The translations under genes were made by a program, and so were the position numbers. 42,039 nucleotides of DNA from Ruminococcus sp. (GTDB lineage Bacteria > Bacillota > Clostridia > Oscillospirales > Acutalibacteraceae), in NCBI GenBank assembly GCA_017473555.1, contig JAFUKO010000077.1, forward strand, positions 1-42,039. The letters run 5' to 3'. Below the pieces are notes generated by a model. That model worked only from the letters and a program-made list of their open reading frames with translations, searched no databases and was not told the origin of the DNA. Below, piece by piece: positions 1 to 42,039 of this stretch; positions within the stretch are counted from its first letter, which is position 1; each line of letters opens with the position of its first letter.

Positions 1-1635
1 GTTTGTGAAAACTGCAGAGGTATTGAATCAGGCGAGATTTTAGATGTTGTTGAAATGGATGCCGCGTCCAACCGTAAAATCGACAACATCCGTGATATTA
101 TTGACGAAGTCGCATTCACTCCGTCAAAAGCTAAATATCGTGTTTACATCATAGACGAAGTTCATATGCTCACAACAGAAGCGTTCAACGCTCTGCTTAA
201 AACGCTCGAAGAACCTCCTAAGCACGTTATTTTTATCTTAGCTACAACTGAGGTTCATAAGCTTCCAGCGACTATCACGTCACGTTGTCAGCGTTTTGAT
301 TTTCACAGAATCAAACCTAAGGACATCGCTTACAGACTCGGTATCATAGCTGAAAACGAAAACATTACACTGACACACGAAGCGGCTATGCTCATATCAG
401 TTATCGCTGACGGTGCGTTACGTGACGCTATTTCACTGCTTGACCGCTGTATCGGCATTGCTGAAGATGAAGTGACCGCTGATATAGTCAGAGAAGCCGC
501 AGGTTTAGCGAGCAAAAACTATCTGTTTGAAATGTGCACCTGCACTATCAATAAAAATCCGGCAAAAGCTCTTTCAATCATTGACAGACTCTACGGTGAG
601 TCAAAGGATGTTGCTCGTTTATGCGACGAACTCATCTCACATTTTCGCAGTCTTATGATGATTAAGACAGTTAAAAACCCACGAGAAATGCTTGCTTTTT
701 CTGATAGAGAATTTGAAGCAGCCCAGTCACAATGCGACTATTTATCGCTTGCAGATATTGTATACTCTATGGATGTACTATCACGTGCATTTGAGCGTAT
801 GGGCAAGGGTACAAACAACCGTACCGAACTTGAGATGGCAATCGTTAAGTTATGCTCACCTGAACTGGATTCAACTACCGAGGCATTAACTACACGTATC
901 GCATCACTGGAAAAAGCAGTAAAGCTTATACAGAGCCAGAGTGAGAGTATTACAGCCACTTCTGTCTATACTCAAACTCCTGTCCAAAAGGTCGAAACAG
1001 CCACAGCTGTAACAAAATCGGAACCCGAGAAAACGACTGTGGAACCAATCGTTGTAGAAACAGAGAATGTAAAGCAGGAAGAGCCTACACCAAAACAAGT
1101 ACAGGAAACTAAAGAGGACCTCCCTCCTGCTCCTGACATAGAGCCTGTTTCTACAGCTCAAGTTGATATCCCTCAACATGAAGACGTCGCTGCTCCTCAA
1201 GTTATTCCACAACCTGAGGTTGCACCACAGCCTGAAGTTACACCACAAGCTCCTGCTACACCTGCAGAACCACCTAAGAGAGCAGCGGTTGACTTAACCT
1301 CTGTTTATGAAAATGCGGTTCCTATGCTCGAGTGGCCTGATGTTATCAACCACTTAAAGCAGTATTCACGTGCTATATCTGCCGCATTCGAGGGTTCAAA
1401 CGCTTATGTAAGCGGAAACTACTTACTGATTGAGGCCGACCAGGAAATTGCATTCCAGTTACTCAAAAAATCGTCACAGCGAGATAACATCCGCAAGGCG
1501 GTTTCTGAAATCACAGGAAAAACCTACAAGTTAGGTCCGTATAAAAAGCCAGAGGTTCAGGAGAAAAAAGACGATGTACTCAGTAACTTCATCACAAATC
1601 TCAAGAACTCAGGCATAAACGTTATCGAAGAATAA
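1..1635 (+). CDS. dnaX: DNA polymerase III subunit gamma/tau (5' truncated)
   Basis: Clamp-loader ATPase subunit of the replicative polymerase. The reading frame is open from base 1, so the N-terminus with Walker A lies outside the window. The first visible residues VCENCRGI carry part of the zinc-binding cysteine cluster. Next come the AAA+ Walker B region (IIDEVHMLT), the EEPP segment, sensor 1 (FILATTE) and the SRCQRFDF motif, all typical of DnaX. The middle region, about codons 310-440, is low-complexity and rich in Pro, Glu and Gln, as in the tau linker. A conserved C-terminal domain follows (about codons 450-544). It lies 26 bp before ybaB in the usual dnaX-ybaB-recR order. Identification is firm; only the start is missing. 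Confidence 0.97.
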   Translation, partial: VCENCRGIESGEILDVVEMDAASNRKIDNIRDIIDEVAFTPSKAKYRVYIIDEVHMLTTEAFNALLKTLEEPPKHVIFILATTEVHKLPATITSRCQRFDFHRIKPKDIAYRLGIIAENENITLTHEAAMLISVIADGALRDAISLLDRCIGIAEDEVTADIVREAAGLASKNYLFEMCTCTINKNPAKALSIIDRLYGESKDVARLCDELISHFRSLMMIKTVKNPREMLAFSDREFEAAQSQCDYLSLADIVYSMDVLSRAFERMGKGTNNRTELEMAIVKLCSPELDSTTEALTTRIASLEKAVKLIQSQSESITATSVYTQTPVQKVETATAVTKSEPEKTTVEPIVVETENVKQEEPTPKQVQETKEDLPPAPDIEPVSTAQVDIPQHEDVAAPQVIPQPEVAPQPEVTPQAPATPAEPPKRAAVDLTSVYENAVPMLEWPDVINHLKQYSRAISAAFEGSNAYVSGNYLLIEADQEIAFQLLKKSSQRDNIRKAVSEITGKTYKLGPYKKPEVQEKKDDVLSNFITNLKNSGINVIEE

Positions 1636-1661
1636 ATCGTTATTAAGAAAGGAAGATATAT

Positions 1662-2027
1662 ATGAAAGCAAGATTACCACAGGGCTACGGCGGTGGCGGT
1701 GCAGGAAATTTACAGCAGCTCGCTCGTCAGGCTCAGAAAATGCAGGACCAGATGGCAACTGCAACAGAAGAATTAAACGCTAAAGAATACGAGGCTACAG
1801 CAGGCGGCAACGCTGTTAAGGTTACAGTTACAGGCGAAATGGAAGTTAAAGCTATCGAGATTCAGCCTGAGGTTGTTGACCCTGAAGATGTAGAGATGCT
1901 CTCTGACCTTGTTATGGCTGCTGTTAACGAAGCTCTCAGAGCCGCAAGCAAAGACAAGGAAGAAACTATGGAAAAAATCTCAGGCGGCCTTAACTTAGGT
2001 GCTATGGGCATGGGTGGTTTATTCTGA
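1662..2027 (+). CDS. ybaB: YbaB/EbfC family nucleoid-associated protein
   Basis: Small DNA-binding protein (121 aa) of the YbaB/EbfC family, which forms dimers that bind and bridge DNA. It has the family features: a helical N-terminal part ([21 protein letters not shown]), the central strand block [16 protein letters not shown], and a C-terminal helix followed by a Gly/Met-rich tail. The N-terminal stretch GYGGGGAGN is the usual Gly-rich head in Clostridia. The start is set by a GGAAG ribosome site 8-12 bases upstream. Its stop overlaps the recR start by one base (TGATG), so the two are translationally coupled. Confidence 0.95.
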
Positions 2028-2629
2028 TGGGAAGCTTCAATGTAGCTCCACTATCCAAGCTGATTGAGCAGTTTGAACGTCTGCCGGGTATCGGCTCCAA
2101 GACAGCACAACGTCTTGCATACTTTGTGCTTAATATGGAAAAATCTCAGGCACAGGAATTTGCAACCGCTATTATTGATGCACACGAGAAAATCCGCTAT
2201 TGTGAAGTATGCTGTAACTTCTCAGACCAGGAGCTCTGCCCTGTTTGCAGAAATAGCACAAGAGATAAATCCGTCATCTGCGTTGTTGAAACTCCAAGAG
2301 ATGCTATCGCACTTGAGAACACTCACGAGTATGACGGCGTATATCACGTACTTCACGGTGCTATTTCACCACTCAACGGAGTCGGTCCTGACCAGCTGTA
2401 CATTAAGCAGTTATTAAGCAGACTTTCTGACGACACCGTCAAGGAAGTCATTATGGCAACCAACCCGACTGTTGAGGGTGAGGCTACCGCTATGTATATC
2501 AGCAGACTGTTAAAACCTATGGGCATAAAAGTCACACGCCTTGCATACGGTATACCTGTCGGCGGCGATCTTGAATACGCTGACGAGGTTACTCTGGCAA
2601 GAGCCTTAGAAGGCAGGAATGAACTTTAA
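2027..2629 (+). CDS. recR: Recombination mediator protein RecR
   Basis: RecR (200 aa) acts with RecF/RecO to load RecA on gapped DNA. Domains in order: N-terminal helix-hairpin-helix ([16 protein letters not shown], residues 15-30), a C4 zinc finger ([16 protein letters not shown]), a Toprim domain beginning [10 protein letters not shown], and the C-terminal part with [10 protein letters not shown]. Length matches the family. It sits between ybaB and smpB with one-base overlaps at both ends, so the block dnaX-ybaB-recR-smpB is very likely one transcript. Confidence 0.97.
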
Positions 2630-3093
2630 TGAAAGAAAGCATTAAAAGCATCGCTCAGAACAAAAAAGCCTTTCACGACTATTTCATTGAAGAAAAGTAC
2701 GAAGCAGGCATTGAGCTATGTGGCACCGAGGTAAAGTCCTTAAGACAAGGCAGAGTCAACCTCAAGGACTCCTGGTGTAACATCGTAGAAGGCGAAATTT
2801 TCGTCAACTCGATGCACATATCTCCATACGAGCGAGGTAATATATTTAACAGAGATCCGCTTAGAGTCAGAAAACTTCTGATGCACAAGCGAGAAATCAA
2901 TAAGCTCATCGGCCTTACAAAACAGGACGGCTACTCACTTATTCCTCTCTCCCTTTACTTCAAGGGCAGTAGAGTAAAAGTTGAGCTCGGACTGTGTAAG
3001 GGTAAAAAGCTCTATGACAAACGTGAAGCGATGGCTCAGAAAGCCGCTAAACGTGACATTGAACGAGCTATGAAAGAAAAGCAACGCAGTTGA
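2629..3093 (+). CDS. smpB: SsrA-binding protein SmpB
   Basis: SmpB (154 aa) binds tmRNA and delivers it to stalled ribosomes for trans-translation. Recognisable motifs are the N-terminal [18 protein letters not shown], the core [18 protein letters not shown], and the basic C-terminal tail ([22 protein letters not shown]) that mimics an mRNA track in the decoding channel. The start overlaps the recR stop (TAATG). Its RNA partner ssrA begins 18 bp after the stop, an adjacency that supports both calls. Confidence 0.97.
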
Positions 3094-3111
3094 TGTTTAG
3101 CACCCATATTT

Positions 3112-3455
3112 GGGGATGTAAAGGTTTCGACGGGGATCACAAACCTTGGTAAGCGAGTAGTGGTGGGGCACCACTTTAAAAGCTCCAATCTTAAAAATAA
3201 ACAACAACAATAAAGTTGCTTTAGCTGCTTAATGCAGCTCGCTCCCCTATTGAGTACCACGGCAATAGGCTGAGCGTCGACTAGTGGTTTCTGTGAACAG
3301 CCCACGCCTTTAAGCTGTCACACATAAAAGGCTACTAAATTACTAAGCCTGTTGATGGGCGTAGTAATGAGGGAATGTTAATACACCAACTGCACTCGGA
3401 GAAAGCCTTGGGGCGAGGTTTTCGGACAGGAGTTCGATTCTCCTCATCTCCACCA
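3112..3455 (+). ncRNA. ssrA: Transfer-messenger RNA (tmRNA)
   Basis: One-piece tmRNA of about 344 nt. The 5' end GGGGATG pairs with the 3' CATCTCC to form the acceptor stem, and position 3 is a G·U pair, the alanyl-tRNA synthetase identity element. The encoded end is ACCA. The 5' region carries the conserved GTAAAGGTTTCGACGGGG, and the T-arm GGAGTTCGATTCTCC is intact. The tag frame ends at TAA 3230-3232 and reads ...NNNNKVALAA. The resume codon is probably at 3191 after CAATC, giving LKINNNNKVALAA after the tRNA-borne alanine; the resume position is inferred. Directly preceded by smpB. Confidence 0.95.
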
Positions 3456-3457
3456 AA

Positions 3458-3496
3458 AAAGTCGCAATCGTATATACGGTTGCGACTTTTATTTTT
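3458..3496 (+). terminator. Rho-independent terminator of ssrA
   Basis: Inverted repeat AAAGTCGCAATCGT (3458-3471), loop ATAT, ACGGTTGCGACTTT (3476-3489), followed by a T-rich tail. It begins three bases after the tmRNA CCA end. Confidence 0.9.
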
Positions 3497-3533
3497 CAAG
3501 CGTTACAGTATGAATTCACATAATGATACAATA

Positions 3534-3562
3534 TTTACTATTATACACTTGCATGATATAAT
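3534..3562 (+). promoter_or_regulatory. Predicted promoter of the zinc-ribbon/nuclease gene
   Basis: TTTACT (3534-3539), 17-bp spacer, TATAAT (3557-3562). It lies between the tmRNA terminator and the start codon at 3600, giving the gene its own transcription unit. The -35 box is only a partial match. Confidence 0.55.
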
Positions 3563-3599
3563 GCAAATAGAACTAATCTATCGTAAAGGAACCGTAGCT

Positions 3600-5681
3600 A
3601 TGGCTGAAAAGAAATACATAATTGATAATGCCGAACTGATGGCAGAGTGGAACTGGGAAAAGAATAATGAATTGGGTTTTAATCCCAAAACATTAACTCT
3701 TGGTAGTGGTCGAAAAGTATGGTGGAAGTGTAGTAAGGGACACGAGTGGCAAACGCCCATATACAATAGAAGCAATGGAAAATGCTGTCCGTATTGTTCT
3801 GGTCGATATGCAATTAAAGGTGAAAATGATTTACAAACGATCAACCCAACTTTAGCGAAAGAATGGAACTATGACAAAAACAACGGATTAACGCCTATGG
3901 ATGTATTGCCCAACAGTAATAAAATGGTATGGTGGAAATGTAGCAAAGGACACGAGTGGTATGCAAGAATAAACGGTAGATCTGGAGAAAATGGATGTCC
4001 GTATTGTTCTGGTAGATATGCCATCAAAGGTAAAAATGATTTACAGACGATCAACCCAACTTTAGCGAAAGAATGGAACTATGACAAAAACAACGGATTA
4101 ACGCCCATGGATGTATTGCCCAATAGTAATAAAAAGGTATGGTGGATATGTAGTAACGGTCACGAATGGCAATCAACAATAGCAAATAGAAACAACGGAA
4201 ACGGATGCCCATACTGCGCAGGACAATATATTATTAATGGTGAAAATGATTTACAAACTGTCAATCCTACTCTATCGAAGGAGTGGAATTATGAAAAGAA
4301 TAACGGGCTACTTCCGCAAGATATGATGTCTAACAGTAATAAAGTTGTATGGTGGATATGTAGCAAGGGTCACGAATGGCAATCAACAATAGCAAATAGA
4401 AACAGAGGAAACGGTTGCCCCGTTTGTAACTCCGAGCGAAAAACTTCTTTCCCCGAATATGCACTTGTGTATTATCTTCAGCAATACGGTTTAGAGGTAG
4501 TGCATTCATATAGAGGAAAAGGATACGAATTGGATATTTATATTCCGTCTTTAAAAATCGCCATCGAATATGATGGGGGTTATTGGCACAAGCATAGAAC
4601 AAAAAAAGACTTGGAAAAGAATTACAAGTGTAAAAAAGATGGAATAAAATTATACAGAATAAGAGAAGGCTTGTCATCACTAAATGACAGTTCTATAGAT
4701 TATTTAGTACTGGAGAATCAAAAAAACTTATCAAATATCCTTAAAGAAGTATTAAGCGAAATCATTGGCGACAGTGTTGATGTTGACATAGAAACCGATG
4801 CTGTTGCTATAGACAATTTGCGTATGTTTACAGAAAAAGAAAATTCACTTTTGTTTTCCAATGCGGAAGTGGCTAAAGAATGGAATTATGAAAAAAACGG
4901 CAACTTAAAGCCAGAGCATTTAGTACCTAATAGCCATAAAAAAGTTTGGTGGAAATGTAGCAAAGGTCACGAATGGCAAGCTACAATAGCAAACAGAAAT
5001 AAAGGGCGCAAGTGTCCATATTGTTCTGGAAAAAAAGTTCTAAAAGGCTATAATGACTTACAAACAGTTTATCCAGATTTATATAAAGAATGGAACTATG
5101 AAAGGAACAATGGATTAAGCCCCTCGGAAGTAACACCAAATAGCAATAAAAAAGTATGGTGGAAGTGCAACAAAGGTCATGAATGGGAATCAACTATAAA
5201 TAACAGAAGCAATGGAAACAGTTGTCCGTATTGTTCACACCATAAAATATTAAAAGGCTATAATGATTTGAAAACAGTAAATCCAGATTTGGCTAACGAA
5301 TGGAATTATAACAAAAACTACGAATTAACCCCCGCAGATGTAATGCCAAATAGCAATAAAAAAGTTTGGTGGAAATGTCAGAACGGACACGAGTGGCAAG
5401 CGACAATAGCTAATAGAAACAATGGTAATGCGTGTCCCTATTGCTCAGGTAGGTTTGTTGTTAAAGGCAAAAATGATTTGCAAACAGTAAATCCAGCATT
5501 AGCAAAAGAATGGAATTATAAAAAGAATAATGGATTAACCCCTGCGGATGTAAAACCAAACAGCAATAAAAAAGTTTGGTGGAAATGTCAAAACGGACAC
5601 GAGTGGCAAGCGATGATAGGTAATAGAAGCAGAGGTCGTGGATGTCCTATTTGTAGGAAAAGAAAAAGTAATAATACTTAG
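3600..5681 (+). CDS. Zinc-ribbon repeat protein with central PD-(D/E)XK-like nuclease domain (4+1+4)
   Basis: 693-residue cytoplasmic-type protein with no signal or membrane segment. It has eight ~70-residue zinc-ribbon units of pattern EWNY-KNNGL-P----NSNKKVWWKC-x2-GHEW...CPxC (the DUF4379-like 'probable zinc-ribbon' type). The first ligand Cys falls at about residues 44, 114, 184, 254 and 453, 523, 593, 663: exactly 70 apart in each half. Between the fourth and fifth units, residues about 281-375 form a Vsr/DUF559-like nuclease domain: E286 (FPEYA), D312 (YELDIY), E323-Y-D325 (AIEYDG), W329-H330, and a later K/RIRE segment. The ATG at 3600 is chosen because AAAGGA lies 9 bases upstream; the longer open frame runs back into tmRNA and is not credible. 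Function unknown; DNA or RNA cleavage or defence is inference. Confidence 0.85.
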   Translation: MAEKKYIIDNAELMAEWNWEKNNELGFNPKTLTLGSGRKVWWKCSKGHEWQTPIYNRSNGKCCPYCSGRYAIKGENDLQTINPTLAKEWNYDKNNGLTPMDVLPNSNKMVWWKCSKGHEWYARINGRSGENGCPYCSGRYAIKGKNDLQTINPTLAKEWNYDKNNGLTPMDVLPNSNKKVWWICSNGHEWQSTIANRNNGNGCPYCAGQYIINGENDLQTVNPTLSKEWNYEKNNGLLPQDMMSNSNKVVWWICSKGHEWQSTIANRNRGNGCPVCNSERKTSFPEYALVYYLQQYGLEVVHSYRGKGYELDIYIPSLKIAIEYDGGYWHKHRTKKDLEKNYKCKKDGIKLYRIREGLSSLNDSSIDYLVLENQKNLSNILKEVLSEIIGDSVDVDIETDAVAIDNLRMFTEKENSLLFSNAEVAKEWNYEKNGNLKPEHLVPNSHKKVWWKCSKGHEWQATIANRNKGRKCPYCSGKKVLKGYNDLQTVYPDLYKEWNYERNNGLSPSEVTPNSNKKVWWKCNKGHEWESTINNRSNGNSCPYCSHHKILKGYNDLKTVNPDLANEWNYNKNYELTPADVMPNSNKKVWWKCQNGHEWQATIANRNNGNACPYCSGRFVVKGKNDLQTVNPALAKEWNYKKNNGLTPADVKPNSNKKVWWKCQNGHEWQAMIGNRSRGRGCPICRKRKSNNT
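3787..4140 (+). repeat. 210-bp direct repeat within the zinc-ribbon gene
   Basis: The DNA encoding the second and third zinc-ribbon units is nearly identical at a 210-bp offset; for example the stretch starting TCAACCCAACTTTAGCGAAA is at 3841 and again at 4051. This points to recent unit duplication or gene conversion inside the gene. Confidence 0.85.
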
Positions 5682-5695
5682 TTTTTCACAACACA

Positions 5696-5738
5696 AAAGA
5701 CTGTGCAAAGATATCATTTTTCTTGTACAGTCTTTTTT
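5696..5738. terminator. Terminator between zinc-ribbon gene and Cys-rich gene
   Basis: AAAGACTGTGCAA (5696-5708) pairs with TTGTACAGTCTTT (5723-5735) through one G·U pair, then a T-run. It can serve the rightward gene well and perhaps also the leftward Cys-rich gene. Confidence 0.8.
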
Positions 5739-5742
5739 ATTT

Positions 5743-5943
5743 CTATTCTGTTTTCCTTGGACAGTTATTTTCCGTACACTTGCTACAATTAACACCATCT
5801 AACGTACAGCAGAGTAAGTAATCACACTCATCACAGCAACATTCGATTATGTTTCCGTTTTCGTCAAGGTGTTTTCCGTTGCCTTTGCAGTCTTCCCCGT
5901 TGTTTCCTGGTGTAAGCTGTACCCCTGTAATATCTATAATCAT
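5743..5943 (-). CDS. Small cysteine-rich protein, unknown function
   Basis: 66-residue protein with ten cysteines, nine of them within a 28-residue stretch (ECCCDECDYLLCCTLDGVNC and the following CSKCTENNCP), suggesting metal binding or a small zinc fold. There is no signal peptide. I do not recognise the family. It is treated as real because its start is preceded by GGTGAT and three bases before ATG, the same leader as both XRE genes opposite, and because it diverges from a regulator with palindromes between them. It could instead be non-coding. Confidence 0.55.
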   Translation of the reverse strand: MIIDITGVQLTPGNNGEDCKGNGKHLDENGNIIECCCDECDYLLCCTLDGVNCSKCTENNCPRKTE

Positions 5944-5961
5944 ATCATCACCGTATATTAG

Positions 5962-6006
5962 TTTAGATAATATCTATCTAAAAGTCAATAGATAAATTTT
6001 ATCTAT
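5962..6006. promoter_or_regulatory. Paired palindromic operators in the divergent Cys-rich/xre gap
   Basis: Two perfect inverted repeats share the half-site TAGATA: TTTAGATA-5-TATCTAAA (5962-5982) and ATAGATAAA-1-TTTATCTAT (5988-6006). The second lies just upstream of TATAAT (6009-6014), a likely -10 for the rightward regulator. Inferred to be binding sites for the adjacent XRE protein. Confidence 0.65.
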
Positions 6007-6029
6007 CATATAATACAGTTGGTGATTAT

Positions 6030-6224
6030 ATGGATAACAGGATTAAAGATTTACGAGAAGACCGAGACCTCACCCAAACACAGGTTGCAAAGGCTATCGG
6101 CATTACTCAAAGAAAATACAGCTATATAGAAACTGGCACTCAACAGCTTACTGATGAAATACTCGTAAAGCTCGCAAAATTTTACGGTGTTACTACTGAC
6201 TATATTCTCAAATTATCAGACTAA
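6030..6224 (+). CDS. XRE-family HTH transcriptional regulator
   Basis: 64-residue single-domain DNA-binding protein. The helix-turn-helix is visible: LREDRDLTQTQVAKAIGITQ, then YSYIETGTQQLTDEILVKLAKFYGVTTDYIL, the canonical XRE/Cro-CI layout. The start is fixed by GGTGAT three bases before ATG. It diverges from the Cys-rich gene, with two palindromes in between that it may bind to control both directions. It is followed 26 bp later by a second XRE gene, probably in one transcript. Confidence 0.9.
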   Translation: MDNRIKDLREDRDLTQTQVAKAIGITQRKYSYIETGTQQLTDEILVKLAKFYGVTTDYILKLSD

Positions 6225-6250
6225 TGAATCTGTAATATTCAGGTGATTTT

Positions 6251-6493
6251 ATGGATACACGAAAGGCAGTTGCGAACAGATTATTACAGTTATGCGAAGA
6301 AAAGAATCTATCTGTTAACGCATTAGCTCGAATCTCAGCTGTTCCGCCATCAACACTTAAGAACATCATCAACGGTGGTAGTCAGAACGCAGGTGTAGTT
6401 ACACTCAAAAAGCTCTGTGACGGCTTGGAGATTTCTCTCTTCGACTTTTTCAACACAGACACTTTCAAAACATTAGAACAAGAGATAAAATAA
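6251..6493 (+). CDS. XRE-family HTH transcriptional regulator (second)
   Basis: 80-residue helix-turn-helix protein. The HTH reads ANRLLQLCEEKNLSVNALAR, then VPPSTLKNIINGG and VVTLKKLCDGLEISLFDFF, a common XRE subtype of Firmicutes. It is clearly a different subtype from the 64-residue regulator just upstream. GGTGAT lies three bases before the ATG. The gene ends six bases before a strong terminator, so the two regulators likely form a small operon. Confidence 0.9.
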   Translation: MDTRKAVANRLLQLCEEKNLSVNALARISAVPPSTLKNIINGGSQNAGVVTLKKLCDGLEISLFDFFNTDTFKTLEQEIK

Positions 6494-6498
6494 CTATC

Positions 6499-6526
6499 AG
6501 GGTATCGATAACGATACCCTATTTTT
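6499..6526 (+). terminator. Terminator after the XRE pair
   Basis: AGGGTATCG (6499-6507), loop ATAA, CGATACCCT (6512-6520), then ATTTTT. Confidence 0.9.
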
Positions 6527-6568
6527 ATATCTATACACTGCCACACGAAATCTTATTCCCTATATTAG

Positions 6569-6595
6569 AAAAAGCCACCTTGAAGGTGGCTTTTT
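6569..6595. terminator. Bidirectional terminator at the 3' end of the AI-2E gene
   Basis: AAAAAGCCACCT / AGGTGGCTTTTT arms flank a 3-base loop, with T-runs on both strands. It lies immediately after the leftward stop codon. Confidence 0.88.
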
Positions 6596-6596
6596 T

Positions 6597-7766
6597 CTAT
6601 TGCTGATCTATAATTTCAGTTTTTGTTTCAATCTCAGCGTTTTTATTCTCACGCTTATTTGTAGCCTCTCCAACAAGTGTGTAGATTGTTGAAGCTACAG
6701 GTACCGCAAGCAGCATACCGACAGCCCCTGCGATTCCGCCACCAATTGTAACAGCAGCGAGAATCCACATACTCGGTAGACTGACACTGCTACCCATAAC
6801 TTTAGGATAAATTACGTTACCCTCAATCTGCTGTAAAACAAGAATAAAGATAAGGAAAATCATAGCTTTAACAGGACTTACGGTCAGTATCATAAAAGCA
6901 CCGACGCCTGCACCGATAAATCCACCTACTACTGGGATAATAGCTGTAACACCAACAAGAGCTCCTACCATTGGTGCATATGGAATCCTGAGTATAAGCA
7001 TACCTAACATACACAAAACGCCAAGAATCACGGCTTCCAGCGACTGACCTGATACAAAATTTCGAAAGTTTTTTCCCAGTATCTTTGTAGCGTGAATTGT
7101 AAAGTCAGCGATATTTTCAGGCACCCATACACGTACAAGACGTACAACCTGTCTTTTGAGAGTAGCTTTATTAAAAATAATATAAACAGCAAATACAATA
7201 GCTATAAAGAAATCGTAAATACCTGTCGCTACTGAACTTACGGTACCAACAGCTGTATCAACAATTTCACCGCCCTGGCTCTTAATCCAGTTTTGCAGAG
7301 TGCTAAGAGTTTTGTCCCAGTCGATATCAAGCAACAGCTTTCCTAGTGGCAACTGAGCTATTTCCTCTTTTGTCATACCGCTTATTCTGTCAATAAACTC
7401 AAGCGCTCCATCTACAATTACCGCAACTGCATCAACAAGTTCAGGTATTACCAACCATACAACGCCTGCTAAAATACCGAGTATAAGAATCAGCGAAACA
7501 GTAAACGATATTACAGTTTTTATCTTCGGGTTTTTGAGTTTCGTACTTTTTGAAAACAGTATTTTTTCAAAAAATCTCATAGGTACATTGATGATCAACG
7601 CAATTATTAGTCCGATAATAAGCGGCATTATAAGTCCTATTATCCACGAAAAAGTTTCACGTACCATATCTATGTTCTTTAAACCGAAGATTATCGCAAT
7701 ACAAGCCGCAGCCACACCGATAACCCAGTAGGTCAACCTTTTTCTTTTCTTAGGTGTTAAATCCAA
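6597..7766 (-). CDS. AI-2E family transporter (PF01594-type membrane protein)
   Basis: 389-residue polytopic membrane protein of the AI-2E/YdiK family, whose members include autoinducer-2 exporters and ion antiporters; substrate cannot be read from sequence. It has an N-terminal pair of hydrophobic helices, a soluble amphipathic middle (about 115-200), and the hallmark C-terminal block with GVTAIIPVVGGFIGA and QQIEGNVIYPKVMG. The start is TTG: AGGAG lies 8 bases upstream and the nearby ATG is out of frame and ends at once. Monocistronic, with its own promoter and terminator. Confidence 0.92.
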   Translation of the reverse strand: MDLTPKKRKRLTYWVIGVAAACIAIIFGLKNIDMVRETFSWIIGLIMPLIIGLIIALIINVPMRFFEKILFSKSTKLKNPKIKTVISFTVSLILILGILAGVVWLVIPELVDAVAVIVDGALEFIDRISGMTKEEIAQLPLGKLLLDIDWDKTLSTLQNWIKSQGGEIVDTAVGTVSSVATGIYDFFIAIVFAVYIIFNKATLKRQVVRLVRVWVPENIADFTIHATKILGKNFRNFVSGQSLEAVILGVLCMLGMLILRIPYAPMVGALVGVTAIIPVVGGFIGAGVGAFMILTVSPVKAMIFLIFILVLQQIEGNVIYPKVMGSSVSLPSMWILAAVTIGGGIAGAVGMLLAVPVASTIYTLVGEATNKRENKNAEIETKTEIIDQQ

Positions 7767-7820
7767 AATACCATCTCCTGTATAAAAATCACACGAATAT
7801 TATTTTTTATTCTCTAAAAC

Positions 7821-7849
7821 AGTTTACTTTATTAGCCTGTTTTTTGCAA
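7821..7849 (-). promoter_or_regulatory. Predicted promoter of the AI-2E gene
   Basis: On the minus strand TTGCAA (7849-7844), 17-bp spacer, TAAACT (7826-7821), about 55 bp before the TTG start. Confidence 0.55.
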
Positions 7850-7911
7850 TAGTTTATCATAATAATTATCGGATACTACTCTAAGTGTCACAATAATTTT
7901 TAAAAAGAGTA

Positions 7912-7940
7912 TTGACAAATAAATTTTTAAACTGTATTAT
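7912..7940 (+). promoter_or_regulatory. Promoter of the gntR-ABC-lipoprotein operon
   Basis: TTGACA (7912-7917), exactly 17 bp, TATTAT (7935-7940). The expected start site near 7947 falls inside a palindrome. Confidence 0.82.
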
Positions 7941-7962
7941 TGTACTAGTGAAGTAATACACT
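7934..7962. promoter_or_regulatory. Predicted GntR (YtrA-type) operator over the -10/+1 region
   Basis: An imperfect 26-bp palindrome centred on ACTAGT (7944-7949) has outer arms GTATTA (7934) and TAATAC (7954); an overlapping AGTG-N8-CACT lies at 7947-7962. Position over -10/+1 suggests repression of the operon by its own first gene product. Confidence 0.65.
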
Positions 7963-7985
7963 TACTTTTTTATGGAGGTGGTTTA

Positions 7986-8348
7986 ATGAAATGGACTCTC
8001 GACAAAGCTAAGCCTTTGTGTCCACAGATTTGCGAACAGGTATGCTTGCAGATTGCACTGGGAGATTTTAAACCTGGTGAAAAGATGTTCTCAGTAAGAG
8101 AAACTGCTCTAAACGCCGGTGTCAATCCAAACACAGTTCAAAAAGCATTCGAAAAACTCGAGCAGGACGGAATCTTATATTCTGTAAGAGGCTCAGGCTG
8201 GTTTGTGTGTGAAGACATAACAAACGCAAAAGAGACCTTAAACAATCTGGTATATGACAAAACCGAAGATTATTTCACAGCATTAAACGCGTTGGGTATG
8301 AACAACGACGAAATCAAAAACTATGTTAAGGAGTGGGACAATGAGTGA
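7986..8348 (+). CDS. GntR-family regulator, YtrA subfamily
   Basis: 120-residue regulator with an N-terminal winged helix (ICEQVCLQIALGDFKPGEKMFSVRETALNAGVNP..TVQKAFEKLEQDGILYSVRGSGWFV, residues about 14-77) and a short C-terminal helical dimerisation tail. There is no large effector domain, which defines the YtrA subfamily; these usually repress an adjacent ABC transporter operon. GGAGG lies 9 bases upstream of ATG. It overlaps the following ATPase gene by 8 bp and is preceded by a canonical promoter with a palindrome. Confidence 0.93.
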   Translation: MKWTLDKAKPLCPQICEQVCLQIALGDFKPGEKMFSVRETALNAGVNPNTVQKAFEKLEQDGILYSVRGSGWFVCEDITNAKETLNNLVYDKTEDYFTALNALGMNNDEIKNYVKEWDNE

Positions 8349-9039
8349 ACTTTTAAGATGTGAAAATCTCACAAAAAAATATGCTAACACCACAGCGCTC
8401 AATGGTATAAACCTTACTCTTGAGAGTGGAAAAATAGTTGGTCTTTTAGGTCCTAACGGCTCAGGCAAGACCACACTTATTAAACTTATCAACGGACTTC
8501 TGACTCCAACAGAGGGCAAAGTTTTAATAAACGGAAAAGCTCCGGGAGTAGAAACAAAATGTGAAGTAGCTTATCTTCCAGACAACTCATATCTCAACTC
8601 TTGGATGACAGTAAAACAGATTATTGAGTACTTCAAAGATTTCTACGCAGATTTCAGAGAAGATGTTGCTTACACAATGCTCAACAAGCTCAGCATCACA
8701 CCTGATGTTAAACTCAAAACTCTTTCAAAGGGTAACAAAGAAAAGGTTTGTCTGATTCTGGTTATGAGCAGAAACGCAAAGCTCTATGTACTTGACGAGC
8801 CAATCGCAGGCGTTGACCCTGCTGCACGAGATTATGTAATCTCAACTATTATCAACAACTACAATCCTGAGGCTACTGTCCTCATTTCAACACATCTTAT
8901 CTCTGATATTGAAGAGATTCTGGACGAAGCTATTTTTATCCAGAATGGTGACATTCTTCTCCAGAAAACCGTTGATGAAATCAGAGAAGAAAACGGTAAG
9001 AGTGTTGACGCTTTATTCAGGGAGGTATTCAGATGGTAA
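8341..9039 (+). CDS. ABC transporter ATP-binding protein (YtrB-like)
   Basis: 232-residue ABC ATPase. Walker A GPNGSGKTT at residues 37-45, a degenerate signature LSKGNKEK instead of LSGGQ, Walker B LYVLDEPIAGVDP and the H-loop STHLISD. The degenerate signature is common in the YtrB/GntR-linked ABC group. ATG 8341 is chosen because AAGGAG ends seven bases upstream; a longer frame from 8323 lacks a site. It overlaps gntR and the permease gene, so all three are coupled. Substrate unknown; relatives respond to cell-envelope antibiotics. Confidence 0.93.
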   Translation: MSELLRCENLTKKYANTTALNGINLTLESGKIVGLLGPNGSGKTTLIKLINGLLTPTEGKVLINGKAPGVETKCEVAYLPDNSYLNSWMTVKQIIEYFKDFYADFREDVAYTMLNKLSITPDVKLKTLSKGNKEKVCLILVMSRNAKLYVLDEPIAGVDPAARDYVISTIINNYNPEATVLISTHLISDIEEILDEAIFIQNGDILLQKTVDEIREENGKSVDALFREVFRW

Positions 9040-9842
9040 AGAAGTTATTCAAACACGAAATATACGCATATCTGCGTACTATACTCCCGATGCATATGAT
9101 ACTTTTAGGTATTGCAATTCTCGGAAGATTTATACAGTTATTCGAAAACGACTCTGTATCATACAGAATTGTGTTCTGGTCATCTGTAGTAGCTTTTATC
9201 ATCGGTGTAGTAGTATGTATTGTACTTACACTTGTTTTTGGCATCAGAAGATTTTACTCAAATCTTTTCACCAGTGAAGGTTATCTCTCCTTCACACTGC
9301 CAGTAACATCAACACAGCACATCTGGGTTAAAAACACAGTTGCATTACTTGCTCAACTTGCAAGTATTATTATGATACTCATATCATGCTGTGCAATCAC
9401 ATTTGGTGATGTATGTGTAGAGGTTTTCAAAGCAATCGGTTATCTTTTCAAATTATCTTACACAGAAATCGGCTACCACACCACACTATTTGTTATTGAG
9501 TTTATCATTACTCTTGTTGTATCAATCGCTACTACATATATGTTGTTCTACGCTTGTATAGCACTCGGCCAGCGTGCCAAGAAAAACCGTGTCGCTGCTG
9601 CAGTAGGTGTTTTCTTTATCTACTACCTCATTATGCAGGTAATTGCAACTATCTTTATCATCATTGTTGCGGTGTTCCACGAACAGCTTTACATCGATGA
9701 GCTCATTACTTATCTTGAAAATCATCCGATATTTACAAATCACCTTGTATTCAGCGTAACAACAATCATCAACGCTATCGGCTTTGTTATCTTCTACGCT
9801 ATAACAAAGAGCTCAATCAAAAACAAGCTTAACCTCGAATAA
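9033..9842 (+). CDS. ABC transporter permease
   Basis: 269-residue integral membrane protein with about six hydrophobic segments: the first near residues 16-35, others at about 47-72, 103-126, 145-170, 185-212 and 235-255. This is the layout of ABC-2-type permeases linked to YtrA/YtrB systems. It starts seven bases inside the end of the ATPase gene, with GGGAGG upstream. There are no recognisable catalytic motifs, so the assignment rests on topology and operon position. Confidence 0.82.
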   Translation: MVKKLFKHEIYAYLRTILPMHMILLGIAILGRFIQLFENDSVSYRIVFWSSVVAFIIGVVVCIVLTLVFGIRRFYSNLFTSEGYLSFTLPVTSTQHIWVKNTVALLAQLASIIMILISCCAITFGDVCVEVFKAIGYLFKLSYTEIGYHTTLFVIEFIITLVVSIATTYMLFYACIALGQRAKKNRVAAAVGVFFIYYLIMQVIATIFIIIVAVFHEQLYIDELITYLENHPIFTNHLVFSVTTIINAIGFVIFYAITKSSIKNKLNLE

Positions 9843-9857
9843 CAAGGAGGTATTGAC

Positions 9858-10709
9858 ATGAAAAAGAATATTAAATTTTCAGTGCTTATTATAGCACTTC
9901 TTATGCTGTGTCTGTGCCTGACAGGTTGTTCCGAGCTTGACACAATGCGTGAACAGCAGGCTTTCTGGACAGAAAAAGGCAGCGTTGATTCTATAACCTA
10001 CAATGAGGTTGAGTACAAGAGACTCCCTGGATACGACCCACCAGCTCCAACAGGCTACCAGTTTCAACCTGTTTTTGTAACAGATCCTGATGTACCAGTG
10101 CTTTTATCAAATGAGCTTTCTACATATATGAACTTAAGCGATGACGGAAATTTTCTCACAGGTTATGTATCTATGACTCCCGAACACGACGTCATCACTG
10201 TGTACTCAGCTATGTACTCAGCACTAAGTAATTCATACACCTCATATGAAGGTGGCGATGCAACCTACTGCAAAGCCGACATTTACGATGAAGTTGTAGC
10301 TAAAATCGAAGAAGGTATAAAATACAGTTCATATGGCTATGAATACTGGGTACTCGACGAAGAAACAGGTGTGCACGACTATAAGTATTACTTTCTTACA
10401 GACGAACAATCAGATGCTATCAACAAGGTAGTAGAAGAAGTAAAACCTGTACCGGAAAGTGAGATACCTTACAAAACTCTATGGATTGCATCGCTAGATA
10501 AAATCAGTGAGGATAAGTACTTTTCAAAGACCTCATACGAGATTTATTATGATGATTATCTAGAAATATATTATGTTGTATACTATTCTCCTAGCCTCGG
10601 AACTCATACACACTACGAAGTTCCAAAGAAAATGAATGATATTTTCGATGAAATATCTAAACAAGCTGTTGATAGTAATAATTACTACCTTGAAGACACC
10701 GAGATTTAA
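9858..10709 (+). CDS. Predicted lipoprotein A of the GntR-ABC operon
   Basis: 283-residue lipoprotein: basic N-terminus, hydrophobic segment, and lipobox LTGC with Cys24. The mature part is acidic and Tyr-rich, with no family I recognise. It is a paralogue of the next gene; shared landmarks are MREQQAFWT / MREHHATWT, DSITYNEVEYK / DSITYKGVEYK, VTDPDVPVLLS / VTEPDVPVLLS and YCKADIYDEV / YCKADIYDNV. It begins 15 bp after the permease stop behind AAGGAGG, so it belongs to the ABC operon. A substrate-capture or envelope-sensing role is inference. Confidence 0.85.
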   Translation: MKKNIKFSVLIIALLMLCLCLTGCSELDTMREQQAFWTEKGSVDSITYNEVEYKRLPGYDPPAPTGYQFQPVFVTDPDVPVLLSNELSTYMNLSDDGNFLTGYVSMTPEHDVITVYSAMYSALSNSYTSYEGGDATYCKADIYDEVVAKIEEGIKYSSYGYEYWVLDEETGVHDYKYYFLTDEQSDAINKVVEEVKPVPESEIPYKTLWIASLDKISEDKYFSKTSYEIYYDDYLEIYYVVYYSPSLGTHTHYEVPKKMNDIFDEISKQAVDSNNYYLEDTEI

Positions 10710-10727
10710 TTAAAGGCAAGGTGCGAT

Positions 10728-11534
10728 ATGAAAAATAAATTCAAATTATTGTTACTATGTTTTGTGCTCATCATATGCAGTTTGCTGACAGGTTGCGATG
10801 CACTAGATGAAATGCGTGAGCACCACGCAACGTGGACGGTAGCAGGAAAAACAGATTCAATCACCTACAAGGGCGTTGAATACAAACAAATTGTGGCTTC
10901 TCCTCTACCAGACCCGATGTATATGAGAACATACGACACTATTTGCGTCACAGAACCTGATGTGCCTGTGCTCTTATCAGAAAGCAGAGCTGTTGTCCTC
11001 GACATCAGTGATAACGAGAACTTCATCAGCGGTGCACTATTTGACGATTATACCGCAGAGTATGATATAAATTCGGATTACAAATACGAATACAGTTACG
11101 AAGAACCTACACCGATTTTATACTGTAAAGCTGACATATACGATAATGTTATGACAGAGATTAACGAAGGTATTGAATACACAAGCTACGGCTTCGAACA
11201 CGTCACAGGTGACCTAGGAGACAGAAAAACCGAGCTGTATCGTCTCACAGATGAAGAAACTAACGTTATCAACGACATTGCAGAAACTGAGGAGCCAATC
11301 ATAAGCTATGAAATATCAGAAAGCTACGGCTACTGTTATATGTTCAGACTGCTTGAAGTCAGCGATGATGAACACTTCGCTCAAACAGCGTATGATGTCT
11401 ATATGAACGCTTTATACGACTACTATCTGGTATATTATCCTGAAGATATGACTATCAGCAGAGCTTATAAGGTACCCGAAAAACACAAAGAAATTTTTGA
11501 TAATTTCTGCAATATGGGCATACTGATGATGTAA
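10728..11534 (+). CDS. Predicted lipoprotein B, tandem paralogue
   Basis: 268-residue lipoprotein with lipobox LTGC at Cys23, sharing the conserved blocks of the gene upstream but with diverged spacing in the middle (an acidic Tyr-rich insert near residues 105-125). It lies 18 bp after lipoprotein A and ends the operon before a hairpin. The pair looks like an old tandem duplication. Function unknown; external location is clear from the lipobox. Confidence 0.83.
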   Translation: MKNKFKLLLLCFVLIICSLLTGCDALDEMREHHATWTVAGKTDSITYKGVEYKQIVASPLPDPMYMRTYDTICVTEPDVPVLLSESRAVVLDISDNENFISGALFDDYTAEYDINSDYKYEYSYEEPTPILYCKADIYDNVMTEINEGIEYTSYGFEHVTGDLGDRKTELYRLTDEETNVINDIAETEEPIISYEISESYGYCYMFRLLEVSDDEHFAQTAYDVYMNALYDYYLVYYPEDMTISRAYKVPEKHKEIFDNFCNMGILMM

Positions 11535-11549
11535 CACATAAAATAAAAA

Positions 11550-11577
11550 GAAGGCACTCACATTGTTGAGTGCCTTC
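11550..11577. terminator. Convergent-gene terminator
   Basis: GAAGGCACTCA (11550-11560), 6-nt loop, TGAGTGCCTTC (11567-11577). The T-run is better on the minus strand (toward 11540), so it mainly ends the leftward pyruvyl-transferase gene. Confidence 0.85.
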
Positions 11578-11591
11578 TGTTATTCTGTGCA

Positions 11592-12725
11592 TCATAAACC
11601 TAACGCATATTTAAGATAGTCAAAAGAATGTTCCCTGAGATTTTTAATAATTCTCTCAGTTTCCTTTTCAAACGGCTTAGTAAAATCCGTTGCGTTTAAC
11701 TTTTGCTCACAATCAATCCATCTGTGAGATAAATCAAACAGCTCACAAATATCTTCAAGCCTGGAATTAACTTCGCCAGCCATAGAAACAGGTAAGGTAG
11801 ATGTAAAAAACGGAATACCATAGTTTATAGCAAACGCTGTGCCATGGAAAGAATTTGTCACAACATATGACGCGTTTTTATAGCAAGCTAAAAACTCTGA
11901 TGGTCCTGCATAAGAGAGATTTTTTCCTTGATGTAAAATGACCTGCTTTTTAGACGGCTTGATATTTACAACCTTAAGTCCTGTTTTCTGCTGTAATTTT
12001 GCGGTAATATCTCTCAAAAGCGGAGTTTCAAGCATATAGTAAGTAAGAATATATCCGTCTTTTGGAAGTTTTAAATCAGCGTCAGCATATTCATTCCACT
12101 CATCTTTTGTGAGCAAAAATGTAGGGTCAAGCACCGATATAGCTGATTTTGCCGACACATTAACCTTTTTTATCTGTGCCAAAATGTCGTGAGCAGTTTT
12201 TTCTCTGACAGAAAGTGCGTCAAATCCGCTGAAAAACGGAGCAATCTCCTCTACCCTATCTGCACTCAGCTTTCTCTCACCAAAAGACGATGCAAAAGTA
12301 ACCTTACGCTTGTGTTCAAATGGTAAGAAGAAAGTTTTGTCGTCGCCTGTGATATTTCGATTAAAAAGCTGATCCGAACCTGACAACACCACGTCATACT
12401 CATGTGATGCTTTCGCTACATCATCAGCAGTCAAGCATACATCATCCGATACATTCATCAACGAGAAAAAACGTTTAAAGCTCTCAGCCTTACGCTTTGC
12501 CATATTAGGATAAAGAACAGCGTTAACAATTATCGACGCTATCTCCTTTGGAGATTTAGCATTAGTAAGTTTTCTGACGTGTAATGTACGTTCTATGTAT
12601 TCAGGTCTGTAGTCTATCATCTCGGTTTCAACGCCGAGTTTTTTTATACCTTTTTCTGTTGCAAAAGCCTGTAAAGCTGTGCCGTAATTAGTAGCTCTGT
12701 GAAACGTCAGTATACCTACTCTCAC
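11592..12725 (-). CDS. Polysaccharide pyruvyl transferase family protein
   Basis: 377-residue protein of the CsaB/polysaccharide pyruvyl transferase family, which adds pyruvate ketals to surface glycans from phosphoenolpyruvate. The N-terminal MRVGILTFHRATNYGTALQA, the central SGSDQLFN and SSFGERK, and the C-terminal TNSFHGTAFAINYGIPFF are family hallmarks. The start is GTG with GGGGAG about six bases before it. It is a single-gene unit with its own promoter, located 5' of the secreted starch-binding-type protein and not inside the main polysaccharide operons. Acceptor glycan unknown. Confidence 0.88.
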   Translation of the reverse strand: MRVGILTFHRATNYGTALQAFATEKGIKKLGVETEMIDYRPEYIERTLHVRKLTNAKSPKEIASIIVNAVLYPNMAKRKAESFKRFFSLMNVSDDVCLTADDVAKASHEYDVVLSGSDQLFNRNITGDDKTFFLPFEHKRKVTFASSFGERKLSADRVEEIAPFFSGFDALSVREKTAHDILAQIKKVNVSAKSAISVLDPTFLLTKDEWNEYADADLKLPKDGYILTYYMLETPLLRDITAKLQQKTGLKVVNIKPSKKQVILHQGKNLSYAGPSEFLACYKNASYVVTNSFHGTAFAINYGIPFFTSTLPVSMAGEVNSRLEDICELFDLSHRWIDCEQKLNATDFTKPFEKETERIIKNLREHSFDYLKYALGL

Positions 12726-12756
12726 AATTATCTCCCCTAAAACGTGTTGTGTTATT

Positions 12757-12785
12757 ATTGTAAATTAGAATTATAAATAGGTCAA
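12757..12785 (-). promoter_or_regulatory. Promoter of the pyruvyl-transferase gene
   Basis: Minus-strand TTGACC (12785-12780), 17-bp spacer, TACAAT (12762-12757). Confidence 0.7.
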
Positions 12786-12801
12786 GTTAAAATACTGTAA
12801 T

Positions 12802-12831
12802 AAAAAATCGGGAGACCCGAAGGTCCCCCGA
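12802..12831 (-). terminator. UUCG-tetraloop terminator of the secreted protein gene
   Basis: Minus strand: TCGGGGGACC, loop TTCG, GGTCTCCCGA with one mismatch, then TTTTTT. The C(UUCG)G loop is exceptionally stable. Confidence 0.9.
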
Positions 12832-12859
12832 CATATAGGTTTAATGTTAAATTATATTG

Positions 12860-15811
12860 TTAAGCTACAACGTCGATTGGATCGTACTCGTACATAGTCT
12901 TGCGACCGCCGATCTCAACAGCAGCTTTGATTGTTACTGTACAATCCTTGTTAAAGCCCTCTACTGTGAGCTCTGTAACATCCTCTGTACCGTAAACATA
13001 ACAACCCTTAGCAGTGTCAGCGAATACCCAGTACTTGTAACCGCCTTCTACAGGTTCCCAATCTACAACGAGATTGCCGTCAACCATAGTTGCATCAACT
13101 ACGAGAGCATCTTCCTTATCTGTCTTAGCTGCAACTGCGATACTATTTCTGATCACACCATCTTCAAATAAGAATGCGATCTTGTAGTAGTAAGTTGTAT
13201 CTGCTTTAAGGTTATTGATTGTGAATACGCCGTCTGTTGAAGATGTATAAACTTTGAGATTATTCACTGATGTACCATAGTAAACCCAAGCCTTTGTACA
13301 ACCCTCAGCAGTATAGTTAACTGTAATTGAATTTGTATCTGAAGTGTAAGAAGTCTTGAATGTATAACCTGTAGTTTTAGCATTAACTACATCAGCATCA
13401 GCAGCACTTGTGATAGTGCCATCCTCAAATGATGCGATAACGTAGATAGTGTAATCAGTGTTTACTTTACGATTAGCAATTGTAAAGGCTGTATCAGTTG
13501 TCTTGCCGTAGCATACGCCGTTTACGTATACCCAGTATTTAGCTACGCCTTCAGCAGCATCCCAAGAAATAGAGATTGTGCTTGTTGTAGTAGCGTCAAC
13601 CTTAACGCCCTCTACCTTTGTGATCTTTTCAACAGGCTCTTCTGTTGGCTCCTCTGTTGGTTCCTCAGTTGGCTCCTCTGTTGGTTCCTCAGTTGGCTCC
13701 TCAGTTGGCTCTTCAGTTGGCTCCTCTGTTGGCTCTTCTGTTGGGAAGATAACATCAATGTTCACAGAACCTACTGCATTACCATCATTCCATGTCATAT
13801 AATAGCAAACGCCATCATAGAAACCTTCTTTAATGTCAGGAGTCTGATCTCTACTACCTGAACCATCGTCCTTGATACCATTGATAAGGAAACCGTCTAC
13901 GTCTGCAGGAATTTCCATAAAGTAAACGTCATAAGTACCATCGTTATCGTAGAACTCCATATCTACGCCAGGATGTTCTGTGTCAGCTACCTGTGCGCTA
14001 CCCCAGTAGTGGAGTTGTACGTCTGACCATAACCAGTTGTTCTGGAAGTATACTGTAATTGTATCGATAGGCTCTGTTGGTTCCTCTGTTGCAGGCTCTG
14101 TCTCTGGTACTGTTGGCTGATCGCCTGTAGCCTCTGGATCTTCTGTTGGATCTACAGGTACTTCATCAGGAACAACTGTGAAGTAGAAGTATGACCAAGC
14201 ATCATTACCATCAGGTCTGAAGTAAACTTTGCCTGCACCTGCTTTAGCAGCGCCGATTCCGTAGTTGTCACCCTCGCTCTTGTACCATGTCTTGATTTCT
14301 GTACCATCGAAGTAAACAACCTTAATTTCGTCGCCCTCTACAAATGTGTAGCTGAGCATATACTCGCCAGGAGCTGCTTCGTTTTCAACGAACATTCTGT
14401 CTGCTGAATCAGCATCTACAAACCAGCAGTTCTCACCGTTTAATGTACCAACGAGGTAGTAACCTGCTGGAGCAATAAGCTCAGGCTCTGTAGGCTCTTC
14501 TGTAGGTTCCTCAGTAGGCTCTTCTGTAGGCTCTTCTGTAGGCTCTTCTGTAGGCTCCTCAGTTGGCTCCTCTGTAGGCTCTTCTGTAGGCTCCTCAGTA
14601 GGCTCTTCTGTAGGCTCTTCTGTTGGTTCTTCTGTTGGAATTTCAGGATATGTAACTGAAAGCTGTGAGTTATCAAGACCGAATGAGAATACATAATCAC
14701 CAGCTACAGTTGTTGTAATTTTACAGTTATCACCTGTTGATGAGCTGAATGTAAGGCCTTCAACAGTACCTGTAACAGGTGTTGCACAGCTTGTCCAAGC
14801 ACCCTCTCTTACTATCTTAAACTCATATGTTGTTTCAGCATCGAGTGTAAGTGTAAGATAACCTGTTCTCTCGCCTTCTGCGTTGAGTTTGAACTCATCT
14901 GCAGTTGTACTCCAACTATTGAATTCGCCAACAAGGTAACGATCTGTTGCGAGTGGGTCAACTGCAGGAACGTCATCAAGAGAAGCATACCATGTGCCAG
15001 CTTTTACGTCATAGTACTTACCTTCCTCAAGTGTGAGGTCGTCAGTCTTTGCACCCTTACCATTATCGTTGAAGATAATGTTGTTGTATGGACCACCTTC
15101 AATGTTGATGGCATATACATCAAAACCGTTAACAGTATTTTCTGTCTTGGTCATAGGAGTTCCCGGCCACTCAGCATCGTTGCCAGCATCGTTCCAAGCA
15201 TAAGCTGAAACAGTGTCCCACTTAGCTGAGTTGATACAGTAAACAGTCATAGCAATAGGAGGCTCTGGAGTTGTTTCTTCTGTTGGTTCAACTACAGGAG
15301 CATCTGTTTCTTCCTCTGTTGGCTCAACGCCAGGATCTGTTGTAGGATCTTCAGGTTCAACGACTGTCTCAGTAAATGTTGTCCAACCAGATGTTGAACC
15401 GTCCCAAGCACCGGATGGAACTTTAAACAGATTGTTTGTACCATCGTACTTAAGGTCACCTGACTGATTCCATTTTGAATTCCAGTCGTTTGTAGTTGTA
15501 GCAGGGTTCATACGGCAGAAGATAACATTTGTCCAAGAACCGCTTGGAACTGTTACCTTGTAAATGCCAGCGTCATTAGGGCAAGCTTCCATACCAGCCC
15601 ATGTGTTGCTTGAACCGAAGAAATAGCAAGCAAATCTTGCACCATCTTTTTCCCAGTTGGAATTCGGATCAAGATACAACACTTCGCCACCGGTCATAGT
15701 AACGCCGGTTTCTGCGATTTCAACGCTTCTCGCTGATGCTGCTACTGTAAACATTGAGAACAACATTAACATAGCAAGTACGAGCGAAAGAACTCTTCTT
15801 GTTGATTTCAT
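12860..15811 (-). CDS. Secreted multidomain starch-binding-type protein with PTEE linkers and FN3 domains
   Basis: 983-residue exported protein. The signal peptide covers residues about 1-27 (hydrophobic core then AASA). Domains in order: N-terminal β-domain (about 33-150, LYLDPNSNWEKDGARFACYF); CBM26-like domain (about 188-285, AYAWNDAGNDAEWPGTPM); CBM48-like domain (about 293-388, YLVGEFNSWS); PTEE linker (about 391-443); another β-domain (about 450-550); a second CBM26-like domain (about 590-688); PTEE linker (about 690-727); then about three FN3 domains to the end. There is no catalytic domain, dockerin or sortase motif. ATG 15811 is preferred to GTG 15820 because AAAGAG lies eight bases upstream. 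Starch binding is inferred from the module type. Confidence 0.85.
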   Translation of the reverse strand: MKSTRRVLSLVLAMLMLFSMFTVAASARSVEIAETGVTMTGGEVLYLDPNSNWEKDGARFACYFFGSSNTWAGMEACPNDAGIYKVTVPSGSWTNVIFCRMNPATTTNDWNSKWNQSGDLKYDGTNNLFKVPSGAWDGSTSGWTTFTETVVEPEDPTTDPGVEPTEEETDAPVVEPTEETTPEPPIAMTVYCINSAKWDTVSAYAWNDAGNDAEWPGTPMTKTENTVNGFDVYAINIEGGPYNNIIFNDNGKGAKTDDLTLEEGKYYDVKAGTWYASLDDVPAVDPLATDRYLVGEFNSWSTTADEFKLNAEGERTGYLTLTLDAETTYEFKIVREGAWTSCATPVTGTVEGLTFSSSTGDNCKITTTVAGDYVFSFGLDNSQLSVTYPEIPTEEPTEEPTEEPTEEPTEEPTEEPTEEPTEEPTEEPTEEPTEEPTEEPTEPELIAPAGYYLVGTLNGENCWFVDADSADRMFVENEAAPGEYMLSYTFVEGDEIKVVYFDGTEIKTWYKSEGDNYGIGAAKAGAGKVYFRPDGNDAWSYFYFTVVPDEVPVDPTEDPEATGDQPTVPETEPATEEPTEPIDTITVYFQNNWLWSDVQLHYWGSAQVADTEHPGVDMEFYDNDGTYDVYFMEIPADVDGFLINGIKDDGSGSRDQTPDIKEGFYDGVCYYMTWNDGNAVGSVNIDVIFPTEEPTEEPTEEPTEEPTEEPTEEPTEEPTEEPTEEPVEKITKVEGVKVDATTTSTISISWDAAEGVAKYWVYVNGVCYGKTTDTAFTIANRKVNTDYTIYVIASFEDGTITSAADADVVNAKTTGYTFKTSYTSDTNSITVNYTAEGCTKAWVYYGTSVNNLKVYTSSTDGVFTINNLKADTTYYYKIAFLFEDGVIRNSIAVAAKTDKEDALVVDATMVDGNLVVDWEPVEGGYKYWVFADTAKGCYVYGTEDVTELTVEGFNKDCTVTIKAAVEIGGRKTMYEYDPIDVVA
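13630..13744 (-). repeat. 12-bp tandem repeat encoding PTEE (array 1)
   Basis: About nine or ten copies of a 12-bp unit, plus-strand GGCTCCTCTGTT with silent variants, encoding Pro-Thr-Glu-Glu between the second CBM26-like domain and the FN3 block. Confidence 0.95.
14483..14640 (-). repeat. 12-bp tandem repeat encoding PTEE (array 2)
   Basis: About thirteen copies of a 12-bp unit, plus-strand GGCTCTTCTGTA and variants, encoding PTEE. Because the unit is a multiple of three, copy-number change alters linker length without a frameshift. Confidence 0.95.
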
Positions 15812-15869
15812 AGTGATCACTCTTTCTTAAAATTTTGATGTAAAGTTTTTCCGGTCTTTACTCACAATA

Positions 15870-15875
15870 ATTATA
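15870..15875 (-). promoter_or_regulatory. Likely -10 box of the secreted protein gene
   Basis: Perfect TATAAT on the minus strand about 60 bp before the ATG. No convincing -35 at the right distance, so the promoter may be activated or extended. Confidence 0.4.
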
Positions 15876-15997
15876 CAACATCGATTTGTCGTTTTATAGT
15901 GTAAAAACCACCAAAAATCAGGCTTATTTTTTTACAATCCGTATAATTGCACAAATAAAATAGATTGTGTTTTGTGCAATTTAACCAATCGATAATT

Positions 15998-16027
15998 AAA
16001 AAAAAAGACCGCACAAAATGCGGTCTT
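15998..16027 (-). terminator. Terminator of the flippase gene
   Basis: Minus strand: AAGACCGCA (16027-16019), 5-nt loop, TGCGGTCTT (16013-16005), followed by a run of T. Confidence 0.92.
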
Positions 16028-16048
16028 ATACACTATCAAGCTTAACAA

Positions 16049-17623
16049 TCAAGACTTTTTCTTGCGCAGAGCCGACAAAACCATCGATACACTTTCCCTA
16101 AACACAGTAGTTCTGAAAAACAGCACTAACATTATAGCATTAGGTACAACGCACGAACACAGTACACCAATCACAAACGAAAGATATACATAAGTTACCG
16201 AAAGTGTATTTACAACCCACTGTGCAACAAAATATGTAGCAAAACACGACGATACTGTAACAAGAAAATACAAAAGTCTTGTAATAAGATACTTATTCAT
16301 TTTTGTCCTAAACACATGCTTATATACAACATAAGGGTCAAACCATGTTTCTGTTAAAAGTCTTGAAACAGGGGTCGCAAGAAGAATACCGAATACGCCC
16401 CATTGAGCACCGTACTTCGAGAAAACAATTGCCAGAGTTATGGACAAAACAACATTGATCACCGCCATAACCGCCGGTCGCACTCTACCCTGTACAAAAA
16501 GCCCGTTAGAATTTCTGTACGCTGTATTTGGGTACTGCATAACACAAAGATAAAGGTTGAACACTATCACGATAACAGTAGGCATAATAAACAGATACTG
16601 CTCATCAAGCCATATGTACTCTATAAACGGATTCAGAATTGTAATAAGCGTTGCAGATACAAAATTACCTATCATAAACATTATAAAGCTGAGTTGATTA
16701 TGAAGCTTATGAAGTCTCTCTTTAGTAGCAGTTACCGCAAGATTTCCGATACTAGGTACACATGATGCTGAAATCTGGCTGATAAGTGTATTGAGGGTAT
16801 TTGTGATAAGTCTGTAATTTGACAGGATTCCTACAATTGTTGTCGGAAAAAACGCCGCTGTGACTATTGTATCAGTTGTCTGCACAGCCACATTACTTAC
16901 ATTATATATAGCAGTCGCTCCAATATCCGCCTTAATCTGCTTGGCTTCTTCCTTAGTGAGCGGACCTACAGCCTTTTTCCTGAGTACAGGGAACTGTCTT
17001 TCAGCAAGGTAGGAAATAACAATATTTTTAGCTAAGGTACATACGATGCTGAACACAAGGTACAACAGATATTCCCTGAATACGATAAGAATCAAACTTT
17101 CACAGACAACCTGTACTATTGTTGCAACTATGTTGACGTAAGATACAATACGCTTTTGCTGATTTGCTTCAAGTAAAGTTGCCTTATATATAAACAGATA
17201 AGACGACGCTGATTGAATAACAAAAAGTATGAATATCAGGTGTATGCTCTCTTTGATGTCCGGAACATCTTTAACCAGATACTGCAAAAACGGAAGCATA
17301 AGAATACCCGCAAGCATTATAACACCTGCAATTATCCTGTAAACCACCTTATAAAACTTCATAATACGAGCAATAGCATCTTCGTCTTTATTTGCAAGAG
17401 GTTTGTAAAGAGCAAAAGCAATTGCACGGTTGATACCAAGCTCAGCCAGCGAGAACATAAACAGTATATCATTGAAAAGACCGGCTACTCCGTTATACTG
17501 TATTCCAAGGGTATAAATAAATACAGTACGCAGAATAAACTTTGATCCCGCAGTAAGCAAGCGTACAACGATTTCGCTCGAGGCGTTTTTTATTGAATTT
17601 TTAGAACGTGATTCAGTATTCAT
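16049..17623 (-). CDS. Polysaccharide flippase (Wzx/MATE-like, MOP superfamily)
   Basis: 524-residue membrane protein with about 12-14 hydrophobic helices. The N-terminus (SEIVVRLLTAGSKFILRTVFIYTLGIQYNGVAGLFNDIL) and LAELGINRAIAFALYKPLA are typical of Wzx-type lipid-linked oligosaccharide flippases in Firmicutes capsule loci. It moves undecaprenyl-linked repeat units to the outer face of the membrane. It is transcribed away from the acyltransferase and polymerase genes, yet clearly part of the same locus. TGAGG lies eight bases before the ATG. Confidence 0.9.
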   Translation of the reverse strand: MNTESRSKNSIKNASSEIVVRLLTAGSKFILRTVFIYTLGIQYNGVAGLFNDILFMFSLAELGINRAIAFALYKPLANKDEDAIARIMKFYKVVYRIIAGVIMLAGILMLPFLQYLVKDVPDIKESIHLIFILFVIQSASSYLFIYKATLLEANQQKRIVSYVNIVATIVQVVCESLILIVFREYLLYLVFSIVCTLAKNIVISYLAERQFPVLRKKAVGPLTKEEAKQIKADIGATAIYNVSNVAVQTTDTIVTAAFFPTTIVGILSNYRLITNTLNTLISQISASCVPSIGNLAVTATKERLHKLHNQLSFIMFMIGNFVSATLITILNPFIEYIWLDEQYLFIMPTVIVIVFNLYLCVMQYPNTAYRNSNGLFVQGRVRPAVMAVINVVLSITLAIVFSKYGAQWGVFGILLATPVSRLLTETWFDPYVVYKHVFRTKMNKYLITRLLYFLVTVSSCFATYFVAQWVVNTLSVTYVYLSFVIGVLCSCVVPNAIMLVLFFRTTVFRESVSMVLSALRKKKS

Positions 17624-17651
17624 TTTTAACCTCAGGTAATTATTATGGTTA

Positions 17652-17680
17652 TTGTAAACAATAGATTTTTATGATATATT
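17652..17680 (+). promoter_or_regulatory. Predicted promoter of the acyltransferase-polymerase unit
   Basis: TTGTAA (17652-17657), 17 bp, TATATT (17675-17680), 28 bp before the start codon. Confidence 0.6.
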
Positions 17681-17708
17681 AATTAGAGTTAAGTAATGGA
17701 GGGATAAT

Positions 17709-18686
17709 ATGGCTAAAACAAGAAACGATAGCATTGATGTCGCTAAAGGACTTGGAATAATTCTCGTAGTAATCGGCCATGTTATGTCACCAGTTATGAG
17801 TGGTAACTCCATACTGGAATGGCTGTACTCGGTCATATATACGTTTCATATGCCATTGTTTTTCTTTGTTTCGGGTTATGTGGCAAAAAAACTTGTAACA
17901 AAACCCGTAGCGAAAACAGAACTTATTAAGCAACGGCTCTTAAGACTTATGGTGCCATACTGTGTGTGGGCTGTAATTTACTTGCCTATGAAGATAATTA
18001 TGGCTGAACATGTACGTTTCTCAGATGAATACAAATGGTACTCGTTCTTTCTTGGAAACAATCCCGACGGACAGCTGTGGTTTTTATACGTTCTGTTTGT
18101 AATATCGATATTTATGATTTTCTTTGTAACGAGTAAAAACATCTCTGCTCTTACTATATTATTTATGATAGGCAGCATACTCGCTCCGCTGATACCATTC
18201 AGTATTGGATTCACAAGCATAACGCTGACTTTTTCTTTATATCAGGTTGGTTTTTTCTTTTTAGGAACATTAACTGCAGTTAAATTTGACTATAACAAAG
18301 TTACAACTAATATAACAGCATTCATAATCAGTGCTGTTGTGCTGGTTTCTTACAGTGTTGTACTATGGATAAGAAAAGAAGAAGTATGGTTTTTGCAGGC
18401 GATGGTTGCTTTGTGTGCAATTTACGTTTGCCTGTTTGTCAGCGCTCTTATCGCTAAAACAAAAGTAAAAGCACCTTTTATTTATTTAGGTAAGAAGTCA
18501 ATGGAAATTTACCTGCTCCACGGGCCGTTACTGGTAATCGGCAGAATCCTTTTACCTGTAATCATACATAACACTTATGTATATTTACTGGTTTTAAGCT
18601 TAATTTCAATTGTGATTTCACTAGTAATTTCATTTGTCATCAATAAAATAAAAATCGCTAGACTACTACTCTTCGGTTCAAAATAA
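17709..18686 (+). CDS. Acyltransferase family 3 membrane protein
   Basis: 325-residue multi-pass membrane protein of the acyltransferase-3 family. Hallmarks are the N-terminal DVAKGLGIILVVIGHVM with the catalytic-type His, FHMPLFFFVSGYV, and near the end KKSMEIYLLHGPLLV. These enzymes transfer acyl groups, often acetyl, to surface glycans. GGAGGG is seven bases upstream of the start. It precedes the polymerase gene by 20 bp and probably O-acylates the same polysaccharide. Confidence 0.9.
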   Translation: MAKTRNDSIDVAKGLGIILVVIGHVMSPVMSGNSILEWLYSVIYTFHMPLFFFVSGYVAKKLVTKPVAKTELIKQRLLRLMVPYCVWAVIYLPMKIIMAEHVRFSDEYKWYSFFLGNNPDGQLWFLYVLFVISIFMIFFVTSKNISALTILFMIGSILAPLIPFSIGFTSITLTFSLYQVGFFFLGTLTAVKFDYNKVTTNITAFIISAVVLVSYSVVLWIRKEEVWFLQAMVALCAIYVCLFVSALIAKTKVKAPFIYLGKKSMEIYLLHGPLLVIGRILLPVIIHNTYVYLLVLSLISIVISLVISFVINKIKIARLLLFGSK

Positions 18687-18706
18687 AACCAAAGGAGAAA
18701 TAACCT

Positions 18707-20056
18707 ATGATATGGTTATGGATAACAGCGGCATTGATACTATCCTATCTCCCGCTTATCAACAAAAAAATAGATCTGGCACATTATATGTGGCTGTTAA
18801 TTCCTATAGATGCTTACGGCATCAGTATAGCAGGTGCCGTTGTAAAGCCGTATATGCTGTTTGCATTGATGCTTCCGATTATTCTATATGCCAGAAACAA
18901 GGGAACTGACTTTGACCTTTCTGCAAGCAAAGGTCAGCTTTTAGCAGGTGTAATCAGTATTCTGATAATAGTCGTTAACGTAGTAAACAATAACGATAAC
19001 GCATATACCGTCAAGGCAGCTTTAATGACCTTTGTCGTATACATATGTGCCCAGCTTTACGCTTCCTGCACTGATAACCAAAACAATGAACAACTTAGTG
19101 ATATGTTTATTGCATCATGTTTTGGTTATGGTATTGTTTATTTTGTCGCATATTTGTGTTTGATGAGCAACATCAATATCGGTGGACTTATTGCCAATGA
19201 ACGTTCCCATGACGGCTTGTTTATGCTGCTTTCAAATATGAACCACGGGCAATATGTACAGGTCTATAGACTCAGAGGCTTTGCGTTCGACCCTAACACT
19301 ATGTTTGTGCAGTTCATATTCGGCATTTGTGCGTGTGTATCAAGGCTCTCGAAAAAATTCAGTTTCTACTATGTTTTTACATTTATTATATCTATAGTAT
19401 GTATCCTGCTGAGCAGTTCAAGAATGGGACTTCTGTGCTGTGTGATAAGCATCATCATTACAGCTTTAGTAAACACCAGTCAGGTTAAAAATGTAAAAAA
19501 GAAGATATTCAGCATAATCGGTATGCTTATGATATGTGCAAGTCTTTTGATAGCTGCAATCACAAGATGGGGACAGTCTGTATTATCTTCTCTGCTCTCC
19601 ACTTATCAGAATCGTTCAAGCCTAACCGATGAATACGGAAGATTTTCCATATGGAAAGAATGCCTTGGCATTTACTGGGACAACAATCCAATGCTTGGTG
19701 TTGGTTTAGGACAGATGGACAGATACACAATGACCGAGAGAATGACTCATAACACATGGTTACAGTTTATCTGTGAATGCGGTCTTATTGTCGGCGGAAT
19801 AACCGTAGCTTACTTTTTCACTGTTATGATAATCGGTTGGGCAAAAACAGGATTCCAACACAGACTCGACCCGGATAACACCTCGTATCTGTCACTTGTT
19901 ATCGGTTACACCGTTACAATCATTTCGCTCTTGTCAGTTGATAACATAACCTGTAGCTATCTGTGGTTTGGTGCATTGTTATTGCTGAAAACAGCCAATT
20001 ATGTACCACAGAAAACACAAAATATCAAGCTGAAAACACATCAAGAATCTTCTTAG
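18707..20056 (+). CDS. O-antigen ligase/polymerase-like membrane protein (Wzy-type)
   Basis: 449-residue protein with about eleven hydrophobic helices and a larger external segment near residues 305-350 (YQNRSSLTDEYGRFSIWKECL ... GVGLGQMDRYTMTERMTHNTWLQ), where TMTERMTHNTWLQ matches the periplasmic-loop pattern (H-N-x-W/Y-L) of O-antigen polymerases and ligases. It likely polymerises repeat units delivered by the flippase. AAAGGAG lies 10 bases before the ATG. Its last 32 bp overlap the convergent glycosyltransferase. Confidence 0.85.
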   Translation: MIWLWITAALILSYLPLINKKIDLAHYMWLLIPIDAYGISIAGAVVKPYMLFALMLPIILYARNKGTDFDLSASKGQLLAGVISILIIVVNVVNNNDNAYTVKAALMTFVVYICAQLYASCTDNQNNEQLSDMFIASCFGYGIVYFVAYLCLMSNINIGGLIANERSHDGLFMLLSNMNHGQYVQVYRLRGFAFDPNTMFVQFIFGICACVSRLSKKFSFYYVFTFIISIVCILLSSSRMGLLCCVISIIITALVNTSQVKNVKKKIFSIIGMLMICASLLIAAITRWGQSVLSSLLSTYQNRSSLTDEYGRFSIWKECLGIYWDNNPMLGVGLGQMDRYTMTERMTHNTWLQFICECGLIVGGITVAYFFTVMIIGWAKTGFQHRLDPDNTSYLSLVIGYTVTIISLLSVDNITCSYLWFGALLLLKTANYVPQKTQNIKLKTHQESS

Positions 20057-21149
20057 TAAAATTATCTTTTGAGCACTCGGACAGTAAAAAGTCTGGGTGC
20101 TTTTCTTTTATCGCTCTGACATCTATGGAGGCGGTTTTCAAAAGTGTGTCAGCTATAACAGAAACGCTGGACTCTTTTGAGAACACCATACCGCACAAGC
20201 TTTTCTCAACTACTTCGGTGCAACCTGTTTTATCAATTGACAGCACAGGTACATCCTCCATAATAGCCTGAGCAGAAGCCAGTGAAAATCCTTCGATAGT
20301 AGAAGGCACAAACATTACATCAAAAGAGGCAACAATCTCGTCAATATCGGTCCTATAACCTGTAAAAACAATGTTGTCTTCAAGCGAATACTCCTTGATT
20401 TTTCTGTCGAGCTCTGCTTTAAACTCGTCATCACCCTCACGTACACTGCCGATTATAGCCAGTGACACATCATAGCCTCTGTTTTTTAAGTTATTTACAA
20501 CCTCGATAGAAAGTCTCTGACCCTTTGTAGGAGTGATAAATCCAATCTGAACTATTTTAAGCTCTTTATCCAAAACAGTATACTCTTCACAGATATTTTT
20601 TCTTACAAGGTCTTTGCTTATAGCTTTGACAGGGTTATAAATAGTAAGTTTTTTATTATCAGCTTTACTGTTGTTAATCTGGTCAGCAACACAATCAGAA
20701 ACCGATATAATTCTTTTAACGCATTTTCGTGAGCATAAAAAGTTCAGCAATTTAAGTGTCGCACCTGACTGAAACATATGATGCAAATGCCAGATAACCG
20801 ATGTGCCGTTACCGCACATTGCACTCCACGCAAGGGCAGCAGGGCCCGGAGCATACAAAATATCAGGCTTAAGTTTTTTGACAATTTTTCTGCCTTTAAT
20901 ACTTGCCTTTACAGTAAGGTATAAAAAGCGCAAGAGCCCTTTAAAACCTTTTTCGCCTTTAGGCATAGTCTGGTCACCCATAAGAGTGTACTCTATATTT
21001 CTGATTTTCAGTTGTTCTGAGAGCTCGCCCTCTTCAGGAATTAGGAAATGAAGCTCATGATGAGGCTTAAGCACATCAACAACCTTAAGTGTCATCTCCT
21101 GTCCTCCGCCGATTTTAGCGAGAGTTTCCCATACTAGTATTTTACTCAT
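20025..21149 (-). CDS. Glycosyltransferase family 4
   Basis: 374-residue GT-B type sugar transferase. N-terminal domain starts ILVWETLAKIGGGQEMTLKV (the Gly-Gly acceptor loop of GT4), followed by IWHLHH. The C-terminal donor domain has IGFITPTKGQ, VFTGYRTDIDE and VPSTIEGFSLASAQAIMEDVPV, with the E-x7-E type retaining motif. Last gene of the leftward operon; AGAGG sits seven bases before ATG. Sugar specificity cannot be read. Confidence 0.92.
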   Translation of the reverse strand: MSKILVWETLAKIGGGQEMTLKVVDVLKPHHELHFLIPEEGELSEQLKIRNIEYTLMGDQTMPKGEKGFKGLLRFLYLTVKASIKGRKIVKKLKPDILYAPGPAALAWSAMCGNGTSVIWHLHHMFQSGATLKLLNFLCSRKCVKRIISVSDCVADQINNSKADNKKLTIYNPVKAISKDLVRKNICEEYTVLDKELKIVQIGFITPTKGQRLSIEVVNNLKNRGYDVSLAIIGSVREGDDEFKAELDRKIKEYSLEDNIVFTGYRTDIDEIVASFDVMFVPSTIEGFSLASAQAIMEDVPVLSIDKTGCTEVVEKSLCGMVFSKESSVSVIADTLLKTASIDVRAIKEKHPDFLLSECSKDNFTKKILDVFSA

Positions 21150-21180
21150 TATTATTCCTCTAAAAAATTCTACTAAAGAA

Positions 21181-22611
21181 TTATTCGAACACAGACAAAA
21201 TGATATCTCTGATATCTGTCATTTCATACTGAGATTTATCTAGCTCTATGCCCTTTGCTGCTATCACCGCAGTTTCATAGCGATGAGCACCCGGAGAAAG
21301 TTTGTGCATAAAACCTTTTTTCTCAAAAAGCTCGTCACCTAAGTTCCAGTCAGCACCATACATCTCATCGAGCTGGAAAATAATCTCAGGATAGCGATTA
21401 AGGTACTCGCCGTGGTAGTGGGTGTTGGTACGCTTAATCCACTGGAAAGCAGGTGTGTGCTCATCAATCATCACCGTCTTGAGTTTTTCGATAATCTCAT
21501 CGCACAAGGCGTCTTTTTTGTCATCATCAGCAATGACACGAATACCACCATAGCTGTAATTCTTTAGTGCTGACAAATCACTTAAATATGCAACTGTTTT
21601 ATCCCAGTCAAAATCATTACCGGATGCAAAAATCCCTTTCCATACCGGAACTTTTCTGGCAATCGAAACCGCCCATTTTGGCAGACCGAATCTGGCTACA
21701 AAACTTAAAGCGAATTTCTTGATAAAGCCTTTAACCGAGAATTTCTTTTTCTTTTTATCAGAACCTGCTTTTGGTTCAAGATAAGAAAAACGATGGAGCA
21801 TCTCGTTTACTCTGGCAACATAAACAGGACGAGCACCGTGACCGTGGTCACTAATAACAAGCAGTGGTGTATCAGGGCACAGCTCCATTATCTCTTTTAA
21901 ATGCCTATCCATTTTTATATACAAATCACGAATAGCAAACATATGCTCATTTTCGCCAGGATACTCAGGGTGATTCTCGTCACAATGACGCCAGAAATCG
22001 TGACAAATACCATCAGTAGTGGAAAAGTACGAAAACAGAAAATCGCAATTCTCATTTTCAATCGCACATTTTGTCAGACGAAATTCTTCGTCCGATTTTT
22101 TAAAGAAATCTTCTTTTAAAGAATTAAGTTGAGATTCCGAGGTAAATTTGCACTCAGTACCAAGAATAGAAAAGTCAGGCTTATATAAAGACTCCTTGCT
22201 CTTTGGGATGACGTGCATTTCACCTTTATAAGGGCGGGTAATCATTGTGCCGTTAATCTCCCAACCCTGTTTAATATTCATCGGCAAAATTACAGTAGTG
22301 CTGTAACCTCTGTTATTAAGTTCATCAAAAAATGTTTTGCCTTTGAACACCGAATCATCAAACTCAAACGGCTTGTAGGAATTGTCCCTGTCCTTAACAT
22401 TCACAAAGTTTATAATACCGTGAACTGTCGGATCAACACCTGTATAAATAGTAGACCACGCAGGTGTTGTATCAGCAGGAAAAACCGAGCGCAAACGCGG
22501 ATAGTTGTTTTCCTTAAGCATTTTTGACAATGTCGGGAGCAAATCTTCATATTTTTTAACAACATCGAAATCCATTCCGTCGATGCCGATAACTATAAGT
22601 TTATTTATCAT
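21181..22611 (-). CDS. Alkaline phosphatase superfamily phosphodiesterase/nucleotide pyrophosphatase
   Basis: 476-residue metal-dependent phosphohydrolase of the type I phosphodiesterase family. Metal ligands and nucleophile are visible: GIDGMD (residues 9-14), PADTTPAWSTIYTG with the threonine nucleophile, FSTTDGICHDFWRH, and ISDHGHG. There is no signal peptide or membrane helix, so it appears cytoplasmic. Similar proteins occur inside polysaccharide loci. It lies 16 bp downstream of a TMP-kinase-like gene and 31 bp upstream of a GT4. The substrate may be a nucleotide-sugar or phospho-glycan intermediate (inference). Confidence 0.88.
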   Translation of the reverse strand: MINKLIVIGIDGMDFDVVKKYEDLLPTLSKMLKENNYPRLRSVFPADTTPAWSTIYTGVDPTVHGIINFVNVKDRDNSYKPFEFDDSVFKGKTFFDELNNRGYSTTVILPMNIKQGWEINGTMITRPYKGEMHVIPKSKESLYKPDFSILGTECKFTSESQLNSLKEDFFKKSDEEFRLTKCAIENENCDFLFSYFSTTDGICHDFWRHCDENHPEYPGENEHMFAIRDLYIKMDRHLKEIMELCPDTPLLVISDHGHGARPVYVARVNEMLHRFSYLEPKAGSDKKKKKFSVKGFIKKFALSFVARFGLPKWAVSIARKVPVWKGIFASGNDFDWDKTVAYLSDLSALKNYSYGGIRVIADDDKKDALCDEIIEKLKTVMIDEHTPAFQWIKRTNTHYHGEYLNRYPEIIFQLDEMYGADWNLGDELFEKKGFMHKLSPGAHRYETAVIAAKGIELDKSQYEMTDIRDIILSVFE

Positions 22612-22627
22612 ACAAACTGCCTTTCAA

Positions 22628-23284
22628 TCAAATGGAGTCTATAGCGTCAATAACCTGAGCGAGCATATCTTCTTTATTTATGTCACCGCTGATAATTTTT
22701 GCATTATATAGTGACGCAATCTCGTCATACAGTGGCTGTCTGATTTCAAGATATAGCGGGTCAGGAATATCATCCTTTCGTGACAGACAAGTTTCAACCG
22801 GAGTTTTGATATAGATAATCAAATCAGGCTTTGGAGCGCGTCTCCATTTTTTCTTGATAGTATCTTTAAGAAAAGCAGTATCCTTGCCCAGATTTGCAGC
22901 ATAGGTCACCGCATTGTCATAAATATATCTGTCAATCAGCAAAGTATAGCCAAACAGTCTGTTGAGTGTAATAGAAAAGAAAATCTGACACTTAAATTCA
23001 AAAGTAGTCAGTGTTGTAAAAATCTTGTATACACCTTTTTTCTCACTTTGCTTACGCATACTTTCAAGGTAAGATTTGTAGTCGCCACTATAAGGGTTTG
23101 AGTCCTTTTTTAACACAAGCTTTTTACCTAGCTTAATAAAAAAAGACATAACCTTGATAACATATGCAGCTCTGACTTTCTTAACTTTTACCCCACGACT
23201 TTTCAGCGTATCATAGGCATAATCGACTGAAGTCGATTTGCCCGAGCCGTCAAGGCCGATAAAACAAATAGACTTGTTGTTCAT
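22628..23284 (-). CDS. Thymidylate kinase-like P-loop nucleotide/sugar kinase
   Basis: 218-residue kinase. Walker A GLDGSGKST at residues 10-18, the LID/DRY region IDRYIYDNAV, and the terminal part IYIKTPVETCLSRK match the dTMP kinase fold. It is unlikely to be the housekeeping thymidylate kinase: the gene is within a glycan operon, and it has a long basic insert (about residues 45-95) not expected in Tmk. It may phosphorylate a nucleotide or sugar used by the pathway. Start has GGAG nine bases upstream. Confidence 0.83.
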   Translation of the reverse strand: MNNKSICFIGLDGSGKSTSVDYAYDTLKSRGVKVKKVRAAYVIKVMSFFIKLGKKLVLKKDSNPYSGDYKSYLESMRKQSEKKGVYKIFTTLTTFEFKCQIFFSITLNRLFGYTLLIDRYIYDNAVTYAANLGKDTAFLKDTIKKKWRRAPKPDLIIYIKTPVETCLSRKDDIPDPLYLEIRQPLYDEIASLYNAKIISGDINKEDMLAQVIDAIDSI

Positions 23285-23288
23285 AATT

Positions 23289-24245
23289 TTACTCCGTATT
23301 TTTCAAAAGAAAAGCAAGCACATCAGCACTTACTTTTTCCCAGTTTTCAGGTTCATCAAGATAAGAAGAGTCACTCTTTCTTTCCTTTGCCATATCTATA
23401 GCATTCGAAAGCTCACCAACGTTATCAATCAACTCTACTGCTTTATCATCGTTAGTATTAATCAGTGATATTTTTGAAAAAGAGCGGTATGCCACAGTAG
23501 GAGTGCCGCAGGCGAGCGCTTCCATAACGGACAGCGGTACACTTATAACAAACTCGCTCGACTTAGTCGGAAAAAAGTATACATCAGCACAGTTGTAGTA
23601 ATCTTCAATGTTTTTAACAAATCCAAAACGAAGATCAATTCCACCGTCTTTTAACGCTTTTATAGTATTTTCATCGTCAAACATTCCGCTTGCAACTACA
23701 ACACAATGGTACTTTTTCTTGTCCAGTGTCAGCATTTCTTCAAGATATCTGCCACTCGAACAGTGTCCGACATGTAGCACAATAGTCTTGTCACTCGGCA
23801 ACTGAAGCTTTTCGCACAAAGCTTCACGACCTGTTTTACTCGGCTTAAACTTATCGGTGTTAATGCCGACAGAAAACTTGTGAATAATATCGCTATCAAA
23901 AGAGTCCGCTACATCTTCATCACAGATAGTAAGGCAATAATCAACCACCTTGTGTTTTCGATTAAGATAAGCAAACGCATCACTCACAGGTTGAACACAC
24001 ACAACGCAGATTTTACCAATAAAAGGACGCACTAATCTTAGCATATAGTACACAGGCTTTGTTAATCTTGCAAAAACAAGAGTAATGTCACTTTTTCTAC
24101 CTTTTCTTATAATAGAAAAAACATCCTTTAATCCTGAATAGCTGACTATATGCTGTTTTTCAAATTCTCTGGACAGGTGGGTAGCAACATTTCGCATACC
24201 CTCGTTTTCAAGTCCGTTGATTGTGCTGATAATATGTATATTCAT
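23289..24245 (-). CDS. Glycosyltransferase family 4
   Basis: 318-residue GT-B protein, somewhat short. N-terminus MNIHIISTINGLENEGMRNVATHL is a GT4 acceptor domain start. The C-terminal donor half has VLHVGHCSSGRYLEEML, IKNIEDYYNCADVYFFPTKSSEF, then VMEALACGTPTVAYR, the EAxACGTPV motif. It lies 2 bp after the next upstream glycosyltransferase and 4 bp before the kinase, indicating tight coupling. Confidence 0.9.
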   Translation of the reverse strand: MNIHIISTINGLENEGMRNVATHLSREFEKQHIVSYSGLKDVFSIIRKGRKSDITLVFARLTKPVYYMLRLVRPFIGKICVVCVQPVSDAFAYLNRKHKVVDYCLTICDEDVADSFDSDIIHKFSVGINTDKFKPSKTGREALCEKLQLPSDKTIVLHVGHCSSGRYLEEMLTLDKKKYHCVVVASGMFDDENTIKALKDGGIDLRFGFVKNIEDYYNCADVYFFPTKSSEFVISVPLSVMEALACGTPTVAYRSFSKISLINTNDDKAVELIDNVGELSNAIDMAKERKSDSSYLDEPENWEKVSADVLAFLLKNTE

Positions 24246-24247
24246 AT

Positions 24248-25315
24248 TTAAAATCCCATTTGTGATTTAAAATTTTCCTGTGCTTTTATAAGTGTAAACT
24301 TATCGTTTATAGTAGCTTTTGCTGAAGCTGAAACGCTATCCAGTGTGTCATCTGACAGCACCTCACAAAGAGCCTGAGCGATACTTTCAGCGTCATCATT
24401 TTTCAGCACATAGCCGTTATTTTTATCTTTGATAATATCCTTTATTCCACCGACAGGTGAACACAGTGCAGGAATCCCCATGCTCATACTTTCAAGCACG
24501 GAGTTTGGCATTCCTTCGGTTTTTGTCGGGAACAAAAGGAGTTTCCAGTCTTTCATAACTTCGAACAACTCATCATGCAAAAGCCACCCACGAAGTGTAA
24601 TGAAACTCTCGGCGTTAAGCTTACTGATCAAAGCCTTACACTCATCATAAAGTATTCCGTCACCGACAATTTCAAGCGAATACTCAGGGTGTTTAGAATG
24701 AAACTCATTAAACCCTTCTATACTCTCTAGCACACATTTGCCCGATGCAAGACGGCACAGCATACCCACTTTGTTCTCTCTTTTTGGTGATACTTCAAGG
24801 TCATCGACATAAAGGTGAATTATCCTTGTTTTATCACTTAACTCAATTCCTCTGTCTGAAAGTACCGCCTTGCTTTCAGCACACACAAAATCAGCCTTAC
24901 TGGCTAAAAAATCCTGACTTTTCTTTGTGGTCTGTGCTTTTTTTGAGGCATTTTCAAGCGATGTCATACCATAGAGAAAAAAGTATGTTTTCACTCCCTT
25001 GAGTTTACATAGGAGCATCGACGAAAACATCTTGTCCCCTACCCAGAAAAAAGCAGTATCGCCTTTCTTCAGAGTTATCATAGCTTTTAAAAAAACTTTA
25101 AGCTGAAACCATATAAAATTAATAATTCTTAAAACCTTGTTGCTCTGCTTTTTGTATTTTACATTTATGACGTTAGCATCTTCTGTATCATCGAGCGAAG
25201 ATGAAATAATACTGATTTTATCGAAGCTCACAGCAATAACTTTTAGAAATTTAAAAGCTGAAATTTGCGGTGCTTTGCTTGGTACAGGGTTCATAAAAAC
25301 TACAGCGTCAGCCAT
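24248..25315 (-). CDS. Glycosyltransferase family 4
   Basis: 355-residue GT-B protein. Donor-domain motifs are GMLCRLASGKCVLESIEGF, FITLRGWLLHDELFEVMKDWKLLLFPTKTEGMPNSVLESMSMGIPALCS. ATG 25315 is chosen instead of 25324 because AAAAGGA lies eight bases upstream of it, whereas the earlier ATG would sit on the ribosome site. Either way the start overlaps the end of the radical SAM gene, so the genes are coupled. Specificity unknown. Confidence 0.9.
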   Translation of the reverse strand: MADAVVFMNPVPSKAPQISAFKFLKVIAVSFDKISIISSSLDDTEDANVINVKYKKQSNKVLRIINFIWFQLKVFLKAMITLKKGDTAFFWVGDKMFSSMLLCKLKGVKTYFFLYGMTSLENASKKAQTTKKSQDFLASKADFVCAESKAVLSDRGIELSDKTRIIHLYVDDLEVSPKRENKVGMLCRLASGKCVLESIEGFNEFHSKHPEYSLEIVGDGILYDECKALISKLNAESFITLRGWLLHDELFEVMKDWKLLLFPTKTEGMPNSVLESMSMGIPALCSPVGGIKDIIKDKNNGYVLKNDDAESIAQALCEVLSDDTLDSVSASAKATINDKFTLIKAQENFKSQMGF

Positions 25316-26783
25316 TGTACTCATCCTTTTTGAAGAGTGAATTTTTGAGTCGTAAGAACGCTTTGAGTGAGCGTTTTAGATCCTCAAAATCGGTTAACCC
25401 ACGTTTTATACGGTGGCAGATATACCACGGGCGGAGGTAGTATTTTTTACGTGCGTGAGCACAAAAAGCCACAAGCTCGTCCGAGCTCAGTTCTTCTGTA
25501 CTGATAACACAATTAAGGGTGCCATCCTCTTTGAGATAGTGTGAATAACCCTGCTTTATGTAGCCGTTTTCCTTAGCCCAGTTATATGCCTCAGTACCCG
25601 GATATGGTATAAGCGGGAAAAACTGCATTGTGTCCGTTTTAAAACGCAGAGCAGCATCAAGTGTACGTTGCATAGTTTCTTTAGTTTCGCCTTTATTGCC
25701 GACCATATAGCACGCATGAATCATAAGTCCTGCTTTTTTAGCATTTTTTATATAATTCTCAATCTGCTCAACAGTGATACCTTTGCGGATATTGTTGAGT
25801 ATAGTCTGGTCAACACTTTCGATACCCGGAATAATGAGCTTGCATCCTGCTTTTTTCATTATCTGCATCGTCTCTAAATCAAGATTGACTCTGGCGTTAC
25901 ACAACCAACGGATTTTCTTATTCATTCCGCTACTGATCATTTTTTCACAAAACTCAACAGTTCGCTTTTTATTAACGGTAAAGGTGTCATCTTCGATAAC
26001 AACCTGCTTCACTTCAGGGAAATTTTTCAGGATATATTCAAATTCAGCGATAACGTTATCTACTGAACGCAATCTGTATTTATGACCATGTAGAGTCTGT
26101 GGATACACACAGTAGTTGCACCTGGCTGGGCAACCACGTCCTGTAAAAATCTGAATCTCAGGCAACGCTGATGCAGGAAAAACGTAGTCATTTACGTCGA
26201 GATATTCTTTGATAAACTCTGATGCAAACGGTATCTCATCCAGATTTTCAATATGCTCAGCATCAGGGTTGTCTATAATCTCACCGTTTTTTCTGTAAGA
26301 AAGACCTTTTACTACGGATAAATCATCGTTATTATTTATGGCATCAGCAAGATTTTTAATAATAAAGTCATATTCTTTTCTCGCAATGCCGTCTATAGCT
26401 TGAGAAAATGTAAAAGTCTCGTTGACAGTTGCTGACGGATGAGTACCGACAAGCACAGTGAAACTGTCAGGATACATATTCTTGACCGCCTCACAGAACT
26501 CGCAGTCACTGTATATCGAAGGAGTACTGGTATTGAATACAAAAAGGCTTACGTCCTTACCCTTTTCCCTAATTATCTCAAGCGATTTTTCTTTATTTAG
26601 AAGCTTTGCTGGTGCATCTAAAAACTCCACCTCATAACCGCACTTTTTTGAGTAAGCGGCAGCATAGATGAGCCACAATGGATAGTAAAGCACTCCACTG
26701 TGACCGATGCAAGGACTCCTTGATTCTCTGGAGAACTTGCCGTATTCTGCTTTGAATGGTGGATTTATAAAAAAGATTTTCAT
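25308..26783 (-). CDS. Radical SAM protein with B12-binding-like N-terminal domain
   Basis: 491-residue protein. Residues about 1-150 resemble a cobalamin-binding Rossmann domain (INPPFKAEYGKFSRE, YPLWLIYAAAYSKKCGYEVEFLDA), without the DxHxxG cobalamin-His motif, as is usual for this radical SAM class. The radical SAM core begins with GRGCPARCNYC, the CxxxCxxC [4Fe-4S] ligands at about C218, C222 and C225, followed by VIEDDTFTVNKKR and GIESVDQTILNNIRKG. Members methylate or rearrange unactivated carbons. Located between GT2 and GT4 genes, it may modify a sugar or lipid carrier of this polysaccharide; that is inference. Confidence 0.88.
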   Translation of the reverse strand: MKIFFINPPFKAEYGKFSRESRSPCIGHSGVLYYPLWLIYAAAYSKKCGYEVEFLDAPAKLLNKEKSLEIIREKGKDVSLFVFNTSTPSIYSDCEFCEAVKNMYPDSFTVLVGTHPSATVNETFTFSQAIDGIARKEYDFIIKNLADAINNNDDLSVVKGLSYRKNGEIIDNPDAEHIENLDEIPFASEFIKEYLDVNDYVFPASALPEIQIFTGRGCPARCNYCVYPQTLHGHKYRLRSVDNVIAEFEYILKNFPEVKQVVIEDDTFTVNKKRTVEFCEKMISSGMNKKIRWLCNARVNLDLETMQIMKKAGCKLIIPGIESVDQTILNNIRKGITVEQIENYIKNAKKAGLMIHACYMVGNKGETKETMQRTLDAALRFKTDTMQFFPLIPYPGTEAYNWAKENGYIKQGYSHYLKEDGTLNCVISTEELSSDELVAFCAHARKKYYLRPWYICHRIKRGLTDFEDLKRSLKAFLRLKNSLFKKDEYNG

Positions 26784-26799
26784 TGTTAACCCCTGTGTA

Positions 26800-27564
26800 T
26801 TATATTGAGCCGTGTTTTCTGATGCCTGAAATAGTGTAGAAAATCATATAGTAGGCTCTCTGAAAAACATTAAGTCCCATAAACTTGTAGACTCTATATG
26901 TCATAGCCATAGACTTAAATTTATTACCTGATTTAGAGTTACGATCTACACGATAAATAAGTAACGGTTCATTTATGCCCTTCGCTTTACCGCCGTGTTT
27001 AAGAATCGATAACCATGTAGCAAAGTCCTCGTGCATATCATCGTGCGCCATAGGAAATTTTAGAAGCCATTCTTTTTTTACAAGTGCCGATGAACATGAA
27101 ATAACATTCTGTTTCAAAAGCTTTTTAAAAGATACCTCTTCAGGTACATAAAAAACAAACTCCGACTTAATAGAATTTGTATCAACAAAACCGCTACCTG
27201 TATAGCACACAGCTATATCAGGATATTTGTTTATAAGGTTGATTTGTTTTTCCAGTTTATCGGCAGTCCACATATCATCACTGTCAATAAACGCAATATA
27301 GTCTGACTTTGCTTTTTTTACACCAAAATTGCGAGTAAAGGACACCCCTCGGTTTTTGTCGTTTCTAAAAACCAGAACTCTGCTGTCCTTTTGCTCATAC
27401 TCTCTTAAAATCTCAAGCGAATTATCGGTTGAGCAATCATCAATCATAATTAACTCAAAATCAGAATAGCTCTGGGATAAAACAGAATCTATAGTCTGAG
27501 ATAAAAAACGCTGTGCGTTATAAATAGGCATAACGATACTGATTTTGCTTACTACGTTTTCCAC
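26800..27564 (-). CDS. Glycosyltransferase family 2
   Basis: 254-residue GT-A enzyme. N-terminal SIVMPIYNAQRFLSQTIDSVLSQSY, LIMIDDCSTDNSLEIL and the metal-binding FIDSDDMW are canonical GT2. The later HEDFATWL gives the acceptor-side acidic residue and catalytic-base region. The start is GTG immediately after the cpsD stop, with GGAGGT ten bases upstream. First sugar-transfer gene of the leftward operon; it may add an early sugar. Confidence 0.93.
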   Translation of the reverse strand: MENVVSKISIVMPIYNAQRFLSQTIDSVLSQSYSDFELIMIDDCSTDNSLEILREYEQKDSRVLVFRNDKNRGVSFTRNFGVKKAKSDYIAFIDSDDMWTADKLEKQINLINKYPDIAVCYTGSGFVDTNSIKSEFVFYVPEEVSFKKLLKQNVISCSSALVKKEWLLKFPMAHDDMHEDFATWLSILKHGGKAKGINEPLLIYRVDRNSKSGNKFKSMAMTYRVYKFMGLNVFQRAYYMIFYTISGIRKHGSI

Positions 27565-28278
27565 TCAGGATACTACCTCCTCATAATAGCTTGTGTAGTA
27601 ACCCTTTCCGTAGGTTTTTTTGTAATACTTTTTGTAGTAAGAATCTCCACGCTTACCGCTGAAATTAAGCACTGCACCCAAAATTTTACATCCGCTTTTT
27701 TCAAGTTGAACCTTTGTGCGTTTAGCTTGTCTGTATCTTACTCTGCCCGCACTTATCACCATAACAGCAGCATCGCAATACTTTGCAATAACAGCACTGT
27801 CGATAACAAGTCCGAGAGGTGGTGTGTCTATAATAACGTAATCGTACTCTTCTTTCAGCGAATTCAGTAATTCTGCAAATCTTTCACCCATCATAAGGTC
27901 AACAGGATTCGGGCAGTGAGGCCCGGACACAATAATGTCAAAATTCTCATACTGTGTGGAACAAATAACCTCTTCCTTTTTTCCAAGACCGGTAAGATAC
28001 TCACTCAGCCCTTTAACGCTTCTGGCATTGGAATAGTTTGAGCTAACCACAGATTTACGTAAATCGCAATCAACATAGATAACCTTTTTGTTTATATCCG
28101 AAAGGGCTTTTGAAAGCATCAGAGAAACAGTTGTTTTGCCTTCGTTTGCATCACAACTTGTAATATTTATAACCTTGTATTCGCTACCGCAAAACTGAAG
28201 ATTTGTTCGCAAGGTTTTAAACGACTCATTCACAAAATAATTATCAAGTTTGTTGAGTCTGAGTTCAATATTAGGCAT
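27565..28278 (-). CDS. CpsD/CapB-type bacterial tyrosine kinase
   Basis: 237-residue BY-kinase that regulates capsule export and chain length with its membrane partner. Walker A SCDANEGKTT at residues 41-50, Walker A' VIYVDCDLRK, Walker B DYVIIDTPPLG. The C-terminus is a Tyr cluster (about twelve Tyr in the last 30 residues), the autophosphorylation site. Start overlaps the cpsC stop by one base. It pairs with the preceding CpsC, the split two-protein form typical of Firmicutes. Confidence 0.95.
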   Translation of the reverse strand: MPNIELRLNKLDNYFVNESFKTLRTNLQFCGSEYKVINITSCDANEGKTTVSLMLSKALSDINKKVIYVDCDLRKSVVSSNYSNARSVKGLSEYLTGLGKKEEVICSTQYENFDIIVSGPHCPNPVDLMMGERFAELLNSLKEEYDYVIIDTPPLGLVIDSAVIAKYCDAAVMVISAGRVRYRQAKRTKVQLEKSGCKILGAVLNFSGKRGDSYYKKYYKKTYGKGYYTSYYEEVVS

Positions 28279-29057
28279 TATCTGTTCCCCCTTCCGTTTT
28301 TTGAGTAATATCTATAGCGTTGAGCACCTGCTCTGCCATAATATGCATCTTTTTTGTTTACCGGCTTTTCCTTGTCCATATTCGGTACAAGCGCAAGCAC
28401 GCTAAGTCCGAGCTGCTTCTCCAGCATATCAGGGTCCGAAATCTTGTCGTCAAAAATATAAACCAACACGAAAACAATATACGTCATGATGAATGCTACC
28501 AATGCAAAAATCACCGTTGTGTATGAATACTTAGAATTACTAGGAGTATCAGACAGAGTTCCCTCATCAACAATGTTAACCTGATTAAAGCCCATAAGAC
28601 TGACAATTTGTTCCTTACCGATTTCGCATATAGAGTCAACAATCATCTTAGATTTTTCAGCGCTATCGGACACCACAGAAATCTCCAGATAACGTGTGTT
28701 TGTCGGGTTAGTGATTGAAATCATTGAGTTGAGTTCGCTGTATGTATACTCAAGTGAACACTCATCAATAACCTGATTTAAAACCGTGCGACTTGTTAAA
28801 AGCTTTGTACAGTCACTCACAACACTCAACGCAAGGTTGAAGTCAGAGTTATAGTCAGAACTATTCTCCAGATCATCATCCTGCCTTAAAATATAAATTG
28901 AGCCCGTAGATTTATACAGTGGCTCATATGTAATATAGTTAAAAGCAAACAGAGAACCGCCCACAATCACTGCTACCAGAATCATAACCCATAGCTTTGA
29001 TACAAAGAGATAAAACAATTCTCTGAACTTAATCGAGCTCTCGTTGTTATTCTGCAT
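28278..29057 (-). CDS. CpsC/Wzz-type chain-length determinant and kinase modulator
   Basis: 259-residue membrane protein with two transmembrane helices (about residues 20-38 and 175-200) around an external domain, the Wzz fold. The N-terminus KFRELFYLFVSKLWVMILVAV and the C-terminal VYIFDDKISDPDMLEKQLGLSVLALVPNMDKEK are typical of CpsC, whose cytosolic tail activates CpsD. ATG 29057 is chosen for the AAAGGATTGGGG site upstream; the longer frame to 29108 lacks one. First gene of the leftward polysaccharide operon. Confidence 0.94.
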   Translation of the reverse strand: MQNNNESSIKFRELFYLFVSKLWVMILVAVIVGGSLFAFNYITYEPLYKSTGSIYILRQDDDLENSSDYNSDFNLALSVVSDCTKLLTSRTVLNQVIDECSLEYTYSELNSMISITNPTNTRYLEISVVSDSAEKSKMIVDSICEIGKEQIVSLMGFNQVNIVDEGTLSDTPSNSKYSYTTVIFALVAFIMTYIVFVLVYIFDDKISDPDMLEKQLGLSVLALVPNMDKEKPVNKKDAYYGRAGAQRYRYYSKNGRGNR

Positions 29058-29136
29058 AATAACCCCAATCCTTTCGAAACTATCAAAATCAAAAAAGTGT
29101 ATACACACACTCTCTCATTATACTTATACATTATAA

Positions 29137-29165
29137 ATTATATCAAAACACATATATGTAGTCAA
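29137..29165 (-). promoter_or_regulatory. Promoter of the leftward cpsCD-glycosyltransferase operon
   Basis: Minus-strand TTGACT (29165-29160), 17-bp spacer, TATAAT (29142-29137). Transcript leader about 70 nt to the cpsC ATG. Confidence 0.82.
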
Positions 29166-29289
29166 TAAATTTCGGAACTTCACACCATTTTCAAAGCGAT
29201 ATTTTATCCATACAAAAATCCTTTCATAATACTGTGAATTTTTCACATATAAATCAGTTAAATAAACAATTACATTGTGTTTACTTTAA

Positions 29290-29318
29290 TTGACATTTAA
29301 AGTCTCAGGTTGTATAAT
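29290..29318 (+). promoter_or_regulatory. Perfect consensus promoter of the LicD/cytidylyltransferase operon
   Basis: TTGACA (29290-29295), 17 bp, TATAAT (29313-29318). Both boxes are exact consensus. The leader to the ATG at 29398 is about 73 nt. Confidence 0.9.
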
Positions 29319-29397
29319 TTAGGGTGTTTATTGTGAATAACTATGCCATATTTTGTGGTCTTAAAATCACCACACCATTTACTGAAAGGACGTAAAT

Positions 29398-31032
29398 ATG
29401 AAACCGATTACACAACAAGTTACTTTCAAGAATCACGACGTTGTCAACAAGGTGAGAGCTGACCTCTTAAAAATCATAGATGACATCTGCCTTGAAAACA
29501 ATCTTTCATACTTCGGATTCAGAGATCTGCTGATTGGTGCAATTCATTACAACGACTTTATCCCGAATGGTCTTAAGTCAAAAACCGAAATCGGTCTTAT
29601 GAGAGAAGATTACAACAAACTGTGCGAAATTCTCTACAAAAAAGAGAAAGAGCTCGATATCCAGATTATCGACCGCTACCCAAGTGGTGCAAAAGCTCTC
29701 ATTATGACTATCGCAAGACCTGTTGTTATCGAATCAGAAGATGCTGTTATCTCTGACCTTGCTACAGTTGAAATCAGTGCATTTGACTATCTGCCAAATA
29801 CAGAAGCTGAACAGAAGATGTACTTGAGAAAAGTCGCTTCTCTTCGTGATAAATACAACAAAATGGTCAATCTCACTCCTCCGGCAACAACTGTTCCGAT
29901 GAGTCTGAGAAAGGTGTTCAATCTTTTCTGGGGTACACTGTGCTATGGCACTAAAAATCCTAAGAAGACATACCGCAAGTTGCTCAAAACAGTTCAGAAG
30001 TACCAGAACACAAAATACATCACTCGCCTTATTCCAAGACGAAGTGTTATGATTGAATATGACAAGGTGTTCCCTACACAGCGTATCAAGGTAAATCACG
30101 CTGAGATCAACATTCCTAACACCTACAACAAATGGACTGTTGAAATCAACGATGCGTTGATGGAACAGACACGCACAATTCAAAAAATCGACCTTGTTCT
30201 TTTAAAAGAATTCGACAGAGTTTGTCGCAAGATTGGTGTAGGCTACTTTGTATGTGGTGGCACAATGCTCGGTCATATACGTCACGATGGTTTCATTCCA
30301 TGGGATGACGATATCGACGTAGGAATGCTCAGAGCTGATTACGACAAGTTCCTTAAAGAAGGCGGTAAATACTTAGGCGAAGATTTCTTCTTACAGACAA
30401 GAAAATCCGACCCTAAAATTCCTTACCTCTTCTCTAAAATCCGATTAAACGGAACATCGTACATTACTAACTACAACGAGAAGCGTGACTTCCACAAGGG
30501 AATTTGTCTTGACCTCTTCCCATTTGACTACATTCCTAACTCACTCAATGAAAGACAGCGCTTCAAAAATAAAGTTCTTTTCTGGTCAAACATTCACCAC
30601 AAGGTCATCAACCGTCACAAAGAAAAGGCTATTTACGACGAAAAGCCTGCTTCACTGTATGAGTGGTGGGCAAGAACTTACAATGAGTTCAGACGCAGAC
30701 TTGTACACCTTGTACCGCTGAAACTGACTCAGGCTCTTTACATCAAAAAGGCAACTTACTATAATTCAAAAGCAGAAGAAATGGGACTTACAACAGTGGC
30801 TTCATTCCTTCCTACCTACACTTACGCTGATGTCAAAGATATGATTCCGTATCAGGATATCGACTTTGAAGGCATTAAAGTTATGGCTTTGAAAGATATG
30901 GATAAGTTCCTTACAATGCAGTACAACGACTATATGAGACTTCCTCTGTTACACCAGCGTGTCGGTCATGACCTTGTTTCATGGCACGTTGACGAGGAGA
31001 TTGCTAAAAAGTATCACATTTACGACGATTAA
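29398..31032 (+). CDS. LicD-family phosphotransferase with a degenerate N-terminal copy
   Basis: 544-residue protein with two LicD-like halves. The C-terminal half is intact: CGGTMLGHIRHDGFIPWDDDIDVGMLRADY, with the catalytic DDDID at about residues 303-307. LicD enzymes transfer phosphocholine or other phospho-alditols from CDP donors to glycans. The N-terminal half repeats the frame (FRDLLIGAIHYNDFIPNGLK then SKTEIGLMREDY, about 41-72) but the acidic DDDID is replaced, so it is probably inactive. Start has AAAGGA upstream. It heads an operon with a cytidylyltransferase, consistent with CDP-alditol use. Confidence 0.92.
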   Translation: MKPITQQVTFKNHDVVNKVRADLLKIIDDICLENNLSYFGFRDLLIGAIHYNDFIPNGLKSKTEIGLMREDYNKLCEILYKKEKELDIQIIDRYPSGAKALIMTIARPVVIESEDAVISDLATVEISAFDYLPNTEAEQKMYLRKVASLRDKYNKMVNLTPPATTVPMSLRKVFNLFWGTLCYGTKNPKKTYRKLLKTVQKYQNTKYITRLIPRRSVMIEYDKVFPTQRIKVNHAEINIPNTYNKWTVEINDALMEQTRTIQKIDLVLLKEFDRVCRKIGVGYFVCGGTMLGHIRHDGFIPWDDDIDVGMLRADYDKFLKEGGKYLGEDFFLQTRKSDPKIPYLFSKIRLNGTSYITNYNEKRDFHKGICLDLFPFDYIPNSLNERQRFKNKVLFWSNIHHKVINRHKEKAIYDEKPASLYEWWARTYNEFRRRLVHLVPLKLTQALYIKKATYYNSKAEEMGLTTVASFLPTYTYADVKDMIPYQDIDFEGIKVMALKDMDKFLTMQYNDYMRLPLLHQRVGHDLVSWHVDEEIAKKYHIYDD

Positions 31033-31054
31033 AATCTAATCAAGAGGTAAACTT

Positions 31055-31768
31055 ATGAATACAGTTCTTTTAATGATGGGCGGAAGCGGTACAAGATTTG
31101 GCGCCGCTATTCCAAAACAGTATATCAAAGTAAACGACAGACCAATTTTCTCATACATCCTTGAGGGTTACAACAAACTCGACTGCGTTGATAAAATCAT
31201 CATCGTTTCTCACGCTGACTGGGTAGACTATGTAGAAGAAGTTGCAAAAGAAATCGGAGCTGACAAACTCTACAAGGTTGTAACAGGCGGTGACACACGT
31301 TCTGATTCTGTTAAGAATGGTCTTATCTGTGCAAGCGAGTATTCAAACGACGATGATGTTATTATGATCCACGATGCTACTCACCCTTATGTTGACAAAA
31401 AGGGCACACAGGAAGTAATCGAGGGTGTTAAGGAGTTTGGCGGTGCGACACTTGCATCTTTCAACTATGACACTGTTTACAAAATGGACGATGACCACAT
31501 CCTCACAAATATTGAGCCTCGTTTCAATATCGTAGCAGGTGCTTCACCTGAGGCATTCACTTTCAGAAAAATCTACGATATCTATATGGGTTCTACAAAA
31601 GAGGAGCTTGATAGCATGACGTCAGCAGGTGCTATCGCTCTTCACTATGGTATCAAAATGAAAGTTATCAAGGCTAACGTGATTAACCTTAAAATCACTT
31701 ACGCTGACGATATGGATTTATTCATTAAGCTTATCGACAACTACTTCTTCCCAAAGGAGGAAAACTAA
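31055..31768 (+). CDS. IspD/TarI-family cytidylyltransferase
   Basis: 237-residue nucleotidyltransferase. The nucleotide loop GGSGTRFGAAIPKQY (about residues 9-23), the VVTGGDTRSDSVKNGL block and MIHDATHPYV are the IspD/TarI motifs. It would join CTP with a polyol or terpenoid phosphate. Context argues against the housekeeping IspD role: it sits between licD and two galactitol-type genes in a surface-glycan locus, so a CDP-alditol product is likely. GAGGT lies seven bases before the start. The housekeeping role remains possible. Confidence 0.88.
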   Translation: MNTVLLMMGGSGTRFGAAIPKQYIKVNDRPIFSYILEGYNKLDCVDKIIIVSHADWVDYVEEVAKEIGADKLYKVVTGGDTRSDSVKNGLICASEYSNDDDVIMIHDATHPYVDKKGTQEVIEGVKEFGGATLASFNYDTVYKMDDDHILTNIEPRFNIVAGASPEAFTFRKIYDIYMGSTKEELDSMTSAGAIALHYGIKMKVIKANVINLKITYADDMDLFIKLIDNYFFPKEEN

Positions 31769-33094
31769 ATGAGAAACAAATTACTTGACGTTTTGGAAAA
31801 ACGCACCTTAGGTATCCACTGTGGTATTCCATCATTATGCTCAGCTAACAAAATTGTTATCGAAGCTATTATGGATCAGGCTAAGCGTTTTGACGATACC
31901 GTTTTAATCGAAGCTACTTCAAACCAAGTAAACCAGTTCGGTGGTTATATGGATATGACTTCCGTAGATTTCAGGGAGTATGTTTACAAAATCGCTGACC
32001 AGATTGGTTTTGATAAAGATAAAATCATCTTAGGTGGCGACCACTTAGGTCCGCTTCCTTGGTGCAACTTACCTGCAGATGAAGCTATGGAACACGCTAA
32101 AAAGCTCGTTTACGATTGCGTTATGGCTGGGTATACAAAGGTTCACCTTGACACAAGTATGAAGCTTGGTGATGACCCGATTGACGAAATGCTTCCTAAC
32201 GAAGTTATCGCTGAGCGTGGTGCTATTCTTTACAAAGAATGTGACAAGGCTTATCAGGAATTATTAAAAGAAAATCCTGATGCAGTTCACCCTGTTTATA
32301 TTATCGGCTCTGAGGTTCCTATCCCTGGCGGTTCTCAAGAAGAAGAGGACAACCTAAAGGTCACTAACCCAAGAGATTTCGAAAGCACAATTATGGCATA
32401 CCGCAGAATGTTTAATAAGCTAGGCTTAAAAGATGCCTGGAACCACATTATCGGTATTGTTGTTCAGCCTGGTGTAGAATTTGGCAACACCGATATTCAT
32501 ACATACAACCGTCTTGATGCAGTCAAGCTGTGCAACCGCTTAAAGAAGTATCCTGACATCGTATTTGAGGGTCATTCAACTGACTATCAACCACCTGTAA
32601 AGCTCAGAGAAATGGTCGAAGACGGCATTGCTATCATCAAGGTAGGTCCTGCTTTGACTAACGCTGTAAGAGAAGCTATCTTCGCTCTCTCTATGATTGA
32701 AAAAGAGCTTATCGATGACGAATCACAGCGTGCAAACTTCATCGAAGTTCTAGAGCAGGTTATGATGGATGAACCTTCCAACTGGATCAAACACTATCAC
32801 GGCACAGAGAAACAGCAGGCTATCGCCAGAAAGTACAGTTTCTCTGACCGTTCAAGATATTATTTCACACACGAGAAAGTTCTCTATGCTCAGGAAAAAC
32901 TGTTCGACAACCTTTCTAACGTCGAAATTCCACTTCCTGTGCTCCACCAGTATATGCCATTACAGTATTCAAAAGTCAGAGATGGTAAGCTCGCTTGCAC
33001 TCCACGTGAGCTCGCAAAAGATGCCGTTGTATGCGTAGTAGAAGACTACAACTACGCTGTTAAGTGCAACTATATGGCTAACCCTATGATGTAA
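31769..33094 (+). CDS. GatZ/KbaZ-family protein (class II tagatose-bisphosphate aldolase non-catalytic subunit family)
   Basis: 441-residue TIM-barrel-type protein. Family motifs: GIHCGIPSLCSANKIVIEAIMDQA, VLIEATSNQVNQFGGYMDM, ILGGDHLGPLPWCNLPADEAM, KVHLDTSMKLGDDP and FEGHSTDYQPP, with possible metal ligands (D/H in GGDHLG and EGHSTD). Classic members assist tagatose-bisphosphate aldolase, but some relatives are reported as fructose-6-phosphate 4-epimerases. No aldolase catalytic partner is encoded here, which favours an epimerase role. ATG follows the previous stop directly, with GGAGG inside the upstream gene. Confidence 0.88.
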   Translation: MRNKLLDVLEKRTLGIHCGIPSLCSANKIVIEAIMDQAKRFDDTVLIEATSNQVNQFGGYMDMTSVDFREYVYKIADQIGFDKDKIILGGDHLGPLPWCNLPADEAMEHAKKLVYDCVMAGYTKVHLDTSMKLGDDPIDEMLPNEVIAERGAILYKECDKAYQELLKENPDAVHPVYIIGSEVPIPGGSQEEEDNLKVTNPRDFESTIMAYRRMFNKLGLKDAWNHIIGIVVQPGVEFGNTDIHTYNRLDAVKLCNRLKKYPDIVFEGHSTDYQPPVKLREMVEDGIAIIKVGPALTNAVREAIFALSMIEKELIDDESQRANFIEVLEQVMMDEPSNWIKHYHGTEKQQAIARKYSFSDRSRYYFTHEKVLYAQEKLFDNLSNVEIPLPVLHQYMPLQYSKVRDGKLACTPRELAKDAVVCVVEDYNYAVKCNYMANPMM

Positions 33095-33115
33095 TCGAAA
33101 GAAGGTTTTTTACAA

Positions 33116-34162
33116 ATGAAAGCTGCTGTTTTACACGCTAATAAAGACATCAGATTTGACGAAATTCCAACACCTGTAGTAGAAAAAGGCACTGTACTTG
33201 TTAAAGTAGTAGCAACAGGTATCTGTGGTTCTGACCTTCCACGAGTTCACGACCACGCTGCTCATAACTACCCTATCATTTTAGGTCACGAGTTTTCAGG
33301 TTATGTTGCTGAAATCGGCGAGGGTGTTACTTCTGTTTCTAAAGATGACCATGTTGTTGGTATTCCGCTTGTTCCTTGTATGGAGTGTGAGGACTGCAAA
33401 AATGGCAACTACTCACTTTGCAAACACTACAGCTTTGTAGGCTCACGTCAGAACGGCTCAATGGCAGAATATGTACTCTTACCTGAGAGCAACGTAATGA
33501 AGATTGATAAGTCAATTCCTTTCGAAGTTGCTGCTTTCTTCGAACCATCAACTGTTGCTATCCACGCTTTGTATCAGGCTGACTATAAAGACGGCGGCAC
33601 TGTTGCAGTATTGGGTGGCGGTAACATCGGTCTTTTCACCTTACAGTGGATTAAAATTTTCGGTGCAAAAAAAGTTGTCGTAATCGATGTTGACCACGAC
33701 AGATTAAAGGATTCTTTAGATTTAGGTGCTGACGCTGTCGTTGCTCTTTGCGATGAAGACTACAAGGAGCAGTTAAACGCACTCACTGACAATCGTGGTT
33801 TTGACTACGTATTTGTGTCCACCGGTTCAACCGATGCTATGAAGCTTGCTTTCGAAATTGCAGGCAACAAAGCTCACCTTTGCTTCATCGGTACTCCTAC
33901 AAAGGAGATGACTTTCTCTGTTAAAGAGTGGGAGAATATGAACCGTAAAGAGTTCTATCTCACAGGCTCATGGATGTCATACTCAAAGCCGTTCCCTGGC
34001 AAAGAGTGGGAAATGACAGACAAGCATTTCGCAATCGGTGACTTAAAAGTTACTGACAGCATGATTTTCGAGCAATATCCACTTGATAAAACTATGGAGG
34101 CGTTCAACCTTTTCACTATACCTGGCAAGGTAAAGGGCAAGGTTCAGATTATCGACAAATAA
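33116..34162 (+). CDS. Zinc-dependent polyol-phosphate dehydrogenase (GatD-like MDR)
   Basis: 348-residue medium-chain dehydrogenase. Catalytic-zinc motif GHEFSGYVAEIGEGV with the preceding CGSDLPR, the structural-zinc cysteines in CMECEDCKNGNYSLC, and NAD-binding GGGNIGLF. Length and sequence style match galactitol-1-phosphate 5-dehydrogenase (GatD), which interconverts tagatose-6-P and galactitol-1-P; TarJ, which makes ribitol-5-P for teichoic acid, belongs to the same superfamily. In this operon the reducing direction would supply the cytidylyltransferase with an alditol phosphate (inference). GAAGG upstream. Confidence 0.9.
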   Translation: MKAAVLHANKDIRFDEIPTPVVEKGTVLVKVVATGICGSDLPRVHDHAAHNYPIILGHEFSGYVAEIGEGVTSVSKDDHVVGIPLVPCMECEDCKNGNYSLCKHYSFVGSRQNGSMAEYVLLPESNVMKIDKSIPFEVAAFFEPSTVAIHALYQADYKDGGTVAVLGGGNIGLFTLQWIKIFGAKKVVVIDVDHDRLKDSLDLGADAVVALCDEDYKEQLNALTDNRGFDYVFVSTGSTDAMKLAFEIAGNKAHLCFIGTPTKEMTFSVKEWENMNRKEFYLTGSWMSYSKPFPGKEWEMTDKHFAIGDLKVTDSMIFEQYPLDKTMEAFNLFTIPGKVKGKVQIIDK

Positions 34163-34175
34163 TCTATTGAGTGTT

Positions 34176-35294
34176 ATGGCTAGTAATATTAAAGAGCGTA
34201 TCTACAAATTTGATAATATCAAGCTACTGACTATCGTACTTGTTGTTGTCGGCCACGTAATCGAAGGCTACGTTGACAAGTCCGATATGTTCAAAAGCTT
34301 ATTCATATTCATCTATTCGTTCCATATGCCGCTGTTTATTTATTTGAGTGGTTTGTTCCAGAAACGTTTTTCTGATGAAAACAAACTCAAAATAAACAAG
34401 ATTGCATTTTATGTAACTCTGGGCTTTTTGCTTAAAACCATTAACGCCCTGGCAAAAATGGCAGACGGCAAAAAGTTCTCCATCGACTTCTTTGGTGGAG
34501 CGAGTATAGACTGGTATCTGTTTGTGATGTCGATGTTTATGGTGACAGCGTACTTAACCAGAAAGATTCATCCTGCTGTTATGCTCAGCGTATCAGCTGT
34601 TTTAGGATGTGTAAGTGGTTACTTTGATTTTATCGACGACACGCTTTATTTATCCAGATTCTTTGTGTTCCTGCCGATATACTTACTCGGCTATTATATG
34701 ACACCACAGCTTCTCATTAAGATTGAGAAAAACTATGTAGTCAAGGCCGTAAGCGGAACATTTATGCTGTTGTACTTTGTTCTGTGTTTCAGAAATCTCG
34801 ATTTGATTTACAAATTAAGACGACTGTTCACAGGAAAAAATCCGTTCTCGTCAGTACCTATAGACGGTTGCGGTTTTGAGCACAGGCTGATGTGCTATGG
34901 CATCTCAATTATGCTATGTATGGCTGTATTCTGCTTTATACCTAACATCAAAGTGCCGATTCTATCAAATATGGGAGCTAACACTTTGGCTGTATATTTC
35001 TGGCACAGACCATTACTTTATCTTTTAAGTGCAACACCGTTTTTTGAAATAATAATCAATCTCGGCGATCCGCTGTACAAGATAATACTCTTGAGCTTTG
35101 GTGTAATACTCGCACTCGTGCTTTCATTCAATGTGTTTATGAAACCGTTAAACACTTTAGGAAAGCTCATCAACAAACTCAGTCCACTTTGGTGTTATGT
35201 ATTAATATTCGCACCATTCTTTGTGGGATTGCTTACTATTATTAATGAGCTTCCCTCCTACTTCTCATATCTTTTGAGTAAAATCAAAAACTAA
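34176..35294 (+). CDS. Acyltransferase family 3 membrane protein
   Basis: 372-residue multi-pass membrane protein: DNIKLLTIVLVVVGHVIEGY with the catalytic-type His, FHMPLFIYLSGLF, and NTLAVYFWHRPLLYLL near the end, as in the acyltransferase-3 family. ATG 34176 is used; a TTG at 34167 is in frame but lacks any ribosome site. The site before ATG is also weak, so coupling to the gene 14 bp upstream is likely. Last gene of the operon, before a strong terminator. It may O-acetylate the same glycan. Confidence 0.88.
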   Translation: MASNIKERIYKFDNIKLLTIVLVVVGHVIEGYVDKSDMFKSLFIFIYSFHMPLFIYLSGLFQKRFSDENKLKINKIAFYVTLGFLLKTINALAKMADGKKFSIDFFGGASIDWYLFVMSMFMVTAYLTRKIHPAVMLSVSAVLGCVSGYFDFIDDTLYLSRFFVFLPIYLLGYYMTPQLLIKIEKNYVVKAVSGTFMLLYFVLCFRNLDLIYKLRRLFTGKNPFSSVPIDGCGFEHRLMCYGISIMLCMAVFCFIPNIKVPILSNMGANTLAVYFWHRPLLYLLSATPFFEIIINLGDPLYKIILLSFGVILALVLSFNVFMKPLNTLGKLINKLSPLWCYVLIFAPFFVGLLTIINELPSYFSYLLSKIKN

Positions 35295-35302
35295 ACATAC
35301 AA

Positions 35303-35340
35303 AAACCGCACAGTGCAAATCACTGTGCGGTTTATTTTTT
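35303..35340. terminator. Bidirectional terminator between acyltransferase and DAHP synthase
   Basis: AAACCGCACAGTG (35303-35315), loop CAAAT, CACTGTGCGGTTT (35321-35333), then a T-run. Serves both convergent operons. Confidence 0.92.
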
Positions 35341-35346
35341 ATAGCA

Positions 35347-36375
35347 TTAAATCATATCAGCAATATCATAGATAAGTCTTTCTGACTTTTCCCAACCAAG
35401 ACAAGGGTCAGTGATACTCTTACCGTATACGCCATCATCTACAGACTGATTGCCATCCTCAAGATAACTCTCAATCATAAAGCCCTTCACCATTGCTTTT
35501 ATATCGCTGTTGTGACGTGCAGAGTGTAAAACTTCCTTACAGATTCTGGACTGTTCAAAAGGATTTTTAGCGGAGTTAGAGTGGTTAGCATCAACAACAA
35601 GTGCAAGATTCTCAACTCCACGCTGAGCATACATCTCGTGCAGTAATTCCAAATCCTCGTAGTGGTAGTTAGGCATCATCTTGCCGTGCTTGTTGACATA
35701 ACCTCTTAAAATCGCATGTGCAAGTGGGTTACCTGATGTCTTAACCTGCCAGCCTCTGAACACGAATGTGTGTCCATGCTGAGCAGCCTCAATAGAATTA
35801 AGCATAACCGAGTAGTCACCGCTGGTAGGATTCTTCATACCTACAGGAACTGTGATACCGCTACTTACTAATCTGTGTTCCTGATTTTCAACAGAACGTG
35901 CACCGATAGCAACATAAGACATAAGGTCATCAAGATAGCGATAATTCGCCGGATAGAGCATCTCGTCAGCTGTTGACATACCATACTCCGTTAGCACACG
36001 TGAATGGAGTTCACGGATGGCTAAGATACCCTTGAAGGTATCCGGCTTTGAATGTGGGTCAGGCTGGTGGAACATACCTTTGTATCCACTACCGTTAGTT
36101 CTCGGCTTGTTTGTATAAATTCTAGGAATAAGAATCAGCTTATCTTTAACTTCCTGCTGAACCTTATTCAGCCTCTCAACATATTCAAGTACCGCATCTT
36201 CTCTGTCAGCAGAGCAAGGACCGATAACAAGAACAAGTTTATCAGATTCGCCTTTAAAAACCTGTGCAACCTCTTTATCAATCTGTTCTTTTCGCTCTAC
36301 AGCCTTCATAGACAGCGGATACGCTTCTTTAACTTCCATAGGTATAGGGAGTTTCTTTTCGAAAATCATTGACAT
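35347..36375 (-). CDS. 3-deoxy-7-phosphoheptulonate synthase (DAHP synthase, AroF/G/H type)
   Basis: 342-residue enzyme of the first shikimate step: phosphoenolpyruvate plus erythrose-4-P gives DAHP. Class I-alpha motifs: VIGPCSADRE, PRIYTNKPRTNGSGYKG, DTFKGILAIR, GARSVENQEHR, GMKNPTSGD, VDANHSNSAKNP and GFMIESYLEDG. Start 36375 is chosen because GGAGG then falls eight bases upstream; two in-frame ATGs nearby are too close or too far. Transcribed from its own strong promoter downstream of nrdG, so independently controlled. Confidence 0.95.
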   Translation of the reverse strand: MSMIFEKKLPIPMEVKEAYPLSMKAVERKEQIDKEVAQVFKGESDKLVLVIGPCSADREDAVLEYVERLNKVQQEVKDKLILIPRIYTNKPRTNGSGYKGMFHQPDPHSKPDTFKGILAIRELHSRVLTEYGMSTADEMLYPANYRYLDDLMSYVAIGARSVENQEHRLVSSGITVPVGMKNPTSGDYSVMLNSIEAAQHGHTFVFRGWQVKTSGNPLAHAILRGYVNKHGKMMPNYHYEDLELLHEMYAQRGVENLALVVDANHSNSAKNPFEQSRICKEVLHSARHNSDIKAMVKGFMIESYLEDGNQSVDDGVYGKSITDPCLGWEKSERLIYDIADMI

Positions 36376-36399
36376 TTGCATTCCCTCCAAACACAAAAA

Positions 36400-36428
36400 A
36401 TGATACCGCAAAACCAGCTGTTTGTCAA
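36400..36428 (-). promoter_or_regulatory. Promoter of the DAHP synthase gene
   Basis: Minus-strand TTGACA (36428-36423), 17-bp spacer, TATCAT (36405-36400). Confidence 0.82.
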
Positions 36429-36462
36429 TAATTTATCAATAACAGCTATGACTCTGCGGTAT
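36403..36462. promoter_or_regulatory. Nested inverted repeat overlapping the DAHP synthase promoter
   Basis: Outer arms ATACCGCA (36403-36410) and TGCGGTAT (36455-36462); inner arms AGCTGTT (36416-36422) and AACAGCT (36441-36447). It straddles the -35 and -10 boxes and begins six bases after nrdG. It may terminate nrdG RNA, act as an operator, or both. Confidence 0.6.
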
Positions 36463-36467
36463 TAAAA

Positions 36468-36998
36468 TCATCTCATTAACTTGTCCCACAAAACGATATC
36501 ACCACTACTAAGGGAGCGTTTTACATCAATTACACGTTGGTTTTTACTACCACGAAATTGCAGTGAAATATCCTTTTGCTCCTCAATATACGGACCATCA
36601 ACCAGTACATCAATGTATGACAACATCTCGTCTGTAAACTTACCCCTCGCTCTGCTGACAGATAAAAGGTGTTTGTCAAAAAGGTAACCTGTGTAGCACC
36701 AGATATCTTTATTAGGGAACCTTGCTTTAACTTTTCGTAAAAACAAGGTTAAAGCCTCCTGATTTTCTATCTCAAATGGCTCGCCACCAAGTAGCGACAA
36801 GCCATTCACAAAATCAGGCTCAAGATATTCTAAGATGAGTTTTTCTGTTTCTTCGGTGAATTTTTCTCCATAAGAAAAATCCCACGTTTCTTTATTAAAG
36901 CAATTTTTACAATGGTGAGTGCATCCCGACACAAAAAGTGACACTCGTACTCCAACACCATTTGCAATATCTCGTTTTTTGATTGTTGCGTAGTTCAT
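36468..36998 (-). CDS. nrdG: Anaerobic ribonucleoside-triphosphate reductase activating protein
   Basis: 176-residue radical SAM activase. It uses S-adenosylmethionine and a [4Fe-4S] cluster (CTHHCKNC, residues about 27-34) to install the glycyl radical on NrdD. NKETWDF after the cluster and LSLLGGEPF are family motifs. The start is the ATG that overlaps the nrdD stop (TGATG), not the longer upstream frame. Partner of nrdD immediately upstream. Confidence 0.95.
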   Translation of the reverse strand: MNYATIKKRDIANGVGVRVSLFVSGCTHHCKNCFNKETWDFSYGEKFTEETEKLILEYLEPDFVNGLSLLGGEPFEIENQEALTLFLRKVKARFPNKDIWCYTGYLFDKHLLSVSRARGKFTDEMLSYIDVLVDGPYIEEQKDISLQFRGSKNQRVIDVKRSLSSGDIVLWDKLMR

Positions 36999-39157
36999 CA
37001 GATGTGCAGCACTCTTTCCTGAATTTCCTGAGTTCTGCCCTGATTCCAGTACTGAGTACCAATGTAACCGCAAGTGCGTCGAGCAACGTTCATTGTGTCC
37101 TGATCACGGTTGCCACAGTTAGGACACTCCCACACGAGTTTTCCGTCATCTTTTACGATTCTGATTTCACCATCAAAACCGCATTTCTGACAGTAGTCGC
37201 TCTTGGTGTTAAGCTCTGCGTACATAATATTATCGTAAATGAAACGAATAATCTGAAGCACAGCATCGATGTTCTGTTGCATATTAGGAACTTCAACGTA
37301 GCTGATAGCTCCGCCTGTAGAGAGAGCCTGGAACTTTGACTCAAACATCAGCTTATCAAAAGCGTCTATCTCTTCAGTAACGTGCACGTGGTAGCTGTTA
37401 GTGATATAAGCCTTGTCGGTAACACCCTCGATAACGCCAAAGCGTTTCTGCAAACATTTTGCAAACTTATAGGTTGTACTCTCAAGAGGTGTACCGTAAA
37501 TACCAAAGCCGATTGTAGTTTCAGCCTTCCATTTATCACACGCCTTGTTCATATATTTCATTATATCGATAGCAAAATCAGTAACAGACGGATCAGTGTG
37601 TGACTTGCCGGTCATATAGCGAACACACTCACAAAGTCCTGCATAACCGAGCGAAATTGTAGAATAACCACCGTAAAGAAGTTTGTCGATAGGCTCGCCC
37701 TTTTTAAGTCTTGCAATAGCACCGTCCTGCCACAAGATAGGTGCAGCATCAGAAAGAGTGCCTTTTAATCTATTGTGACGGCACATCAAAGCTCTGTAGC
37801 AAAGTTCAAGTCGTTCATCAAAAATCTTCCAGAACTTATCGATATCCTTACCACTTGAAAGAGCGATATCAACCAGATTGATTGTTACAACGCCCTGATT
37901 AAATCTGCCGTAGAACTGATACTCACCTTTGTCGTTCTTCCATGGAGTAAGAGCACTTCGACATCCCATAACAGGGAAGCAATTGCCCTCTTTAAGGCTC
38001 ATCATAACCTTTTCAGAAATATAATCTGGCACCAGACGTTTTGCTGTACATTTAGCAGCAAGCTCTGTTAAGTACCAGTACTTTGAGTCAGGTGTGATAT
38101 TGTCCTCCTCAAGAACATAGATAAGCTTAGGGAATGCAGGAGTAACATAAACACCCTTTTCGTTCTTAACACCCTGATACCTCTGCTGTAAAACTTCTTC
38201 AATAATAAGTGCAAGGTCGTGCTTTTCCTGCTCACTCTTAGCCTCATTAAGATACATAAACACGGTAACAAACGGAGCCTGTCCATTTGTTGTAAGCAAA
38301 GTTACAACCTGATACTGGATAGTCTGTACACCACGGTTGATTTCTTCTCTTAAGCGTTTTTCAACAACTTTTGAGAGCTTTTCTTCATCAACCTCAACGC
38401 CGATGAATGAGTATTCCTCTTCAACCTGTTTTCTGATTTTCTTTCGGCTGACTTCAACAAACGGAGCTAAATGTGTCAGTGAAATACTCTGACCACCATA
38501 CTGATTTGACGCAACCTGAGCGATAATCTGTGTTGCAATATTACAAGCAGTTGAAAAACTATGAGGTTTTTCTATCATTGTTCCGCTTATAACAGTGCCA
38601 TTCTGGAGCATATCCTCTAAATTCACAAGGTCACAGTTGTGCATATGCTGAGCGTAGTAGTCAGTATCGTGAAAGTGAATGATACCATCCTCATGAGCTT
38701 TGACTATATCCTCAGGAAGCAGAATACGCATAGTGATATCCTTACTTACTTCACCAGCCATATAGTCACGCTGGACAGAGTTAACTGTAGGGTTCTTATT
38801 AGAATTCTCCTGTTTAGCTTCCTCGTTGTTACATTCAATAAGTGTTAAAATCTGATTGTCGGTTGTGTTAGCTACACGAGCCAGATTACGTGTATAGCGA
38901 TATCTGATATAACGTTTAGCAGTTTCATAAGCACCGCACTTCATAATCTCAAGCTCTACAAGCTCCTGAATTTCTTCGACAGAAAGTGCACGTGAAATAC
39001 ATTCACCTGTATTCTTAATAGTTACTGCTATATTTCTGATCTGCTCATCAGTAAGTTCTCTGCCGTTATCGTTAGCTTGGTCAGCTTTAGTAATAGCCGC
39101 AATAATCTTTTCAATGTTAAACTCGGCTTCGCTGCCGTTACGCTTAATAATCTTCAT
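36998..39157 (-). CDS. nrdD: Anaerobic ribonucleoside-triphosphate reductase
   Basis: 719-residue glycyl-radical enzyme that makes deoxyribonucleotides under anoxia. An ATP-cone lies at the N-terminus (MKIIKRNGSEAEFNIEKIIAAI...). The catalytic core includes HFHDTDYYAQHMHNCDLVNL and GYAGLCECVRYMTG. The C-terminal zinc ribbon is CQKCGF...CPNCG, then the glycyl-radical loop RRTCGYIG about 25 residues from the end. The ATG is set by AAAGGAG seven bases upstream. Its promoter carries paired NrdR boxes. Confidence 0.97.
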   Translation of the reverse strand: MKIIKRNGSEAEFNIEKIIAAITKADQANDNGRELTDEQIRNIAVTIKNTGECISRALSVEEIQELVELEIMKCGAYETAKRYIRYRYTRNLARVANTTDNQILTLIECNNEEAKQENSNKNPTVNSVQRDYMAGEVSKDITMRILLPEDIVKAHEDGIIHFHDTDYYAQHMHNCDLVNLEDMLQNGTVISGTMIEKPHSFSTACNIATQIIAQVASNQYGGQSISLTHLAPFVEVSRKKIRKQVEEEYSFIGVEVDEEKLSKVVEKRLREEINRGVQTIQYQVVTLLTTNGQAPFVTVFMYLNEAKSEQEKHDLALIIEEVLQQRYQGVKNEKGVYVTPAFPKLIYVLEEDNITPDSKYWYLTELAAKCTAKRLVPDYISEKVMMSLKEGNCFPVMGCRSALTPWKNDKGEYQFYGRFNQGVVTINLVDIALSSGKDIDKFWKIFDERLELCYRALMCRHNRLKGTLSDAAPILWQDGAIARLKKGEPIDKLLYGGYSTISLGYAGLCECVRYMTGKSHTDPSVTDFAIDIMKYMNKACDKWKAETTIGFGIYGTPLESTTYKFAKCLQKRFGVIEGVTDKAYITNSYHVHVTEEIDAFDKLMFESKFQALSTGGAISYVEVPNMQQNIDAVLQIIRFIYDNIMYAELNTKSDYCQKCGFDGEIRIVKDDGKLVWECPNCGNRDQDTMNVARRTCGYIGTQYWNQGRTQEIQERVLHI

Positions 39158-39207
39158 ATTATTTCTCCTTTCGCAATTTACTCTATGGTTTCTGTTTAAA
39201 ATAATTT

Positions 39208-39255
39208 TCACTAGATATTGTAAAGTATATTCAGTATAGCAACTATATGTTGTGT
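39208..39255 (-). promoter_or_regulatory. Tandem NrdR boxes upstream of nrdD
   Basis: Minus-strand ACACAACATATAGTTG (39255-39240) and TTACAATATCTAGTGA (39223-39208) match the NrdR pattern (ACACWATATATWGTGT) at about 13 and 12 of 16 positions. They are 32 bp apart, about three helical turns, the known geometry for NrdR pairs. Confidence 0.8.
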
Positions 39256-39261
39256 GGTCAA
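39233..39261 (-). promoter_or_regulatory. Promoter of nrdDG
   Basis: Minus-strand TTGACC (39261-39256), 17 bp, TATACT (39238-39233). The first NrdR box fills the spacer between the two hexamers. Confidence 0.82.
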
Positions 39262-39371
39262 GAGAAATCTGTCATTTTTATGTTTACATTTTAGTAATTT
39301 GTTCAGGAAGAATTATATCTACCAATAATATGAACCTTATTTAGAAATCTTTGGAATTACAAAACCTCCAC

Positions 39372-39403
39372 AAAAAATAAATCCCAAGTTTTGAACTTGG
39401 GAT
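39372..39403 (-). terminator. Terminator of the TcdA gene
   Basis: Minus strand: ATCCCAAGTT, 3-nt loop, AACTTGGGAT, then TTTATTTTTTG. Confidence 0.9.
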
Positions 39404-39408
39404 AAATG

Positions 39409-40113
39409 TCAGACATTACTGATAAGATCATTAACTACCGCAGAAGCAATAATTATACCGGCAGCTGCAGGCACAAAAGCTGAACTTGCAGGCACCGCTT
39501 TTGAGTTTTCTACAACCTTTTGAGCGTATTTCGGTTCTTCTTTTGAGTATACCACCTTAAGCTTTTTTATATGGTTTTTCTTACACAGATTACGCATAGC
39601 CCGAGCAAGCGGACAAACGCTGGTTTTGTATATGTCGCTGATTTCCAGCATTTCAGGGTGCAACTTATTGCCTGTGCCCATAGAGGAAATAATCGAAATC
39701 TTTTTATCCTGTGCAATTTTGGCTAGTGTAAGTTTTGCGGATACTGTATCTACAGCATCAACAATATAGTCATACTGAGTAAAATCGAATTCGGCTGCAT
39801 TTTCAGGCAAAAAAAACGTATTTCTTGTTTCAACCTTACATAGTGGATTAATAGACAGAATACGTTCTCTTGCAACATCCACCTTTGATTTACTAACCGA
39901 ATCCTGTGTTGCAAGAATCTGACGATTTATATTTGAGCGTGAAACAGTATCATTATCAACAACTGTAATAGCACCGATAAAGCTTCTGGCTAACGCTTCG
40001 ATGACATAACCGCCAACTCCGCCGGCTCCGAATACTATCACGTGAGAATTCTTAAGCTTCTCTAACGCCGTGTCACCTATTAACATTTGTGTGCGTGAAT
40101 ACATCTCTTTCAT
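39409..40113 (-). CDS. tcdA: tRNA threonylcarbamoyladenosine dehydratase (TcdA/CsdL, ThiF family)
   Basis: 234-residue E1-like ATP-dependent enzyme that cyclises t6A37 in tRNAs to ct6A. ThiF-fold motifs: VIVFGAGGVGGYVIEALARSF (nucleotide loop), DNDTVSRSNINRQILA (adenylation site), DYIVDAVDTVSAK, and VCPLARAMRNLCKK, which is typical of TcdA. ATG 40113 is chosen with AGGTGG six bases upstream; the upstream 6-codon extension has no site. Single gene with own promoter and terminator. Confidence 0.92.
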   Translation of the reverse strand: MKEMYSRTQMLIGDTALEKLKNSHVIVFGAGGVGGYVIEALARSFIGAITVVDNDTVSRSNINRQILATQDSVSKSKVDVARERILSINPLCKVETRNTFFLPENAAEFDFTQYDYIVDAVDTVSAKLTLAKIAQDKKISIISSMGTGNKLHPEMLEISDIYKTSVCPLARAMRNLCKKNHIKKLKVVYSKEEPKYAQKVVENSKAVPASSAFVPAAAGIIIASAVVNDLISNV

Positions 40114-40140
40114 AAGACACCACCTGATCAATATGTAGAT

Positions 40141-40169
40141 AGTATATCATACCTGAGAGGTATATTCAA
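40141..40169 (-). promoter_or_regulatory. Promoter of tcdA with palindrome in the spacer
   Basis: Minus-strand TTGAAT (40169-40164), 17 bp, TATACT (40146-40141). The spacer contains a perfect palindrome ATACCT-3-AGGTAT (40149-40163), a possible operator. Confidence 0.6.
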
Positions 40170-40176
40170 ATAGGTG

Positions 40177-40205
40177 TTGAAAAACTATTCTGAATCTAGT
40201 AAAAT
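40177..40205 (+). promoter_or_regulatory. Promoter of the HPr-kinase-like gene
   Basis: TTGAAA (40177-40182), 17 bp, TAAAAT (40200-40205). It overlaps the longer possible start at 40174, which rules that start out. Confidence 0.65.
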
Positions 40206-40230
40206 AGCATTACAGCAAAGCGAGGTAGTT

Positions 40231-40938
40231 ATGGAAATTTACAGAATTGCCGACCTCAACATCGGGGTTGAGAGCAAAAACGACTTTACAAAAAAATATA
40301 TGAAGGACTATCTTGTAAATGATACAAAGGTTGATTTCACCGTCACTACTACAGACGATATGATTAACTACGAAAAAAGTATCGCTATAGAAAAAGTCCC
40401 GGAACCTTACTACGAGTTAACAGCTATTTTGCGCTCTATCTGCCGTACTATCCTTGATGAGTACAATGGATTTTTCCTGCATTGTTCTTGTCTTAAATAC
40501 GAAGACAAGGCTATAGTTTTTACCGCAAAAAGCGGTACCGGAAAATCAACTCATGCAAGACTCTGGCGTGAGTTACTCGCTGATAAGGTCACTATGATAA
40601 ACGACGACAAGCCGATTGTCCGATTTATAGATGGTGAGTTTATTATATACGGTACTCCGTGGAACGGTAAACACTCGCTGTCTAACAACATAAAAGCTCC
40701 GATTAAAGCTATCTACTATCTGCATCAGGCTGATGAAAACAAGGTCGAAAAATGCGACCCTATAAGTTCTATCAGCAAACTACTGTCACAGACTATTATT
40801 CCTGATAACAATGAGTGTATGAACAAACTTCTTACAATGCTCGAAAATCTTGTGACACAAATTCCGATGTTTGATTTGTATTGCAACATTTCAGAAGATG
40901 CAGTAAACACAGTTTTAAATTCCTTAAACGAAATATAA
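40231..40938 (+). CDS. HPr kinase/phosphorylase-like P-loop protein (orphan)
   Basis: 235-residue protein whose C-terminal half has the HprK/PEP-carboxykinase-type P-loop: FTAKSGTGKSTHARLWREL (residues about 107-125), then INDDKPIVRF and YGTPWNGKH, the order seen in HprK-like proteins linked to peptide or sugar metabolism. It lacks the HprK N-terminal domain and the full HPr-binding signature, so it is not the standard HprK. ATG 40231 has GAGG five bases upstream. No peptide-modification partner lies nearby. Substrate unknown; protein or small-molecule kinase is possible. Confidence 0.8.
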   Translation: MEIYRIADLNIGVESKNDFTKKYMKDYLVNDTKVDFTVTTTDDMINYEKSIAIEKVPEPYYELTAILRSICRTILDEYNGFFLHCSCLKYEDKAIVFTAKSGTGKSTHARLWRELLADKVTMINDDKPIVRFIDGEFIIYGTPWNGKHSLSNNIKAPIKAIYYLHQADENKVEKCDPISSISKLLSQTIIPDNNECMNKLLTMLENLVTQIPMFDLYCNISEDAVNTVLNSLNEI

Positions 40939-40947
40939 CACATAAAA

Positions 40948-40975
40948 AGCGACGGTACACTTACGTACCGTCGCT
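40948..40975. terminator. Convergent terminator between HprK-like and DegV genes
   Basis: AGCGACGGTAC (40948-40958), 6-nt loop, GTACCGTCGCT (40965-40975). T-run is on the minus strand side, so it mainly serves degV. Confidence 0.88.
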
Positions 40976-40988
40976 GTATTATTATATC

Positions 40989-41849
40989 TTATTTTGTCAT
41001 AAAGAGAACGCCAAGGGTGTTAGGGCCACAATGTGAAGAAATTGTACACGAAGCTCTAGTAACATGAACTTCGTCAAAGATATTCTTCTCAACGAGAGCA
41101 TTCTTAACACTCTCTACTAATTCTTCATCACAACCGGCGTGAGTAACAAAAGCACGAGCTGTATCGACCTCACCATACTTAGTGATGATGTCGTTCATAT
41201 ACTCGATACAAACTTTATTAAACTTACCTCTGTACTTCTTGTTAACGCCCATTTTACCGTGCTCAGATGTCGAAACCTCAATACAAGGCTTTAAACCAAG
41301 AAGGTTAGCACCAAAAGCTTCGATAGCAGAACATCTGCCACCTGCAGCTAAGAAGTCGAGCTTATCAATAACAAAGCTTGCGTGGCTCTTGTGAACCATC
41401 TCACTTACTGCGTCTGCAACTTCCTGTGCACTCTTTCCCTGTTCGATAAGCTCAGCAGCTTTGATAACCAAAAGACCTGTGCCTGTACTTAAATTACAGG
41501 AATCAACAACCGCTACTCTGCCGTCAAACTCTGCTGCAGCGAGCTTACTTGACTGATGAGTTACAGAAAGACTTGAACCTAAACTGATGTGAACAATATC
41601 GTAACCCTCATCTATATACTTTGAGAAAATATCAGTATACTCACCAACGCTCATAGCCGCAGTGCGTGGGAGCTCCTTAGTCTTGTAGAAATGGTCGTAT
41701 ATCTCCTCAGGTGTGATAGTTTCCCAGTCATCATAGGTATTGTCACCTAGATTGATGTGCAGAGGGATATCGTGCACCTTATACTTCTCAATCAGCTCTT
41801 TATTAAGGTCACAAGTTCTGTCAGCTGTAAGAATAACTTTATTACCCAT
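40989..41849 (-). CDS. DegV family fatty-acid-binding protein
   Basis: 286-residue DegV protein. Members bind a single fatty acid and act with fatty-acid kinase FakA in Firmicutes. Motifs: ILTADRTCDLNKELIEKY, PLHINLGDNTYDD, RTAAMSVGEYTDIF, ISLGSSLSVTHQSSKLAA and the C-terminal HCGPNTLGVLFM. GGGGAGG lies 11 bases before the ATG. It stands alone, with no fakA beside it in this window. Confidence 0.93.
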   Translation of the reverse strand: MGNKVILTADRTCDLNKELIEKYKVHDIPLHINLGDNTYDDWETITPEEIYDHFYKTKELPRTAAMSVGEYTDIFSKYIDEGYDIVHISLGSSLSVTHQSSKLAAAEFDGRVAVVDSCNLSTGTGLLVIKAAELIEQGKSAQEVADAVSEMVHKSHASFVIDKLDFLAAGGRCSAIEAFGANLLGLKPCIEVSTSEHGKMGVNKKYRGKFNKVCIEYMNDIITKYGEVDTARAFVTHAGCDEELVESVKNALVEKNIFDEVHVTRASCTISSHCGPNTLGVLFMTK

Positions 41850-41869
41850 ATTAATCTATGCCTCCCCTA

Positions 41870-41898
41870 TTGTTATCTCTCAAAAATGATGATATACT
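41870..41898 (+). promoter_or_regulatory. Predicted promoter of the truncated 3'-end gene
   Basis: TTGTTA (41870-41875), 17 bp, TATACT (41893-41898). A second -10-like TATAAT lies at 41904-41909. Confidence 0.5.
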
Positions 41899-41945
41899 AT
41901 TATTATAATGATTATTCATTAAATTTCAATACACGGTGAGCAATT

Positions 41946-42039
41946 ATGATCAAAAAATTTACTTTTAACAATCCTATCCCTACCGGAGCAGTAGTTGCTG
42001 ATGTCAAAGCCTCAAGCGACACACTCCCTTACTTCAAGA
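41946..42039 (+). CDS. Start of a truncated protein, possibly a glycoside hydrolase
   Basis: Only the first 31 codons are present (MIKKFTFNNPIPTGAVVADV..., continuing off the window). GGTGAG lies five bases before the ATG, so the start is real. The opening resembles the N-terminus of some Clostridia GH31-type α-glucosidases, but too little is visible for more than a guess. Confidence 0.6.
   Translation, partial: MIKKFTFNNPIPTGAVVADVKASSDTLPYFK

Follow-up and report, generated by a model that had tools for sequence, protein, structure and literature searches.

The five-gene operon at 29398-35294 of the window (the whole 42,039-nucleotide stretch of DNA from a gut Ruminococcus sp. analysed here) is probably a CDP-galactitol cassette serving a cell-envelope glycopolymer. 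In the proposed pathway GatZ would epimerise fructose-6-phosphate at C4 to tagatose-6-phosphate; a GatD-like dehydrogenase, acting in the reductive direction, would convert tagatose-6-phosphate to galactitol phosphate; an IspD/TarI-like enzyme would combine galactitol phosphate with CTP to give CDP-galactitol; and a LicD protein would transfer the galactitol-phosphate group to an acceptor, most likely the exopolysaccharide of a divergent adjoining cluster. A fifth protein, an acyltransferase, may acylate the product. Two enzymes of galactitol breakdown, GatZ and GatD, would thus operate in reverse. The biosynthetic reading of the operon is well supported, and we infer reaction direction, product identity and acceptor. 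This is the pathway suggested by an initial annotation of the DNA, and it gains support from gene content, co-conservation and catalytic residues, with galactitol as the likely polyol on grounds of homology and operon logic.

Operon layout and genomic setting

The features of the region are as follows.

27565-28278, - strand: AAA_31 ATPase gene, a divergent exopolysaccharide gene at the opening of the adjoining polysaccharide cluster
28278-29108, - strand: Wzz-like gene, likewise a divergent exopolysaccharide gene at the opening of that cluster
29290-29318, + strand: promoter-like site TTGACA-17-TATAAT, 79 bases 5' of licD, solely a sigma-70 consensus match (12/12)
29398-31032, + strand: licD-like gene, predicted alditol-phosphate transferase (544 aa; PF04991, 144.9 bits)
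29398-30147, + strand: degenerate LicD repeat that makes up the N-terminal half of the protein and lacks the DDD motif (profile-profile match)
30223-30924, + strand: catalytic LicD domain with motif GGTMLG...IPWDDDID (PF04991 match)
31055-31768, + strand: cytidylyltransferase from a separate clade of the IspD/TarI superfamily, predicted to act on galactitol phosphate (237 aa; PF01128, 111.6 bits)
31769-33094, + strand: gatZ-like gene, predicted fructose-6-phosphate/tagatose-6-phosphate 4-epimerase (441 aa; PF08013, 562.4 bits)
33116-34162, + strand: gatD-like zinc MDR dehydrogenase, predicted to convert tagatose-6-phosphate to galactitol phosphate (348 aa; best NCBIfam match galactitol-1-phosphate 5-dehydrogenase)
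34167-35294, + strand: membrane acyltransferase, perhaps for O-acylation of polymer or polyol (375 aa; PF01757, 52 bits)
35303-35333, + strand: terminator-like hairpin of 13 pairs that reads on both strands, a consensus-type match only

As the initial annotation had it, all five genes (LicD, cytidylyltransferase, GatZ, GatD-like dehydrogenase, acyltransferase, in that order) lie on the + strand, with gaps of 22, 0, 21 and 4 bases from 5' to 3', and are likely one transcription unit. Sigma-70-like sites number 20 in the region against 16.6 expected, that at 29290-29318 being the single 12/12 match. The same annotation reported neither PTS genes nor an aldolase partner at the locus, and this holds: the window's listed open frames include no PTS and no GatY/KbaY gene, and the whole genome (93% complete) gave no EIIC-GAT match, a single GatZ match, and one class II aldolase-family match located on a different contig.

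Recurrence of the cassette

From a species-level genome collection we analysed the best 80 of 565 confirmed GatZ relatives; the shares given below apply to those 80, favouring near relatives, and the apparent identity gap of the scan is not clean because it missed GatZ proteins of 54-56% identity (loci L202-L205). A window-type cytidylyltransferase is encoded in the same locus for 28 of these best 80, more than chance would give. Among the 28 cassette loci, GatD is present in 27 and a LicD or PF04464-like transferase in 23, LicD being one of two alternative transferases in cassettes and the PF04464-like protein the other; neither gene occurs in the fetched stretch of the remaining 5. The complete set of cytidylyltransferase, GatD and alditol-phosphate transferase is found in the window and in 22/28 cassette loci, while L097 has the transferase and, at the place expected for GatD, an SDR. 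An acyltransferase relative occurs in half of the cassette loci (14/28, within the best 80 of 565). Gene order varies, with four arrangements among the 28 loci and a fifth in L185, and some cassettes adjoin export genes: an ABC-2 exporter pair at L082, L083 and L096, and a flippase with Wzz at L093. Of 11 near loci searched, 5 have relatives of both the Wzz-like and the AAA_31 gene next to the cassette (L073, L076, L078, L079, L085); such relatives were not found at L074, L075, L077, L080, L081 and L020, some of which are short contigs.

Two distant family members (58.8 and 54.2 bits) among 8 matches were excluded from the cassette counts. The L084 cytidylyltransferase is counted among cassettes and is absent from one gene map owing to an overlapping frame; for L087, on the same contig as L018, a 404-residue open frame was used, a TAG inside the wider match not being read through.

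GatZ, GatD and the identity of the polyol

Window GatZ far exceeds the gathering score of PF08013 (26.7 bits) and misses the TIGR02810 equivalog (507.1 < 568.8), a model of the non-catalytic subunit of tagatose-bisphosphate aldolase, for whose partner (GatY/KbaY) the operon has no gene. E. coli GatZ and KbaZ convert fructose-6-phosphate to tagatose-6-phosphate, and the zinc or catalytic residues named for GatZ are D87, H88, E171 and H257, along with C20, E44 and K279 (PMC11907403, in the text available). Their equivalents in window GatZ are C24, E48, D91, H92, E182, H269 and K291, and all seven are kept in 31/31 cassettes. Conservation of this published active site argues for the predicted F6P/T6P epimerase of the initial annotation, although the same residues occur in catabolic GatZ and so indicate competence only. 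The available text of PMC11907403 concerns tagatose production in E. coli, whereas window GatZ belongs to an envelope-type operon. On viral contigs, 56 pattern matches to GatZ relatives yielded 0 confirmed members, so nothing favours a phage-borne cassette.

The GatD-like protein scores 297.9 against the cut-off of 550 for the galactitol-1-phosphate 5-dehydrogenase equivalog (NF007642), and its closest solved structure is E. coli GatD (4a2c). Equivalents of E. coli C38, H59 and E144 and four cysteines, which we take to be zinc ligands, are kept in 30/30 cassette GatDs. A galactitol-PTS operon (L064: GatY/KbaY-like, GatZ, GatD, EIIC-GAT and EIIA) encodes a GatD that is 58% identical to the window protein and 38% to that of E. 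coli, and that falls among cassette GatDs in a weakly supported tree including three catabolic GatDs. GatZ and GatD are also found together with an FGGY kinase, as a galactitol-to-F6P route requires, in 7/9 phylum-level loci fetched (one partial), these loci coming from 9 of 12 matching genomes. Such kinase-type loci are probably catabolic. Four of them, L202-L205, are without the cassette, and their GatZ (54-56%) and GatD (53-56%) proteins are nearly as close to those of the window as are distant cassette members, so closeness alone cannot separate the two uses.

These comparisons bear on whether the product might instead be a CDP-hexitol other than CDP-galactitol, GatD reducing the C2 ketone from the opposite face (talitol or altritol series) or GatZ using another ketose phosphate. 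We consider this unlikely. In its favour, GatD lies far under its equivalog cut-off and GatZ under its own, the GatD tree is poorly resolved, the L097 cassette substitutes an SDR for GatD, and GatDs beside FGGY kinases, whose substrate may be phosphorylated or a free polyol, are 40-56% identical to window GatD. Against it, GatZ retains its catalytic residues, the L064 GatD from a galactitol-PTS operon resembles the window protein more than that of E. coli, and the recurrence of the GatZ-GatD pair in PTS and FGGY-kinase settings fits interconversion among galactitol phosphate, T6P and F6P.

LicD and the acceptor

LicD passes PF04991 (gathering score 22.6), and its D303, D304, D305 and D307 are invariant in 10 aligned proteins. 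FKRP, a ribitol-phosphate transferase, is weakly matched. The window protein carries the GGTMLG...DDDID motif of this family and differs from it by the additional degenerate LicD repeat on its N side: the two halves match in a profile-profile comparison from a 10-row alignment (probability 99.7, E 2.6e-25), and the Pfam LicD model gives no match on the N-terminal half.

The sole NCBIfam match of LicD, to diacylglycerol cholinephosphotransferase (Mf1; 59.4 against a cut-off of 225), would suit a variant of the CDP-galactitol reading in which a glycolipid or an anchor of lipoteichoic type, rather than a polysaccharide, receives the galactitol phosphate. We regard this too as improbable, given that the window and 5/11 near loci place the operon in divergent orientation to an exopolysaccharide cluster, and that in other loci the cassette is accompanied by PF04464, ABC-2 exporter, flippase or Wzz genes.

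A distinct cytidylyltransferase

The window cytidylyltransferase misses both the IspD equivalog (TIGR00453, 129.1 < 181.3) and the TarI (ribitol-5-phosphate) model NF001183 (142.5 < 166). The IspD-superfamily core residues G10, G12, R14, K21, D107 and K213, presumably the active site, are conserved in 31/31 cassette proteins. Clade-specific residues are H110 and S190-A191-G192, relative to 32 comparison cytidylyltransferases chosen automatically by position and unchecked individually. In a reciprocal search of 391 class genomes the single other close homologue (230 bits; next, 124) lay in a GatZ-GatD-LicD-IspD locus. GatD, GatZ and the cytidylyltransferase all score below NCBIfam cut-offs, an observation that weighs against the CDP-galactitol reading.

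We reject this gene as the IspD of the genome. Contig C108 encodes an IspD that passes TIGR00453 (212.6 against 181.3) and adjoins IspF, which answers, at the level of sequence, the objection, raised with the initial annotation, that the window enzyme might be the sole IspD and make only CDP-methylerythritol. Three of the 29 cassette genomes (L082, L086, L088) lack IspF; the cassette cytidylyltransferase is the sole PF01128 match in L082 and L088, and L086 has a second, partial match at a contig end. HMG-CoA synthase was found in 0/7 genomes searched, including these three, so the IspF gap is compatible with a missing pathway or an incomplete genome.

NF001183 remains the top NCBIfam model, and the two best PDB sequence matches are 3f1c (annotated putative IspD 2) and 4jis (ribitol-5-phosphate cytidylyltransferase), as might be expected of a second TarI/TarJ pair making CDP-ribitol, with GatZ an unrelated passenger. 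This we think very unlikely, and we reject the operon as a tarIJ duplicate: contig C121 already has a tarI-like gene (NF001183, 370.2 against 166) accompanied by dehydrogenase, LicD and ABC transporter genes of its own, the dehydrogenase in the window is of GatD type and 25% identical to that of C121, and GatZ remains with the cytidylyltransferase across several gene orders.

GatZ outside the cassette

The remaining GatZ loci differ in content. Twelve Bacteroidales loci among the best 80 of 565 have no cytidylyltransferase, GatD, LicD or PF04464-like gene and occupy the same part of the GatZ tree; an Fe-ADH-type gene lies near GatZ in 11 of the 12. The other 40 of these 80 have aga/kba/gat catabolic genes in 36 cases, and in 20/20 order-level loci fetched GatZ is apart from licD, 16 of them with catabolic genes. 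At the cassette loci, by contrast, E. coli GatY, KbaY, GatA, GatB, AgaV, AgaC, AgaD and AgaS had no match in the fetched stretch of any of the 28, and EIIC-GAT was found in 0/29 cassette genomes searched (the window genome and 28 others). Although other bacteria use GatZ and GatD to break down galactitol and most non-Bacteroidales GatZ loci beyond the cassettes are catabolic in content, we reject the operon as a galactitol catabolic operon or remnant, a highly improbable reading in view of the missing PTS, aldolase and EIIC-GAT and of a cytidylyltransferase in 28/28 and a phosphotransferase in 23/28 cassette loci. The co-conservation proposed as a check in the initial annotation is therefore found in part: among the best 80 of 565, GatZ goes with the cytidylyltransferase, GatD and LicD or PF04464 at the cassette loci, but the family stands mostly apart from licD. 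That separation, named at the outset as an objection, applies to the catabolic, Bacteroidales, order-level and kinase-type loci.

Relation to known systems and implications

The tarIJ/bcs1 layout for CDP-ribitol comprises an IspD-superfamily cytidylyltransferase, a zinc MDR dehydrogenase and an alditol-phosphate transferase of LicD or TarL type. The window has an equivalent three-part set, as does C121 of the same genome with its tarIJ-type genes, but adds a GatZ epimerase, has a GatD-like dehydrogenase, and has a cytidylyltransferase with clade-specific residues that scores below the ribitol cut-off. The abp1/abp2 and mnp1/mnp2 pathways have a two-enzyme layout. In these, abpA provides CDP-arabinitol (PMC10118250) and mnp1 NDP-mannitol (PMC5028725) for the pneumococcal capsule; compared by description, they too activate a sugar alcohol for a capsule, differing in the polyol (a pentitol or mannitol against galactitol) and, in the available text of those papers, in that no epimerase is mentioned. 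GatYZ-GatD catabolism, as in the E. coli gat operon and clostridial L064, shares the GatZ and GatD families and the galactitol-phosphate/tagatose-6-phosphate/F6P chemistry, whereas the window operon would run in the reverse direction, without PTS or aldolase and with a cytidylyltransferase and LicD.

Searches of the open-licence PMC literature found no mention of CDP-galactitol, which counts against the reading, nothing on gatZ together with LicD, no title on a pathway combining galactitol with a cytidylyltransferase, nothing for teichoic-acid polyols, and, among the papers listed, no teichoic-acid-like polymer with galactitol phosphate in its main chain; galactitol in the available text of PMC5116648 and PMC5070880 is a methylation-analysis product and not native galactitol.

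With only three soluble enzymes and F6P as starting material, this small pathway could be tested in one tube. More tentatively, GatZ may have a dedicated anabolic role, and the CDP-galactitol pathway may be widely shared among Bacillota of the gut and rumen and extend to at least one actinobacterial lineage. In lineages with PF04464 enzymes and ABC-2 exporters, galactitol phosphate may go beyond decoration and form part of the backbone of a teichoic-acid-like polymer. If the CDP-galactitol reading is true, galactitol would become one of the few sugar alcohols that bacteria activate with CDP for use on their surfaces, the occurrence in gut commensals of GatZ-type epimerases unaccompanied by an aldolase would be accounted for, and the cassette would provide a genetic marker predicting, in uncultured gut bacteria, hexitol-phosphate polymers at the cell surface, where host immunity and phages may encounter them.

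Structure of the operon

The initial annotation of a single five-gene operon is confirmed: the genes are real and intact, run in one direction with intergenic gaps of 22, 0, 21 and 4 bases, and in a domain search of the window proteins fall clearly into the LicD, IspD, GatZ/KbaZ, zinc MDR dehydrogenase and acyltransferase 3 families. The features are:

79 bases upstream of licD: promoter-like site, 12/12 positions matching the sigma-70 consensus
29398-31032, + strand: LicD-type transferase
31055-31768, + strand: IspD-like cytidylyltransferase
31769-33094, + strand: GatZ
33116-34162, + strand: GatD-like dehydrogenase
34167-35294, + strand: acyltransferase
immediately 3' of the acyltransferase gene: terminator-like hairpin, 13 pairs

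In the window LicD the catalytic LicD repeat is preceded by another, degenerate copy, which makes up the N-terminal half (29398-30147), lacks the acidic motif and was recognised by a profile match (probability 99.7, E 2.6e-25). A 1042-residue LicD relative at another locus (L106:3476-6604) aligns repeatedly to the window LicD, which suggests additional repeats in that protein. Divergent from the operon are genes for a Wzz-like protein and an ATPase, the start of an exopolysaccharide cluster; a search of 11 near loci found relatives of both adjoining the cassette (a locus with GatZ and a window-type cytidylyltransferase) in 5, and several of the remaining loci are on short contigs. Within the cluster lies a radical SAM protein with a B12-binding domain (25308-26783), 90-98% identical to proteins at the equivalent place in loci L073, L076, L078 and L085. 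Positions 12860-15820 of the window encode a 986-aa protein with a signal-like start and long PTEE repeats.

Conservation of the cassette

GatZ is rare near the window, occurring in 8 of 250 genomes of the family (two being distant matches) and 22 of 394 of the order. From a scan of a species-level genome collection we retained the best 80 of 565 GatZ loci, in which identity to the window GatZ is 56-98% for the first 39 and at most 48% for the remainder, a gap that is partly an artefact of the scan, since a separate search found GatZ of 54-56% that it had missed. The co-conservation that the initial annotation proposed as a check is borne out: a window-type cytidylyltransferase occurs in 28 of these best 80 loci, together with GatD in 27, LicD in 18, a PF04464-like transferase in 10 (assigned by Pfam for four proteins and by BLAST similarity to those four for the rest), and one or other transferase in 23. 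Within the fetched stretches none of the 28 matches E. coli GatY, KbaY, GatA, GatB, AgaS or Aga PTS proteins, and 36 of the 40 remaining non-Bacteroidales loci among the best 80 match aga/kba/gat proteins, the other four being unclassified. A separately fetched set of 20 loci from the order gave aga/kba/gat matches at 16 and none at four; at none of the 20 was there a cytidylyltransferase of the cassette type, a LicD or a PF04464-like gene. Order-level loci L065, L067, L068 and L069 hold GatZ with neither a nearby cassette nor recognised aga/kba/gat genes.

Cassette genes are arranged as IspD-GatZ-GatD, GatD-IspD-GatZ, GatD-GatZ-LicD-IspD or IspD-GatD-GatZ, and as GatZ-GatD-LicD-IspD in L185, a locus found via a cytidylyltransferase search. 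Carriers are, by name, Ruminococcus, Oscillospiraceae, Lachnospiraceae, Erysipelotrichaceae, Bacilli and Eubacterium, with one record labelled Candidatus Cacconaster (Bacteroidota going by name) and an Eggerthellales bacterium with a divergent GatZ (47%). The tree places this last GatZ, on a long branch and unsurely, among those of non-cassette loci, a position that suggests separate recruitment into the cassette.

Immediately upstream of the cassette, L082, L084, L086, L088 and L091 carry a PF04464-like gene (CDP-glycerol glycerophosphotransferase); the gene is more distant in L083, L093, L109 and L125, and divergent in L090. Of these loci, L082, L088, L090, L093 and L109 show no LicD. L082, L083 and L096 also hold an ABC-2 exporter pair (Pfam was run on the L082 pair), and a flippase and Wzz protein accompany L093. 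Such transferases, exporters, flippases and Wzz proteins are partners in teichoic-acid and capsule synthesis. Neither transferase was found, by annotation or translated search, in the fetched stretches of L080, L081, L092, L094 and L095. In L092, L094 and L095, none of which has a transferase within reach, the genes ahead of the cassette encode a DUF2804 protein (assigned by Pfam on L092), a 749-aa protein and a 530-aa protein.

The cytidylyltransferase

A genome search found four PF01128 matches in the genome of the window, whose cytidylyltransferase is not its sole IspD: a protein on contig C108, its gene adjoining IspF, exceeds the ispD equivalog cut-off (TIGR00453, 212.6 vs 181.3). A C121 protein exceeds that for ribitol-5-P cytidylyltransferase (370.2 vs 166), the best matches of the C37 protein are GlmU models, and the window protein falls below both the ispD and ribitol-5-P cut-offs. 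The C121 tarI-like gene belongs to a second, separate LicD locus (L025:4000-9193), which also encodes an ABC transporter pair, a dehydrogenase and a LicD protein of 599 aa and probably acts in making a ribitol-phosphate polymer.

Across 391 genomes of the class a single other protein is close to the window cytidylyltransferase (230 bits; next 124), which places it in a discrete clade. Six core residues are invariant in an alignment of 31 cassette cytidylyltransferases. All 31 have histidine at position 110, where 29 of 32 other family members have arginine, which we take to be R109 of E. coli IspD, close to the bound alditol phosphate; all 31 also have S-A-G at 190-192, against D-A-A in the C121 protein and D-D-C in the C108 IspD. 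These clade-specific residues suggest an altered acceptor site. In the genomes of L082, L086 and L088 (G618, G622, G624) an IspF match was not found, and in those of L082 and L088 the cassette protein is the sole IspD-family match.

GatZ, GatD and the identity of the polyol

PMC11907403 reports that both GatZ and KbaZ of E. coli turn fructose-6-phosphate (F6P) into tagatose-6-phosphate, and it lists seven active-site residues of GatZ taken from a model. All seven are kept in the window, in 31/31 cassette and 12/12 Bacteroidales GatZ, and in 51/51 other GatZ proteins save for E171 to D in 4. These residues show the window GatZ to be a predicted competent catalyst; common to cassette and other GatZ, they do not separate anabolic from catabolic members.

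The best solved relative of the window dehydrogenase is E. coli GatD. A galactitol-PTS operon of the same order (L064: GatY/KbaY-like aldolase, GatZ, GatD, EIIC-GAT, EIIA) has a GatD 58% identical to that of the window vs 38% to that of E. coli; in a tree of weak support it groups with the GatDs of the cassettes. An FGGY kinase, called by Pfam in four loci and by similarity to one of those in three, stands beside GatD and GatZ in 7 of 9 phylum-level loci fetched (L202-L207, L210; in L203 its end only, at a contig edge), likely kinase-type catabolic loci for galactitol or a related polyol; L208 and L209 depart from this arrangement. Recurring in both settings, GatZ-GatD looks like one module, supplied with its polyol through a PTS in one case and through a kinase that phosphorylates it in the other; the window pair is joined to a cytidylyltransferase in place of either. 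The direction, F6P to galactitol phosphate, we infer from the enzyme consuming the product. A search of 29 cassette genomes, some of them incomplete, found no EIIC-GAT.

Several observations weigh against the proposed reading. GatZ and GatD of the kinase-type loci resemble the window proteins almost as strongly as those of distant cassettes do, so that closeness alone fixes neither use nor exact substrate; no window protein score reaches the equivalog cut-offs for galactitol enzymes; and L097 has an epimerase-type SDR (10294-11364) at the usual GatD position. Twelve Bacteroidales GatZ loci among the best 80 of 565 share a tree region with cassette GatZ, and 11 have a nearby Fe-ADH gene of glycerol-1-phosphate dehydrogenase type (Fe-ADH_2, determined on the L098 protein and extended by clustering with it), with no other cassette part seen in the 12. 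They may serve uptake and breakdown of a polyol phosphate, perhaps shed by cassette carriers. In these loci (L098-L105, L107, L108, L110, L111) GatZ mostly lies near position 10000; L104 has two MFS transporters and a HAD phosphatase between and beside GatZ and the Fe-ADH_2-type gene.

The biosynthetic interpretation put forward initially is supported: the role of the operon is very likely biosynthetic, and galactitol is its probable polyol. The literature searched yielded no mention of CDP-galactitol or of gatZ together with LicD, and excerpts of PMC10118250 and PMC5028725 mention CDP-arabinitol and NDP-mannitol pathways, respectively. CDP-alditol pathways as a type are thus already known, and the cassette would extend them by a further polyol and an epimerase step.
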